In this document: positions 1 to 46,661 of the stretch, piece after piece
How positions within the stretch are numbered: the stretch's first letter is position 1
Layout of the letters: each line of letters starts with the position of its first letter
Origin: an uncultured Lachnospiraceae bacterium
GTDB lineage: Bacteria; Bacillota; Clostridia; Lachnospirales; Lachnospiraceae
Assembly (NCBI GenBank): GCA_947169935.1
Contig: CAMVRS010000009.1
Coordinates: 1 to 46,661 of the forward strand
DNA: 46,661 nt
Direction of reading: 5' to 3'
Program-made: the position numbers and the translations under genes
Notes under the pieces: model-generated
What the model was told of the DNA's origin: nothing
Databases searched by the model: none
The model's input: only the letters and a program-made list of their open reading frames with translations

Positions 1-800
1 TTGATTACTATCTGCTCCATACGCTGATGGAGAATAACTATAAGAAATATGAAAAATTCCATCTTTGGGATTTTGTGAAAGAGGAAAAGGAGAAGGGCCG
101 TATAAGATATGCGGGCTTTTCGTTCCATGACGGACCGGAACTGCTGGAAGAGATACTTAAGGCACATCCGGAAGCGGACTTTGTCCAGCTTCAGATAAAC
201 TATGCCGATTGGGAAAATCCCCATGTTACATCAAGGGCAAATTATGAGATGGCGCGTAAGTACGGAAAGAAGATAGTGGTAATGGAGCCGGTGAAGGGCG
301 GGGCACTTGCCGATCCGCCCAAGGAAGTAAAGAAACTCTTTGACGAATATGATCCCGATGCTTCCTATGCTTCATGGGCGATACGTTTTGTAGCTTCACT
401 GGAGGGGATACTGACGGTGCTCTCCGGCATGTCAAATACTGCGCAGATGAAAGATAATCTTTCTTATATGAAAGATTTTAAACCGCTTAACGAAGAGGAG
501 CGTGTAATTATAAGAAAGGCCCAGGAGATAATGGGGCGCAGCGCGACCATACCCTGTACCGCATGTTCATATTGTACCAAGGGCTGTCCTAAACAGATAC
601 CCATACCGGATATCTTTGCGGCTATGAATAAGAGACTGGGTGACGGGCAGATGGCGGAAGCAAAAGCTGCCTATGATGAGATCACATCAAAAGGTCCCGG
701 GGCTGATGCATGCGTAAGCTGCGGACAGTGTGAAAATGTCTGCCCGCAGCACATCAAGATAATCTCTGAACTGAAAAGGTGTAACGAAGCTCTGGGCTAA
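1..800 (+). CDS. Aldo/keto reductase with C-terminal 4Fe-4S ferredoxin domain (5' end missing)
   Basis: The reading frame is open to the left edge of the window. The codons before the first ATG (position 27) read DYYLLHTL, typical of the aldo/keto reductase barrel, so the gene starts outside the window. The barrel portion continues through a RYAGFSFHD strand. The C-terminus carries two ferredoxin-like cysteine clusters, CTACSYCTKGCP and CVSCGQCENVCP, each of the CxxCxxCxxxCP type that binds a 4Fe-4S centre. Members of this family are probable cytoplasmic NAD(P)H- or ferredoxin-linked oxidoreductases, and the substrate cannot be read from sequence. The stop codon overlaps the stop of the convergent ECF gene (797-800), with no terminator between them. 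Confidence 0.9.
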   Translation, partial: DYYLLHTLMENNYKKYEKFHLWDFVKEEKEKGRIRYAGFSFHDGPELLEEILKAHPEADFVQLQINYADWENPHVTSRANYEMARKYGKKIVVMEPVKGGALADPPKEVKKLFDEYDPDASYASWAIRFVASLEGILTVLSGMSNTAQMKDNLSYMKDFKPLNEEERVIIRKAQEIMGRSATIPCTACSYCTKGCPKQIPIPDIFAAMNKRLGDGQMAEAKAAYDEITSKGPGADACVSCGQCENVCPQHIKIISELKRCNEALG

Positions 801-1351
801 GCCTGCTGACGTATAGCAGCAACGCGCAGATGTGATGAAGGCGCGCAGAGCAGAAGTGATACCACAACACCGAAGAGAGCCTGAACGATCTCAAAAGGAA
901 GTTTCAGCAAGGCGTATTCCGGGGTGGAGTATACAAAGGCACGTCCCAACGTATATCCGATGACCATGATCACAGCCCCAAGGAGTACGCCTGTTGTCTG
1001 TGAAATTACGATGGCAACATGGGGATGTTTTTCACGCAGACTGCCGGCTGCAAACAGGCGGGAACTGCAAAGTGCGATAACAGCGGCCTGTATTCCGTGT
1101 GTAAAAAGTGACACGAACATTGAGGGGGGATTAAAGAAAAGATCTCCCAAAAAGGAGCCGAATCCTCCCATGATAAAAGCTGCTACAGGATTACCTATTA
1201 AAATAGCTCCTGTACAGATGGCGGCATCGCAGAAGTACAGATGGCCACCGGGCACAGGGATGCTGAACGTAGACAGTGCAACGGTGAGCGCCATAAATAC
1301 TGCTGAGAGCGTTAAGGTCTTAACAGAGAAAGCATTCTTAGATGTATTCAT
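797..1351 (-). CDS. ECF transporter S component (substrate-binding membrane subunit)
   Basis: This 184-residue hydrophobic protein has about five or six membrane segments. It has the usual S-component opening (TLSAVFMALTVALSTFSIPV) and a following region around FCDAAICTGAILIGNPVAAF. Length and motifs fit the ECF-type S subunits that capture vitamins or metals and dock on a shared EcfT/EcfA module, which is not encoded nearby. The ligand is not predictable here; no riboswitch is apparent upstream. The ATG is preceded by a GAGGTG ribosome site. A promoter with an extended -10 lies at 1383-1411 on the minus strand. The stop codon overlaps that of the convergent reductase gene. Confidence 0.8.
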   Translation of the reverse strand: MNTSKNAFSVKTLTLSAVFMALTVALSTFSIPVPGGHLYFCDAAICTGAILIGNPVAAFIMGGFGSFLGDLFFNPPSMFVSLFTHGIQAAVIALCSSRLFAAGSLREKHPHVAIVISQTTGVLLGAVIMVIGYTLGRAFVYSTPEYALLKLPFEIVQALFGVVVSLLLCAPSSHLRVAAIRQQA

Positions 1352-1382
1352 TTATGACACCTCTTTTTTTTATTTTCAAGCG

Positions 1383-1411
1383 AGTATAGCATGTATCGAT
1401 TATGTATGCAA
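1383..1411 (-). promoter_or_regulatory. Promoter of the ECF S-component gene
   Basis: Read on the minus strand, TTGCAT (1406-1411) is followed after 17 bp by TATACT (1383-1388), which carries an upstream TG (TGCTATACT). This places the start of transcription about 25-30 nt before the ATG, leaving room for the GAGGTG ribosome site. The match is by eye only. Confidence 0.55.
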
Positions 1412-1434
1412 GCCTTCTTATTAGAGGGGATACG

Positions 1435-1461
1435 GATAACCTGTTATAAGCATTGGTTATC
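1435..1461. promoter_or_regulatory. Inverted repeat, possible operator or hairpin
   Basis: GATAACC (1435-1441) and GGTTATC (1455-1461) form a perfect 7-bp inverted repeat with a 13-nt centre. It lies upstream of the minus-strand ECF promoter and of the plus-strand MATE promoter, so it could bind a regulator of either. There is no T-run, so it is not a terminator. Confidence 0.3.
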
Positions 1462-1488
1462 ACAAGAAGCTGCTAGACACATGTTGGT

Positions 1489-1535
1489 ATCATCCTGAGC
1501 ACCTGCCTGTCATCCTGAGCGAAGCGAAGGATCTT
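1489..1535 (+). repeat. Interspersed repeat: short copy plus full copy
   Basis: A short unit, TCATCCTGAGC (1490-1500), is followed by an 8-nt spacer and then a full unit starting GTCATCCTGAGC (1509-1520) and ending GAAGCGAAGGATCTTA (1520-1535). ATCCT and AGGAT inside the full unit can pair as a small stem. The same arrangement recurs at 43891-43940, and a degenerate right half is seen at 29066-29087. Units of this kind are common non-coding repeats in bacterial genomes. Confidence 0.8.
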
Positions 1536-1537
1536 AC

Positions 1538-1566
1538 TTGTAAATAAATCATTAAAGGATTATAAT
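1538..1566 (+). promoter_or_regulatory. Promoter of the MATE transporter gene
   Basis: TTGTAA (1538-1543), a 17-bp spacer and a consensus TATAAT (1561-1566). The ATG at 1577 follows the -10 box by only 10 nt, so the predicted 5' leader is about 3-4 nt. The -35 box starts 3 bp after the interspersed repeat ends, so the repeat supplies the upstream flank of this promoter. Confidence 0.6.
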
Positions 1567-1576
1567 TTTCCACATT

Positions 1577-2980
1577 ATGGATAAAGAAAAAAGTAAAGGA
1601 ATAAGATCATATATTGGAGATAAGGTCTTTTATAAGGTCATGCTGGCTGTCGCCCTTCCCATAATGATACAGAATGGCGTATCCAATTTCGTCAGTCTCC
1701 TGGATAACCTTATGATAGGCCGTCTGGGGACCAATCCTTTATCGGGGGTGGCTATCTCGAACCAGCTTATGTTCGTATTCTTTCTGCTGATAATAGGCGC
1801 CACTGCCGGCGTGGGGATTTTTACAGCGCAGTATCACGGCATGGGAGATGTAGAGGGTGTACGTTATACCTTCCGCGCCAAGCTTATCATTAATACTTTG
1901 CTCTGCGCCGGATCAATCCTGGTGTTTAAGCTGTATGCTCCTGAGCTTATCGGCTTTTTCCTTGAGGGTGAAGGCACACCACAGGATGCTGCGGAAACAC
2001 TCAAGATAGGTATCGATTACATGGATGTTATGCTCTTTGGCCTGATACCGGTGGGGCTTACCAATGCCTATGCGGGAACACTCAGGGATACCGGGCAGAC
2101 GAAGATACCCATGATGGCTTCAATAATAGCCATATTCGTTAACCTGATCGGTAATTTCCTGTTGATCTATGGTTATCTGGGACTGCCTGCAATGGGAGCA
2201 AAGGGCGCAGCACTGGCTACTGTTATTTCACGATATGTTGAACTCTTTGTGCTGATCATTTACACAGCAACTCACAGTGAACAGCATCCGTTTATAAAAG
2301 GAGCTTTCAGAAAGTTTTATATACCCGGAAAGCTTATGGGCAGATACCTTTTAAAGTCCCTGCCCCTTATGTTAAATGAAACACTCTGGGCTTCGGGACA
2401 GACCTTTTTGAACCAGTGCTATTCCTACAGAAGCTTAAGCGCAGTGGCTGCCCTTAATATAGAAAATACCATCTGGGGCCTTTTGGGCGTAGCTTTCTTG
2501 GCAATGGGAGAGGCTGTAGGCATACTGGTGGGGCAGGTCCTGGGTAGCGGTGATATGGAAAAGGCAAAGGATCACGCAAAGAAGATGCGGGCTTTTACAG
2601 TTGGCTGTGGTATTGTCTTTGGGATCCTGATGATACTGATAAGTCCCGTCTTTCCGCTGTTTTATAATACAACGGATGAGATAAGGCATATGGCGTCTGA
2701 GTTGATCATAATATTTGGAGCATTAATGCCGATAGTATCTTATACACATGCATCGTATTTTACCATAAGGTCAGGAGGAAATACGCTGGTTACTTTCCTC
2801 TTTGACAGCTGCTTTGTATGGCTTTTGGTTGTGCCACTGGCTTATTTTCTCAGCCGTTATACACAGATTGATGTTATAATAATGGTACTGATCGTGCAGG
2901 GCACAGAGCTGGTAAAGGCGATGATAGGCGGGGCTATGGTCATCAGCGGCGTCTGGGCAAAGAATATCGTCAAACAGTAG
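1577..2980 (+). CDS. MATE family efflux transporter
   Basis: The 467-residue polytopic protein has about twelve hydrophobic segments. The N-terminal half contains the typical MATE stretch ALPIMIQNGVSNFVSLLDNL followed by MIGRLGTNPLSGVAISNQL, and the second half repeats the fold. The family exports cationic drugs or metabolites using a Na+ or H+ gradient; the substrate is unknown. There is no ribosome site at normal distance: the closest purine run, AAAGG at 1555-1559, is too far from the ATG and sits at or above the -10 box. Translation probably starts on a very short leader. The zinc-ribbon gene follows after 17 nt with its own AGGAGG, so the two are likely co-transcribed. Confidence 0.9.
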   Translation: MDKEKSKGIRSYIGDKVFYKVMLAVALPIMIQNGVSNFVSLLDNLMIGRLGTNPLSGVAISNQLMFVFFLLIIGATAGVGIFTAQYHGMGDVEGVRYTFRAKLIINTLLCAGSILVFKLYAPELIGFFLEGEGTPQDAAETLKIGIDYMDVMLFGLIPVGLTNAYAGTLRDTGQTKIPMMASIIAIFVNLIGNFLLIYGYLGLPAMGAKGAALATVISRYVELFVLIIYTATHSEQHPFIKGAFRKFYIPGKLMGRYLLKSLPLMLNETLWASGQTFLNQCYSYRSLSAVAALNIENTIWGLLGVAFLAMGEAVGILVGQVLGSGDMEKAKDHAKKMRAFTVGCGIVFGILMILISPVFPLFYNTTDEIRHMASELIIIFGALMPIVSYTHASYFTIRSGGNTLVTFLFDSCFVWLLVVPLAYFLSRYTQIDVIIMVLIVQGTELVKAMIGGAMVISGVWAKNIVKQ

Positions 2981-2997
2981 AAAGGAGGGATAGACTT

Positions 2998-3933
2998 ATG
3001 CCTTTTGTTAAAGCGATATGCAGCAATTGTACAGGTATCCTGGAGGTGGATAACAGCAGGGAAGCGGCGGTCTGCCCTTTCTGCGGTACGCCTTATATAG
3101 TAGAAAAGGCAATTCAGCAGTACATATCAGTTGTTAACAATAACAGTCATATAGAGCATGCAACCTTCGTAAACGGGTTTGATGAGGCACGCTATCTCGA
3201 TAACGGTATCATGCAGCTTAAACTTAAGCAGTATGATGATGCGGCTGATACCTTTAAGAGGATGTCTAAGGATTATCCGGGAAACTGGAAGGCCTGGTAT
3301 GGCATAGCGCTTACGGATTATTACCGTCATCCGGGGAGCGAGTTTAAGCTTAGCGAAGAAGAGCGCAGACTGATCCCGCCGGAGATCCGCGCACGCGTAG
3401 AAAATGAAAATATCTCGACGCTGGCATATAAACTCATCCGTCTTAAAGAGATAGATGAGGAGATAGCCGGACTTGAAGAATCCGTAGAGCGGGGAAAGAG
3501 ACGCAGCGACGCACAGAGAGAGTTTCTTGACGGTGCGGATAAGCGTTTCCGGAAAAATAACGGAGAGCTGATGCTGATGGTGGGAGCAGTGGTACTGATG
3601 CTCATCATCATGGCCGTATCCATATTGCTTAAGGCGTATATCATCACTGTCATAGCGGCTCTGGGATTGTCTATTGGCCTGGTACTGCTGTTCAGAAACG
3701 GCCTTGCGCTTATGTGGGTCCATGACCGCAGGCAGGCTTCAAAGGATGCAAAGCATTTCAGCACCATGCTGCGCACGGAGGAATACGAAACGGCGCAGTT
3801 GGGGGCAAAGATAAGCAAGAAGATCGAAAAAAGGGAACGACTGAGTGTTGAAGTGAAGTCGGCCCTTGAAAATGAAGGCGTTCTTTCGGTGGCGGATTAC
3901 TACTTCTCCATACTGGAAGAAGCTGTGTCCTGA
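2998..3933 (+). CDS. Zinc-ribbon membrane protein with TPR-like region, function unknown
   Basis: This 311-residue protein starts with a zinc ribbon (Cys8, Cys11, Cys26, Cys29; the second pair in CPFCGTPY). Residues about 60-105 look like a TPR/helical repeat (QYDDAADTFKRMSKDYPGNW). A charged helical region follows, then two adjacent membrane segments at about 190-240, then another coiled helical tail. The ribbon at the extreme N-terminus is probably cytoplasmic. It has a good AGGAGG ribosome site and lies 17 nt after the MATE gene. Downstream is the cluster ending in the VWA lipoprotein. I do not recognise a characterised homologue. Confidence 0.7.
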   Translation: MPFVKAICSNCTGILEVDNSREAAVCPFCGTPYIVEKAIQQYISVVNNNSHIEHATFVNGFDEARYLDNGIMQLKLKQYDDAADTFKRMSKDYPGNWKAWYGIALTDYYRHPGSEFKLSEEERRLIPPEIRARVENENISTLAYKLIRLKEIDEEIAGLEESVERGKRRSDAQREFLDGADKRFRKNNGELMLMVGAVVLMLIIMAVSILLKAYIITVIAALGLSIGLVLLFRNGLALMWVHDRRQASKDAKHFSTMLRTEEYETAQLGAKISKKIEKRERLSVEVKSALENEGVLSVADYYFSILEEAVS

Positions 3934-3940
3934 CGGGATT

Positions 3941-3968
3941 TTGACCGTGATGGGAAATATGGTATAAT
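3941..3968 (+). promoter_or_regulatory. Strong promoter with extended -10, start codon at or next to +1
   Basis: TTGACC (3941-3946), 16 bp, then TATAAT (3963-3968) preceded by TGG, making an extended TGnTATAAT. The ATG of the next gene is at 3975, only 6 nt after the -10 box. This is where transcription itself is expected to start, so the message is predicted to be leaderless. Confidence 0.7.
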
Positions 3969-3974
3969 ACAGAT

Positions 3975-4343
3975 ATGGCAAAATATCATCTTACTGCCAG
4001 GGTAATGGAGATGTCGGAGGATATAGCGGCATTCCTTGAGCAGGTAAAAAAGATCAAAGCTGATGAAAAGATGCAGATGTCGCTGCTTCTTGTAAAGGCG
4101 CAGATGCTTAAGGACAGGGGCGCTCTGCTGGAGAAAGATCTGGAGGAAGTATCACAGAGTCATCCTGATATAAGCCTGACGGCATTGCAGCTGGCAGCTT
4201 CGGTAAGCAATGAGATGAAAGCACTGGACGGAGTATCGGAGGCACTTAAGCATGCAGACAGAACAGGGGCACTGCTTAAGGAGGCTGAGGCGCAGGCCGC
4301 TTTGGAGGAACTAAAGAGGAGATCACATGCAGAGAAGAATTAA
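3975..4343 (+). CDS. Small helical protein of unknown function, likely leaderless
   Basis: The product is a 122-residue, charged, almost entirely alpha-helical protein without cysteine clusters, signal peptide or membrane segment. It is likely cytoplasmic or attached to a partner by coiled-coil contacts. The upstream bases carry no Shine-Dalgarno, but a near-consensus promoter ends 6 nt before the ATG. An alternative ATG at 4005 has only a poorly spaced AGGG. The 3' end overlaps the next gene by 17 nt, so it starts a tightly coupled three-gene unit (3975-6782). I do not recognise the family. Confidence 0.65.
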   Translation: MAKYHLTARVMEMSEDIAAFLEQVKKIKADEKMQMSLLLVKAQMLKDRGALLEKDLEEVSQSHPDISLTALQLAASVSNEMKALDGVSEALKHADRTGALLKEAEAQAALEELKRRSHAEKN

Positions 4344-5088
4344 AGTAAAAGCATTTGATATCATATTGCCGCTTGCCGTATTAGTCCTTGGAGGTATTCT
4401 TCTGGGATGGTTTCTTAATTATGATGAGATCGTTATGTATGACGGCATCAGACATTTCAGGCTGGTTAGGAATCTTCTGTGCGGCGGATGCATTGCAGGT
4501 CTTGGAGCTACGGTGGTTTATTATATAGCCAGGATAGCGGGCATAAAGCGTGAGCTTGAGAGACAGGCTCTGGTGGATCACGAGATGGAAGCGGCTCAGT
4601 ACAGCGCGCGCAGACAGAGAGCTAAGCTTTCCGTGGACGGCCAGATGGATGCCACAGCGGTAAGAGCTCTCCTGGAAGACCAGACCAAAGGAAAATGGTC
4701 CTCTCTGTTTGAGAATATATACGGCTGTGTTGAACAGATGGAGCAGATGGACAGTTATCAGGCCAGACTGGATAAGCTGCTGGATGATAACGGGGCTGAG
4801 GCGCTTAAGGATACAGGAGAGATACTTGATCAGGTAGAACAGTATCTTTGCAGGAATGTGAGAAGCGCCCTTAATTTCATGGCGGTAGCGGATGATGACG
4901 CTACGGATAAAGTGAAGGAAAAGCTCGACAGCTGTAAGGAAGAAAACAAGAAACTGCTGGAACAGACCAGGGATTTTGTATACGCCATGGCTGAGTTCTT
5001 AAACAAACAGGGTGAGCAGACGGATACACGGTTGCTGGAATCATACAGGACAACATTATTGTCAACGATCAAGGAGGATATATTATGA
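4327..5088 (+). CDS. Membrane-anchored helical protein, function unknown
   Basis: The 253-residue product has two N-terminal membrane segments (about residues 9-27 and 43-66) joined by a short charged loop. A long helical, coiled-coil-like cytoplasmic domain of about 180 residues follows (for example IYGCVEQMEQMDSYQARLDK). The start overlaps the end of the preceding gene by 17 nt, and the end overlaps the VWA lipoprotein gene by ATGA, so all three are translationally coupled. The general shape resembles XpaC/TelA-neighbourhood proteins, but no diagnostic motif supports that. Its position suggests it works with the lipoprotein on the other side of the membrane. Confidence 0.65.
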   Translation: MQRRIKVKAFDIILPLAVLVLGGILLGWFLNYDEIVMYDGIRHFRLVRNLLCGGCIAGLGATVVYYIARIAGIKRELERQALVDHEMEAAQYSARRQRAKLSVDGQMDATAVRALLEDQTKGKWSSLFENIYGCVEQMEQMDSYQARLDKLLDDNGAEALKDTGEILDQVEQYLCRNVRSALNFMAVADDDATDKVKEKLDSCKEENKKLLEQTRDFVYAMAEFLNKQGEQTDTRLLESYRTTLLSTIKEDIL

Positions 5089-6782
5089 AAAAAGGGTTTA
5101 TGAAACGGATAATATCGGGCTTCAGTGCAGCTATGCTGATATCTGCTGCGGTACTTGCCGGATGCGGGAGAACCGGATCGGGAGTATATACCGAAGCCGA
5201 AGAAACACTGAGCGAGGAAGAAGCAACATCCGAGCTTAATTCACTGATGAAGAAGATCAATGTCAGCACCACCGAGAATCCCCAGATGGATATCTATTTT
5301 GATGATCTTTCGGAGACAGCGGCGCTGGCAGATATAGACACCTTCCCTATAAGGGAGCAGGGAAAAGGCCAGATAGACCTGGAGATAGCAGCAGCTACCG
5401 AATTCAGTGCCGATGCTCCCGATGACTGGCTGATAGCTGTGGCCAAGAGCTTTAATAAAGCCGGTTATACCGTAGATGGCAAGACGGTATCCGTTTCCAT
5501 AAGAAAGATCACCTCCGGTGAGGCTGTTACTTATATTAATGCGGGCATCTACCAGCCCCAGATCTTTGTGCCCAGCAATTATGCCTGGGGCATGATGCTG
5601 GAAGCTTCCGGCGTAGGCATCGAGAAGATCGAGGACAGGATAGCCGGTAATACCGCGGGTCTTTTGATAAGCAAGGATGTATATAATGATTTTACAGGCA
5701 AGTATGGTGAGGCAACCGTAGGCAATGTGCTTAAGGCAGCGAATGCAGGGGATATAGTTTTTGCATATACCAATCCCTATACCTCAAGTACCGGACTTAA
5801 CATCCTGACCTCCATGCTGGCAAGTTTCGATCCTTCGGATCCCCTTTCCGACAAGGCCAGTGAAGCACTGCTTGAGTACCAGAAGAATTCACCTCCTGTT
5901 GCTTATACCACTGCGGTACTTCGTAATTCCGCAAAGAAGGGCCTTGTTAACGCAATGGTAATGGAAGAGCAGGCTTATGTAAATACGCCCGAGCTCAAAG
6001 GTTATGAATATATCCCTGCAGGTATAAGACATGATCATCCTGTTTATGTTTTTGACTGGGACACCGATGCAGAGAAAGAGGCAGCAGAGCTGTTCGTGGA
6101 TTATTGCAAGAAACCCGAAAACCAGCGTCTGGCAACCGAGAAGGGTTTCAACCGCCATGATGATTATGTATCCCAGGATCCCGGAATGACAGGAACGGAT
6201 TATATATCTGCCCAGAAGATCTGGAAGCAGAATAAGAACGGCGGACGTCCTGTTGTAGCAGTATTCATTGCCGATGTTTCAGGCTCAATGGACGGGGAAC
6301 CCCTTAATTCACTTAAGGAGTCACTGATCAGTGCCTCCTCCTATATAGGTTCGGAGCATTATATCGGTCTGGTCAGTTATTCGGCGCGAGTAAAGATCAA
6401 TCTGCCTATAGCGCAGTTTGATGATAAGCAGAGAGCATATTTCTCCGGAGAGGTAAAGGGACTTTCTGCCGGCGGATCAACGGCAACCTATGATGCGGTG
6501 CTTGTAGGTGTAGATATGCTGGAGCAGGCGCTTAAGGATATCCCCGATGCAAAGCCCATGCTCTTTGTGCTGACAGACGGTGAGCAGAATGAAGGCTTCG
6601 AGTTGGACCGTATCAAGGGCATAGTCAGCGGTTTTGGCATTCCTGTATACACCATAGCTTATAACTATAAGGATAACGGCGAGCTGGAGACCCTTTCCGG
6701 CCTCAATGAAGCAGCTACGATAAAGGCCGGCAGCGATGATATAGTGAACCAGCTGCGTAACCTCTTTAACGTTCAGCTGTAA
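5085..6782 (+). CDS. Lipoprotein with substrate-binding-like region and von Willebrand A domain
   Basis: The 565-residue protein begins with a lipoprotein signal peptide (lipobox VLAGC, lipidated Cys27). It is therefore expected on the outer face of the membrane. Residues about 70-370 resemble an extracellular solute-binding protein (for example FVPSNYAWGMMLEASGVGIE). The C-terminal part (about 388-560) is a VWA domain with a metal-ion-dependent adhesion motif, DVSGS (Asp397, Ser399, Ser401), and a later LTDGE. VWA domains bind partner proteins through a divalent metal. The ATG overlaps the previous stop (ATGA). A bidirectional terminator follows. This domain pair recurs in Firmicutes and Actinobacteria, to my knowledge without a settled function. 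Confidence 0.8.
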   Translation: MKKGFMKRIISGFSAAMLISAAVLAGCGRTGSGVYTEAEETLSEEEATSELNSLMKKINVSTTENPQMDIYFDDLSETAALADIDTFPIREQGKGQIDLEIAAATEFSADAPDDWLIAVAKSFNKAGYTVDGKTVSVSIRKITSGEAVTYINAGIYQPQIFVPSNYAWGMMLEASGVGIEKIEDRIAGNTAGLLISKDVYNDFTGKYGEATVGNVLKAANAGDIVFAYTNPYTSSTGLNILTSMLASFDPSDPLSDKASEALLEYQKNSPPVAYTTAVLRNSAKKGLVNAMVMEEQAYVNTPELKGYEYIPAGIRHDHPVYVFDWDTDAEKEAAELFVDYCKKPENQRLATEKGFNRHDDYVSQDPGMTGTDYISAQKIWKQNKNGGRPVVAVFIADVSGSMDGEPLNSLKESLISASSYIGSEHYIGLVSYSARVKINLPIAQFDDKQRAYFSGEVKGLSAGGSTATYDAVLVGVDMLEQALKDIPDAKPMLFVLTDGEQNEGFELDRIKGIVSGFGIPVYTIAYNYKDNGELETLSGLNEAATIKAGSDDIVNQLRNLFNVQL

Positions 6783-6823
6783 AAGAAGCTGCATACCGTT
6801 AATCACAGATAAGACATTAATGC

Positions 6824-6853
6824 AAAAAACCTTCCCTTGCGGGAAGGCTTTTT
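6824..6853. terminator. Bidirectional rho-independent terminator
   Basis: CCTTCCC (6830-6836) pairs with GGGAAGG (6841-6847) around a 4-nt loop. It is followed by CTTTTT on the plus strand and preceded by an A-run that becomes a T-run on the minus strand. It can end both the VWA operon and the convergent oxidoreductase operon. Confidence 0.9.
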
Positions 6854-6878
6854 GTTGAGGGGGAGTTATGAAAAACCC

Positions 6879-7640
6879 TTATAAACCGATAGAACCGGTA
6901 TATACGGGAATCTCATCTTGAGCTTTGCTGACTGCTTCTTCAAGAGTCAGCCCATGGAAGTATCCGGCTGCGAAATTTCTTCCGGATCTTTTATCGTCAA
7001 TGAAAGCACCTACGACCACGCCGGGAAGAGAGCTTTCCGGAGCATTTGGAGCATGAGGTCCGCCAAGGTCGGTGCGGCACCAGCCGGGATCGGTGATGTT
7101 TATGCATACATCCGTTCCGTTATACTTTGATGCCAGATCCATGGTTACTTTATCAAGGGCGGCCTTGCTGGCAGAATATCCTGCCTGCTCGGGCTCTAAG
7201 CGTATGCCGCTGGTAGTATTGACTATGCGGCCGAATCCTCTTGCTTCCATTTTGGGAAGGAAGTGGTAGACGATCATCATGGGAGCTATGGTATTTATCT
7301 TAAAGCTCTCTTCGTAATCCGAAGCGGGAGTGGTAAGATATTCGGTCCTGTAGGCGATCTGTATGCCGGCGTTGTTCAGAACGATATCAATATCGATCCC
7401 TAATGCGTCAATTTCTTCCAGCATTTTTTCAACCTGCTTAAGGTCGGAAAATTCCGCACCTACGGCATAAGCGTTAACGCCAAGGGCTTTAACTTCGGCC
7501 AGGACCTTATCGCAATGAGCGGCAGTCCTTCCCTGCAGGATAAGATTGCAGCCACGCTCTGCCATAAAAAGGGCGGCACCGTGTCCTATGCCTCTTGCTG
7601 CTCCTGTTATAAAAGCCCAGCGGCCTTTTATATCTATCAT
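6879..7640 (-). CDS. SDR family NAD(P)-dependent oxidoreductase
   Basis: A 253-residue classical short-chain dehydrogenase. It has the cofactor-binding TGAARGIG near the N-terminus (residues 12-19), a central NNAG, and the catalytic YSASK with its upstream serine in NTTSG. The cytoplasmic enzyme oxidises or reduces a hydroxyl/carbonyl group on an unknown substrate. A GGAGG site precedes the ATG. It lies 26 nt downstream of the epimerase-like gene on the same strand and is probably transcribed with it. A shared terminator separates it from the VWA operon. Confidence 0.9.
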   Translation of the reverse strand: MIDIKGRWAFITGAARGIGHGAALFMAERGCNLILQGRTAAHCDKVLAEVKALGVNAYAVGAEFSDLKQVEKMLEEIDALGIDIDIVLNNAGIQIAYRTEYLTTPASDYEESFKINTIAPMMIVYHFLPKMEARGFGRIVNTTSGIRLEPEQAGYSASKAALDKVTMDLASKYNGTDVCINITDPGWCRTDLGGPHAPNAPESSLPGVVVGAFIDDKRSGRNFAAGYFHGLTLEEAVSKAQDEIPVYTGSIGL

Positions 7641-7666
7641 TTCAGTCCTCCGAAAACTATGTTGTC

Positions 7667-8683
7667 TTATTTGTTGAATGCTTTCTTTGCATTTTCTAAA
7701 GTCTCTATTACTTTATCGCACCAGCTGTCGAATTCCGGATCATCATTCTGGAATTCGGGATGATCCAGCACGTATTTTACGGTCATCTTTATGCCTTCTT
7801 CGGCAGAGACAGTTGCCTTAAAGTCAGGCACCAGTTTTTTGACTTTGCTGTTATCGAAGATTACGGTGTTTGCCTTATCGCCTATCAGGCTGCCGGTGAA
7901 ATCGTAATCGCTCATATCGGCAAGCATCTGTGAAGATACGTAATAGGGCTTTAACTCTACGCCAAGAGCGTCTGCGATGGCTTTATATATGCGGTTCCAG
8001 CTGATGCTTTCATCGGTGGTTATCTGGAAAGCTTCTCCGATAGCAGCGGGATTGCCAATCAGGCCTGCATAGGCTTTTGCAAAGTCGCTATTATGGGTTA
8101 TGGTCCAGAGAGAAGTGCCGTCGCCGTGGATTATTACGGGCTTTCCTTCTTTTATACGCTTGACCACCTGCCAGCTGCCGCCGTTTCCGTGCACGCCCAG
8201 AGGAACGCTTCGTTCATCATAGGTGTGGCTGGGACGAACTATCGTTACCGGGAAACCATCTTTTTTGTATCTTTCCAGCAGATATTCCTCACAGGCTATC
8301 TTGTTACGCGAATACTCCCAATAGGGATTGACCAGCGGAGTTTCTTCTGTGATCACATGGCTTTTGGGCGGCTTTTCATAAGCGGAAGCGGAGCTTATAT
8401 AAATGAACTGCTTCGTTATATCCTTAAAGAGCCGGTAGTCGCGTTCCAGCTGTTCAGGTACGAAACCGATGAACTCGCCTACACAGTCAAATTCCATGCC
8501 CTTAAGCTTTTCTGCGGTCTCTTCTTCGTTATTGATATCCGCGATGATGGTTTTCACATTAGCGGGGAGATCGGCATTGCGGTTACCTCTGTTCAGCAGA
8601 TAAAGTTCTTCGCCTCTTTCGGCTAAAAGCCTTGTTATCGCCATGCTGATGGTACCGGTTCCGCCTATAAACAATATCTTCAT
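7667..8683 (-). CDS. NAD-dependent epimerase/dehydratase family protein
   Basis: An extended short-chain dehydrogenase of 338 residues. The N-terminal nucleotide-binding motif GGTGTIS opens the protein (MKILFIGGTGTISMAITRLL), followed by strand/helix units with YISSASAYEKP in the catalytic region. The reading frame continues 40 codons upstream, but the ATG at 8683 has a GGGAGG site about 9 nt before it and begins directly at the dinucleotide-binding fold, so it is chosen as the start. Related proteins act on nucleotide sugars or, like plant CSP41, on RNA; the substrate here is unknown. It forms a two-gene operon with the downstream SDR gene. Confidence 0.85.
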   Translation of the reverse strand: MKILFIGGTGTISMAITRLLAERGEELYLLNRGNRNADLPANVKTIIADINNEEETAEKLKGMEFDCVGEFIGFVPEQLERDYRLFKDITKQFIYISSASAYEKPPKSHVITEETPLVNPYWEYSRNKIACEEYLLERYKKDGFPVTIVRPSHTYDERSVPLGVHGNGGSWQVVKRIKEGKPVIIHGDGTSLWTITHNSDFAKAYAGLIGNPAAIGEAFQITTDESISWNRIYKAIADALGVELKPYYVSSQMLADMSDYDFTGSLIGDKANTVIFDNSKVKKLVPDFKATVSAEEGIKMTVKYVLDHPEFQNDDPEFDSWCDKVIETLENAKKAFNK

Positions 8684-8731
8684 TCGAATCGCCTCCCTGT
8701 CAGAGCAATGGAAAACTGTAACGTTGTATGC

Positions 8732-8760
8732 ACGATACCATTTCGAAAAAAGGAAATCAA
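8732..8760 (-). promoter_or_regulatory. Possible promoter of the epimerase/SDR operon
   Basis: On the minus strand TTGATT (8755-8760) is followed after 17 bp by TATCGT (8732-8737) with an upstream TG. The -10 is weak. It points away from the clpB promoter in the same 263-bp intergenic region. Confidence 0.35.
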
Positions 8761-8843
8761 TGGCTTTGGGCACAAGTTGGAGATTAATACAATTTCTGTG
8801 CAAAAAAGTTATATTGACAGCAGAAAAAGCCGGTCATAATTCA

Positions 8844-8870
8844 TTAGCACTCACCCCTTGACAGTGCTAA
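8844..8870 (+). promoter_or_regulatory. CIRCE operator (HrcA site) of clpB
   Basis: TTAGCACTC (8844-8852), a 9-nt spacer and CAGTGCTAA (8862-8870). The canonical CIRCE element is TTAGCACTC-N9-GAGTGCTAA, so this has one mismatch in the right arm. It overlaps the -35 box of the clpB promoter, the expected position for HrcA repression. The hrcA gene itself is not in this window. Confidence 0.9.
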
Positions 8871-8886
8871 CAACGGGTGATATAGT
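8858..8886 (+). promoter_or_regulatory. clpB promoter
   Basis: Consensus TTGACA (8858-8863), 17 bp, TATAGT (8881-8886). The -35 box sits in the spacer and right arm of the CIRCE element. A second TTGACA at 8814-8819 could be an alternative upstream promoter with a poor -10. Confidence 0.8.
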
Positions 8887-8946
8887 AGTATCCGTAAGGC
8901 GATAGTGCCATATATAGCATGCAGATGCAAAGGGAGGTGAAGTTAT

Positions 8947-11529
8947 ATGAACATTCAGAAATTTACACAGAATTCGATACAGGCAGTCAATGACTGCGAA
9001 AAGCTGGCCGTGGAGTACGGCAACCAGGAGATAGAACAGGAGCATCTGCTTAATGCACTGCTTGGGCTTGATGAATCACTTATTTTAAAACTTGTTGAGA
9101 AGATGGAGATCAACACCGAGCACTTTAAGGACAGGGCGCTGCAGGCTCTCAAAAAGAGGGTTAAGGTACAGGGCGGCGATCTGCGTATCGGACCGGATCT
9201 TAATAAGGTGCTGATAAGTGCGGAGGATGAGGCAAAGGCCATGGGTGATGACTACGTTTCCGTAGAGCACCTGATGCTGGCAATGATAGCCCATCCCAAT
9301 AAAGAGATAAAGGCGCTGTTTACGGAATACGGCTTTACCAGGGAGCGTTTTCTTATGGCTCTCCAGACCGTAAGGGGCAATCAGCGTGTGACCAGCGATA
9401 ATCCCGAGGCAACCTATGATACCCTTGAGAAATACGGACAGGATCTTGTGGAGAAGGCAAGAAAGCAGAAGCTGGATCCCGTTATAGGCCGTGATGCGGA
9501 GATACGTAATGTTATCCGTATCCTTTCAAGAAAGACTAAGAACAATCCCGTTCTAATCGGTGAACCCGGCGTAGGTAAGACTGCCGTAGTCGAAGGTCTG
9601 GCACAACGTATAGTCCGGGGTGATGTTCCCGGCGGCCTTAAGGATAAAAAGATATTCGGCCTGGATATGGGTGCCCTGGTAGCAGGCGCAAAGTACAGGG
9701 GCGAATTTGAGGAACGTCTCAAAGCCGTACTTGAGGAAGTAAAGAAGAGCGACGGCCAGATAATCCTCTTTATAGATGAGCTGCATACCATAGTGGGCGC
9801 GGGCAAGACAGACGGTGCTCTGGATGCAGGCAATATGCTTAAACCCATGCTTGCAAGAGGCGAGCTGCATTGCATAGGTGCCACCACTCTGGATGAATAC
9901 AGGAAGTATATCGAAAAGGATCCGGCTCTGGAGAGACGTTTCCAGCCTGTGCAGGTGGATGAGCCTACAGTTGAAGATACCATATCCATACTGCGTGGAC
10001 TAAAGGAAAGATACGAGGTCTATCACGGTGTAAAGATACTGGATAATGCGCTGGTCAGTGCAGCAATGCTTTCCAACCGTTATATCACCGACCGTTTCCT
10101 GCCCGATAAGGCTATAGACCTTGTAGATGAGGCCTGCGCTCTGATAAAGACCGAGCTGGACACTATGCCTACCGAGCTTGATGAGGCATCCCGCCGTATC
10201 ATGCAGATGGAGATAGAGGTGGCGGCCCTTAAGAAAGAGGACGATAACTTAAGCCGTGAGCGCCTGGAGGATCTGCAGAAGGAACTGGCCGGAGAGAAGG
10301 AAGAATTTGAAAAGGCCAAGGCCCAGTGGGAGAACGAAAAGGCTGCTGTAGATAAGGTTTCAAAGATCCGTGAGGAGATAGAAGCAGTAAACAACGAGAT
10401 CCAGATAGCGCAGCGTGAGGGCAATTACGAAAAGGCCGGAGAGCTTTCCTACGGTAAGCTGCCCGAACTTAAGCGTGCCCTTGAGCAGGAAGAGGAGACT
10501 GCCGGTAAGAAAGAAAACCGCCTGGTGCATGAGAACGTATCCGATGAAGAGATAGCACGTATCATATCCAGATGGACTGGCATACCCGTAAGCAAGTTAA
10601 ACGAGAGCGAGCGTAATAAGACCCTGCATCTGGATGAGGAGCTGCATAAACGTGTCATAGGTCAGGATGAGGCTGTTACCAAGGTAAGCGAGGCTATAAT
10701 CAGATCTAAGGCCGGCATTAAAGATCCTTCCAAACCCATAGGATCATTCCTGTTCCTGGGACCTACCGGCGTAGGTAAGACGGAGCTGGCTAAATCCCTG
10801 GCAGCGACGCTGTTTGACGACGAGAGCAACATGGTCCGTATCGATATGAGCGAATATATGGAGAAGCATTCCGTATCAAGGCTGATCGGAGCGCCTCCGG
10901 GATATGTGGGTTATGACGAAGGCGGCCAGCTTACCGAGGCAGTACGCCGCAAGCCTTATTCCGTAGTCCTCTTTGATGAGGTGGAGAAGGCACATCCCGA
11001 TGTATTCAATATATTGCTGCAGGTGCTGGATGACGGGCGTATCACCGATTCCCAGGGCCGCACCGTAGATTTTAAAAATACCATACTTATCATGACCTCC
11101 AACATAGGTTCCCAGAGCCTGCTGGAAGGTATAGATGATGACGGCAATATCACGCAGGAGGCTCAGGACGCCGCAGAAGCACAGCTTAAGCTGCACTTCA
11201 GGCCGGAGTTCTTAAACCGCCTGGACGAGATCATCCTCTTTAAGCCTTTGACCAAGGACAACATAGGCGGCATAGTAAACCTGATCATGAAGGATCTGAA
11301 TGCACGTCTCTCCGAAAGAGAGATAAGCGTGGAGCTTTCCGACGACGCCCGCAAGCTCATAGTAGATGAGGGCTACGATCCCATCTACGGCGCAAGACCG
11401 CTGAAGCGCTACATCCAGAAGACTGTTGAGACCTTAGCCGCCAAGCTGATCCTTTCCGGCAGCATCTCACAGGGCGACACCATCCTGATCGAGGCCGCCG
11501 GCGAAGACCTTAAGGCTGTGAAGAAATAA
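8947..11529 (+). CDS. clpB: ATP-dependent disaggregase ClpB
   Basis: The 860-residue protein has the full ClpB layout. An N-terminal Clp repeat domain (about 1-150) is followed by AAA+ module 1 with Walker A GEPGVGKT (residues 205-212). Next come a long coiled-coil middle domain (about 395-530, the M-domain that separates ClpB from ClpA/ClpC) and AAA+ module 2 with GPTGVGKT (from residue 605). It ends with a C-terminal oligomerisation region. ClpB works as a cytoplasmic hexamer with DnaK to rescue aggregated proteins after heat stress. The ATG has an excellent GGGAGGTG ribosome site. Control by HrcA is indicated by the CIRCE element overlapping its promoter. Confidence 0.97.
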
Positions 11530-11582
11530 ACACCGTGAAGTATCCCGGTCAGGGGGCACACGCAGAGCGTGCTCGGATCATA

Positions 11583-11794
11583 CCCGGCAGCGGACACACA
11601 CAGAGCTGACGCAGCGTTGCCGCAGCACTTAATAAGCGTGCCCTGCCCAATCTTGCCCCGCAGAACTGTTTGAACGCAGCTCACGCAATTAGCGTGAGCA
11701 AGTGAGTTTCAAGGGGCAAGTCGGTTTCAGGGCAGGGTGCGCGAATTTAGTGCGGAGGCACAGCGGAGTCAGCCTGTGCGCGTACGCTGCCGGG
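11583..11794. repeat. 212-nt near-continuous palindrome (structured RNA or MITE-like element)
   Basis: This is the core of the only gene-free stretch over 300 bp (11530-11932). Nested complementary arms, from outside in, are: 11583-11592 with 11785-11794 (10 bp, perfect); 11599-11610 with 11768-11778 (11 pairs, one bulge); 11618-11621 with 11757-11760; 11625-11629 with 11749-11753; 11636-11648 with 11730-11742 (13 pairs, two of them G-U); 11652-11659 with 11713-11720 (8 bp, perfect); 11670-11674 with 11708-11712; and 11679-11686 with 11692-11699 (8 bp, perfect, loop AATTA). No credible ORF or transposase lies inside. It sits after clpB and before that transcript's terminator, so it would appear in the clpB 3' UTR. 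Confidence 0.8.
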
Positions 11795-11885
11795 GCTATC
11801 ACAGCGGAATCGAGCGTGTCACAGATCATGCCCGTCTGCTAAGCCGTTAGAAAGGATGGACCGGAGCAATCACCGAAAATGATTT

Positions 11886-11915
11886 AACACTACCTGTTTA
11901 AGGTAGTGTTTTTTT
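11886..11915 (+). terminator. Rho-independent terminator downstream of clpB
   Basis: AACACTACCT (11886-11895) pairs perfectly with AGGTAGTGTT (11901-11910) around GTTTA, followed by a T-run to 11915. Only four bases separate the T-run from the TATAAT of the next gene. Confidence 0.92.
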
Positions 11916-11916
11916 A

Positions 11917-11925
11917 TGCTATAAT
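11917..11925 (+). promoter_or_regulatory. Extended -10 promoter of the PpiC-like lipoprotein gene
   Basis: TGCTATAAT gives an extended -10 with a consensus hexamer at 11920-11925. The GTG at 11933 follows after 7 nt. No good -35 is visible: the position 17 bp upstream, TTTAAG, lies in the loop and right arm of the terminator. Confidence 0.6.
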
Positions 11926-11932
11926 CTTGCGT

Positions 11933-12970
11933 GTGAAAAAACAAAGAGTGAAAAAACATATATTATTATTGTGTATTTGCATCTGCGTTCTCTTTAGTGC
12001 CTGCAAGAAGCAGGTAGTCCTTACCACAGGTTTCTGGGAAGATGAGATCTTTCGTGTGGAGGACAGCCATTGTGTAAAGGCAGAGGTAATGGTCTATCTG
12101 TATAATCTCCACGAGCAGTACGAAAACTCTTTTGGCAGCGGCATATGGTCTGCGGGCGGCACAGGCGTGGATCTTAAGCAGAATCTTAAGCAGACCGTTC
12201 TGGCCAGGCTGGCAAAGATAAAGCTTATGAATATCATGGCCGAACGCTACCAGGTGACGCTCTCCGATGCTGAAAGGTCGAAGGCACAGCAGGCGGCCGG
12301 CGTGTATTATGCATCGCTTACTCCCGGGGAGCTGGAGATCATGAGCGGCCTCACCGAAGAAATGGTAGTTAAAATGTACGAGGAATATGCGGTGGCGGGC
12401 CGTCTGTATGATAAACTGACAGAGAGCGTCAATACCGAGATAAGCGATGATGAGGCAAGGGTAGTCAGGCTTCACCAGATAGCGCTGCTTAGGGAAACGC
12501 AGGACGAAAACGGTAATGTGGTCCGCGCGAATGAGGCCCAGCTTCAGGTCAGGGCGGCGCAGATCATGGAGCGCCTGCAGGAAGGGGAAGATTTCGATAC
12601 CCTGGCGTATTCGTATAATGATGCTGCAGAGATCAGTATAGATATGGTCAAAGGGGAAAAGGATGAGGAGGTGGAAAAACTCTGCTTTGCTCTTTCTGAG
12701 GATGAGATCGGCGGCCCCGTTTCCGGAGGGGACGGCGTATATATCTTTAAGTGCATTAGTACATATGACCGGCAGCAGACAGAAGAAAGAAAGCTTAAAC
12801 TGGCAAATGAGAGAAAGAAGGAGAGCTTCGATGCGCGTTATGAGGAATTTGCATCGGGCATGGAGATATATTTAAATGAGGATCTCTGGAACAGCGTAAC
12901 CCTGGAGAACGTCAGCGATAAGGGCAAAACGGATTTCTTTGAGATATATGAAAGGTTTTTCGGAAAATGA
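11933..12970 (+). CDS. PpiC/SurA-like peptidyl-prolyl isomerase lipoprotein
   Basis: About 345 residues with a lipoprotein signal (lipobox LFSAC, lipidated Cys24 counted from 11933), then an N-terminal helical chaperone-like region. A C-terminal parvulin-type domain follows, seen in EGEDFDTLAYSYNDAAE and ALSEDEIGGPVSGGDGVYIF. The family folds secreted proteins on the outer membrane face. The start is uncertain: the frame is open from 11906, but GTG codons at 11933 and 11948 lie just before the signal peptide. The -10 box at 11920-11925 makes the upstream part untranscribed. Neither GTG has a strong ribosome site, so a leaderless GTG start is likely. The M13 peptidase lipoprotein gene follows. 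Confidence 0.78.
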   Translation: MKKQRVKKHILLLCICICVLFSACKKQVVLTTGFWEDEIFRVEDSHCVKAEVMVYLYNLHEQYENSFGSGIWSAGGTGVDLKQNLKQTVLARLAKIKLMNIMAERYQVTLSDAERSKAQQAAGVYYASLTPGELEIMSGLTEEMVVKMYEEYAVAGRLYDKLTESVNTEISDDEARVVRLHQIALLRETQDENGNVVRANEAQLQVRAAQIMERLQEGEDFDTLAYSYNDAAEISIDMVKGEKDEEVEKLCFALSEDEIGGPVSGGDGVYIFKCISTYDRQQTEERKLKLANERKKESFDARYEEFASGMEIYLNEDLWNSVTLENVSDKGKTDFFEIYERFFGK

Positions 12971-13012
12971 TCTGCAGCTTGGCTTATCATGTTCCGGATA
13001 AGGGGGAGAGGA

Positions 13013-15010
13013 ATGAATAAAAGTATAAACCAGATCCTGTCTCTGGTGATCGCCGGCAGTCTTTTGTTATCAGCCTGCGGCACAGAGGAAGGAACAGCCG
13101 GGGCAAAGAAACCGGATATCACCGATGAAGGGTATATAGATACCCTTACTCCAAAGAATGATTTCTACGGATATGTAAATGCACACAGCCTGATGGAAAT
13201 GGATCTGGATGGAAAATCAGCCAGGGGTACGCTTTATGATCTGGGGGATGAGGTCAGTGAGCAGCTGAACGATATAATAGATGAGATAGCGGCCTCTGAT
13301 GAAGCATATGCACCCGGAAGCAATGAACAGCTGATACATGATCTTTATCATCAGGCCTATGATTTCTTTGAGGACGGATCCGTAATGGAAAAGAAGGATC
13401 TGGTACTTGTTGACGGTATTATAGAGAAGATAGAAGCCGTATCCGATACGGATGAACTCTTTACTGTATGGTCGGAAATGGTATCCGATTATGGTATTTA
13501 TCCGGTCATAGGGTGTCTGGTAAATGATAATATCTACGATATTGATGAAAAGATCCTGACCATAGCATGTATTTTCCCTGTTGATCTGGAAAGCATCAAG
13601 CAAAGCGAGATCAAGGCCATATCCTACAGGGATTCCTATGTTGACAGATTTAAACGCTTTGGCATAAACGGTGACGAGGCCAAACAGCGTTCGATGGATA
13701 TGCTTTATACATTCTTTGAGATCGCCGGCCATACGGATCTGGCGTATGCGAAAGGCGATAAAGAACTTGAGGATTGCTATAATCTGTTTTCCGATGAGGA
13801 AGCAAAGGAAATGATGGGAGCAGACTGGTATTACAGGCTGCTGGAAAGCATGGGTATGAAAGAAAAGGACATAAGCAAGGTGCTTGTTCCCGATCCCGAA
13901 CAGGTGCAGTGCGTTCTGTCGCTTATGGATGAAGAACATCTGCGTGTCTGGAAAGACTGCACTTTAATGAGCATCATGGAACAGAGCGATGCTTTCCTTC
14001 CGGCAAAATACAATCTTTCTACGCCGGTGGAAGTTACCAGCCAGAGGCTTGCCAGATATTATGTGAAAACATATCTGGAAAAGCAGCTGTCGGAGATCTA
14101 TGCCGAAAGGTTTTTTGATGATAATAAGGAGGAATATATCCGAGAGCTTTGCAGTGAGATAAGGGATGAGTATTACATCCTGATAAATAATGCAGAATGG
14201 CTCACGGAGGAAGGCAGGGCGATTCTTGGCCGTAAGCTTGATACCATGAAGTTTTATATAGGCTGCGGGGAGCCGCATACCGTCGATCCCAAAGACGCAG
14301 AGCTTATCGGCGACACTATGCTTAAGACCTATTATAACTTCCAGAAAAAGGCTGTAGCGGAGCTCGTTGGGTCTATAGAAGAACATGGGGAATCCGATCC
14401 TTTTGATGATATGAGTGCGTCAACCGTGAATGCCTGTTATGTTGCGGCAGGAAACTATGTGATCATTACAGCGGCAATACTTAACGAGCCTGTTCTGGAT
14501 ATGAACGCCGACCGTGCCCATAATCTGGGCTATATAGGCGCCATAATAGGGCATGAGATATCTCATGCTTTTGACAGTTACGGGATAAAGTACAATGAGC
14601 TGGGCAATTATGATCCTGACCAAATGCCGGAAGAAGATATCAGGGCGTTTAAGGAACTGCAGGAGAAGGCGATAGAGTATTATAACGGTTTTACGGTGCT
14701 GAGTGCCCATGTAAAGGGCAAGCTGACCCTGGGTGAGAATCTGGCCGATATCAGCGGCGTGCAGTGCATGCTTGCATTAGCCGGCAGCAGGGAAGAACAG
14801 AAGAAATTCTTTGAGAGTTACGCCGAATACTGGAAGAAACTCACTTTAGATACTTACGCCAAAGATCTTCTGAAAGTGGATGAGCATGCTCCTTCTTCAG
14901 TGAGGGTGAATGCCGTGGTAGCTTGTTTTGATGAATATTATGATATCTATGATGTTACGGAGGGCGATCCCATGTATATAGCTCCCGAGAACAGGATAAG
15001 GAGGTGGTAA
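13013..15010 (+). CDS. M13 family metallopeptidase lipoprotein
   Basis: This 665-residue lipoprotein (lipobox LLLSAC) contains a neprilysin-type zinc site: HEISH (His514, His518) and the third ligand Glu575 in GENLAD. The C-terminal RVN...F segment and the closing RIRRW also match the M13 family, which cuts short peptides. The frame is open from 12989, but the ATG at 13013 follows GGGGGAGAGG and starts directly at the signal peptide, so it is chosen. It probably acts at the outer surface of the membrane. The permease gene begins 1 nt after its stop, which ties the peptidase to the ABC system. Confidence 0.9.
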   Translation: MNKSINQILSLVIAGSLLLSACGTEEGTAGAKKPDITDEGYIDTLTPKNDFYGYVNAHSLMEMDLDGKSARGTLYDLGDEVSEQLNDIIDEIAASDEAYAPGSNEQLIHDLYHQAYDFFEDGSVMEKKDLVLVDGIIEKIEAVSDTDELFTVWSEMVSDYGIYPVIGCLVNDNIYDIDEKILTIACIFPVDLESIKQSEIKAISYRDSYVDRFKRFGINGDEAKQRSMDMLYTFFEIAGHTDLAYAKGDKELEDCYNLFSDEEAKEMMGADWYYRLLESMGMKEKDISKVLVPDPEQVQCVLSLMDEEHLRVWKDCTLMSIMEQSDAFLPAKYNLSTPVEVTSQRLARYYVKTYLEKQLSEIYAERFFDDNKEEYIRELCSEIRDEYYILINNAEWLTEEGRAILGRKLDTMKFYIGCGEPHTVDPKDAELIGDTMLKTYYNFQKKAVAELVGSIEEHGESDPFDDMSASTVNACYVAAGNYVIITAAILNEPVLDMNADRAHNLGYIGAIIGHEISHAFDSYGIKYNELGNYDPDQMPEEDIRAFKELQEKAIEYYNGFTVLSAHVKGKLTLGENLADISGVQCMLALAGSREEQKKFFESYAEYWKKLTLDTYAKDLLKVDEHAPSSVRVNAVVACFDEYYDIYDVTEGDPMYIAPENRIRRW

Positions 15011-15011
15011 G

Positions 15012-17444
15012 ATGCTCCTTAAATATACGCTTAAAAACATCTTTCAAAAACCCGGAAGACTTATAGTCCTTATGCTCTGTCTTATAGCTGCATGTTTCTT
15101 CGGTTTCCTTGCGGTTGATTTCGGAGGATCTCTGAAAAATATCGTCGGTTCATTATATACCGGCAATATGGGAAAAACAGACTATATACTGATCTCTCTG
15201 TCGAAGGAAGGCATAGAGGGTGAGGATTTCAGCGGAGCGGGCCCGGTCAATATGTGCTACCGCGCCTACAGGATAAAGACGGAAACGGAAAGACGCGAGA
15301 AGGATTACAGTTATGCGATATCAACAGAGGCGCATTACTGGTTTTTCGGCGATCACGAAAAAGCCGTTGAGATGGGAGTATGTCCTGCCGTTTCGGATCC
15401 GGGATTGGGAGAAGCTTTCATAGGGAAAGAATACAGCGAGGAATTCGGGATAAAAGAAGGCGATACCGTGATCCTTAAAAACACTGATAACGAAGATGTA
15501 GAGTTTAAGGTAACAGGTATTTTTGAGGAGATAGGAGCACTTAAGGAGGGATACTCCGGCTTAATATCAAAGGAGTCCGCATATCAGTTACTGGGTTATA
15601 AGAATTTCAAACAGGCGTATCTGGATCTTCTGAATGACAACTATGATGAATTCGAAGAGTATATGCAGAAAGAGCATCCCGGTATCACCGTCATAACGGC
15701 ATACGGAGATGAGGCTGTTCTTAACATGCTGACTAATCTCTCCTATATCGTGTACCTGCTGTTTGTGCTGGTATTTGCCCTGGTGATTTTTGTCACCATA
15801 AGTTTTACCGAAAAGATACTGACCGAAAGAATGTCCGTTATAGGCACGCTGAGGAGTATCGGCATGTCCATGAAAAGGACTACCTTCATACTGCTTTTTG
15901 AGAATGTGATCTACGGTCTGGCCGGAAGCGGACTGGCACTGATATTTTACCTTATCTTCAGGAAGATCATGGAAAATTCGCTGTCGGAGGAAACCATGGG
16001 TACGGGACTTGGGCACATTAACATACCTCTTTTCCTGCTGGTGATAGCGGGAGCCGTACTCATACAGATACTGATCCCGCTTAAGGAAGTGCTCAAGGCG
16101 GTAAAGACCTCTATAAGGGATATTATCTTTGAGAACAGGGATACGGAATGCAGGATATCCATAAGAAAGACCATTGCGGGCTATGCGCTTATCGTCGCAG
16201 GATCTGTAACGGGACTCTGCATAGACAACATCGTGCTGGATATCATCTGCATATTGCTGATCATAGTGGGCGGCGGAATGTGCATACAGTTTACGGTACG
16301 GTTCCTGACAGAAAAACTGGCGGTACTGTTCGGTAAGATAAGGATGCCTGTGGCGGAACTTGCAGCCATGGAATGCGGAACTAAAAAGACCAATGCCGGC
16401 AACGCTGTTCTGACCATTGTAGCGGTAACGGCTTCCATAGCGGTATTTGTAATGGGCAGTTCAATGATCTATGCAATGAACAAGCCTGAGTATGATACGG
16501 ATGTAGTTATAACCAACATATTTGAAAGCAGAGCCGATGACTATGCTTACTGTGATGAATATGAGAGCATCACCGAGAAGGAGTTTTATTACAACACATC
16601 TGAAAGTATCAGATATGGCAGCAGTGAAGATGAGTTCTTCAGTATCTGGGCGCTGCCTGAGACGGATCAGTATATTGCCTTCGGAAAACTGCCGGATGAG
16701 CTGGCTGATGATGAGATGTTCATCAATGTAACAGCGGCGCAGACCATGCATGTTAAAGTCGGTGATACGATAAATATCAGGTTTCACAGCGACGGTCTGT
16801 TCCCTAAAGACCTGATGATGAGAGTGGCCGGGATAAGTGAAGAGGATAAGTTTGGTGAAGGCGCGATGATCATGATCAATGCAAAAAACTATAAAGAGCT
16901 TTATGATGATGATATCGGCATGATACTTATCAGATCCACAGATCCGGATAAACTTGTGCATCAGCTTGAAGCTGCCCTGACAGATGGCGAGGTCGTGAAG
17001 AGCAACGAAAAGCTGATCGAGGAGACGGAAGAGGATAACAAGGATATAAACCTTATCCTCTATATGATCACCCTGGCTGCAATGGGGCTTACACTGGTAG
17101 GAATTTCCGGAAATCAGGTGATAGGTTTTGTAAGCCGCAAGAAAGAATACGCCATGCTTCATTCCACAGCCTGCTCGCGAAAGAAGATCATAAGGATGAT
17201 ACTTGCAGAAAACGCGATGCTCTTTGGTATTTCGGTAGTATCGGCGGCAGTGATCGCAATTCCGGCAGTACTGCTGATATCAAAGGTATTCAGGCTGACA
17301 AATCTGGGAATGATCATGGAAGCACGCTTTGATACGCTGGCGGGATGCGCGCTGCTTTTGTGGCTGATCACCATGCTTACGGCGGGTACGCCAATAAGAG
17401 GTCTTAAGAAGATGAACACCGCAGTTGAGATGAAGTACGAATAA
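15012..17444 (+). CDS. ABC transporter permease, FtsX/MacB-like
   Basis: The 810-residue protein has two FtsX-type halves. Each has a membrane segment and large extracellular loop, then a cluster of three membrane helices near residues 240-360. The pattern repeats in the second half, ending with helices at about 675-800. Such permeases work in mechanotransmission, lipoprotein or peptide export, or antimicrobial-peptide resistance, powered by a separate ATPase. That ATPase lies 16 nt downstream. An AAGGAGG site precedes the ATG, and the gene starts right after the M13 peptidase stop. Confidence 0.9.
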   Translation: MLLKYTLKNIFQKPGRLIVLMLCLIAACFFGFLAVDFGGSLKNIVGSLYTGNMGKTDYILISLSKEGIEGEDFSGAGPVNMCYRAYRIKTETERREKDYSYAISTEAHYWFFGDHEKAVEMGVCPAVSDPGLGEAFIGKEYSEEFGIKEGDTVILKNTDNEDVEFKVTGIFEEIGALKEGYSGLISKESAYQLLGYKNFKQAYLDLLNDNYDEFEEYMQKEHPGITVITAYGDEAVLNMLTNLSYIVYLLFVLVFALVIFVTISFTEKILTERMSVIGTLRSIGMSMKRTTFILLFENVIYGLAGSGLALIFYLIFRKIMENSLSEETMGTGLGHINIPLFLLVIAGAVLIQILIPLKEVLKAVKTSIRDIIFENRDTECRISIRKTIAGYALIVAGSVTGLCIDNIVLDIICILLIIVGGGMCIQFTVRFLTEKLAVLFGKIRMPVAELAAMECGTKKTNAGNAVLTIVAVTASIAVFVMGSSMIYAMNKPEYDTDVVITNIFESRADDYAYCDEYESITEKEFYYNTSESIRYGSSEDEFFSIWALPETDQYIAFGKLPDELADDEMFINVTAAQTMHVKVGDTINIRFHSDGLFPKDLMMRVAGISEEDKFGEGAMIMINAKNYKELYDDDIGMILIRSTDPDKLVHQLEAALTDGEVVKSNEKLIEETEEDNKDINLILYMITLAAMGLTLVGISGNQVIGFVSRKKEYAMLHSTACSRKKIIRMILAENAMLFGISVVSAAVIAIPAVLLISKVFRLTNLGMIMEARFDTLAGCALLLWLITMLTAGTPIRGLKKMNTAVEMKYE

Positions 17445-17460
17445 CAGGAGGAGCATATAT

Positions 17461-18135
17461 ATGGAACCTATTTTAAAGGTTGAAAACGTAAGCAAGGCAT
17501 TCGGAGCGGGAGAGACTTATTTAAAGGTCCTGGATGGGATAGATCTTGAGGTGCATAAGGGTGAGTTCGCTTCGCTGATGGGCGCATCCGGCAGCGGAAA
17601 GTCAACGCTTTTGTACATAATCGGCGGACTGGATATCGCCTATGAAGGAAATATCTATATATGCGGACAGAAGATGACGGGGATGAAAGATGAGGAACAG
17701 TCCGCGCTGCGTCTTTCCAAGATCGGTTTTATCTTCCAGTTCTATAATCTGGTGCAGAACCTTTCGGTAGAAGATAATATACTGCTTCCCATCAAGATGG
17801 CAGGCAAGGTGGTGGAAGGCTATAAGGAGAAGCTGGATGAGATCCTGGAGGTAACGGGGCTTAAAGAAAAGAGAACGAATAAGCCGGCAGAGTTGTCCGG
17901 CGGACAGCAGCAGAGGGTATCCATAGCCAGGGCTGTTATGGCGGAACCTGAGCTTTTGCTGGCTGATGAACCTACGGGTAATCTGGACAGCAAGTCGACC
18001 ACGGAGATAATGGAACTGTTCAAGCGGCTTAATGAGGAAAAGGGTCTGACTATCCTGCAGGTAACCCATTCATCGGAGACGGCGGAGTACGGAAAGCGGA
18101 TCATAAGACTTGCAAACGGAAAAGTAGCCGGATAG
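17461..18135 (+). CDS. ABC transporter ATP-binding protein, LolD/MacB type
   Basis: A 224-residue cytoplasmic ATPase with Walker A GASGSGKST (about residue 41), signature LSGGQQQRVSIARA, Walker B LLLADEPTGNLD and a following H-loop (VTHS). Length and the GNLD sequence place it with the ATPases that energise FtsX/MacB-type permeases. It is encoded 16 nt after the permease with an AGGAGG site. The CIRCE hairpin plus T-run at 18162-18195 follows and may also end this transcript. Confidence 0.95.
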   Translation: MEPILKVENVSKAFGAGETYLKVLDGIDLEVHKGEFASLMGASGSGKSTLLYIIGGLDIAYEGNIYICGQKMTGMKDEEQSALRLSKIGFIFQFYNLVQNLSVEDNILLPIKMAGKVVEGYKEKLDEILEVTGLKEKRTNKPAELSGGQQQRVSIARAVMAEPELLLADEPTGNLDSKSTTEIMELFKRLNEEKGLTILQVTHSSETAEYGKRIIRLANGKVAG

Positions 18136-18161
18136 GAAAAGAAAATAACTGATATACGCTG

Positions 18162-18188
18162 TTAGCACTCAATAAAATTGAGTGCTAA
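18162..18188 (+). promoter_or_regulatory. CIRCE operator (HrcA site) of htpG, possible dual use as terminator
   Basis: A perfect TTAGCACTC-N9-GAGTGCTAA. As RNA it would form a 9-bp hairpin followed at once by a T-run (to 18194), so it can also act as a rho-independent terminator for the upstream ABC operon. It lies directly upstream of the htpG -35 box. Confidence 0.95.
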
Positions 18189-18195
18189 TTTTTTC

Positions 18196-18224
18196 TTGAC
18201 TTTTCACCTGCAGGGAATTATACT
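18196..18224 (+). promoter_or_regulatory. htpG promoter
   Basis: TTGACT (18196-18201), 17 bp, TATACT (18219-18224). The CIRCE element ends 7 bp upstream of the -35 box. Confidence 0.8.
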
Positions 18225-18270
18225 TTTTCTTATCTAAGTAATAACAACCACAGAAAGGAAGTGCATAGAA

Positions 18271-20343
18271 ATGGCAGCAAAACAGGGAAATCTTTCCATT
18301 AACAGTGAGAATATCTTTCCTATCATCAAAAAATGGCTGTATTCTGACCATGATATCTTCTACAGGGAGCTGGTGAGCAACGGCTGTGACGCCATCACCA
18401 AATTAAAGAAACTTGAGATGATGGGTGAGTATACCCTTCCCGAGGGTTATAAGCCCAAGATCACCGTTGAGGTAAGTCCCGAGGACAAGACCATCCGTAT
18501 AGTCGATAACGGACTGGGTATGACGGCAGAGGAAGTTGAGGAGTATATCACACAGATAGCTTTCTCCGGCGCTACGGACTTTATCGAGAAGTATAAGGAT
18601 AAGGCAAACGAGGATCAGATCATCGGTCATTTCGGACTGGGTTTTTATTCCGCTTTCATGGTATCCGAGGTCGTAGAGATAAATACCCTTTCCTATAAAG
18701 AAGGTGCAAAGGGCGTACACTGGAGCTGCGACGGCGGTACCCAGTATACAATGGAAGACTCCGACCGCAGCGAAGTAGGTACCGAGATCATCCTTCATGT
18801 TACCGAAGACTGCCTTAAGTTCTGTAATAAATATGAGGCAGAGGAAGTACTGAAGAAGTACTGTTCCTTCATGCCTTACGAGATCTATCTTGAGAAGAAG
18901 GGCGAGGAGCTGACCCAGACCATCGATGAGGATGAGAAGGAAGATACTGATATAGTAATAGAAGAGATCGTTCCCGAAAAGAAGGAGGACGATAAAGACG
19001 AGCCCAAGAAGCGCCTGAAGATAAAGAAACGCCCTGAGCCTTTGAACGATACCACGCCTCTCTGGTCCAAACATCCCAATGACTGCACAAAAGAGGAGTA
19101 TCAGGACTTCTACCGCAAGGTATTCCATGATTATAAGGAGCCCCTTTTCTGGATACATCTGAACATGGATTATCCTTTTAATTTAAAGGGTATATTATAC
19201 TTCCCGAAGATCAATTTAGAGTTCGAGTCTATTGAAGGCGTTATCAAGCTCTACAATAATCAGGTCTTCATTGCGGATAACATCAAGGAAGTCATTCCCG
19301 AGTATCTGATGCTCTTAAAGGGTGTCATCGACTGCCCGGATCTGCCTCTTAACGTATCCAGATCCGCTTTGCAGAACGACGGCTTTGTTAAGAAGATATC
19401 CGAGTATATCTCAAAGAAGGTAGCTGATAAGCTTTCCGGCATGTGCAAGACCGAGCGTGAAGAATACGAGAAATACTGGGATGACATCAGTCCTTTCATT
19501 AAATACGGCTGCTTAAAAGATGATAAATTCTGCGAGAAGATGACGGATTATATCCTCTTTAAGAATCTGGACGGCAAATATGAGAGCTTGCCCGAGTGCC
19601 TGGAAGTTAAGCCCATCGATACCGGTGACAGTGAAGAAAAGGCAGAGGATCAGGATGGCAACAAGGTTGAGGCCGAGGTTGTAGAAGATACGGCTGAAGA
19701 GGAAAAGACCGAAGGCGCAGAGGAAGAGAAGAAGGATAAGAAAGTCTACTATGTGACCGATGAGCAGCAGCAGAGCCAGTACATAGCAATGTTTAAGAAA
19801 GCCGGCAAGGATGCAGTAGTGCTCAAGGATCAGATCGACCAGCCCTTCATCACACAGCTCGAGAGCAAGAATGAGGGCGTGAAGTTCATGCGTATAGATG
19901 CAGATCTTACAGACGACTTTAAGGCTAAGACCAGCAAGAAAGCCCAGGAAGAGCTGGATGCCCAGACCGAGGAACTTTCAAAGATCTTCAAGAAGGCTAT
20001 CAAGAAGGATAACCTGGCTGTCAAGGTTGAGAAGCTTAAGAACAAGGATATCTCCTCCATGATAACCGTATCCGAAGAGACCCGCCGTATGCAGGACATG
20101 ATGAAGATGTACTCAATGCAGGGACTCAACATGGGCGGTATGGGCAAGGAAGGCTACACCCTTGTGCTTAATGCAAACAACAAGCTGGTACAGAAGATCC
20201 TTGAAGATAAGGAAGGCGATAATGTTCAGCTCTTATGTGAGCAGCTTTACGATCTGGCACTCATCCAGAACGGACCGCTGGATCCCGAAGCAATGAGCCG
20301 TTTCGTTGCAAGAAGCAACAAAATAATGGGATTATTGCTCTGA
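18271..20343 (+). CDS. htpG: Molecular chaperone HtpG (Hsp90)
   Basis: The 690-residue protein opens with the Hsp90 ATP-binding domain: FYRELVSNGCDAI, DNGLGMT and GHFGLGFYSAFM. The middle domain carries PLFWIHLNMDYPFNLKGILY and PLNVSRSALQNDG, and a C-terminal dimerisation region follows. Two charged, low-complexity stretches stand out: about residues 210-255 between N-terminal and middle domains, and about 450-490 (Glu/Asp/Lys-rich). They help make it longer than the roughly 620-residue E. coli protein. HtpG folds client proteins in the cytoplasm. An AGGAAG site precedes the ATG. The perfect CIRCE element indicates HrcA control together with clpB. Confidence 0.95.
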   Translation: MAAKQGNLSINSENIFPIIKKWLYSDHDIFYRELVSNGCDAITKLKKLEMMGEYTLPEGYKPKITVEVSPEDKTIRIVDNGLGMTAEEVEEYITQIAFSGATDFIEKYKDKANEDQIIGHFGLGFYSAFMVSEVVEINTLSYKEGAKGVHWSCDGGTQYTMEDSDRSEVGTEIILHVTEDCLKFCNKYEAEEVLKKYCSFMPYEIYLEKKGEELTQTIDEDEKEDTDIVIEEIVPEKKEDDKDEPKKRLKIKKRPEPLNDTTPLWSKHPNDCTKEEYQDFYRKVFHDYKEPLFWIHLNMDYPFNLKGILYFPKINLEFESIEGVIKLYNNQVFIADNIKEVIPEYLMLLKGVIDCPDLPLNVSRSALQNDGFVKKISEYISKKVADKLSGMCKTEREEYEKYWDDISPFIKYGCLKDDKFCEKMTDYILFKNLDGKYESLPECLEVKPIDTGDSEEKAEDQDGNKVEAEVVEDTAEEEKTEGAEEEKKDKKVYYVTDEQQQSQYIAMFKKAGKDAVVLKDQIDQPFITQLESKNEGVKFMRIDADLTDDFKAKTSKKAQEELDAQTEELSKIFKKAIKKDNLAVKVEKLKNKDISSMITVSEETRRMQDMMKMYSMQGLNMGGMGKEGYTLVLNANNKLVQKILEDKEGDNVQLLCEQLYDLALIQNGPLDPEAMSRFVARSNKIMGLLL

Positions 20344-20404
20344 AGCTGAATATACTTACATAGTACCATGCACCTTTTTGTTGCACTTTCGCTACTATTA
20401 GGCG

Positions 20405-20433
20405 GGGACACTTGAAAAAGTGTCCCTGTTTTT
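20405..20433 (+). terminator. Rho-independent terminator of htpG
   Basis: GGGACACTT (20405-20413) pairs perfectly with AAGTGTCCC (20418-20426) around a GAAA tetraloop, followed by TGTTTTT. The promoter of the next gene is embedded in the same DNA. Confidence 0.93.
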
Positions 20434-20440
20434 GTATAAT
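20412..20440 (+). promoter_or_regulatory. Promoter embedded in the htpG terminator
   Basis: TTGAAA (20412-20417) is made from the end of the left arm and the tetraloop of the terminator; 17 bp later TATAAT (20435-20440) starts right after the T-run. It drives the acidic lipoprotein gene, whose AGGGAGGG ribosome site is at normal distance from its ATG. Confidence 0.7.
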
Positions 20441-20485
20441 AACCGCGGTATGAAACAGTATACCGCATTATAGGGAGGGAGAAAG

Positions 20486-22012
20486 ATGAAAAAGAAATTA
20501 GCTGTACTTCTGGGAGCAGGCGCTCTCACAATGGCAGCCCTTTGCGGCTGCGGTGCTACCACCGAGCAGGTAGTGGACAAGATGTTCGATCAGGATGCAA
20601 AGAGTTTTGCCATGAACATGGACATGGATGTTGATGTATCAGCCGGTATCAGCGGCATGAGCGTTGATCTCAGTGTCGGCGGTTCCATGGAAGCAGAAGT
20701 TGACAACAGTGATGAGGATGCTCCTGCATCTCATGTGACCCTGGATGTTAAGGCCAGTGCTATGGGCTCCAGCCAGAAGGTTAAGACCGAGTCCTATGTG
20801 ATCACTGCTGATGATGAAGTTGCTACTTATGTTAAGGATCCCGACAGCGGCGACTGGACTGTTACCAGGGCTGAGGTAGAGGAGAATCCCCTTGACAAGA
20901 AGACCCGCGAAAAGATCATTGACGAAGTAAAGGATGTTATCAAGGGAGCTGAGCTTCAGAAGAAGACCGAGAAGAAAGAGGGCGAGGATTGCTACGTCCT
21001 TAAGCTTAACACCACTGCAGATGCATTTGAGGGCGTTATCGATGTTATGTGGGATGCCCTGGGTGACGATGTGACCGATGAGATAAGCGATGCAGGCGCC
21101 GACAAGAAGACCATAGTTAAGTACCTCAGCTACTTCAATATCGACTCTACCTTCTATGCATCCAAGAAGAACGGCTATCTTGTAGCTATGGATCTGGATC
21201 TGGCAGGCAGCGATACCGAAGGTCTTATCAAGCAGGCAGGCAAGGATTTTGGCGATATGACTTCAGCACTGGGCGTTGATCTCGACAGCATCAGCCTGGA
21301 TATCTCCGCACTGTCCTTTAACCTTACATTTTCCGATTGGGATGACGTAGAGGTTGATCTTCCCAAGGATGTAAAGAATAATGCAGTAGAGGCAGGCGGA
21401 TTCGATTTCGGCGGCGATGATTTCGGCGGTGACGATGACGGCGACGATGATGATGATAATACGTGGGATGGCGATGATGGTGATGACGACGATGACGATG
21501 ATGACGGAACCAGCACCAGCAACAGCAACACCGATCTGACCATCAACACCGACGGAAGCATTTCACTGTATGACTACTATAACAATTACATTGCAAATGT
21601 CAGCCCTATGAAGGGTTATAAAGTTGAGGAAGACTGGTCCAGCAACACCTATATCATGTACAGCGATAACAACTGGTCATACTATTCTGTTGGTTCATCC
21701 GCATGGTCTAACTGGAAGGATGTAGTTGCCAACGGCGAGCAGTATGAAGAAGATGGCTGCACCTGCTACCTGTACGAGGATTCAGACACCACTTATGTAA
21801 TGGCAGATCTGGACTTCACTTATAACGGTTCAACCGTATATGCTGCAGCAAGGGGCACTTATAATGCAGATACCGAATCACTTGACAGCGCTCAGTATTA
21901 CATCGTATTCGACTACGGTGACGGCTGGTGTGAAGTATACCTTGATGCCAGCAAGGCAGAAAACTGGGAGTGGGAAGACTTCGCGGATGCTTTCGACGAG
22001 ATCTTCAAATAA
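20486..22012 (+). CDS. Lipoprotein with Asp-rich linker, function unknown
   Basis: A 508-residue protein with a lipoprotein signal (lipobox LCGC, probable lipidated Cys22), so it is expected outside the membrane. Residues about 30-300 alternate strands and short helices and look like an LppX/LolA-type beta fold (weak inference). A low-complexity linker at about 310-345 is almost purely Asp/Gly, coded by runs of GAT/GAC. A C-terminal aromatic-rich domain of about 150 residues follows. The acidic linker could bind Ca2+ or cell-wall cations, but no defined motif is seen. It appears monocistronic, between its own promoter and a terminator at 22041. Confidence 0.75.
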   Translation: MKKKLAVLLGAGALTMAALCGCGATTEQVVDKMFDQDAKSFAMNMDMDVDVSAGISGMSVDLSVGGSMEAEVDNSDEDAPASHVTLDVKASAMGSSQKVKTESYVITADDEVATYVKDPDSGDWTVTRAEVEENPLDKKTREKIIDEVKDVIKGAELQKKTEKKEGEDCYVLKLNTTADAFEGVIDVMWDALGDDVTDEISDAGADKKTIVKYLSYFNIDSTFYASKKNGYLVAMDLDLAGSDTEGLIKQAGKDFGDMTSALGVDLDSISLDISALSFNLTFSDWDDVEVDLPKDVKNNAVEAGGFDFGGDDFGGDDDGDDDDDNTWDGDDGDDDDDDDDGTSTSNSNTDLTINTDGSISLYDYYNNYIANVSPMKGYKVEEDWSSNTYIMYSDNNWSYYSVGSSAWSNWKDVVANGEQYEEDGCTCYLYEDSDTTYVMADLDFTYNGSTVYAAARGTYNADTESLDSAQYYIVFDYGDGWCEVYLDASKAENWEWEDFADAFDEIFK

Positions 22013-22040
22013 ATATCTGATCAGCAGAGTATGAAAGGTC

Positions 22041-22073
22041 GGCTGCCGTAATACGGCAGCCGATTGTATTTTC
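22041..22073 (+). terminator. Rho-independent terminator
   Basis: GGCTGCCGT (22041-22049) pairs perfectly with ACGGCAGCC (22053-22061) around AAT, then GATTGTATTTT. The T-rich tail is interrupted and doubles as the -35 region of the next promoter. Confidence 0.85.
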
Positions 22074-22092
22074 ATAAAAAAAATGTTATACT
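22064..22092 (+). promoter_or_regulatory. Promoter of the giant solenoid-protein gene
   Basis: TTGTAT (22064-22069), 17 bp, TATACT (22087-22092) with an upstream TG (TGTTATACT). The ATG at 22103 is 10 nt after the -10 box and has no ribosome site, so the predicted leader is only 3-4 nt. Confidence 0.55.
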
Positions 22093-22102
22093 GTTGTACT
22101 GT

Positions 22103-25100
22103 ATGAAAGAGATACTGGAAAAGATACTGGGTGAAGACTACGATTTCGGAGAGGAGAGGCTGCCTCTCTCATTTTCGTGTGATGAGATATTTTCCGAGAG
22201 CCTGCCGGACATGGTACTGCACGGCAGTTTTGATGTGTATGCCTCCGATGGGGCAAAGGGATATGTTTATTCTGATGATCTGAGGATAAGCCTTGAGAGC
22301 GATGAGTTCGAAGGCAAAAACTGCGAGATAAAATATACCATCGATACACATGGTCTGCCTCACGGAGCCAAACGTGAAGGCAGGCTTATGATCGTTTCTG
22401 ATCACGGTGAGTACGAACTGCCCTGGCAGATAGTCGTGAGCGGTTCGCTCCCGGATTCTTCCATGGGTGAGATCCGTAATCTTTTCCATTTTGCTAATCT
22501 TGCAAAGGCTGACTGGAATGAAGCGCAGGAGCTGTTTTATTCGCCTGTTTTCAGGAAAGTGCTGGAAGGCTCTGATAAGAGCTATATTACCGCATACAGG
22601 GGATTCTCCCATCTTATCGGAAATGCGGCAAATATGGAGATGTTCCTGGAAGTCAGCCGTAAGAAGACCAGACCGGATTATTCCCCGGAGACAGAGCGCA
22701 TAGATATGGTGCTTCCCAGAAAGAGCATGCGCAGGCATATAAAACTGATCAAGGACGGCTGGGGGTATACAGAGCTGCATGTAGAATGCAGGGGAGATTT
22801 CCTCTATGCGGAGAAGGAACTGCTGACGGATGAGGATTTTCCGGGCAATGTGGCGGAGATCCCTTATGTGATCGAAAGGGATGCACTGTTTCCCGGTGAG
22901 AACCTGGGAGAGATAATAGTCCATGACCGTCTTGACGAGATACATATACCTGTCTGCGTTAATGTTCCGGGCAGGGAAGTAGATAATACCGAGCATAAAA
23001 ACCGTTCGGTATTGATGAAGCTTTATCTGGCGTACCGGACCGGGGCTATGACCCTTGGGGATTTCGTTACCGACGCAGAGAAAATGATAAACCGCATTTT
23101 GAGCGTCAGTCCGGATGATCTGGAGTACCGTCTTTATCAGGCTCAGATACTGCTTGTGCAGAAACGCTTTGAAGAAGCACAGAGTATACTGGACAGGGTA
23201 GCTATCCTGGCTGATGAGAACGGAGTAAGTGTTGAGCAGGAAGCATACAGGCTTTATATGCAGAGCCTTTGCTCGGATGATGAGGAGTACAAAAAAAGGC
23301 TTTCCGACCATGTGGAAGCGCTTTTGAATAAGGATGAGGGTAACTGGAGACTGGCATGGGCATTTATGTCAATGGACAGCGCCTTCATGGGCAATGATAA
23401 AAAGAAGTGGCGTCTTATAAAGGAACAGTATCTGGAGTACGGAAACGCATCTCCCGTAATGCTGCTTGAGGCATACAGCATCATAGTGCAGGAGCCCAAG
23501 CGTATGGATGAGATCGGAGATTTCGAGATGGCTCTTATACATTTTGCCTTAAAGCGCCGCATAATGACGAAGGAAATGAAGGAACGCTTTGCCCTTCTTT
23601 CCATGGAAGTACATACTTATTCGGAAGAAATGTGCAGTCTGCTGAAGGAGTGTTATTATCCGGAGCAGAGCATAGTACTGCTGGAGGCCATCTGTATCCA
23701 TCTTATGCGGGGAAACATGAGTGGCAGCGAGCAGTTCGAATGGTATAAGCTTGCGGTTGACAGGGAGCTCCGCTTAAGCCGGCTTTACGAGTATTATGTT
23801 ATGAGCGCGCCTCTGGACTACAGAGGCAGTCTGCCAAGGATAGTGCTCATGTATTTTGCATACCGTTCGCCCCTTGATGTGGAACGCAATGCATTCCTTT
23901 ATGCCAATGTGCTGCGCCATAAGAATGAATATCAGGAATTATATGAACAGTATCTGCCGGTCATTACGGAGTTTGCTGCTGAGAATATCATGAAGGGCAG
24001 GGTGGATGATAATCTTGCCTATATCTATAAAAAACTGCTTTCCGGAAAGAAACAGTCGGCGGAGCTTACCGATGCATATACGGAGCTTCTGTTTACCATG
24101 AAGATAAGGGTTAAGCATCCCGGCGTGGTAAATCTGGTGTTGGTCTATGACCATCTTAAGGACGAGCAGGTATATCCCCTTTATCTGGATGAAGTATATA
24201 TACCGGTATACGGTGACCGTTATTGCTTATTCCTGGAGGATGAATGGGGGAACCGTTTTACGGATGAAGATCTGTATGAATGCAAGCCGCTTTTGAAGGA
24301 ACGACCTGATGTAAAGAGGCTTACTGCCGAAGCGCAGCTTTCTGTCGGCGGTATGCTCAGTCTTGCGGAACAGGGCGGTGAAACGCTTTCGGTAAATAAG
24401 GATAACGCTGCGGTGCTTTTAAGACTCTCCGAATGTGAAGAGATTAATGAAGATTACCGTCTGCGTATAAGGATAGCCCTGGCGGAATACTATTTCGATA
24501 ATGATGAGATAGCTCCCCTTGACGGGCTGCTGGGACGTTTTGAACCCCTTACCATGGACGAACTTGACAGGGAACGCTGCATCCGTATCATGGTTGCCCG
24601 GGGCTTTTATGAGGACGCCTTTGAATGGATAAAAACCTGCGGCTGTGAAGGTATAGATATCAAGATACTGGTGCGCCTTTGCGACAGGCTTATGGCCCGC
24701 AACGATATGGAATACAGTCCGGAGATGTTAAAGCTCTGCTGCAGGATCATGTCCAGGGGCAGGTATGATGAGGATATACTGAATTACCTGCTTCGTTACA
24801 GCAAGGGTACGTTAAAGGAACGCAAGGAATTATGGAGAGCAGCCGATTCCTTCGGATTGGATGTGCAGGATCTGCTGGAGAGCATGATGCTGCAGATACT
24901 CTTTACCGGATCGGATATCGATGAAAAGGCTGCAATATATCTGGATCATTTAAGCGGCGGCGTGGGGGCTGAGCTTGAGCGGGCTTATCTTGCAAGGCTT
25001 TGCTACGATCACTTTATCCTCCGCAAGGATATGGAAGATAAGGTATTTGAGCGCGCTGCGCAGCTCTATAAACTCGAGGAACCCATACAGACGGTATGCG

Positions 25101-25681
25101 TGCTGGGCTGGCTCAAAAAGGCAGCGGAGCATATCAGGGAAAGATCCATGAATGAGGACGAGATCACCCTTTGTCGTGAGTTCCTGGATCAGATGCATGA
25201 GAGGGATATATTCCTTCCTTTCTTTACGGCGTTTTCATCTATCGATCCCCTATGCAGGGCCATGGCGGGAGAGAGCTTTATCGAATACAGAGGGCATAAG
25301 GACAGCCAGGTAGTGCTGCATTATGTTGTAGAAAACGGTAATGAAGAGAATCCCGACTACCGTAAGGAAGAAATGCAGCATATATATGAGGGTATATATG
25401 TAAAACGTTTCTCACTATTTTACGGGGAAAGGATACATTATTATATAACCGAAGAGGATGGGCGGAATGAGCGTCTTACGCGTTCGGCGCTTCTTGAATA
25501 TAAAGATGATGAGCATGAGGCCGGAGAAGACCGCTTTACCCTGGTCAATAATCTGGCAATAGCCCGTGATATGAATGATGAGATAACTTTCTTAAAACTC
25601 ATGGAGGATTATAACAGGCAGGCATACCTTGCAGAGGTGCTTTTTGTTCCTGCCGGTTCCCTCAGAGGAGGTAACAAGTGA
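22103..25681 (+). CDS. Giant beta-sandwich/alpha-solenoid protein (DUF5717-like), function unknown
   Basis: This 1193-residue protein begins with two similar beta-rich modules (about residues 20-130 and 190-290), each ending in an interface such as YELPWQIVVSG or IHIPVCVNVPG. The rest is a long helical-repeat region of TPR-like pairs (for example YRLYQAQILLVQKRFEEAQS). No signal peptide or membrane segment is seen, so it is probably a large cytoplasmic scaffold. From memory it resembles the Clostridia family labelled DUF5717; this was not checked. The frame is open 13 codons upstream, but the promoter supports the ATG at 22103. Its stop overlaps the next start, so it is translationally coupled to the ATPase-like gene. 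Confidence 0.7.
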   Translation: MKEILEKILGEDYDFGEERLPLSFSCDEIFSESLPDMVLHGSFDVYASDGAKGYVYSDDLRISLESDEFEGKNCEIKYTIDTHGLPHGAKREGRLMIVSDHGEYELPWQIVVSGSLPDSSMGEIRNLFHFANLAKADWNEAQELFYSPVFRKVLEGSDKSYITAYRGFSHLIGNAANMEMFLEVSRKKTRPDYSPETERIDMVLPRKSMRRHIKLIKDGWGYTELHVECRGDFLYAEKELLTDEDFPGNVAEIPYVIERDALFPGENLGEIIVHDRLDEIHIPVCVNVPGREVDNTEHKNRSVLMKLYLAYRTGAMTLGDFVTDAEKMINRILSVSPDDLEYRLYQAQILLVQKRFEEAQSILDRVAILADENGVSVEQEAYRLYMQSLCSDDEEYKKRLSDHVEALLNKDEGNWRLAWAFMSMDSAFMGNDKKKWRLIKEQYLEYGNASPVMLLEAYSIIVQEPKRMDEIGDFEMALIHFALKRRIMTKEMKERFALLSMEVHTYSEEMCSLLKECYYPEQSIVLLEAICIHLMRGNMSGSEQFEWYKLAVDRELRLSRLYEYYVMSAPLDYRGSLPRIVLMYFAYRSPLDVERNAFLYANVLRHKNEYQELYEQYLPVITEFAAENIMKGRVDDNLAYIYKKLLSGKKQSAELTDAYTELLFTMKIRVKHPGVVNLVLVYDHLKDEQVYPLYLDEVYIPVYGDRYCLFLEDEWGNRFTDEDLYECKPLLKERPDVKRLTAEAQLSVGGMLSLAEQGGETLSVNKDNAAVLLRLSECEEINEDYRLRIRIALAEYYFDNDEIAPLDGLLGRFEPLTMDELDRERCIRIMVARGFYEDAFEWIKTCGCEGIDIKILVRLCDRLMARNDMEYSPEMLKLCCRIMSRGRYDEDILNYLLRYSKGTLKERKELWRAADSFGLDVQDLLESMMLQILFTGSDIDEKAAIYLDHLSGGVGAELERAYLARLCYDHFILRKDMEDKVFERAAQLYKLEEPIQTVCVLGWLKKAAEHIRERSMNEDEITLCREFLDQMHERDIFLPFFTAFSSIDPLCRAMAGESFIEYRGHKDSQVVLHYVVENGNEENPDYRKEEMQHIYEGIYVKRFSLFYGERIHYYITEEDGRNERLTRSALLEYKDDEHEAGEDRFTLVNNLAIARDMNDEITFLKLMEDYNRQAYLAEVLFVPAGSLRGGNK

Positions 25682-26997
25682 TGGGTGGCATCGAAAGCAT
25701 TAAAAATGCCATAAGCGGTGCCGGAAAAGACCGTTTTTATATAGGTATCGATCTGAGCGATGAATTTTCACAGGTGAGTTATGCCTGTGGAGGGGAGGAA
25801 CCTGTGACCCCCAGTCTTATCGCCGGTACCGACAGGCTCTGCATACCTACGATGCTTGCAAAGAAGTACGGGGAGAGTTCCTGGACCTACGGAGAAGAAG
25901 CACTGGAGATGAGTACCGCTGATGAAGCTTTTCCGGTGGACAGACTGATAGAGCGCGCACGCAGCGGAAGGGCTGTGGAAGTGGAGGCTGTGGATTACAA
26001 TCCCGTGGATCTGCTGGCGCTCTTCATCCGTAAATGCCTTTCGCGTCTGTATAGTCAGGCTCCGCTGGAGAAGGTTGCGGCCATAGTCATCACAGTGGAA
26101 GAACCGGATGAGGAAATGATAGCCATTCTTGGACAGGTGGTAAAGACGCTGCGCCTTAAGCCGGAGAGAGTATTCTTCCAGAGCCATGCGGAGAGCGCTT
26201 ACCATTATATAATGCATCAGACAAAGGATGTGCGCGTGGCTGATGTCTGCATCTGCGATCTGCGCAGCAGCGGACTCAGGGTAATGCTTTTTACAGAGAA
26301 TATGCAGACCAGACCTCATGTGGTCATCATGCAGGAGAGCGTGTATGAGGATTTTGTGCCCGAGCAGCTCGAGGGCGTAAGGAATGCAGACGGTAAAAAG
26401 AACAAGAAGGACCAGCAGTTTTATCAGATACTCTACGGCGTTATAGATGGCAGGCGTGTATCGGCTGTATATCTTCTGGGTGAAGGTTTCGAAGGAGACT
26501 GGACATCCGAAAGCCTTAAGTATATCTGCAAAGGTCGCAGGGCTTTTAAGGGAAATAACCTTTTCAGCAAGGGCGCATGTTTCGGAGCCAGGGAAAAGCT
26601 GGAGCCTTCGGAAGCAGAGAAGATGTGTGTTTTCCTTGGCCAGGATAAGGTTAAGGCGAATATAGGAATGACAGTAATGCGCGGAGGCGAAGAAGCCTAT
26701 ATGGCTCTTTTGGATGCCGGGCGTAACTGGTATGACAGCTATAAGGAATGTGAGCTTATGATGGAGCCGGGCGACAGGCTGGATTTCATCGTCACTCCTC
26801 TTAACGGAAAGAATGTAAAAACGGTACCCATGTATCTTCAGGGACTGCCCAGGAGACAGAGACGCGCCACCAGGATACATCTCAAGCTGTCGATGCTATC
26901 CGAGACCAGGGTAAATGTGATAGTGACGGATCTGGGGTTCGGAGAGATATTTGCTCCTTCGGGGCTTGAATGGGAAAGCAGTTTTACGATAATGTGA
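25681..26997 (+). CDS. Actin/Hsp70-fold ATPase-like protein (DUF5716-like)
   Basis: About 438 residues. The N-terminus contains an actin-superfamily phosphate-1-like strand-turn, FYIGIDLSDEFSQVSYA, followed by SLIAGTDRLCIPTMLA, much as in Hsp70. A second phosphate-like strand (VADVCICDLRSSGLRVMLF) and a late adenosine-like turn (AVYLLGEGFEGDW) support the fold. A beta-rich tail of about 80 residues resembles a substrate-binding extension. Catalytic residues are not all obvious, so ATPase activity is inferred. A GGAGG site serves a GTG at 25678 or the ATG at 25681; both overlap the preceding stop. The neighbours suggest one complex with the solenoid and TPR proteins. Confidence 0.65.
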   Translation: MGGIESIKNAISGAGKDRFYIGIDLSDEFSQVSYACGGEEPVTPSLIAGTDRLCIPTMLAKKYGESSWTYGEEALEMSTADEAFPVDRLIERARSGRAVEVEAVDYNPVDLLALFIRKCLSRLYSQAPLEKVAAIVITVEEPDEEMIAILGQVVKTLRLKPERVFFQSHAESAYHYIMHQTKDVRVADVCICDLRSSGLRVMLFTENMQTRPHVVIMQESVYEDFVPEQLEGVRNADGKKNKKDQQFYQILYGVIDGRRVSAVYLLGEGFEGDWTSESLKYICKGRRAFKGNNLFSKGACFGAREKLEPSEAEKMCVFLGQDKVKANIGMTVMRGGEEAYMALLDAGRNWYDSYKECELMMEPGDRLDFIVTPLNGKNVKTVPMYLQGLPRRQRRATRIHLKLSMLSETRVNVIVTDLGFGEIFAPSGLEWESSFTIM

Positions 26998-27007
26998 GGT
27001 CGGGATA

Positions 27008-27844
27008 TTGGCAACTATCCATCAGTGTGTGGGGCGCTATGCATCTGAGCCCCTGGTGATCAAAAATACATATATAAGAGTATGGTGTCTGGAAGAGCTC
27101 TGCTATTATATCTGCGAGAACGCGGATCTTCTGGAAGAGGGCTTTGCATCCAATGAGCTGATAGACTGGGTAGCGGATGAATGCGGCCTTAAGGAGCTGG
27201 CATCTAAATTAAAAGTAGTGCGCCGGCAGAGCGTTAAGCTGGAGAGCTTTGTAGCTGAGATACTCAACGCTGCCAATTATGTGGATGAGGAAGAATTAAA
27301 GCGTATCGGCAGGGTGATCAGGGCTAACAGGAGCATGCCGGAGACCGGCAGGCTCATGGTGCTGGCTGATTATTTCCTGCGCGGCGGTAATTTCGTTCCT
27401 GCTCTTAAGACCTATGAGCGCCTGCTGGGGATGAAGCAGGATGGACCGGATGAACGTCAGCTTTCCAGGATATATATCAATCTGGGAGTGATCTATGCAA
27501 GACTCTTCTGTTTTGCGGAAGCGGCAGATTACTATTATAAGGCGTATGAGCTGGAGCCTTCCGAAGATATTATGTTTGCTTTCCTTGCGGCCAAGCGTAT
27601 GCAGCTCGGAGATATGGAATATCTGGATTTTTTAGGCGGGCTGGATATGGACACTTCCGTATCTTCACAGGTGGAAGATGTTATGGCCCGGGCGCGTAAG
27701 AACTATTCGGAATCTACCGGGGGAAAGATGACGGATGAACTGAGAAAGCTCCGGATAGGGAGCGACCGTAATGAATATGCGGCAGAAGCCTTTGCTTTTC
27801 TTCAGGATGAGAAGGAAAGATACAGAAAGTATATGGCGGAGTAG
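27008..27844 (+). CDS. TPR-repeat protein of the solenoid/ATPase cluster
   Basis: A 278-residue, mostly helical protein without signal peptide. The middle (about residues 115-200) contains at least two TPR-like units (FVPALKTYERLL, then IYINLGVIYARLFCFAEAAD and YYKAYELEPS). The N-terminal 100 residues form a separate helical region (VIKNTYIRVWCLEELCYYIC). The start is a TTG at 27008 with a GAGGT site reaching into the preceding stop. It lies 10 nt after the ATPase-like gene and 3 nt before the membrane coiled-coil gene. It may act as an adaptor between ATPase and scaffold, by inference from position. Confidence 0.65.
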   Translation: MATIHQCVGRYASEPLVIKNTYIRVWCLEELCYYICENADLLEEGFASNELIDWVADECGLKELASKLKVVRRQSVKLESFVAEILNAANYVDEEELKRIGRVIRANRSMPETGRLMVLADYFLRGGNFVPALKTYERLLGMKQDGPDERQLSRIYINLGVIYARLFCFAEAADYYYKAYELEPSEDIMFAFLAAKRMQLGDMEYLDFLGGLDMDTSVSSQVEDVMARARKNYSESTGGKMTDELRKLRIGSDRNEYAAEAFAFLQDEKERYRKYMAE

Positions 27845-27847
27845 TCT

Positions 27848-29050
27848 ATGGGTTTCTTTCAGAAGCTGAAAGAAAAATGGAACAGATGGTTTTTCGGCGA
27901 CTATGACGAAGATGAAGAAGAATGGGACGAAAAGTCGCTGGAGGAAGACAAACCGGTATCCGAAAGGGGATCGGGATACTTTAATGATGCCGATACCCGT
28001 ACAGTCTATGTGCTGGAGACACTGCAGCAGATGAGCGAAGCCGCCGGCAAGGTGGAGCAGTATAAGAGCGAATATGATGCGGTGACAGCCCTGCTTAAGG
28101 ATACGGAAGAGATAGATTCCCTGGTGGGTGAAGTACGTGACAGCATAAGCGCCCAGGCGGAGAGGATAGAAAAACTTGAAAAAGAGCGCAGGGTAGCATA
28201 TGCTGATACGGGCATACTTGATGATTACCGACTGGATCTGCTGAAGCGTTATGAGGATGTGATCCCCACAGCTATCGAAAAGATGAAAGAGGCCGAGAGC
28301 TACAGACGCCTTGTCAAGATGGATCTTCGAAAGATGGAAGCAGAGAAGGCCTCCAACCGTTATCAGATGAAGGAGGCGGTGGTAACTCTCTCTAATTGCA
28401 GAGGGGTGGCAGTCATTGCAGCTGTTGCGGTGATATTTGCGATCCTGCTGCTGGCGGTACTGCAGTATGCTTTCAAAATGGATGTCAGCTGGGGCTATAT
28501 GCTGACGGGCGGTGCCGGTGCCATTGCCCTCACCGTGATGTTCGTAAAATATCAGGATGCCGCAAAGGAGATAAAGCAGCTCACAAAAGCACGCGATAAG
28601 ATCATCGTGCTTCATAACACGGTAAAGATACGTTACGTGAACAATACAAATCTGCTCTCGTATATGTACACCAAGTATGATGTTAATTCATCAAAGGATC
28701 TTGAAGCGGACTGGGCAGACTATATAGATGTAATGAATGCCCGCATAAAAGACGAGCGGCTGCGCCAGGATCTGGAATACTATTATGAAAAACTGACGGA
28801 GACACTCAGGAAATGCGGCATACAGGATCCGGAGATCTGGACCAGACAGGTACGTGCTCTGGTGGATCCCAGGGAGATGGTGGAAGTCCGCCATGCCCTG
28901 ATAGGCAGGCGCGGAAAACTGCGTGAGCATCTGGAATACAATAAGCAGATCACAGGCCGCGCCCAGGATAAGATCAAGGACCTGGTAATGGCTTATCCCC
29001 AGTACGCGGATGAGATAGAAGGCATAGTCAGACGCTACGACGGGAACTGA
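27848..29050 (+). CDS. Coiled-coil membrane protein of the solenoid/ATPase cluster
   Basis: The 400-residue protein starts with an amphipathic Trp/Lys-rich segment and an acidic patch (DYDEDEEEWDEKSLEED). A long coiled coil follows (about 60-175), then two membrane helices (about 183-232) separated by a short loop, then a second helical region to the end. Both large parts are likely cytoplasmic, giving a hairpin-anchored protein that could tether the solenoid, ATPase and TPR proteins to the membrane. It is the last gene of the unit, 3 nt after the TPR gene. No homologue is recognised. Confidence 0.65.
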   Translation: MGFFQKLKEKWNRWFFGDYDEDEEEWDEKSLEEDKPVSERGSGYFNDADTRTVYVLETLQQMSEAAGKVEQYKSEYDAVTALLKDTEEIDSLVGEVRDSISAQAERIEKLEKERRVAYADTGILDDYRLDLLKRYEDVIPTAIEKMKEAESYRRLVKMDLRKMEAEKASNRYQMKEAVVTLSNCRGVAVIAAVAVIFAILLLAVLQYAFKMDVSWGYMLTGGAGAIALTVMFVKYQDAAKEIKQLTKARDKIIVLHNTVKIRYVNNTNLLSYMYTKYDVNSSKDLEADWADYIDVMNARIKDERLRQDLEYYYEKLTETLRKCGIQDPEIWTRQVRALVDPREMVEVRHALIGRRGKLREHLEYNKQITGRAQDKIKDLVMAYPQYADEIEGIVRRYDGN

Positions 29051-29065
29051 ATAGGCGTATCAAAC

Positions 29066-29087
29066 CGGGCGAAACGAAGGATCTTTA
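29066..29087 (+). repeat. Degenerate remnant of the interspersed repeat
   Basis: GGGCGAAACGAAGGATCTTT resembles the right half of the full repeat unit (GAGCGAAGCGAAGGATCTTA) with a few mismatches; the left ATCCT arm is missing. It lies in the 69-bp gap upstream of purC. Confidence 0.55.
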
Positions 29088-29119
29088 ATATGCACAAACA
29101 ATTATAGGAGGAAATATAC

Positions 29120-29977
29120 ATGAAACCCATTAAAGAAGGAAAAGTAAGAGAGATCTATGATAACGGCGACAGCCTTATCATGGTTGCAACGGACAGGATA
29201 AGCTGCTTTGACGTTATCCTTAAGAACATCATCGAGAAGAAGGGAACTGTCCTTACCCAGATGTCCAAGTTCTGGTTTGAGATGACCGGTGATATCGTAA
29301 AGAACCATATGATCACCACAGATGTAAATCAGATGCCGGAGTATTTCAGAAAGCCGGAGTTCACCGGAAACAGTATGATGTGCAAGAAACTCACCATGCT
29401 GCCCATTGAGTGCATCGTCCGCGGATACATCACCGGCAGCGGCTGGGCCAGCTATCAGAAGGATGGCACAGTGTGCGGCATCAAGCTTCCCGAAGGCCTT
29501 AAGGAATCCGAGAAACTGCCTGAGCCCATCTATACTCCCAGTACCAAGGCCGAGATAGGCGATCATGATGAGAATATCTCTTATGAGAGATCTATAGAAG
29601 TGCTGGAGAAGGAGTTCCCCGGAAAGGGCGAGGAATATGCAAAGAAACTTCGTGACTACACACTGGCACTGTATGTGAAGTGTGCGGATTACGCGCGCAG
29701 CAAGGGTATAATAATCGCTGATACCAAGTTCGAGTTCGGCCTTGATGAGAACGGAGAGATGGTACTGGGCGACGAGATGCTTACACCCGACAGCTCACGT
29801 TTCTGGCCTCTTGAGGGATATGAGGCAGGTAAGTCCCAGCCTTCATTTGATAAGCAGTTTGCCCGCGACTGGCTTAAGAGCAATGAGCATGACTGGAAGC
29901 TGCCCCAGGAGATCGTAGACAAGACTATTGAGAAATACCTGCAGGCATACAAACTGCTGACCGGAAAAGATCTTTAA
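29120..29977 (+). CDS. purC: Phosphoribosylaminoimidazole-succinocarboxamide synthase (SAICAR synthetase)
   Basis: A 285-residue cytoplasmic enzyme of de novo purine synthesis that joins CAIR and aspartate with ATP to give SAICAR. The family's N-terminal KEGKVREIYD and ATDRISCFDVI, the central ECIVRGYITGSGW and a later IIADTKFEFG are all present. The AGGAGG site is well placed. The next enzyme, PurB, is encoded by the convergent gene across a shared terminator, and PurA lies 8.8 kb downstream. Confidence 0.97.
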   Translation: MKPIKEGKVREIYDNGDSLIMVATDRISCFDVILKNIIEKKGTVLTQMSKFWFEMTGDIVKNHMITTDVNQMPEYFRKPEFTGNSMMCKKLTMLPIECIVRGYITGSGWASYQKDGTVCGIKLPEGLKESEKLPEPIYTPSTKAEIGDHDENISYERSIEVLEKEFPGKGEEYAKKLRDYTLALYVKCADYARSKGIIIADTKFEFGLDENGEMVLGDEMLTPDSSRFWPLEGYEAGKSQPSFDKQFARDWLKSNEHDWKLPQEIVDKTIEKYLQAYKLLTGKDL

Positions 29978-29981
29978 ATTC

Positions 29982-30010
29982 AAAAGCCCCCGGAAATTCC
30001 GGGGGCTTTA
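29982..30010. terminator. Bidirectional terminator between purC and purB
   Basis: AAAGCCCCCGG (29983-29993) and CCGGGGGCTTT (29999-30009) form an 11-bp perfect stem with a 5-nt loop, flanked by A and T runs usable on both strands. Confidence 0.92.
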
Positions 30011-30021
30011 TCATGTCCTTC

Positions 30022-31458
30022 TTATACGTTTACTTCGCCCTTGGCACCAAGTAAATCTTTATTTGCGTCTAACACAGGCTGTACAAAATCTCTTAAGTAT
30101 ACTTCCACCTGTCTGGGAGAGCGGCCGACGTAATCGGCGGGATTCATCTTTGCTTCCAGAGCTTCCTTGGTGGTATTGAATTTTGCGTTGGCTGCGATAA
30201 GATCCAGCAGATCGTTGTCCAGACCGTCTTTCTTTACATGTTTGCCGGCTTCCATGGACATAACGCGGATCTCTTCGTGCAGATCCTGACGGTCGCCGCC
30301 TTCTTTGACTGCGTCCATCATGATGTTCTCGGTTGCCATGAAAGGCAGCTCGGAGAGCAGGTGCTTTGTGATAACTTTTTCATTAACTACCAGGCCGTCA
30401 ACAACATTCAGGCACAGCTCCAGAATACCGTCCGTAGCAAGGAATGCTTCGGCAATGGAGATACGCTTGTTTGCGGAATCATCCAGGGTACGCTCAAACC
30501 ACTGTGTAGCTGAAGTGATGGCAGGGTTGAGAGCGTCGATTATAACGTAACGTGAGAGCGAAGCGATACGTTCGCTTCTCATGGGATTGCGCTTGTAAGC
30601 CATGGCAGAGGATCCGATCTGTGACTTCTCGAAGGGTTCCTCAACTTCCTTAAGATGCTGCAGCAGACGGATGTCGTTGCTCATCTTGTGAGCGGAAGCG
30701 GCGATACCTGCGAGTATGTTGAGTACGCGGGTATCCACCTTACGTGAATAGGTCTGGCCGGAAACGGGATAGCAGGCTTCGAAGCCCATCTTTTCAGCGA
30801 TCATGGGATCGATCTTATCGATGGTCTCGTTGTCGCCGTTGAACAGCTCAAGGAAACTTGCCTGTGTTCCGGTTGTTCCCTTTGAACCCAGCAGCTTTCA
30901 GCTTCCGGAGATCTAGTCCAGATCTTCCAGATCCATCATGAACTCATTGATCCACAGAGTAGCGCGCTTGCCGACGGTAGTGGGCTGGGCGGGCTGGAAA
31001 TGGGTGAATGCAAGAGTGGGCAGATCCTTATATTCCTTTGCGAACTTTGCAAGTTCATCGATAACGCAGACCAGCTTCTTCTTTATAAGCTTAAGCGCTT
31101 CCTTCATCACGATGATATCGGTGTTATCGCCTACGTAGCAGGAGGTGGCGCCCAGATGGATGATGCCCTTTGCGGTAGGGCACTGCTGGCCGTATGCATA
31201 AACATGGCTCATAACATCATGGCGTACTTCCTTTTCGCGGGCTCTTGCCACATCATAGTTGATATCGTCTTTGTGAGCCTTTAATTCTTCTATCATCTCA
31301 GGCGTGATCTTCTCAAGTCCAAGCTCCATCTCTGTCTCGGCAAGCGCGATCCAGAGCCTGCGCCAGGTCTTAAACTTCATATCCTGTGAGAAAATGTACT
31401 GCATATCCTTTCCGGCATAGCGCTCGGATAAGGGACTGGTATAGATGTCTGTAGGCAT
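30022..31458 (-). pseudogene. purB: Adenylosuccinate lyase gene interrupted by two in-frame stops
   Basis: The frame encodes PurB from [20 protein letters not shown] to the C-terminus, about 478 codons, the usual length for this type. The family signature appears as GSSAMAYKRNP. PurB makes fumarate from SAICAR and from adenylosuccinate. Two stops interrupt the frame: TAG at 30913-30915 and TGA at 30898-30900, five codons apart. Clean PurB sequence flanks them (MMDLEDLD before; KLLGSKGTTGTQASFL after). Removing one A near 30895-30897 and adding one base near 30914 would give DLDLDLRKLKLLG, so a -1/+1 indel pair is as likely as two substitutions. This may be a real lesion or a sequence error. 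The AGGAGG site and promoter are intact. Confidence 0.85.
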
Positions 31459-31504
31459 TTATTCGTCCTCCTGATCGATTATTTAGAAACAGTGTCCAGG
31501 CGAT

Positions 31505-31533
31505 ATTATAGTATATTACCATCTTTTGTTCAA
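31505..31533 (-). promoter_or_regulatory. purB promoter
   Basis: On the minus strand TTGAAC (31528-31533), 17 bp, consensus TATAAT (31505-31510), about 45 nt upstream of the purB ATG. It lies next to the divergent kinase promoter. Confidence 0.75.
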
Positions 31534-31574
31534 ATGCTTTTTCGTTTTTGCATATGGAAGACCATGTTTATTTG

Positions 31575-31583
31575 TGCTATTAT
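31575..31583 (+). promoter_or_regulatory. Extended -10 promoter of the hybrid kinase gene
   Basis: TGCTATTAT gives an extended -10 (hexamer 31578-31583). The ATG at 31591 is 7 nt further on, so the message is predicted to be leaderless. The -35 position (TGGAAG, 31555-31560) is weak. Confidence 0.5.
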
Positions 31584-31590
31584 CATAAAT

Positions 31591-34500
31591 ATGAAAAAGT
31601 GGTTATTTAAGGTAAATGCGGGCAGTATAGCCCTGATACTTCTTGGAACTCTGATCAACATCGTTGGCGGCTTAATGGCAAGCAGGCTCAATCTGCCGTG
31701 GTGGCTGGATTCCATCGGGACATTCATATCTGCAGTAACACTGGGGCCTGTAGCAGGTGCGATCTCCGGTGCGCTTATGAATGTGATAATGGAGCTGTTT
31801 TCACCGGGGATGCTTCCTTTTGCGATAGTCAGCATATGCGGAGGTCTGGCCGTGGGAGTATTCTTCCCCCGGGACCGCAAGATAGATTCTTTTTCCGTTA
31901 TAGCTACGGCGCTCTTTGCAGGCTTTGTCATGAGCGTGGTCTGCACGCCCCTCAATATGTATTTTAATGACGGATATACAGGTAATGTCTGGGGCGACGC
32001 CCTTGTGGATATGCTGGCGGAAAACGTGAACTTTGCGGCATTCCGCTGTCTTGCCGGCTGCCTTCTGGTCAACATGCCGGATAAGGCGATATGTATACTT
32101 GTAACGATGCTGATCCTCTGGTGCGCCCGGAAGGTAAAAGACAAAAAGCAGATAGTAACGCCCATCCTGCTGCTTAGCCTTGTTTTTGGAGCGATGATGC
32201 CTTTAAGGACTGTGGCAGCCGGCGGTATCAGGGCAGATCACAGTGCAGTGGTCTACGGCGTGGATGACGGTCTTACATCCGCAGAGATAAATACCATAGC
32301 CCAGACTGCCGACGGATATATCTGGGCCGGGGCGTATTCGGGGCTTTACCGTTATGACGGCAGGAGCTTTTCGCAGATACAGCCGGATAAACGCATAAGC
32401 AATGTTATCTATCTTTTTGAAGATCATTCCGGCAGGCTCTGGATCGGAACAAATGACAGCGGCGTGGCCTGTTATGATACGGATACCGCACAGGTTGATT
32501 TCTATACCGTAAAGGAAGGCCTGGCTGCGGATTCCATCAGATCGATCTGCGAGGATGATGAAGGCGGCATATATGTCAGCACTACCAAAGAACTGTGCCG
32601 TATCTATAACGGACAGATACAGGTGTTTACGGATGAAACGGAACTGCGCTGCATATATTCTTTAAAGAATATGGGAAACGGCTGTATAGCCGGAGTAACA
32701 AAGAACGGCCTTGTTTTCGTTATGAAAGAAGGAAAAGTCGTCTGCACGGAAAAGTCCGGAGATGATTCATACAGTTATACCGCGATCGCTGCGACTCCGG
32801 AGGGCGATGTGCTGGCGGGGACATCGGCTGATATTCTCTATAGATATGAGATAAGTACCGAGGGCATGCTAAAAGAAAAGGGGAGCTTCAGTGTAGAAGG
32901 CCTGAGCTACGTTAATCATATTGCCTGGTCGGATCAGGTACAGGGATATCTTGTCGCCGCTACCAGAGGCCTTTTTCTGATAGGGTGGGCTGATAACATA
33001 GAGAATCTGAGTATGGAAGGCTTTGATGCGGCTGTTTCCGATGCCATTACCGATGCTCAGGGAAATCTGTGGTTTGCTTCCTCACAGCAGGGTATACTTA
33101 AGCTGAGCCCTTCATCCTTTACGGATCCGGCCGTTGCCGGCGGGATACAGCTTTCGGCAGCTAATTCGCTGCTGGCGGAACAGGGCAGCCTGTTGATCGG
33201 TACGGATACCGGCCTGCATATCATAGATATAAAAAGCGGAAAAGAGATAAACAATGCGCTGACAGAAAGGCTCGAAGGCATAAGGATAAGGCATCTGTTC
33301 AGAGACAGTAACAGGGTGCTGTGGTTATCCACCTATGCCCAGGAAGGGCTGATGAGGGCGGATACGCAGGGCAATATCATCTCGGTCAGCGAACAGGAGA
33401 ACGGACTTATCGGCAGCAGATACCGCTTCTGTCTGGAACTTACGGACGGGACCATACTGGCAGCATCCACAGACGGCATAGATCTTTTGAAAGATGGCAG
33501 ACCGGTGGGAAGCATAGGTGCGGAGCAGGGAATGGAAGTGCCCCAGGTGCTGAGCGCTGTAGAGTGCGAAGACGGCAGCATTCTGGCAGGAACCGACGGC
33601 GGAGGTGTATACCGTATAAGAAACGGTGCGGTCGTAGGACATATCGGAAGCGACGAAGGCCTTCTTTCCCAGGTTGTCATGCGTATAGTACCCTGCCGCG
33701 GCGGATATATATATGTTACCAGCAACGGCCTGTATTACGGGATGGCGGACGATCCTGTCAGGCATCTTGAGAACTTCCCTTATAATAACGTTTATGACGT
33801 ATATATCACAGAAGATGATGTGGCCTGGGTAAGCTCCAGTGCCGGAATATTTGTTGTTAATCTTTCGGATCTTCTGGGAGAAGCAGATTATCAGTATGTG
33901 CTGCTTAACAGGAGCAGGGGCTTTGATGCATCGCTGACAGCCAACGCCCACAGTGCCGTAGACGGGGATATACTTTATCTGTGCTGTGCGGATGGGGTGA
34001 GGAGTGTTAATACAAAAAGCTATAACAGTCTGAATGAAGATTATGATATCAGATTATCCGCTGTTAAAGAAGGCGAGCAGACCGTAAGTATAGAGGATGG
34101 TGTATACCGTATACCTTCGGGGAAAGGCAGGATACAGATACAGCCTGCGGTATTAAACTATGCGATGTCCGATCCGTTATTGTCCATAGAACTTGAAGGC
34201 GTAGATACCAGGCCGCTTTTATTCCATCAGAGTGAACTTCCTGACCTGTATTACAACAACCTTCCTCATGGTGACTACAGTCTGAGCATCAAGGTGCTTG
34301 ATGATCTGAGCGGCGCGGTCAAAAAAGAGAAGATATTCTATCTGCACAAGGACGCAGAGCTGTATGAAATGGGATATTATAAGCTGTATCTGGTCCTGGT
34401 GGGAACAATGCTGGTCGCATTCCTGGCATGGACTATAGCGAAGATGGGGAATATGGCCGTTATCAACCGGCAGTACGATCAGATACGTGAGGCAAAAGAG

Positions 34501-36309
34501 GAAGCGGAATACGCAAACAAAGCCAAGAGCCGTTTCCTTGCCAATATGTCCCACGAGATCCGCACTCCTATAAATGCTGTGCTGGGTATGGATGAGATGA
34601 TACTCCGGGAGAGTAATGAAAAGGAAATACGCGAATACGCGGCAGATATCTACTCTGCCGGAAATACGCTCCTGGCCCTTATAAATGACATCCTGGATTC
34701 ATCTAAGATCGAGTCCGGTAAGATGGAGCTGGTGCTGGTAGAATACGAACTGAAAGAGCTGATACGCAACCTGGTAAACATGATAAAACGCAGGGCACAG
34801 GAAAAGGACCTGGTGCTTAATACAGAAGTTGATGAGAACCTTCCTTCTGTTCTTTACGGAGATGATGTACGTATACGTCAGGTTGTGACCAACATCCTTA
34901 CCAATGCAGTCAAGTATACTCACGAAGGCAGCGTGACACTGCGCATATCGGGAGTATCTGAGAATGACAGGCTGACCCTCAGGATAGAGGTTGAAGATAC
35001 GGGTATAGGCATAAAAGAAGAAGATATACCTAAGCTTTTTGAAGCATACCAGCGTATAGAAGAAGGACGTAACCGCAACATCGAGGGCACCGGACTGGGA
35101 ATGAGCATCACCGTGCAGCTTCTTAAGATGATGGGCAGCGAGCTTAAGGTGGAGAGTACCTACGGAAAGGGATCACGCTTCTGGTTTGAACTGGAACAGA
35201 AGATCATTGAGCGTAAACCCATGGGAAATATCGAACGCGGTGCTGCGGATGATGAGAGCAGATTCCGCGGCAGTTTTACGGCACCTGATGCAAAGGTCCT
35301 GGTGGTAGATGATAACGCCCTGAATTTAAGGGTATTCAGGAGCCTTATCAAACATACCGGCATGCAGATCAGTGAAGCATCCAGCGGAGCGGAATCCCTA
35401 AAACTTGCAGAGGAAAAGCATTATGATCTTGTTTTCCTGGATCATATGATGCCTGATATGGACGGAATAGAGACTCTGCATCATATGAGAAAGATCGAAG
35501 GCTATGATAAGGTGCCAATCTATATGCTGAGTGCAAATGCGCTCTCCGGTGTAAAAGAGCAGTATCTTGAGGAGGGTTTTGACGGATACCTTGCAAAGCC
35601 CATAGTATCGGAAAAGCTGGAACAGGCCATAAGGGAGAATCTGCCGGAGCAGATGATAAAACCTTATACGGGAACTGCGGATGTGAGCCCGGCCGTTAAT
35701 GAAGAAACGGAAACAGAGGATGATAACGATCATGAGTATCCGCTCATCGACGGTCTTGACTGGGATTATGCGAAGATACATCTGCCGGATCATGAGCTGC
35801 TGATGGATACCATAAGGAATTTTTATAACAGCATAGATGCTTCAGCCGATAAGCTCTGCAGCTTAAAAGGAGATCCAGATGCCTACAGGATCAAAGTGCA
35901 TTCGATGAAGAGCTCAGCTGCGATAATCGGTATCGTACCGTTAGCCGGAATGGCCAGGATACTGGAAAAGGCTGCGGCGGACGGCGATGATGCAGTTATA
36001 GAAAAGATTCATGATATCTTCATAGGACAATGGCGCTCTTACAAGGATAAACTCAGGGAGCTGGTTTATGAAGAGGATGAAGAAAAGCCTGCCGGTGATA
36101 ATGCTCTGTTACTTACACATATAGAGAGGATGGATACTGCCATTGATGAATATGATGTTAATGAGGCAGAAGATATCTTTGAGAAGATAGATGAGTACAG
36201 CTATGAGCCTGCGGTGCAGGAGCTGCTGGAAAAACTCAGATCGGCAATAGAGCAGTATGATATGGATATGGCTAAAGAGATAGCAGCACAGATAAAAGAG
36301 ATATTATAA
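31591..36309 (+). CDS. Hybrid sensor histidine kinase with N-terminal ECF-S-like membrane domain
   Basis: A 1572-residue multidomain sensor. In order: a five- or six-helix region resembling an ECF transporter S component (about 10-180; WLDSIGTFISAVTLGPVAGA); a further membrane segment (188-207); an extracellular propeller of two-component-regulator repeats (about 218-800; YIWAGAYSGLYRYDG, RLWIGTND); a Y_Y_Y domain (about 839-916); a membrane helix (928-950); HisKA with His988 (NMSHEIRTP); HATPase with DTGIGI and GTGLGMS; a receiver with Asp1284 (FLDHMMPDMDG); HPt with His1437 (VHSMKSSAA); and a helical tail. No DNA-binding domain is present, so the relay must pass to an unlinked partner. The frame is open from 31492, but the ATG at 31591 fits the promoter and first membrane helix. 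Confidence 0.9.
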   Translation: MKKWLFKVNAGSIALILLGTLINIVGGLMASRLNLPWWLDSIGTFISAVTLGPVAGAISGALMNVIMELFSPGMLPFAIVSICGGLAVGVFFPRDRKIDSFSVIATALFAGFVMSVVCTPLNMYFNDGYTGNVWGDALVDMLAENVNFAAFRCLAGCLLVNMPDKAICILVTMLILWCARKVKDKKQIVTPILLLSLVFGAMMPLRTVAAGGIRADHSAVVYGVDDGLTSAEINTIAQTADGYIWAGAYSGLYRYDGRSFSQIQPDKRISNVIYLFEDHSGRLWIGTNDSGVACYDTDTAQVDFYTVKEGLAADSIRSICEDDEGGIYVSTTKELCRIYNGQIQVFTDETELRCIYSLKNMGNGCIAGVTKNGLVFVMKEGKVVCTEKSGDDSYSYTAIAATPEGDVLAGTSADILYRYEISTEGMLKEKGSFSVEGLSYVNHIAWSDQVQGYLVAATRGLFLIGWADNIENLSMEGFDAAVSDAITDAQGNLWFASSQQGILKLSPSSFTDPAVAGGIQLSAANSLLAEQGSLLIGTDTGLHIIDIKSGKEINNALTERLEGIRIRHLFRDSNRVLWLSTYAQEGLMRADTQGNIISVSEQENGLIGSRYRFCLELTDGTILAASTDGIDLLKDGRPVGSIGAEQGMEVPQVLSAVECEDGSILAGTDGGGVYRIRNGAVVGHIGSDEGLLSQVVMRIVPCRGGYIYVTSNGLYYGMADDPVRHLENFPYNNVYDVYITEDDVAWVSSSAGIFVVNLSDLLGEADYQYVLLNRSRGFDASLTANAHSAVDGDILYLCCADGVRSVNTKSYNSLNEDYDIRLSAVKEGEQTVSIEDGVYRIPSGKGRIQIQPAVLNYAMSDPLLSIELEGVDTRPLLFHQSELPDLYYNNLPHGDYSLSIKVLDDLSGAVKKEKIFYLHKDAELYEMGYYKLYLVLVGTMLVAFLAWTIAKMGNMAVINRQYDQIREAKEEAEYANKAKSRFLANMSHEIRTPINAVLGMDEMILRESNEKEIREYAADIYSAGNTLLALINDILDSSKIESGKMELVLVEYELKELIRNLVNMIKRRAQEKDLVLNTEVDENLPSVLYGDDVRIRQVVTNILTNAVKYTHEGSVTLRISGVSENDRLTLRIEVEDTGIGIKEEDIPKLFEAYQRIEEGRNRNIEGTGLGMSITVQLLKMMGSELKVESTYGKGSRFWFELEQKIIERKPMGNIERGAADDESRFRGSFTAPDAKVLVVDDNALNLRVFRSLIKHTGMQISEASSGAESLKLAEEKHYDLVFLDHMMPDMDGIETLHHMRKIEGYDKVPIYMLSANALSGVKEQYLEEGFDGYLAKPIVSEKLEQAIRENLPEQMIKPYTGTADVSPAVNEETETEDDNDHEYPLIDGLDWDYAKIHLPDHELLMDTIRNFYNSIDASADKLCSLKGDPDAYRIKVHSMKSSAAIIGIVPLAGMARILEKAAADGDDAVIEKIHDIFIGQWRSYKDKLRELVYEEDEEKPAGDNALLLTHIERMDTAIDEYDVNEAEDIFEKIDEYSYEPAVQELLEKLRSAIEQYDMDMAKEIAAQIKEIL

Positions 36310-36310
36310 C

Positions 36311-36345
36311 GGGGCAGCCCCCTCCGGGGGCGTGCCCCAATTTTT
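36311..36345 (+). terminator. Rho-independent terminator of the hybrid kinase gene
   Basis: A GC-rich double stem (GGGGC...GCCCC outside, GCCCCC-TCC-GGGGGC inside, 36311-36338) followed by AATTTTT. Its T-run touches the stop codon of the convergent XRE gene. Confidence 0.9.
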
Positions 36346-36539
36346 CATTCTTCCCAAAACAATTCATCAAGCGTCTTCCCCAGTGCTTTGCAAATTGCGC
36401 GGCACAGATTGATTGTGGGGTTGTAATCACCCTTTTCTATGGCGTTTATTGTCTGCCGGGACACGCCTACCTTTTCGGCCAGATCCTGCTGCGAAAGATC
36501 AAGGGCAGCCCTTGCGGATTTCAGCTTAAGATTCTTCAT
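36345..36539 (-). CDS. Small XRE-family transcriptional regulator
   Basis: The product is 64 residues, essentially one Cro/CI helix-turn-helix: LSQQDLAEKVGVSRQTINAIEKGDYNPTI is the HTH with recognition helix SRQTINAIEKG, closing with KALGKTLDELFWEE. Such minimal regulators usually dimerise and often control the adjacent membrane protein gene with which they share an operon. That gene lies 15 nt upstream. An AAGGAGGGG site precedes the ATG. Two TTACAAAATGTCA repeats at the operon's promoter are candidate operators. Confidence 0.92.
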   Translation of the reverse strand: MKNLKLKSARAALDLSQQDLAEKVGVSRQTINAIEKGDYNPTINLCRAICKALGKTLDELFWEE

Positions 36540-36554
36540 AAGGTGCCCCTCCTT

Positions 36555-37649
36555 TTATTCTTCGTCATCATCATCAGTACCGTTTTCTTTGGATGAGGAT
36601 ATCTTTTTGCTGATCATGGCAGCAGGAAGTATCACTATAAAGATTATGGCACACAGTAAGTTTATAGCAGGAAGATCGAGCTTTCCGCCGGATATCATCT
36701 TTCCGCTGGCTGCATTGGTAAAAGCAGCCAGTGCATTGCCAATACCTACAAATATGAAGCCGATCGTCACGCCGGTAGATTTTTCATTAAGAGCCAGATA
36801 TGCTTCATGCTCGATACAGTACAGCACATATGAGACAAGCCCGGGAAAGAAAGCTGTGGTATAGAGTACATGGCTGTGTACCATAGGCAGGATATCCAGT
36901 ATGTCTATCATCATCACCAGGAAGAGGCTTACGGAAAAGGTTATGAATCCGAGACGGAAACCGCGTCCGCGTTCGATCTCCTGGCGCTCATCAAAAGCTT
37001 TTGCCGTTCTTGCCTGAAGAAATACTCCCAGCAGGACCATCATCAGCACGATGATAAGGAATACCCATATTGAAAAAGCAATGTTATCGTTATTCCTGCG
37101 CAGGGTGAGAGAGTAATCCAGCTTGATGGTGTCATCACCGCCAAGGGCGTTAAAGTCGATATCATCGGCCAGTTCTTCAGCTTCCCGTGCAGAGCATAAG
37201 AATTCTTTTGCGTATTCGATATAGCTTTCACGGTCGGTGAAATAGCTGTAGACCATGTGGTAGTTGCCTGCGGAGAACATAAGGTCGGTACTGGCGTCTA
37301 CCGCTCCTGCGCAGCTGCGGAATACGATGTTTCCATCACTGTCTGTGATATGCATGATAGTTACAAAGCGGAAGACGGAGGGATTGACGGATGTCAGATT
37401 CCTGCTGTTCATGCCTTCGGGCATCCAGCTGTAACCAAAATTATAATTACCGGTTTTGTCCACAGTGAAGTCGACTTCGGTGAATCCTGGGTTTATGACA
37501 CCGTTTGTGATCTTTATATCCTTTGACCAGTTTGAATTCATATAATTTCCTTTAAATACATCTTCCTTAAATCCTAAGGGCAGTATTATTATTCCCAGGA
37601 CAAGTGCTGCGATAAGGCAGATGGTGATGACAGTCATTTTTTTCTTCAT
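36555..37649 (-). CDS. Polytopic membrane protein paired with XRE regulator, function unknown
   Basis: The ATG at 37649 has an AAAGGA site about 10 nt before it and begins the first membrane helix; the frame is open 16 codons further but without support. The 364-residue protein has an N-terminal anchor (TVITICLIAALVLGIIILPL), an extracellular domain of about 160 residues, then roughly six membrane helices (from about residue 185 to 345) and a short acidic tail ending in DDDDEE. No transporter or enzyme motif is recognised. It is co-transcribed with the XRE gene. Confidence 0.75.
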   Translation of the reverse strand: MKKKMTVITICLIAALVLGIIILPLGFKEDVFKGNYMNSNWSKDIKITNGVINPGFTEVDFTVDKTGNYNFGYSWMPEGMNSRNLTSVNPSVFRFVTIMHITDSDGNIVFRSCAGAVDASTDLMFSAGNYHMVYSYFTDRESYIEYAKEFLCSAREAEELADDIDFNALGGDDTIKLDYSLTLRRNNDNIAFSIWVFLIIVLMMVLLGVFLQARTAKAFDERQEIERGRGFRLGFITFSVSLFLVMMIDILDILPMVHSHVLYTTAFFPGLVSYVLYCIEHEAYLALNEKSTGVTIGFIFVGIGNALAAFTNAASGKMISGGKLDLPAINLLCAIIFIVILPAAMISKKISSSKENGTDDDDEE

Positions 37650-37704
37650 TTTCTTAGCGTCCTTTCTAAACGCAGTAAAGCTTTGCAATAAATACATTAA
37701 AAAA

Positions 37705-37715
37705 GTTACGGTAAC
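37705..37715. promoter_or_regulatory. Perfect 11-bp palindrome near the transcription start
   Basis: GTTACGGTAAC lies about 14-24 bp downstream of the -10 box of the membrane-protein/XRE operon, a position where a bound repressor would block transcription. It is an alternative operator to the TTACAAAATGTCA repeats. Confidence 0.35.
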
Positions 37716-37728
37716 AGCTGTTGAGATG

Positions 37729-37757
37729 ATACTACATCACGCCTTACAAAATGTCAA
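37729..37757 (-). promoter_or_regulatory. Promoter of the membrane-protein/XRE operon
   Basis: On the minus strand consensus TTGACA (37752-37757), 17 bp, TAGTAT (37729-37734). The -35 box overlaps one of two direct repeats, and the promoter begins only 8 bp past the lysR stop codon. Confidence 0.65.
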
Positions 37758-37777
37758 GTATAATTTACAAAATGTCA
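37744..37777. repeat. Two 13-bp direct repeats, probable operator
   Basis: TTACAAAATGTCA occurs at 37744-37756 and again, identical, at 37765-37777, a 21-bp phasing (two helical turns). The first overlaps the -35 box of the membrane-protein/XRE operon; the second covers the last codons of the lysR-type gene. Two-turn spacing fits two repressor dimers on one DNA face. Confidence 0.6.
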
Positions 37778-38661
37778 TTTGGAGATAATATGAGGTCCAT
37801 GAATTTGCGTGCTGCCATGCCGGTGGAACCGCTTTTGGGAGAGAGCATGCTTACGGCACGGTCAGGCAGTGACGTGTTTAATTCAAGCCGCCTGACTATC
37901 CCTTTGTTTAAAGCGTCACCGGAGAATTCCTCTGTTATGCCTGCTACGCCCAGGCCTATCTCTGCCAGTGATATCAGCAGTTCGTAACTGGCCAGCTCGA
38001 TCTCGGGTTCCAGCCTCAGCCCTTTTTTTAAGAAAAAATCCTCAAGGAAACGCCGCGATCCGGCTTCTTTTTCCAGCAGTATCAGCGGAAGGGCGGATAT
38101 CTCTTTCAGACTGTAAGTTTTTGAAAAGTCTACGGGGTAATCCGGGGCTGCCACAAAAGCGGTATGTGTTTTGAAACACATATGGGATTCAAAACGTTCA
38201 TCTCTTTCATTGGTGGTGGCAAAGGCTATATCCACCGTTCCGCTGCTTAAGAAGTTCATAACGCGCCTGGAGGTGCCGTTAAGTATACGGACTTTTACGC
38301 CGGGATACAGGCGGTGATACTGCTTAAGATATTTAAGAAGATAACATTCGGTCAGCGTATTGCTGGCTCCTATGGTAAGCTCACCGCGGAGCAGTTCCTT
38401 GGATTCGTTAAGCCGTTCTTCGCCGGCTTCCAGCATGGAGAGAGCGCCGGATACGTATTCATAGAGGGTATGCCCGTCGGTGGTCAGCTGCACTCCGCGG
38501 GGGCTGCGGGAAAAAAGCCGGACGCCCAGGGAATCTTCCAGAGTCTTTATCGACTGGCTCACGGCAGATTGGCTGAGATACAGCTCTTTGGCAGTAGAAG
38601 AGATATTACCCTTATCGGCAACCATCTTAAAGATCTTATAATGTTCTATCTTCGCCTGCAT
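37765..38661 (-). CDS. LysR family transcriptional regulator
   Basis: A 298-residue regulator with an N-terminal winged HTH (about residues 1-60; STAKELYLSQSAVSQSIKTL) and a C-terminal periplasmic-binding-like effector domain (about 90-290; ELTIGASNTLTECYLLKYL). An AGGAGGG-type site lies before the ATG. It is divergent from purA across a 159-bp gap that contains a LysR-type T-N11-A palindrome, the usual layout for a regulator that controls itself and its neighbour. The effector is unknown. A purine-pathway role is only suggested by position. Confidence 0.93.
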   Translation of the reverse strand: MQAKIEHYKIFKMVADKGNISSTAKELYLSQSAVSQSIKTLEDSLGVRLFSRSPRGVQLTTDGHTLYEYVSGALSMLEAGEERLNESKELLRGELTIGASNTLTECYLLKYLKQYHRLYPGVKVRILNGTSRRVMNFLSSGTVDIAFATTNERDERFESHMCFKTHTAFVAAPDYPVDFSKTYSLKEISALPLILLEKEAGSRRFLEDFFLKKGLRLEPEIELASYELLISLAEIGLGVAGITEEFSGDALNKGIVRRLELNTSLPDRAVSMLSPKSGSTGMAARKFMDLILSPNDIL

Positions 38662-38675
38662 ATTACCCTCCTTAA

Positions 38676-38692
38676 CATAAGAAATACTTATG
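38676..38692. promoter_or_regulatory. LysR-type binding box
   Basis: CATAAG-AAATA-CTTATG is a perfect inverted repeat that contains the LysR-family T-N11-A pattern within ATAAG-N5-CTTAT. It lies just 15 bp upstream of the regulator's start codon, fitting autoregulation. Looser CTTAT and ATAAG half-sites follow towards purA. Confidence 0.6.
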
Positions 38693-38713
38693 ATAAATAT
38701 TAAAATATTCTGT

Positions 38714-38742
38714 TTTACTTATATTGCTGTTTTGATTATAAT
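38714..38742 (+). promoter_or_regulatory. Candidate purA promoter
   Basis: TTTACT (38714-38719), 17 bp, consensus TATAAT (38737-38742), leaving an approximately 70-nt leader before the AAGGAGG site of purA. Confidence 0.55.
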
Positions 38743-38820
38743 AAGCATTGTCTTGTTTTACAATAGTAAAAACTTAAAGCAGTTATCAGTAACAATGGGG
38801 ATTTATCAAGGAGGTAAAAA

Positions 38821-40116
38821 ATGGTAAAAGCAGTTGTAGGAGCTAATTGGGGTGATGAAGGAAAAGGTAAGATAACCGATATGCTTGCGCAGGACGCAGA
38901 TATCGTTGTACGTTTCCAGGGCGGTGCCAACGCCGGACATACCATAAAGAATAAATACGGTAAGTTTGCACTGCATACACTGCCTTCGGGTGTTTTCTAC
39001 GATCATACTACATCGGTCATAGGAAACGGAGTGGCGCTCAATGTACCTAAGTTTTTTGAGGAGATCAGATCTATCACGGAAAGAAACGTGCCCATGCCCA
39101 AGATAATGATAAGCGACAGGGCGCAGATAGTAATGCCTTATCATATCTTATTTGACCAGTATGAAGAGGAGAGACTTGCAGGTGCTGCATTTGGTTCCAC
39201 CAAGTCGGGCATCGCTCCCTTCTATTCAGACAAGTTCGCCAAGATCGGATTCCAGGTAAACGAACCCTTTGAGGATGAACAGATACTTAAAGATAAGATC
39301 AAGAGAGTGATCGTTCAGAAGAATGTTCTGCTCGAGCATCTGTATCACAAGCCTGTGCTTAAAGAGGATGAGATCTATGATACGTTGATGGAATACAAGA
39401 AGATGGTTGAGCCTTACGTGGGTGATGTGAGTGCATTCCTCTGCAAGGCGCTTAAGGAAGGAAAGACAGTCCTTCTTGAGGGACAGCTGGGAACTCTTAA
39501 GGATGCCGATCACGGAATCTATCCCATGGTAACCAGCTCAAATACGATCGCTGCATACGGTGCCGTAGGCGCAGGCGTACCTCCCTACGAGATCAAGCAG
39601 GTTGTTACCGTATGTAAGGCATATTCTTCCGCAGTAGGCGGCGGTGATTTTGTTTCCGAGATATTCGGTGATGAAGCTAACGAACTTCGCAATCGCGGCG
39701 GTGACGGCGGCGAATACGGTGCAACCACCGGCAGACCCAGACGTGTGGGCTGGTTTGACTGTGTGGCTTCCAGATACGGCTGCAGACTGCAGGGCACTAC
39801 GGATGTGGCGTTCACGGTGCTGGATGTTCTGGGTTATCTGGATGAGATCCCTGTATGCGTTGATTATGAGATAGACGGTGAAATAGTATCCGACTTCCCT
39901 GTTACACATCTGCTCAATAAGGCAAAGCCCGTATGGAAGACGCTTCCCGGATGGAAGTGCGATATCACCGGTATCCGCAAGTATGAGGATCTGCCCGAAA
40001 ACTGCCGTAAGTATATTGAATTTGTTGAGGAGCAGATAGGTTATCCCATCACCATGATATCCAACGGACCTTCCCGCGAGGATATAATCTACAGGGAGTC
40101 ACCGCTTAAGAAATAA
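38821..40116 (+). CDS. purA: Adenylosuccinate synthetase
   Basis: A 431-residue enzyme that joins IMP and aspartate with GTP to give adenylosuccinate, the first step from IMP to AMP. The GTP-binding glycine loop, NWGDEGKGKITDML, lies at the N-terminus with the catalytic aspartate, followed by FQGGANAGHT. A central GSTKSGIAP and a late TTGRPRRVGWFD also match the family. AAGGAGG precedes the ATG. The next enzyme in the route to AMP, PurB, is the gene with two stops at 30898-30915. DMT transporter and helicase genes follow on the same strand after short gaps. Confidence 0.97.
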   Translation: MVKAVVGANWGDEGKGKITDMLAQDADIVVRFQGGANAGHTIKNKYGKFALHTLPSGVFYDHTTSVIGNGVALNVPKFFEEIRSITERNVPMPKIMISDRAQIVMPYHILFDQYEEERLAGAAFGSTKSGIAPFYSDKFAKIGFQVNEPFEDEQILKDKIKRVIVQKNVLLEHLYHKPVLKEDEIYDTLMEYKKMVEPYVGDVSAFLCKALKEGKTVLLEGQLGTLKDADHGIYPMVTSSNTIAAYGAVGAGVPPYEIKQVVTVCKAYSSAVGGGDFVSEIFGDEANELRNRGGDGGEYGATTGRPRRVGWFDCVASRYGCRLQGTTDVAFTVLDVLGYLDEIPVCVDYEIDGEIVSDFPVTHLLNKAKPVWKTLPGWKCDITGIRKYEDLPENCRKYIEFVEEQIGYPITMISNGPSREDIIYRESPLKK

Positions 40117-40129
40117 GGTGTTTAAGTAA

Positions 40130-41071
40130 ATGCTCTGGATGTTGCTGACGCTCTTTTACGGTGTGGTAAAGGGGCTGAGAGAAATAGTTAAAAAGAAGTC
40201 ACTGGAGAAAAGTACCGTAATGGAGGTACTTTTCTTTTATACACTCATAGGTTTCGTGATACTGCTGCCTGATGTGGGGGAAGTGACGTTTATCAGGCCA
40301 AACCTCTTATTGCTGGTGGCGGTTAAATCTTTTGTTATCTTTATTGCCTGGATATGCGGATTCAGGGCTATCAGGGAGATACCGGTCAGTTTATACGGCC
40401 TGCTGGATCTTTCAAGGGTGCTTTTTGCAACGCTGCTTGGTGTGGTGTTTATAAAAGAGATTCTGCGCCCGACGCAGATGATCGGCCTGCTGCTGGTGGC
40501 AGCAGGGCTGATGGCGCTACGATTTGAAGGGCGCTTCAGAGCAAAGCGAAGCGGGAATGCGGAGGCTGCCGCAGATGCACCGGAAATAACGGAAGAAACC
40601 GACGGTACAAAAGCGGAGGAGGACGGCAAAGAGAAAAAAACGGGATCACGCATGTGGCTGTTTGTGGTGCTCAGCTTCCTTTCGGCCTTTCTGAACGCCG
40701 TAAGCGGCACCATGGATAAGGTCCTGACAAAGGATATAAGTCCTGCGGATCTGCAGTTCTGGTATATGCTGTTCCTTGTGCTTTTTTATGCGCTGTATAT
40801 GATCATCAGCCGTACGCATATGGACTGGAAGAAGACTTTAAAGAACTACTGGATATGGATACTCAGCATACTCTTTATCCTTGCGGACAGGGCTCTTTTT
40901 ATGGCTAATCAGATCCCCGAGTCCAAAGTTACGGTGATGACGCTGATAAAGCAGTCGGGCTGTATCGTTACCATACTTGGCGGCCGGCTTGTTTTTAAAG
41001 AAAAGGGAATGGTCTACAAACTTTTCTGTGCATCTGTTATAATAGCGGGTATCATGATAGGAGTGCTGTAA
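40130..41071 (+). CDS. DMT superfamily (EamA-type) transporter
   Basis: The 313-residue protein has about ten membrane helices in two EamA-like halves. They are separated by an unusually long charged cytoplasmic linker (about residues 138-178, rich in Glu, Lys and Ala). The first half contains the typical PVSLYGLLDLSRVLFATLLG; the second ends with QIPESKVTVMTLIKQSGCIV. DMT proteins export or import metabolites; the substrate is unknown. It starts 13 nt after purA, with AAGGTG as a fair ribosome site, and may be co-transcribed with it. The helicase gene follows after 16 nt. Confidence 0.85.
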   Translation: MLWMLLTLFYGVVKGLREIVKKKSLEKSTVMEVLFFYTLIGFVILLPDVGEVTFIRPNLLLLVAVKSFVIFIAWICGFRAIREIPVSLYGLLDLSRVLFATLLGVVFIKEILRPTQMIGLLLVAAGLMALRFEGRFRAKRSGNAEAAADAPEITEETDGTKAEEDGKEKKTGSRMWLFVVLSFLSAFLNAVSGTMDKVLTKDISPADLQFWYMLFLVLFYALYMIISRTHMDWKKTLKNYWIWILSILFILADRALFMANQIPESKVTVMTLIKQSGCIVTILGGRLVFKEKGMVYKLFCASVIIAGIMIGVL

Positions 41072-41087
41072 CGGACGAGGAGTAATT

Positions 41088-43397
41088 ATGGATTTATTAG
41101 AATCATTAAACGACAGACAGCGTGAGGCGGCCCTCCATGTGGATGGCCCTCTTCTTATAATCGCGGGCGCCGGTTCGGGAAAGACAAAGACAGTAACCCA
41201 CAGGATCGCATATCTTATAAAAGAATGCGGAGTAAAGCCCTGGAATATCATGGCTATCACCTTTACCAATAAAGCAGCCGGTGAGATGCGCGAGAGGGTT
41301 GATAAGATAGTGGGAGAAGGCGCGGAAGGCGTATGGGTAATGACCTTCCATTCCAGCTGCGTGCGTATCCTGCGCAGGCATATCCACGAGATGGGGTATG
41401 ACAACAGCTTTACTATCTACGATACGGACGATTCAAAGAATGTTATGAAGGCTGTTTTTAAAAAGCTCAGATTCGATCCCAAGCAGATCAAGGAGGCTAC
41501 GGTCCTGCGTGAAATATCGAATGCCAAGAATGAGCTTATCGGTCCCAAGGAGTATGAGGAGATAAACCAGCACGACTTCGGAAAGAAACGTTTTGTTGAG
41601 GCTTATAAGGAATACCAGGAGACCCTTTTTAAGAACAATGCCCTGGACTTTGACGACCTGATCCGTATGACGGTCCATCTTTTTAAGGCGTGCCCGGAAG
41701 TGCTTAAGTATTATCAGGACCGTTTTCAGTATATATGCGTTGATGAGTATCAGGATACAAATAACGCCCAGTTCGAGCTTGTGCGCCTCCTGGCGGGGGA
41801 GCGTAAGAATATCTGCGTTGTGGGTGATGACGACCAGTCAATCTATAAATTCCGCGGCGCAAATATCATGAATATACTGAACTTTGAGAATGTTTTTCAT
41901 GGCGCAACGGTGATCAAGCTGGAGCAGAATTACCGCAGTACGAAAAACATCCTGGATGCTGCCAATGCTGTGATCAGGAATAACAGGGGCAGGAAAGCCA
42001 AGGCTCTCTGGACGGAAAGACAGGCGGATGAACCTGTTCATTTTACCCTGTATCAAAGCGGCCGTGAGGAGGCGCAGGAAGTTGTTGCCGAGATGTGCCG
42101 GCTTAAGAGAAACGGCAAAGGCGACTGGAAGGACTTTGCGATACTTTACCGTACCAACGCCCAGTCCCGTGAATTTGAAGAGGCGTTTGTCCATGAGAAT
42201 GTTCCCTACTATATCGTGGGCGGCATCAATTTCTATGCCAGAAAAGAGATCAAGGATGTGCTGGCTTATCTCAAGACCATTGATAACGCTAAGGATGATC
42301 TGGCGGTCCGCCGTATAATCAATGTACCCCGCAGGGGGATAGGAGCCACTTCAGTGCAGAAGGTAGTGGATTATGCGGATGTCAATAATATAGATTTCTT
42401 TGAGGCCTGCAGCAGGGCAAGGGATATCCCCGGTTTGGGAAAAGCTGCCGATAAGATAATGGCCTTTGCGAAGATGATCCGTTCTTATAAAGCAGCGCTG
42501 GATGATTACGGCATATTGGAGACGACTAAAAATCTGCTTGAAGAGACCGGATACCTGGAAGAGATAAAGGATTCCGATGAAGATGATGCGCAGGAGCGTA
42601 TCGAGAATATTGAGGAATTTATCAGCCGTATAGCGGTATTTGAGGAAGAGAATCCGGAGGGAACGCTCTCCCAGCTGCTTGAAGAAGTGGCTTTGGTGTC
42701 GGATCTGGATAATGCGGATTCGGAAACCAGCCGCGTGCTGCTTATGACCGTGCATTCGGCGAAAGGACTTGAGTTCCCCAGAGTATGGCTCTGCGGTATG
42801 GAGGATGGTATATTCCCCGGATTTATGACAATAAACAGCGAAAGCCGCGAGGATATGGAAGAAGAGAGGCGTCTGGCATATGTGGCCATAACCAGAGCCA
42901 AGGATGTGCTCTATATCAGTGCCGCAAAAAGCCGTATGACCAGAGGCGAGACCAGTTATAATCCCATCAGCCGATTTGTATCCGAGATACCGGAGGAACT
43001 GCTGCAAAGAGATGGTGAGACTGTCAGCCGCGGCAGGTTTTCCTTTGATGATGATGACGCGCCCAGGCGGCATTTCAGGGAAATGCCCTTTGGACATGAT
43101 GATGACGATGATCTTCCGTTAGGAGGGTTCATACCGCCCAAAAAGAAGGTTACCGCACCGGTGCCTAAAGCGCCCCTTTCGCATCCAAAGGCGCCGATAA
43201 CGATCTCGAAAGTTGCGCAGCTTAGTTTCCCTGAACCCGAATATAAGGTGGGAGACCGCGTGCGCCATGTAAAATACGGTGACGGACAGGTTCTGGAGAT
43301 AGAAAAAGGCTCCAGGGATTATCAGGTCACGGTGGCGTTTGACACTGCCGGCCAGAAGGTTATGTATGCGGCATTTGCCAAATTACAGAAAATATAA
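41088..43397 (+). CDS. pcrA: ATP-dependent DNA helicase UvrD/PcrA
   Basis: A 769-residue superfamily 1A helicase. Walker A is IIAGAGSGKTKTVTHRI (about residue 30), motif II is VDEYQDTN, motif III VVGDDDQSIYKFRGA, motif IV LEQNYRST, and the C-terminal motifs LMTVHSAKGLEF and AYVAITRAK are present. An acidic/His linker leads to a C-terminal Tudor-like domain (VGDRVRHVKYGDGQVLEI), which in PcrA contacts RNA polymerase. It unwinds DNA 3' to 5' in repair and in conflicts between replication and transcription. GGACGAGGAG lies before the ATG. Confidence 0.96.
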   Translation: MDLLESLNDRQREAALHVDGPLLIIAGAGSGKTKTVTHRIAYLIKECGVKPWNIMAITFTNKAAGEMRERVDKIVGEGAEGVWVMTFHSSCVRILRRHIHEMGYDNSFTIYDTDDSKNVMKAVFKKLRFDPKQIKEATVLREISNAKNELIGPKEYEEINQHDFGKKRFVEAYKEYQETLFKNNALDFDDLIRMTVHLFKACPEVLKYYQDRFQYICVDEYQDTNNAQFELVRLLAGERKNICVVGDDDQSIYKFRGANIMNILNFENVFHGATVIKLEQNYRSTKNILDAANAVIRNNRGRKAKALWTERQADEPVHFTLYQSGREEAQEVVAEMCRLKRNGKGDWKDFAILYRTNAQSREFEEAFVHENVPYYIVGGINFYARKEIKDVLAYLKTIDNAKDDLAVRRIINVPRRGIGATSVQKVVDYADVNNIDFFEACSRARDIPGLGKAADKIMAFAKMIRSYKAALDDYGILETTKNLLEETGYLEEIKDSDEDDAQERIENIEEFISRIAVFEEENPEGTLSQLLEEVALVSDLDNADSETSRVLLMTVHSAKGLEFPRVWLCGMEDGIFPGFMTINSESREDMEEERRLAYVAITRAKDVLYISAAKSRMTRGETSYNPISRFVSEIPEELLQRDGETVSRGRFSFDDDDAPRRHFREMPFGHDDDDDLPLGGFIPPKKKVTAPVPKAPLSHPKAPITISKVAQLSFPEPEYKVGDRVRHVKYGDGQVLEIEKGSRDYQVTVAFDTAGQKVMYAAFAKLQKI

Positions 43398-43435
43398 TGT
43401 TTTTTTGAAAATTTGTGGAAAATCCCGAAAACCTA

Positions 43436-43444
43436 TGCTATAAT
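43436..43444 (+). promoter_or_regulatory. Extended -10 promoter of the small Asp-rich gene
   Basis: TGCTATAAT with the hexamer at 43439-43444. No clear -35 at 17 bp. Unlike the leaderless cases, the gene starts 75 nt downstream with a strong TAGGAGG. Confidence 0.5.
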
Positions 43445-43519
43445 GACATGAGTTAAGAAAAAAATGTATTCTACCGGCTGACATGCCGGAATTATAGAAA
43501 CTATTTAGGAGGAAAAATA

Positions 43520-43810
43520 ATGGCAAGCAAAGTTGAAGACGTTCTGGCAGCTGTAAAGCTTAACGATCTGCTTAACAAGAAGGCAGAGCCCGTCATCGAA
43601 GTTAAGGAAAAGAAGTCCACATTAAAGACCGTGCTGATCATCATCGGTCTGGTAGCTGTTGTGGCTGCTATCGCTTATGCGGTATACAAGTTCATGACTC
43701 CTGATTATCTTGATGATTTCGATGATGATTTTGATGATGATTTTGATGATGATTTCTTTGATGATGATGACCTGGTAGTTGACGAGTCCAAGAAGTCTGA
43801 CGCTGAATAA
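43520..43810 (+). CDS. Small single-pass membrane protein with Asp-rich repeat tail
   Basis: A 96-residue protein: an N-terminal helical segment (KVEDVLAAVKLNDLLNKK), one membrane helix (about residues 36-57), then a tail made of DDFD repeats and ending in acidic residues. It has an ideal TAGGAGG site and its own promoter and terminator. Related small proteins occur in Clostridia without known function; the tail could bind cations or a basic partner. The repeats are in frame with the gene, so copy-number change would lengthen or shorten the tail without a frameshift. Confidence 0.75.
   Translation: MASKVEDVLAAVKLNDLLNKKAEPVIEVKEKKSTLKTVLIIIGLVAVVAAIAYAVYKFMTPDYLDDFDDDFDDDFDDDFFDDDDLVVDESKKSDAE
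43711..43770 (+). repeat. In-frame 12-bp tandem repeat (GATGATGATTTT-like)
   Basis: About four units of GATTTTGATGAT encode the Asp-Asp-Asp-Phe periodicity of the tail. Nearly identical DNA copies can slip during replication. Slippage would change tail length in steps of four residues. Confidence 0.7.
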
Positions 43811-43838
43811 TCTGTATTATTAATATGATCATTTTATG

Positions 43839-43876
43839 GCAGATCACACTATAGCAGCGTGGTCTGCTTTTATTTA
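43839..43876 (+). terminator. Rho-independent terminator
   Basis: GCAGATCACAC (43839-43849) pairs with GCGTGGTCTGC (43857-43867) using two G-U pairs around a 7-nt loop, then TTTTATTT. Confidence 0.8.
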
Positions 43877-43890
43877 CCGGCAAAACAGAA

Positions 43891-43940
43891 TGTCATCCTG
43901 AGCTGCCCCCCTGTCATCCTGAGCGCAGCGAAGGATCTTA
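43891..43940 (+). repeat. Interspersed repeat: short copy plus full copy
   Basis: The short unit TGTCATCCTGAGC (43891-43903) is followed by a C-rich spacer of 8-9 nt and then the full unit from 43912 (GTCATCCTGAGCGCAGCG) to 43940 (AAGGATCTTA). Order, orientation and approximate spacing match the copy at 1489-1535. It ends 25 nt upstream of the next start codon. Confidence 0.8.
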
Positions 43941-43965
43941 TCAGTATATGAAGGTATAAAAGAAC

Positions 43966-45408
43966 ATGAAAAAAGGACAAACATACGAAGGCTATGTAGA
44001 GCGCATGGACTTCCCGAATAAAGGTATAGTACGAGTAGAGACCGAAGAAGGGGTTGAATATGCATACGTAAAGGACGCCCTTCCGGGGCGGCGCATATCC
44101 TTTATGGTGAATAAGAAGCGCGGCGGAAAAGCCGAAGGCAGACAGACAGAGGTGCTTGAGTCGGCTGCCTGTGAGGCAGGGGCTGACAAATGCAGGTATT
44201 GCGGTACCTGCGGCGGCTGCCTGTATCAGGGCTTTCCCTATGAAGCGAGCGTTAAGGTAAAGGAGGAGCAGATAAAGCGCCTTCTGGGGAACTATACTGA
44301 AGGAGCGTTTTATGACGGCGTGATCCCCAGCCCTTCTTATAAGGGATACCGCAATAAGATGGAGTATACCTTCGGCGACGAATACATGGACGGACCGCTG
44401 GCCGTGGGCCTTCATAAGCGCGGGAGTTTTTATGATATATTAAATGTTCCGGGCTGTGAGATCGCTCCTGCAGATTTTGGTGTGATACTTGACTATACTT
44501 TAAATTTCTTTAAGGAGCGTGGCGTACCGCATTACCACAGGATGAGGCATACAGGTATTCTGCGGCATCTGCTGCTGCGTAAATCCCATGCAAGCGGAGA
44601 GATAATGGCGGGGCTGGTCACGACATCCGAACTGGACGCGGCGCTGGCTGAGGAGTGGTGCGAAGGCCTTAAGAAATGTGAGTATGAGGGGAAATTGGCG
44701 TCGGTGCTGCATATCGTAAACGATGAGTTGGCGGATGCGGTTAAATGTAACCGCTTGGTATTGCTGTACGGCGGTGAGTATATTACGGAGGAGTTGCTGG
44801 GCCTTAAGTTCCGCATATCGCCCTTCTCCTTCTTCCAGACCAACAGCGCAGGGGCGGAAAAGCTTTATTCCCTGGTGCGTGAGTATCTTATGCAGGAGGG
44901 CGTTAAAGGTACGGTTTTCGATCTCTACAGCGGCACCGGTACCATATCCCAGATGATAAGCCCGGCAGCAGAAAAAGTCATAGCTGTCGAGATAGTGGAA
45001 GAAACAGTGGAAGCGGCGCGTGAGAATGCTAAGCTTAACGGCATCTCCAATTGTGAGTTCATCGCGGCCGACGTATTAAAGGCGCTGGATGATATCATCG
45101 ACAGGCCGGACTATATCATCTTAGATCCTCCACGTGACGGTATTAATCCCAAGGCTCTGAATAAGATACTTGATTACGGTGTGGACAGCCTGGTCTACAT
45201 TTCCTGCAAGCCTACCAGTCTCGAGCGCGACATGGTCGCCATTACTTCGGCCGGTTATCGTATAATCCGCTGGGGCATGGTAGACATGTTCCCGTTTACC
45301 GGGAATATTGAAGTCTGTTGTTTGCTTGAGAGGTTAAGATCCGCAAAGGATCATATTGAAATTTCAATTGATGCAGATGATTATTATAGGATAAAGGATA
45401 ACAAATGA
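43966..45408 (+). CDS. rlmD: 23S rRNA (uracil-C5)-methyltransferase, RlmD/RumA type
   Basis: A 480-residue class I methyltransferase. An N-terminal TRAM domain (about 1-65) is followed by the iron-sulfur cysteines CRYCGTCGGC of RumA-type enzymes. The SAM motif is FDLYSGTGTIS, followed by DYIILDPPRDGI and the catalytic cysteine in YISCKPTSLERDM. It methylates a uridine of 23S rRNA; the Gram-positive versions can modify U747 and U1939. TATAAA lies just 6 nt before the ATG, and the only purine run (AAGG, 43951-43954) is 11 nt from the ATG, so initiation may be weak or leaderless. It overlaps the acetyltransferase gene by ATGA. Confidence 0.9.
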   Translation: MKKGQTYEGYVERMDFPNKGIVRVETEEGVEYAYVKDALPGRRISFMVNKKRGGKAEGRQTEVLESAACEAGADKCRYCGTCGGCLYQGFPYEASVKVKEEQIKRLLGNYTEGAFYDGVIPSPSYKGYRNKMEYTFGDEYMDGPLAVGLHKRGSFYDILNVPGCEIAPADFGVILDYTLNFFKERGVPHYHRMRHTGILRHLLLRKSHASGEIMAGLVTTSELDAALAEEWCEGLKKCEYEGKLASVLHIVNDELADAVKCNRLVLLYGGEYITEELLGLKFRISPFSFFQTNSAGAEKLYSLVREYLMQEGVKGTVFDLYSGTGTISQMISPAAEKVIAVEIVEETVEAARENAKLNGISNCEFIAADVLKALDDIIDRPDYIILDPPRDGINPKALNKILDYGVDSLVYISCKPTSLERDMVAITSAGYRIIRWGMVDMFPFTGNIEVCCLLERLRSAKDHIEISIDADDYYRIKDNK

Positions 45409-46337
45409 AAGAATTGAGAACAAAGCAATTTCAAATACTGACAGATATCAATCTCGTATGGGATTTCCTGACGGATATCTATGATCGTAAGAATGGGAGC
45501 GGAGTCGCTGCACCTTTCTTTGAACATGCGATCCTTGCATCATGGATGGACAATTCGTATTCTTATCTGAACCGATTCTGGTTTGATGGAGATACGGTTG
45601 TAGCCTTTGTTTTCTATGAAGCTCCCGCAACGGATATCTATTTCAGCGTACGCAGGGGATATGAATATCTTGCGGATGAACTGATCGAGTATGCCATGAC
45701 TACCATGCCGAATTGGGATGATGCTCAGCAGTTAGTTCTGTTTAATGGTCAGGAATATCTTATGGAAGCCGCAAAGAAGCGTGGATTTAATAAAGTATTT
45801 GAATATGAGGACAGGTTCTTTGATTTCAAAAACGAGCTGAATTACGAATTGCCGGAGGGGTACCATTTTGTTGAACCTGAAGACATAGATCCCGTAAAGA
45901 TCGGAAAACTATGTTGGTACGGGTTTGATCATGGAGATAAAGGAGAGTTTGTAAACTGGGACAAACAGGATACATCCTTTGACTGGACTCCGGAAAAATC
46001 CTATAAAGATTGTCTTGGTGACATCATGGCGCCGCTCCCGCATGCAACACATGAATATGACGTTATCATAGCCGATGAGCAGGGCGAATATGTCTGCTTT
46101 TCGGGAATGTGGTGGGTGCCGGAGAATCATCTGGCTTATATGGAACCTCTCTGTACTGCACCTGAACACAGGCGAAAGGGTCTTGCTGCAGCGGCATTAA
46201 CCCTTCATTACCGCAGGACGAAAGCTCTTGGGGCAACACATATGACAGGCGGAGGTGATCCTTTCTATGAGAAGATCGGATATGGAAAGGGATTGCACTG
46301 GAGCTTTTGGAAAAAAGGGATCGGTTATGATAATTGA
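45405..46337 (+). CDS. GNAT family N-acetyltransferase
   Basis: A 310-residue protein whose C-terminal half is a GNAT fold. The acetyl-CoA loop is EHRRKGLAAAALTLHYRR (about residues 250-270), after the beta strand YMEPLCTAP, and the end reads GGGDPFYEKIGYG. The N-terminal half may be a second, degenerate GNAT lobe. The acceptor is unknown. Its ATG overlaps the stop of the methyltransferase gene, and its end overlaps the following hydrolase gene by 11 nt. The three genes therefore look translationally coupled. Confidence 0.85.
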   Translation: MKELRTKQFQILTDINLVWDFLTDIYDRKNGSGVAAPFFEHAILASWMDNSYSYLNRFWFDGDTVVAFVFYEAPATDIYFSVRRGYEYLADELIEYAMTTMPNWDDAQQLVLFNGQEYLMEAAKKRGFNKVFEYEDRFFDFKNELNYELPEGYHFVEPEDIDPVKIGKLCWYGFDHGDKGEFVNWDKQDTSFDWTPEKSYKDCLGDIMAPLPHATHEYDVIIADEQGEYVCFSGMWWVPENHLAYMEPLCTAPEHRRKGLAAAALTLHYRRTKALGATHMTGGGDPFYEKIGYGKGLHWSFWKKGIGYDN

Positions 46338-46661
46338 AATGGACAAGGATTTCAGAGGAAATGCATATATCGTTCACAATGACGAGGTGATTTTGAGTTA
46401 CAGCGGCGGATTTTCCGATATGGCGAATGAGATACCGAATACGCTTAGCACCAGATTTGCAACTGCATCCATGAGTAAGACATTTGTTGCCGTGGGGATC
46501 CTTCAGCTGATCGAAGCCGGGAAACTGAGATTTGAAGATACTCTTGGAGCTATCCTTGATATCGATCTGAAAAGCATTGATCCGGGTGTCACCGTGAAGC
46601 AGCTTTTGAATCACACTTCCGGCGTTCCGGATTATTTCGATGAGTCAGTCATGGATGATTA
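46327..46661 (+). CDS. Beta-lactamase/class C-like serine hydrolase (3' end missing)
   Basis: The frame starts at ATG 46327, overlapping the GNAT stop by 11 nt, and runs off the window after about 111 codons. The sequence FATASMSKTFVAVGILQLIE contains the SxxK nucleophile motif (SMSK) of class C beta-lactamases and related DD-peptidases and esterases, followed by the usual VTVKQLLNHTSGVPDYF. Such proteins may hydrolyse beta-lactams, D-amino-acid peptides or esters. There is no signal peptide, which argues for a cytoplasmic esterase-like member rather than a secreted beta-lactamase. A second ATG at 46339 is an alternative start. Confidence 0.85.
   Translation, partial: MIIEMDKDFRGNAYIVHNDEVILSYSGGFSDMANEIPNTLSTRFATASMSKTFVAVGILQLIEAGKLRFEDTLGAILDIDLKSIDPGVTVKQLLNHTSGVPDYFDESVMDD

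Follow-up and report, generated by a model that had tools for sequence, protein, structure and literature searches.

The presence of a 212-nt rod-like palindrome directly downstream of clpB raises the question whether it is an RNA, a regulatory element of its neighbour or a mobile sequence. The initial annotation of the window, i.e. the whole stretch of 46,661 nt from an uncultured Lachnospiraceae bacterium (genome G000) analysed here, had offered a large ncRNA, a heat-responsive 3' UTR of clpB and a palindromic MITE as options, and this interpretation holds in part, the palindromic MITE being nearest and the heat-shock link to clpB falling away. With little more than even confidence, we read the rod as one copy of a non-coding palindromic mobile repeat of approximately 180-260 bp, REP/MITE-like, recognised by its apex and with arms shaped by template switching.

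The fold of the + strand of 11583-11794 confirms an end-to-end single rod of 212 nt with only small internal loops, its RNA energy of -127.3 kcal/mol (z -11.1) being reached by none of 200 dinucleotide shuffles, and DNA parameters giving a z of -10.8. The + strand is the better-folding one, RNA of the opposite strand reaching -123.5 kcal/mol, and a weaker extension pairs approximately 11571-11579 with 11807-11815. As annotated, the clpB terminator is a distinct hairpin outside the element (stem 11886-11910, +, followed by a T-run), a like hairpin being kept after clpB in G046 and G050 where this site has no rod, and the rod contains no internal ORF at a cut-off of at least 80 aa; an opposite-strand frame of 91 aa (11409-11684), which overlaps the clpB end in antisense, extends into it. 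No sigma-70-like promoter was found in 11400-12000. Folding in sliding 200-nt windows over approximately 390 kb (own genome, G046, G001, the window and four control loci), used instead of an ungapped inverted-repeat scan that had missed its own positive controls, marked the rod as the only stretch of the window with z < -4 and found one more rod, in G000:C7. This procedure flagged three of the four own-genome copies (window, L002, L004) and missed L003 as well as the G046 palindrome described below.

The rod is not a single-copy sequence. We identified four real copies in its own genome, all with E of at most 4e-59, whereas five more of the nine listed matches are short pieces of 16-21 nt; by our reading of the translations, three of the real copies follow clpB (window), miaA and hslO, and the fourth separates fliI from fliJ. 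Their comparison divides the rod into a conserved core of 157-158 nt (11611-11767, +; R1 model match of 175.8 bits, this copy itself being in R1), with 89-98% identity among the four, and adjoining 40-nt arms with only 35-52% identity, random 40-mers giving 33%; over all comparisons made, arm identities span 30-58%. Within each copy, however, the arms form 27-32 of 40 pairs with -37 to -51 kcal/mol, compared to approximately -15 kcal/mol for random sequences. In the window, the copy-specific left outer arm (11571-11610, +) is 38-52% identical to its counterparts in the other three copies and forms 30 of 40 pairs with the right outer arm (11768-11815, +), whose sequence is likewise copy-specific. 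Taken together, the rod is dispersed in the genome, missing from the same sites in relatives as described below, free of ORFs and conserved in its core but not in its arms.

Several elements, all on the + strand, recur within the core. Alignments A2 and A5 define a 5' box GCACTTAATAAGC (11625-11637; mostly GCACTTARYRA in other genera) and its partner, the 3' box GCGAATTTAGTGCGGAG (11741-11757), the AA of the former lying opposite the GA of the latter. By eye and in the model alignment, the apex consists of a 5' half CTGTTTGAACGCAGC (11666-11680), corresponding to CTGTTTGAGCGAAGC of other genera, and a 3' half GCAAGTGAGTT (11698-11708), corresponding to GCGAGTT of other genera, between which a 17-nt hairpin insert (11681-11697), missing from the G129 and G310 copies, extends the apex in the own genus. 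On the 3' side follows the mostly unpaired AGTCGGTTT (11719-11727), of which AGTCGGTT is invariant in 17 aligned genus copies. The conserved bulges at 11670-11673 (TTGA) and 11721-11724 (TCGG) might possibly form a tertiary pairing; in the genus copies viewed by eye, these bulges, YYGA and UCGG (CUGA and UCAG in L061), are complementary.

Comparison of orthologous sites shows patchy occupancy. Downstream of clpB, the rod is present in two of 13 folded loci (34 clpB loci were found in the genus), i.e. G000 and G019, in opposite orientations; no other listed R1 match lies on the clpB contigs. At this site G050 has the terminator only, and G046 an unrelated palindrome with arms of approximately 23 nt (L076). 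Between fliI and fliJ, where 24 of 30 loci were readable, three carry the rod (G000, G046 and G050), the G050 copy being inverted relative to that of G000; the gap measures 0-124 nt in 20 of the 24 and 152 nt in G048, which has no listed model match there. In the G046 copy (L056 1501-1689) two unrelated hairpins take the place of the 5' half, and what remains, the 3' half, matches three G000 copies at 97-98% identity. As site occupancy is patchy and orientation varies, the rod is an insertion and part of neither clpB nor fliI. This bears directly on the reading of the rod as a heat-shock 3' UTR element of clpB, to which the location behind clpB, the occurrence of a clpB-adjacent rod in G530 too and a further copy adjoining hslO (Hsp33), itself a heat-shock gene, lend some appeal; with rods at only two of 13 clpB loci, the G019 copy inverted and others beside fliI, miaA and hslO, it is largely refuted and we regard it as very improbable. 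The fliI-fliJ junction of G021 and G005 contains another short repeat (CCTTCCCC..GGGGAAGG, CTCATCCGGCC), found also beside rods in the flanks of L017 and L019.

Copies at the same site are no closer to each other than copies at different sites. In the core 3' half (88 nt), the G019 and G046 copies show 94-98% identity with three G000 copies and 86-89% with the one after hslO, and the G050 copy 81-88% with all G000 copies; over the final 200 nt of the genes, identity amounts to 78% for clpB between G000 and G019, and for fliI to 86% between G000 and G046 and 84% between G000 and G050. We infer mobility because empty sites exist and because the core follows neither site nor gene divergence. As a counterpoint, the high core identity between species, which in G019 and G046 exceeds that of the flanking gene ends, could reflect purifying selection on a functional RNA, and in G050 the core 3' half does not surpass the fliI end in conservation.

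The element is found across the genus and, sparsely, beyond. A DNA search gave rod matches in five of 40 genomes, and the covariance model R1, built from 11 copies, in 12 of 35 genus genomes and in three of 299 across the family, the own genome included each time; some listed R1 rows represent one copy's opposite strand, and G012 and G047, with 14 matches each, match more weakly. Model R2 (21 rows, G000 copies left out, copies of G129 and G282 in) matches 19 of 397 genomes and 17 of 334 family genera, the own genus included and G129 and G282 by construction. The named rod-bearing relatives are Lachnospiraceae assemblies, several of them from rumen. An exact 29-mer searched over species genomes had no match; a gapped pattern returned 17 stretches, of which 14 carry the element and derive from the same assemblies as some of our genomes, and three (L031, L037, L039) had no model match and were dropped. 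No Rfam family was matched in the scan that had been proposed with the initial annotation, neither at gathering score in the window and ten distant loci nor, over a core, in an E-value search of five loci, and neither the window rod nor one phage rod had a BLAST match among phages and plasmids. Copies are locally clustered in G129, G310 and G470, and reading the ORFs around clustered copies by eye revealed no common partner. In L071, after position 1630 (G012:C43), a short-form rod is followed by tandem, nearly identical small hairpins resembling its outer arm by eye.

Is the conserved core an RNA? Since the first alignment (A1) misaligned a variable middle stem, a structure-based model was used. 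In alignment A5 (20 distinct rows) 38 of 47 pairs show two-sided compensatory change, reached in none of 500 shuffles, a figure to be taken as an upper reading because the alignment, from which the G000 copies are absent, had been fitted to the model and because copies are related; the same reading applies to A2, with compensatory change in 14 of 49 pairs and, out of five covariation measures, that for further pair types below its shuffles (499 of 500 at least as high). The rod is thus neither confined to one genome nor devoid of compensatory change, either of which would have spoken against the annotated element. In 32 of 37 copies the core is more stable as the + strand, the average difference being 7 kcal/mol; all five exceptions are G005/G021 copies. 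As G-U exceeds A-C in the core pairs of A5 only by 30 to 20, the strand argument rests on fold energies. The arms show no + preference: in 34 copies 80 G-U pairs fall on the + and 105 on the - strand, a count made on 60-nt flanks with chance pairs included. The rod therefore splits in two, a conserved and strand-biased core and arms that drift but remain paired and strand-neutral.

These observations bear on the reading of the rod as a dispersed structured RNA, an sRNA or protein-binding RNA, with a core under purifying selection at each site after old duplication. The compensatory changes, the better folding of the + strand in cores and in 54 of the 59 apex tips described below, and the conserved AGUCGGUU with purine-rich loops all agree with it. 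It accounts less well for an orientation to genes that varies, down to opposite orientations at one site, for the antisense position of 21 of 28 tips lying between co-directional genes, for the lack of a promoter-like site near the window copy and for the patchy presence in 12 of 35 genus genomes, and the alignment on which it draws was itself fitted to the model and lacks the G000 copies. We consider this alternative as having perhaps a one-in-several chance of being correct. The annotated large ncRNA is a possible reading, with strong compensatory change and one better-folding strand, although a DNA hairpin can likewise produce both.

The mobile-repeat reading is accompanied by a model according to which the arms would be kept complementary by template switching between inverted repeats during replication, and the core would occasionally be flipped by switching of the same type. 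Passages in the literature report template switching as homogenising the arms of inverted repeats and inverting their spacer (PMC8604942) and as maintaining hairpins (PMC8794818). Such a process would account for arms that differ between copies yet are paired within a copy, as well as for strand-neutral arm mismatches and opposite core orientations at one site, the latter of which may also be independent insertions. It is the simpler explanation for the arms because it homogenises arms and inverts the spacer, both patterns being seen here, and it predicts that arm covariation is not evidence of RNA function. The conserved core would be explained by selection acting on an RNA or on single-stranded DNA in its folded form. 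The arms hence amount to a natural test, since covariation in long hairpins may stem from RNA selection or from template switching, and strand-neutral arms and a strand-biased core differ within one molecule; on covariation alone the rod would have been filed as a new ncRNA. Where co-transcribed with a neighbour, the rod is predicted to form a strong RNA hairpin, maybe cut by RNase III or altering mRNA stability, which we regard as secondary.

What the distant copies share is the apex. In other genera it resembles CUGUYUGAGCGNAGCGAGUU, G129 and G310 copies ending in CTGTTTGAGCGAAGCGAGTT or close to it, and in the own genus it is split by the extra hairpin, for which reason the own genome has no exact match (0) to the 20-mer CTGTYTGAGCGNAGCGAGTT. 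This exact 20-mer occurs in ten of 398 genomes of the own phylum (Bacillota), at 72 sites summed, 36 of these in G649 and 11 in G473, and its reversed pattern in none. It is furthermore present in 14 IMG/VR contigs, one of them P2-like; in viral L161 the rod lies between the genes for the P2 head completion protein and the P2 capsid. A protein of viral L168 shows 26-28% identity to two phage records, one a Bacteroides phage, and this match is the sole support for a Bacteroidota link in this analysis. Altogether we collected 60 distinct tips, 59 with enough flank for folding, of which all but those of L157 and L201, hence 57, cap a rod at z < -4; the + strand gives the better fold in 54 (53 with DNA parameters). 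Nine of the 59 come from loci found by structure models and are rods by construction; among the 50 found by pattern only, 48 cap a rod and 46 fold better on +. R2 finds the tip rod in five of 30 distant sources (L212, L219, L205, L165 and L223; E 0.0005-0.007) and misses it in 25, two further R2 matches lying elsewhere; the viral pattern match L135 had no model match.

In part, these data show the rod belonging to a wider group of rods that share the better-folding strand and the apex, although the tie between the own-genus rods and the far ones, made through the apex and weak R2 matches, appears weak. The apex might be read as GA-GC-GNA-GC-GA, for which sheared G-A pairs over a GNA triloop are conceivable; the sequence GCGAAGC gives a very stable mini-hairpin in DNA. 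That there is one class of apex-recognised, single-strand-specific (DNA or RNA) hairpins with template-switched arms and a putative mover, extending over several families of the phylum, P2-like phages and probably Bacteroidota, we put forward tentatively and hold to be rather doubtful. Six versions of the apex string were not found printed in the open-licence literature, and titles, abstract openings and one table of the open-licence literature on repeat families contain no such family. We take the repeat to be a previously undescribed variant of the bacterial palindromic repeats, the group defined by the apex having a real chance of being something new. In a member of another family, G530, a tip-bearing rod lies just downstream of clpB (L243 2645, G530:C17), perhaps by chance. 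By eye, the viral rods L159-L164 and L166-L170 are followed by a second, T/A-rich hairpin, e.g. GGTTCTTTCTTGCACAAGCAAGAAAGAAC, which was not seen beside the folded Lachnospiraceae copies.

The ends of the rods suggest how they are recognised. The termini could be read in 11 copies, one of which lacks the left flank, from three lineages (G310, G530/G596 and G005/G021); in each lineage whole units with like arms have been copied, so that the ends travel within a lineage, and the termini are alike within each lineage and different between them, the centre being common to all. At the ten copies with both flanks readable, copies with ends off the motif being left out, no direct repeat of at least 2 bp was observed as target-site duplication. 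A classical MITE, moved by a transposase binding terminal inverted repeats, would be palindromic, ORF-free and intergenic like the rod and would have the like termini seen within lineages; the missing duplication and the change of termini around a common centre argue against it, and we judge it unlikely. The annotated palindromic MITE nevertheless came closest of the three options, as borne out by four dispersed copies and empty sites in relatives, and parted from the data in its end-based features. Because the apex is kept between genera and the ends are not, we infer that a putative trans-acting factor would recognise the folded apex of the + strand, as ssDNA or RNA, rather than the ends. 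Palindromic repeats of bacteria are as a rule defined through their termini and linked to a transposase. In this repeat, conservation lies in the centre and the ends vary freely, a pattern that suggests a folded apex as the recognised part.

With related copies counted separately, 37 of 60 tips are flanked on either side by an ORF no more than 500 nt away, 21 lying antisense and seven sense between co-directional genes, six between convergent and three between divergent genes; two more of the 60 are inside a long ORF and the others were unclassed. In the genomes examined we observed neither a transposition event nor an insertion at strain level nor an enzyme responsible. Movement of a REP-type hairpin by an IS200/IS605-like Y1 (RAYT) transposase would agree with the one-strand folding bias, the lack of a target duplication and a Y1 transposase match in 17 of 23 rod-bearing genomes, the own included. 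The six without a match (G006, G005, G021, G045, G310 and G801), however, include three (G006, G005 and G021) with 5-7 model matches each, the rods are several times the length of REPs and two own Y1 (RAYT-like) genes, in L026 and L027 (G000:C113 and C124), are flanked by other repeats (GGGGGTCAGACCCC, GGGGGACGGTTCTG) unrelated to the rod, making this reading improbable. Even less do we expect a SINE-like retroelement, with a reverse transcriptase copying the rod RNA; strand-biased folding, a conserved apex and ends that are unconserved between lineages would suit it, but RVT_1 matches are absent from six of 16 rod-bearing genomes, among them G649 (36 tips) and G473 (11). Possibly the enzyme is lost or unmodelled, and assemblies are perhaps incomplete.

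Comparison with known systems places the repeat next to, but not within, described families. Passages on ERIC/IRU/RU-1 and YPAL of Enterobacteria describe intergenic bacterial MITEs whose transcripts would fold into long stem-loops and whose mover has no experimental support (PMC2229807), with lengths of approximately 100-200 bp (PMC2267715). Like ERIC, YPAL and NEMIS, the rods are dispersed and would give long hairpins if transcribed; unlike ERIC and YPAL, which are described by terminal repeats, they share the apex and vary at their ends, a distinction resting on description. ERIC-type elements use TA target sites. For NEMIS/Correia of Neisseria, action of RNase III on their RNA has been proposed, and 24-bp terminal repeats and a target duplication are described in the same passages (PMC2229807); the rods are likewise dispersed hairpins, but no duplication was seen. 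REP/REPINs with RAYTs (GTAG and CGTC families) are described in another source (PMC3733652) as intergenic palindromes that occur in several phyla, for the most part where the neighbouring genes are convergent or point the same way. Their units of 20-40 bp contrast with rods of approximately 180-260 nt (212 in the window, 180-225 in the three lineages), and six of 23 rod-bearing genomes have no Y1 match. The rods are non-coding, dispersed and shorter than 300 bp like MITEs, but share no terminal inverted repeats, the G000 arms being unlike each other and termini differing between lineages; they show compensatory change beyond shuffles like structured ncRNAs, a pattern template switching can also produce. 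The rod thus lacks the end-based MITE features tested as well as the size and transposase features of REPs. Integron attC sites are imperfect hairpins that act on one strand, with R-boxes RYYYAAC / GTTRRRY; these R-boxes have no match on either strand of 11540-11860. The further rod of the own genome in G000:C7 (L267 961-1330), unrelated to the element described here, measures approximately 370 nt and consists of nested palindromes with GGGGAC..GTTCTG units, which resemble repeats beside an own-genome Y1 gene.
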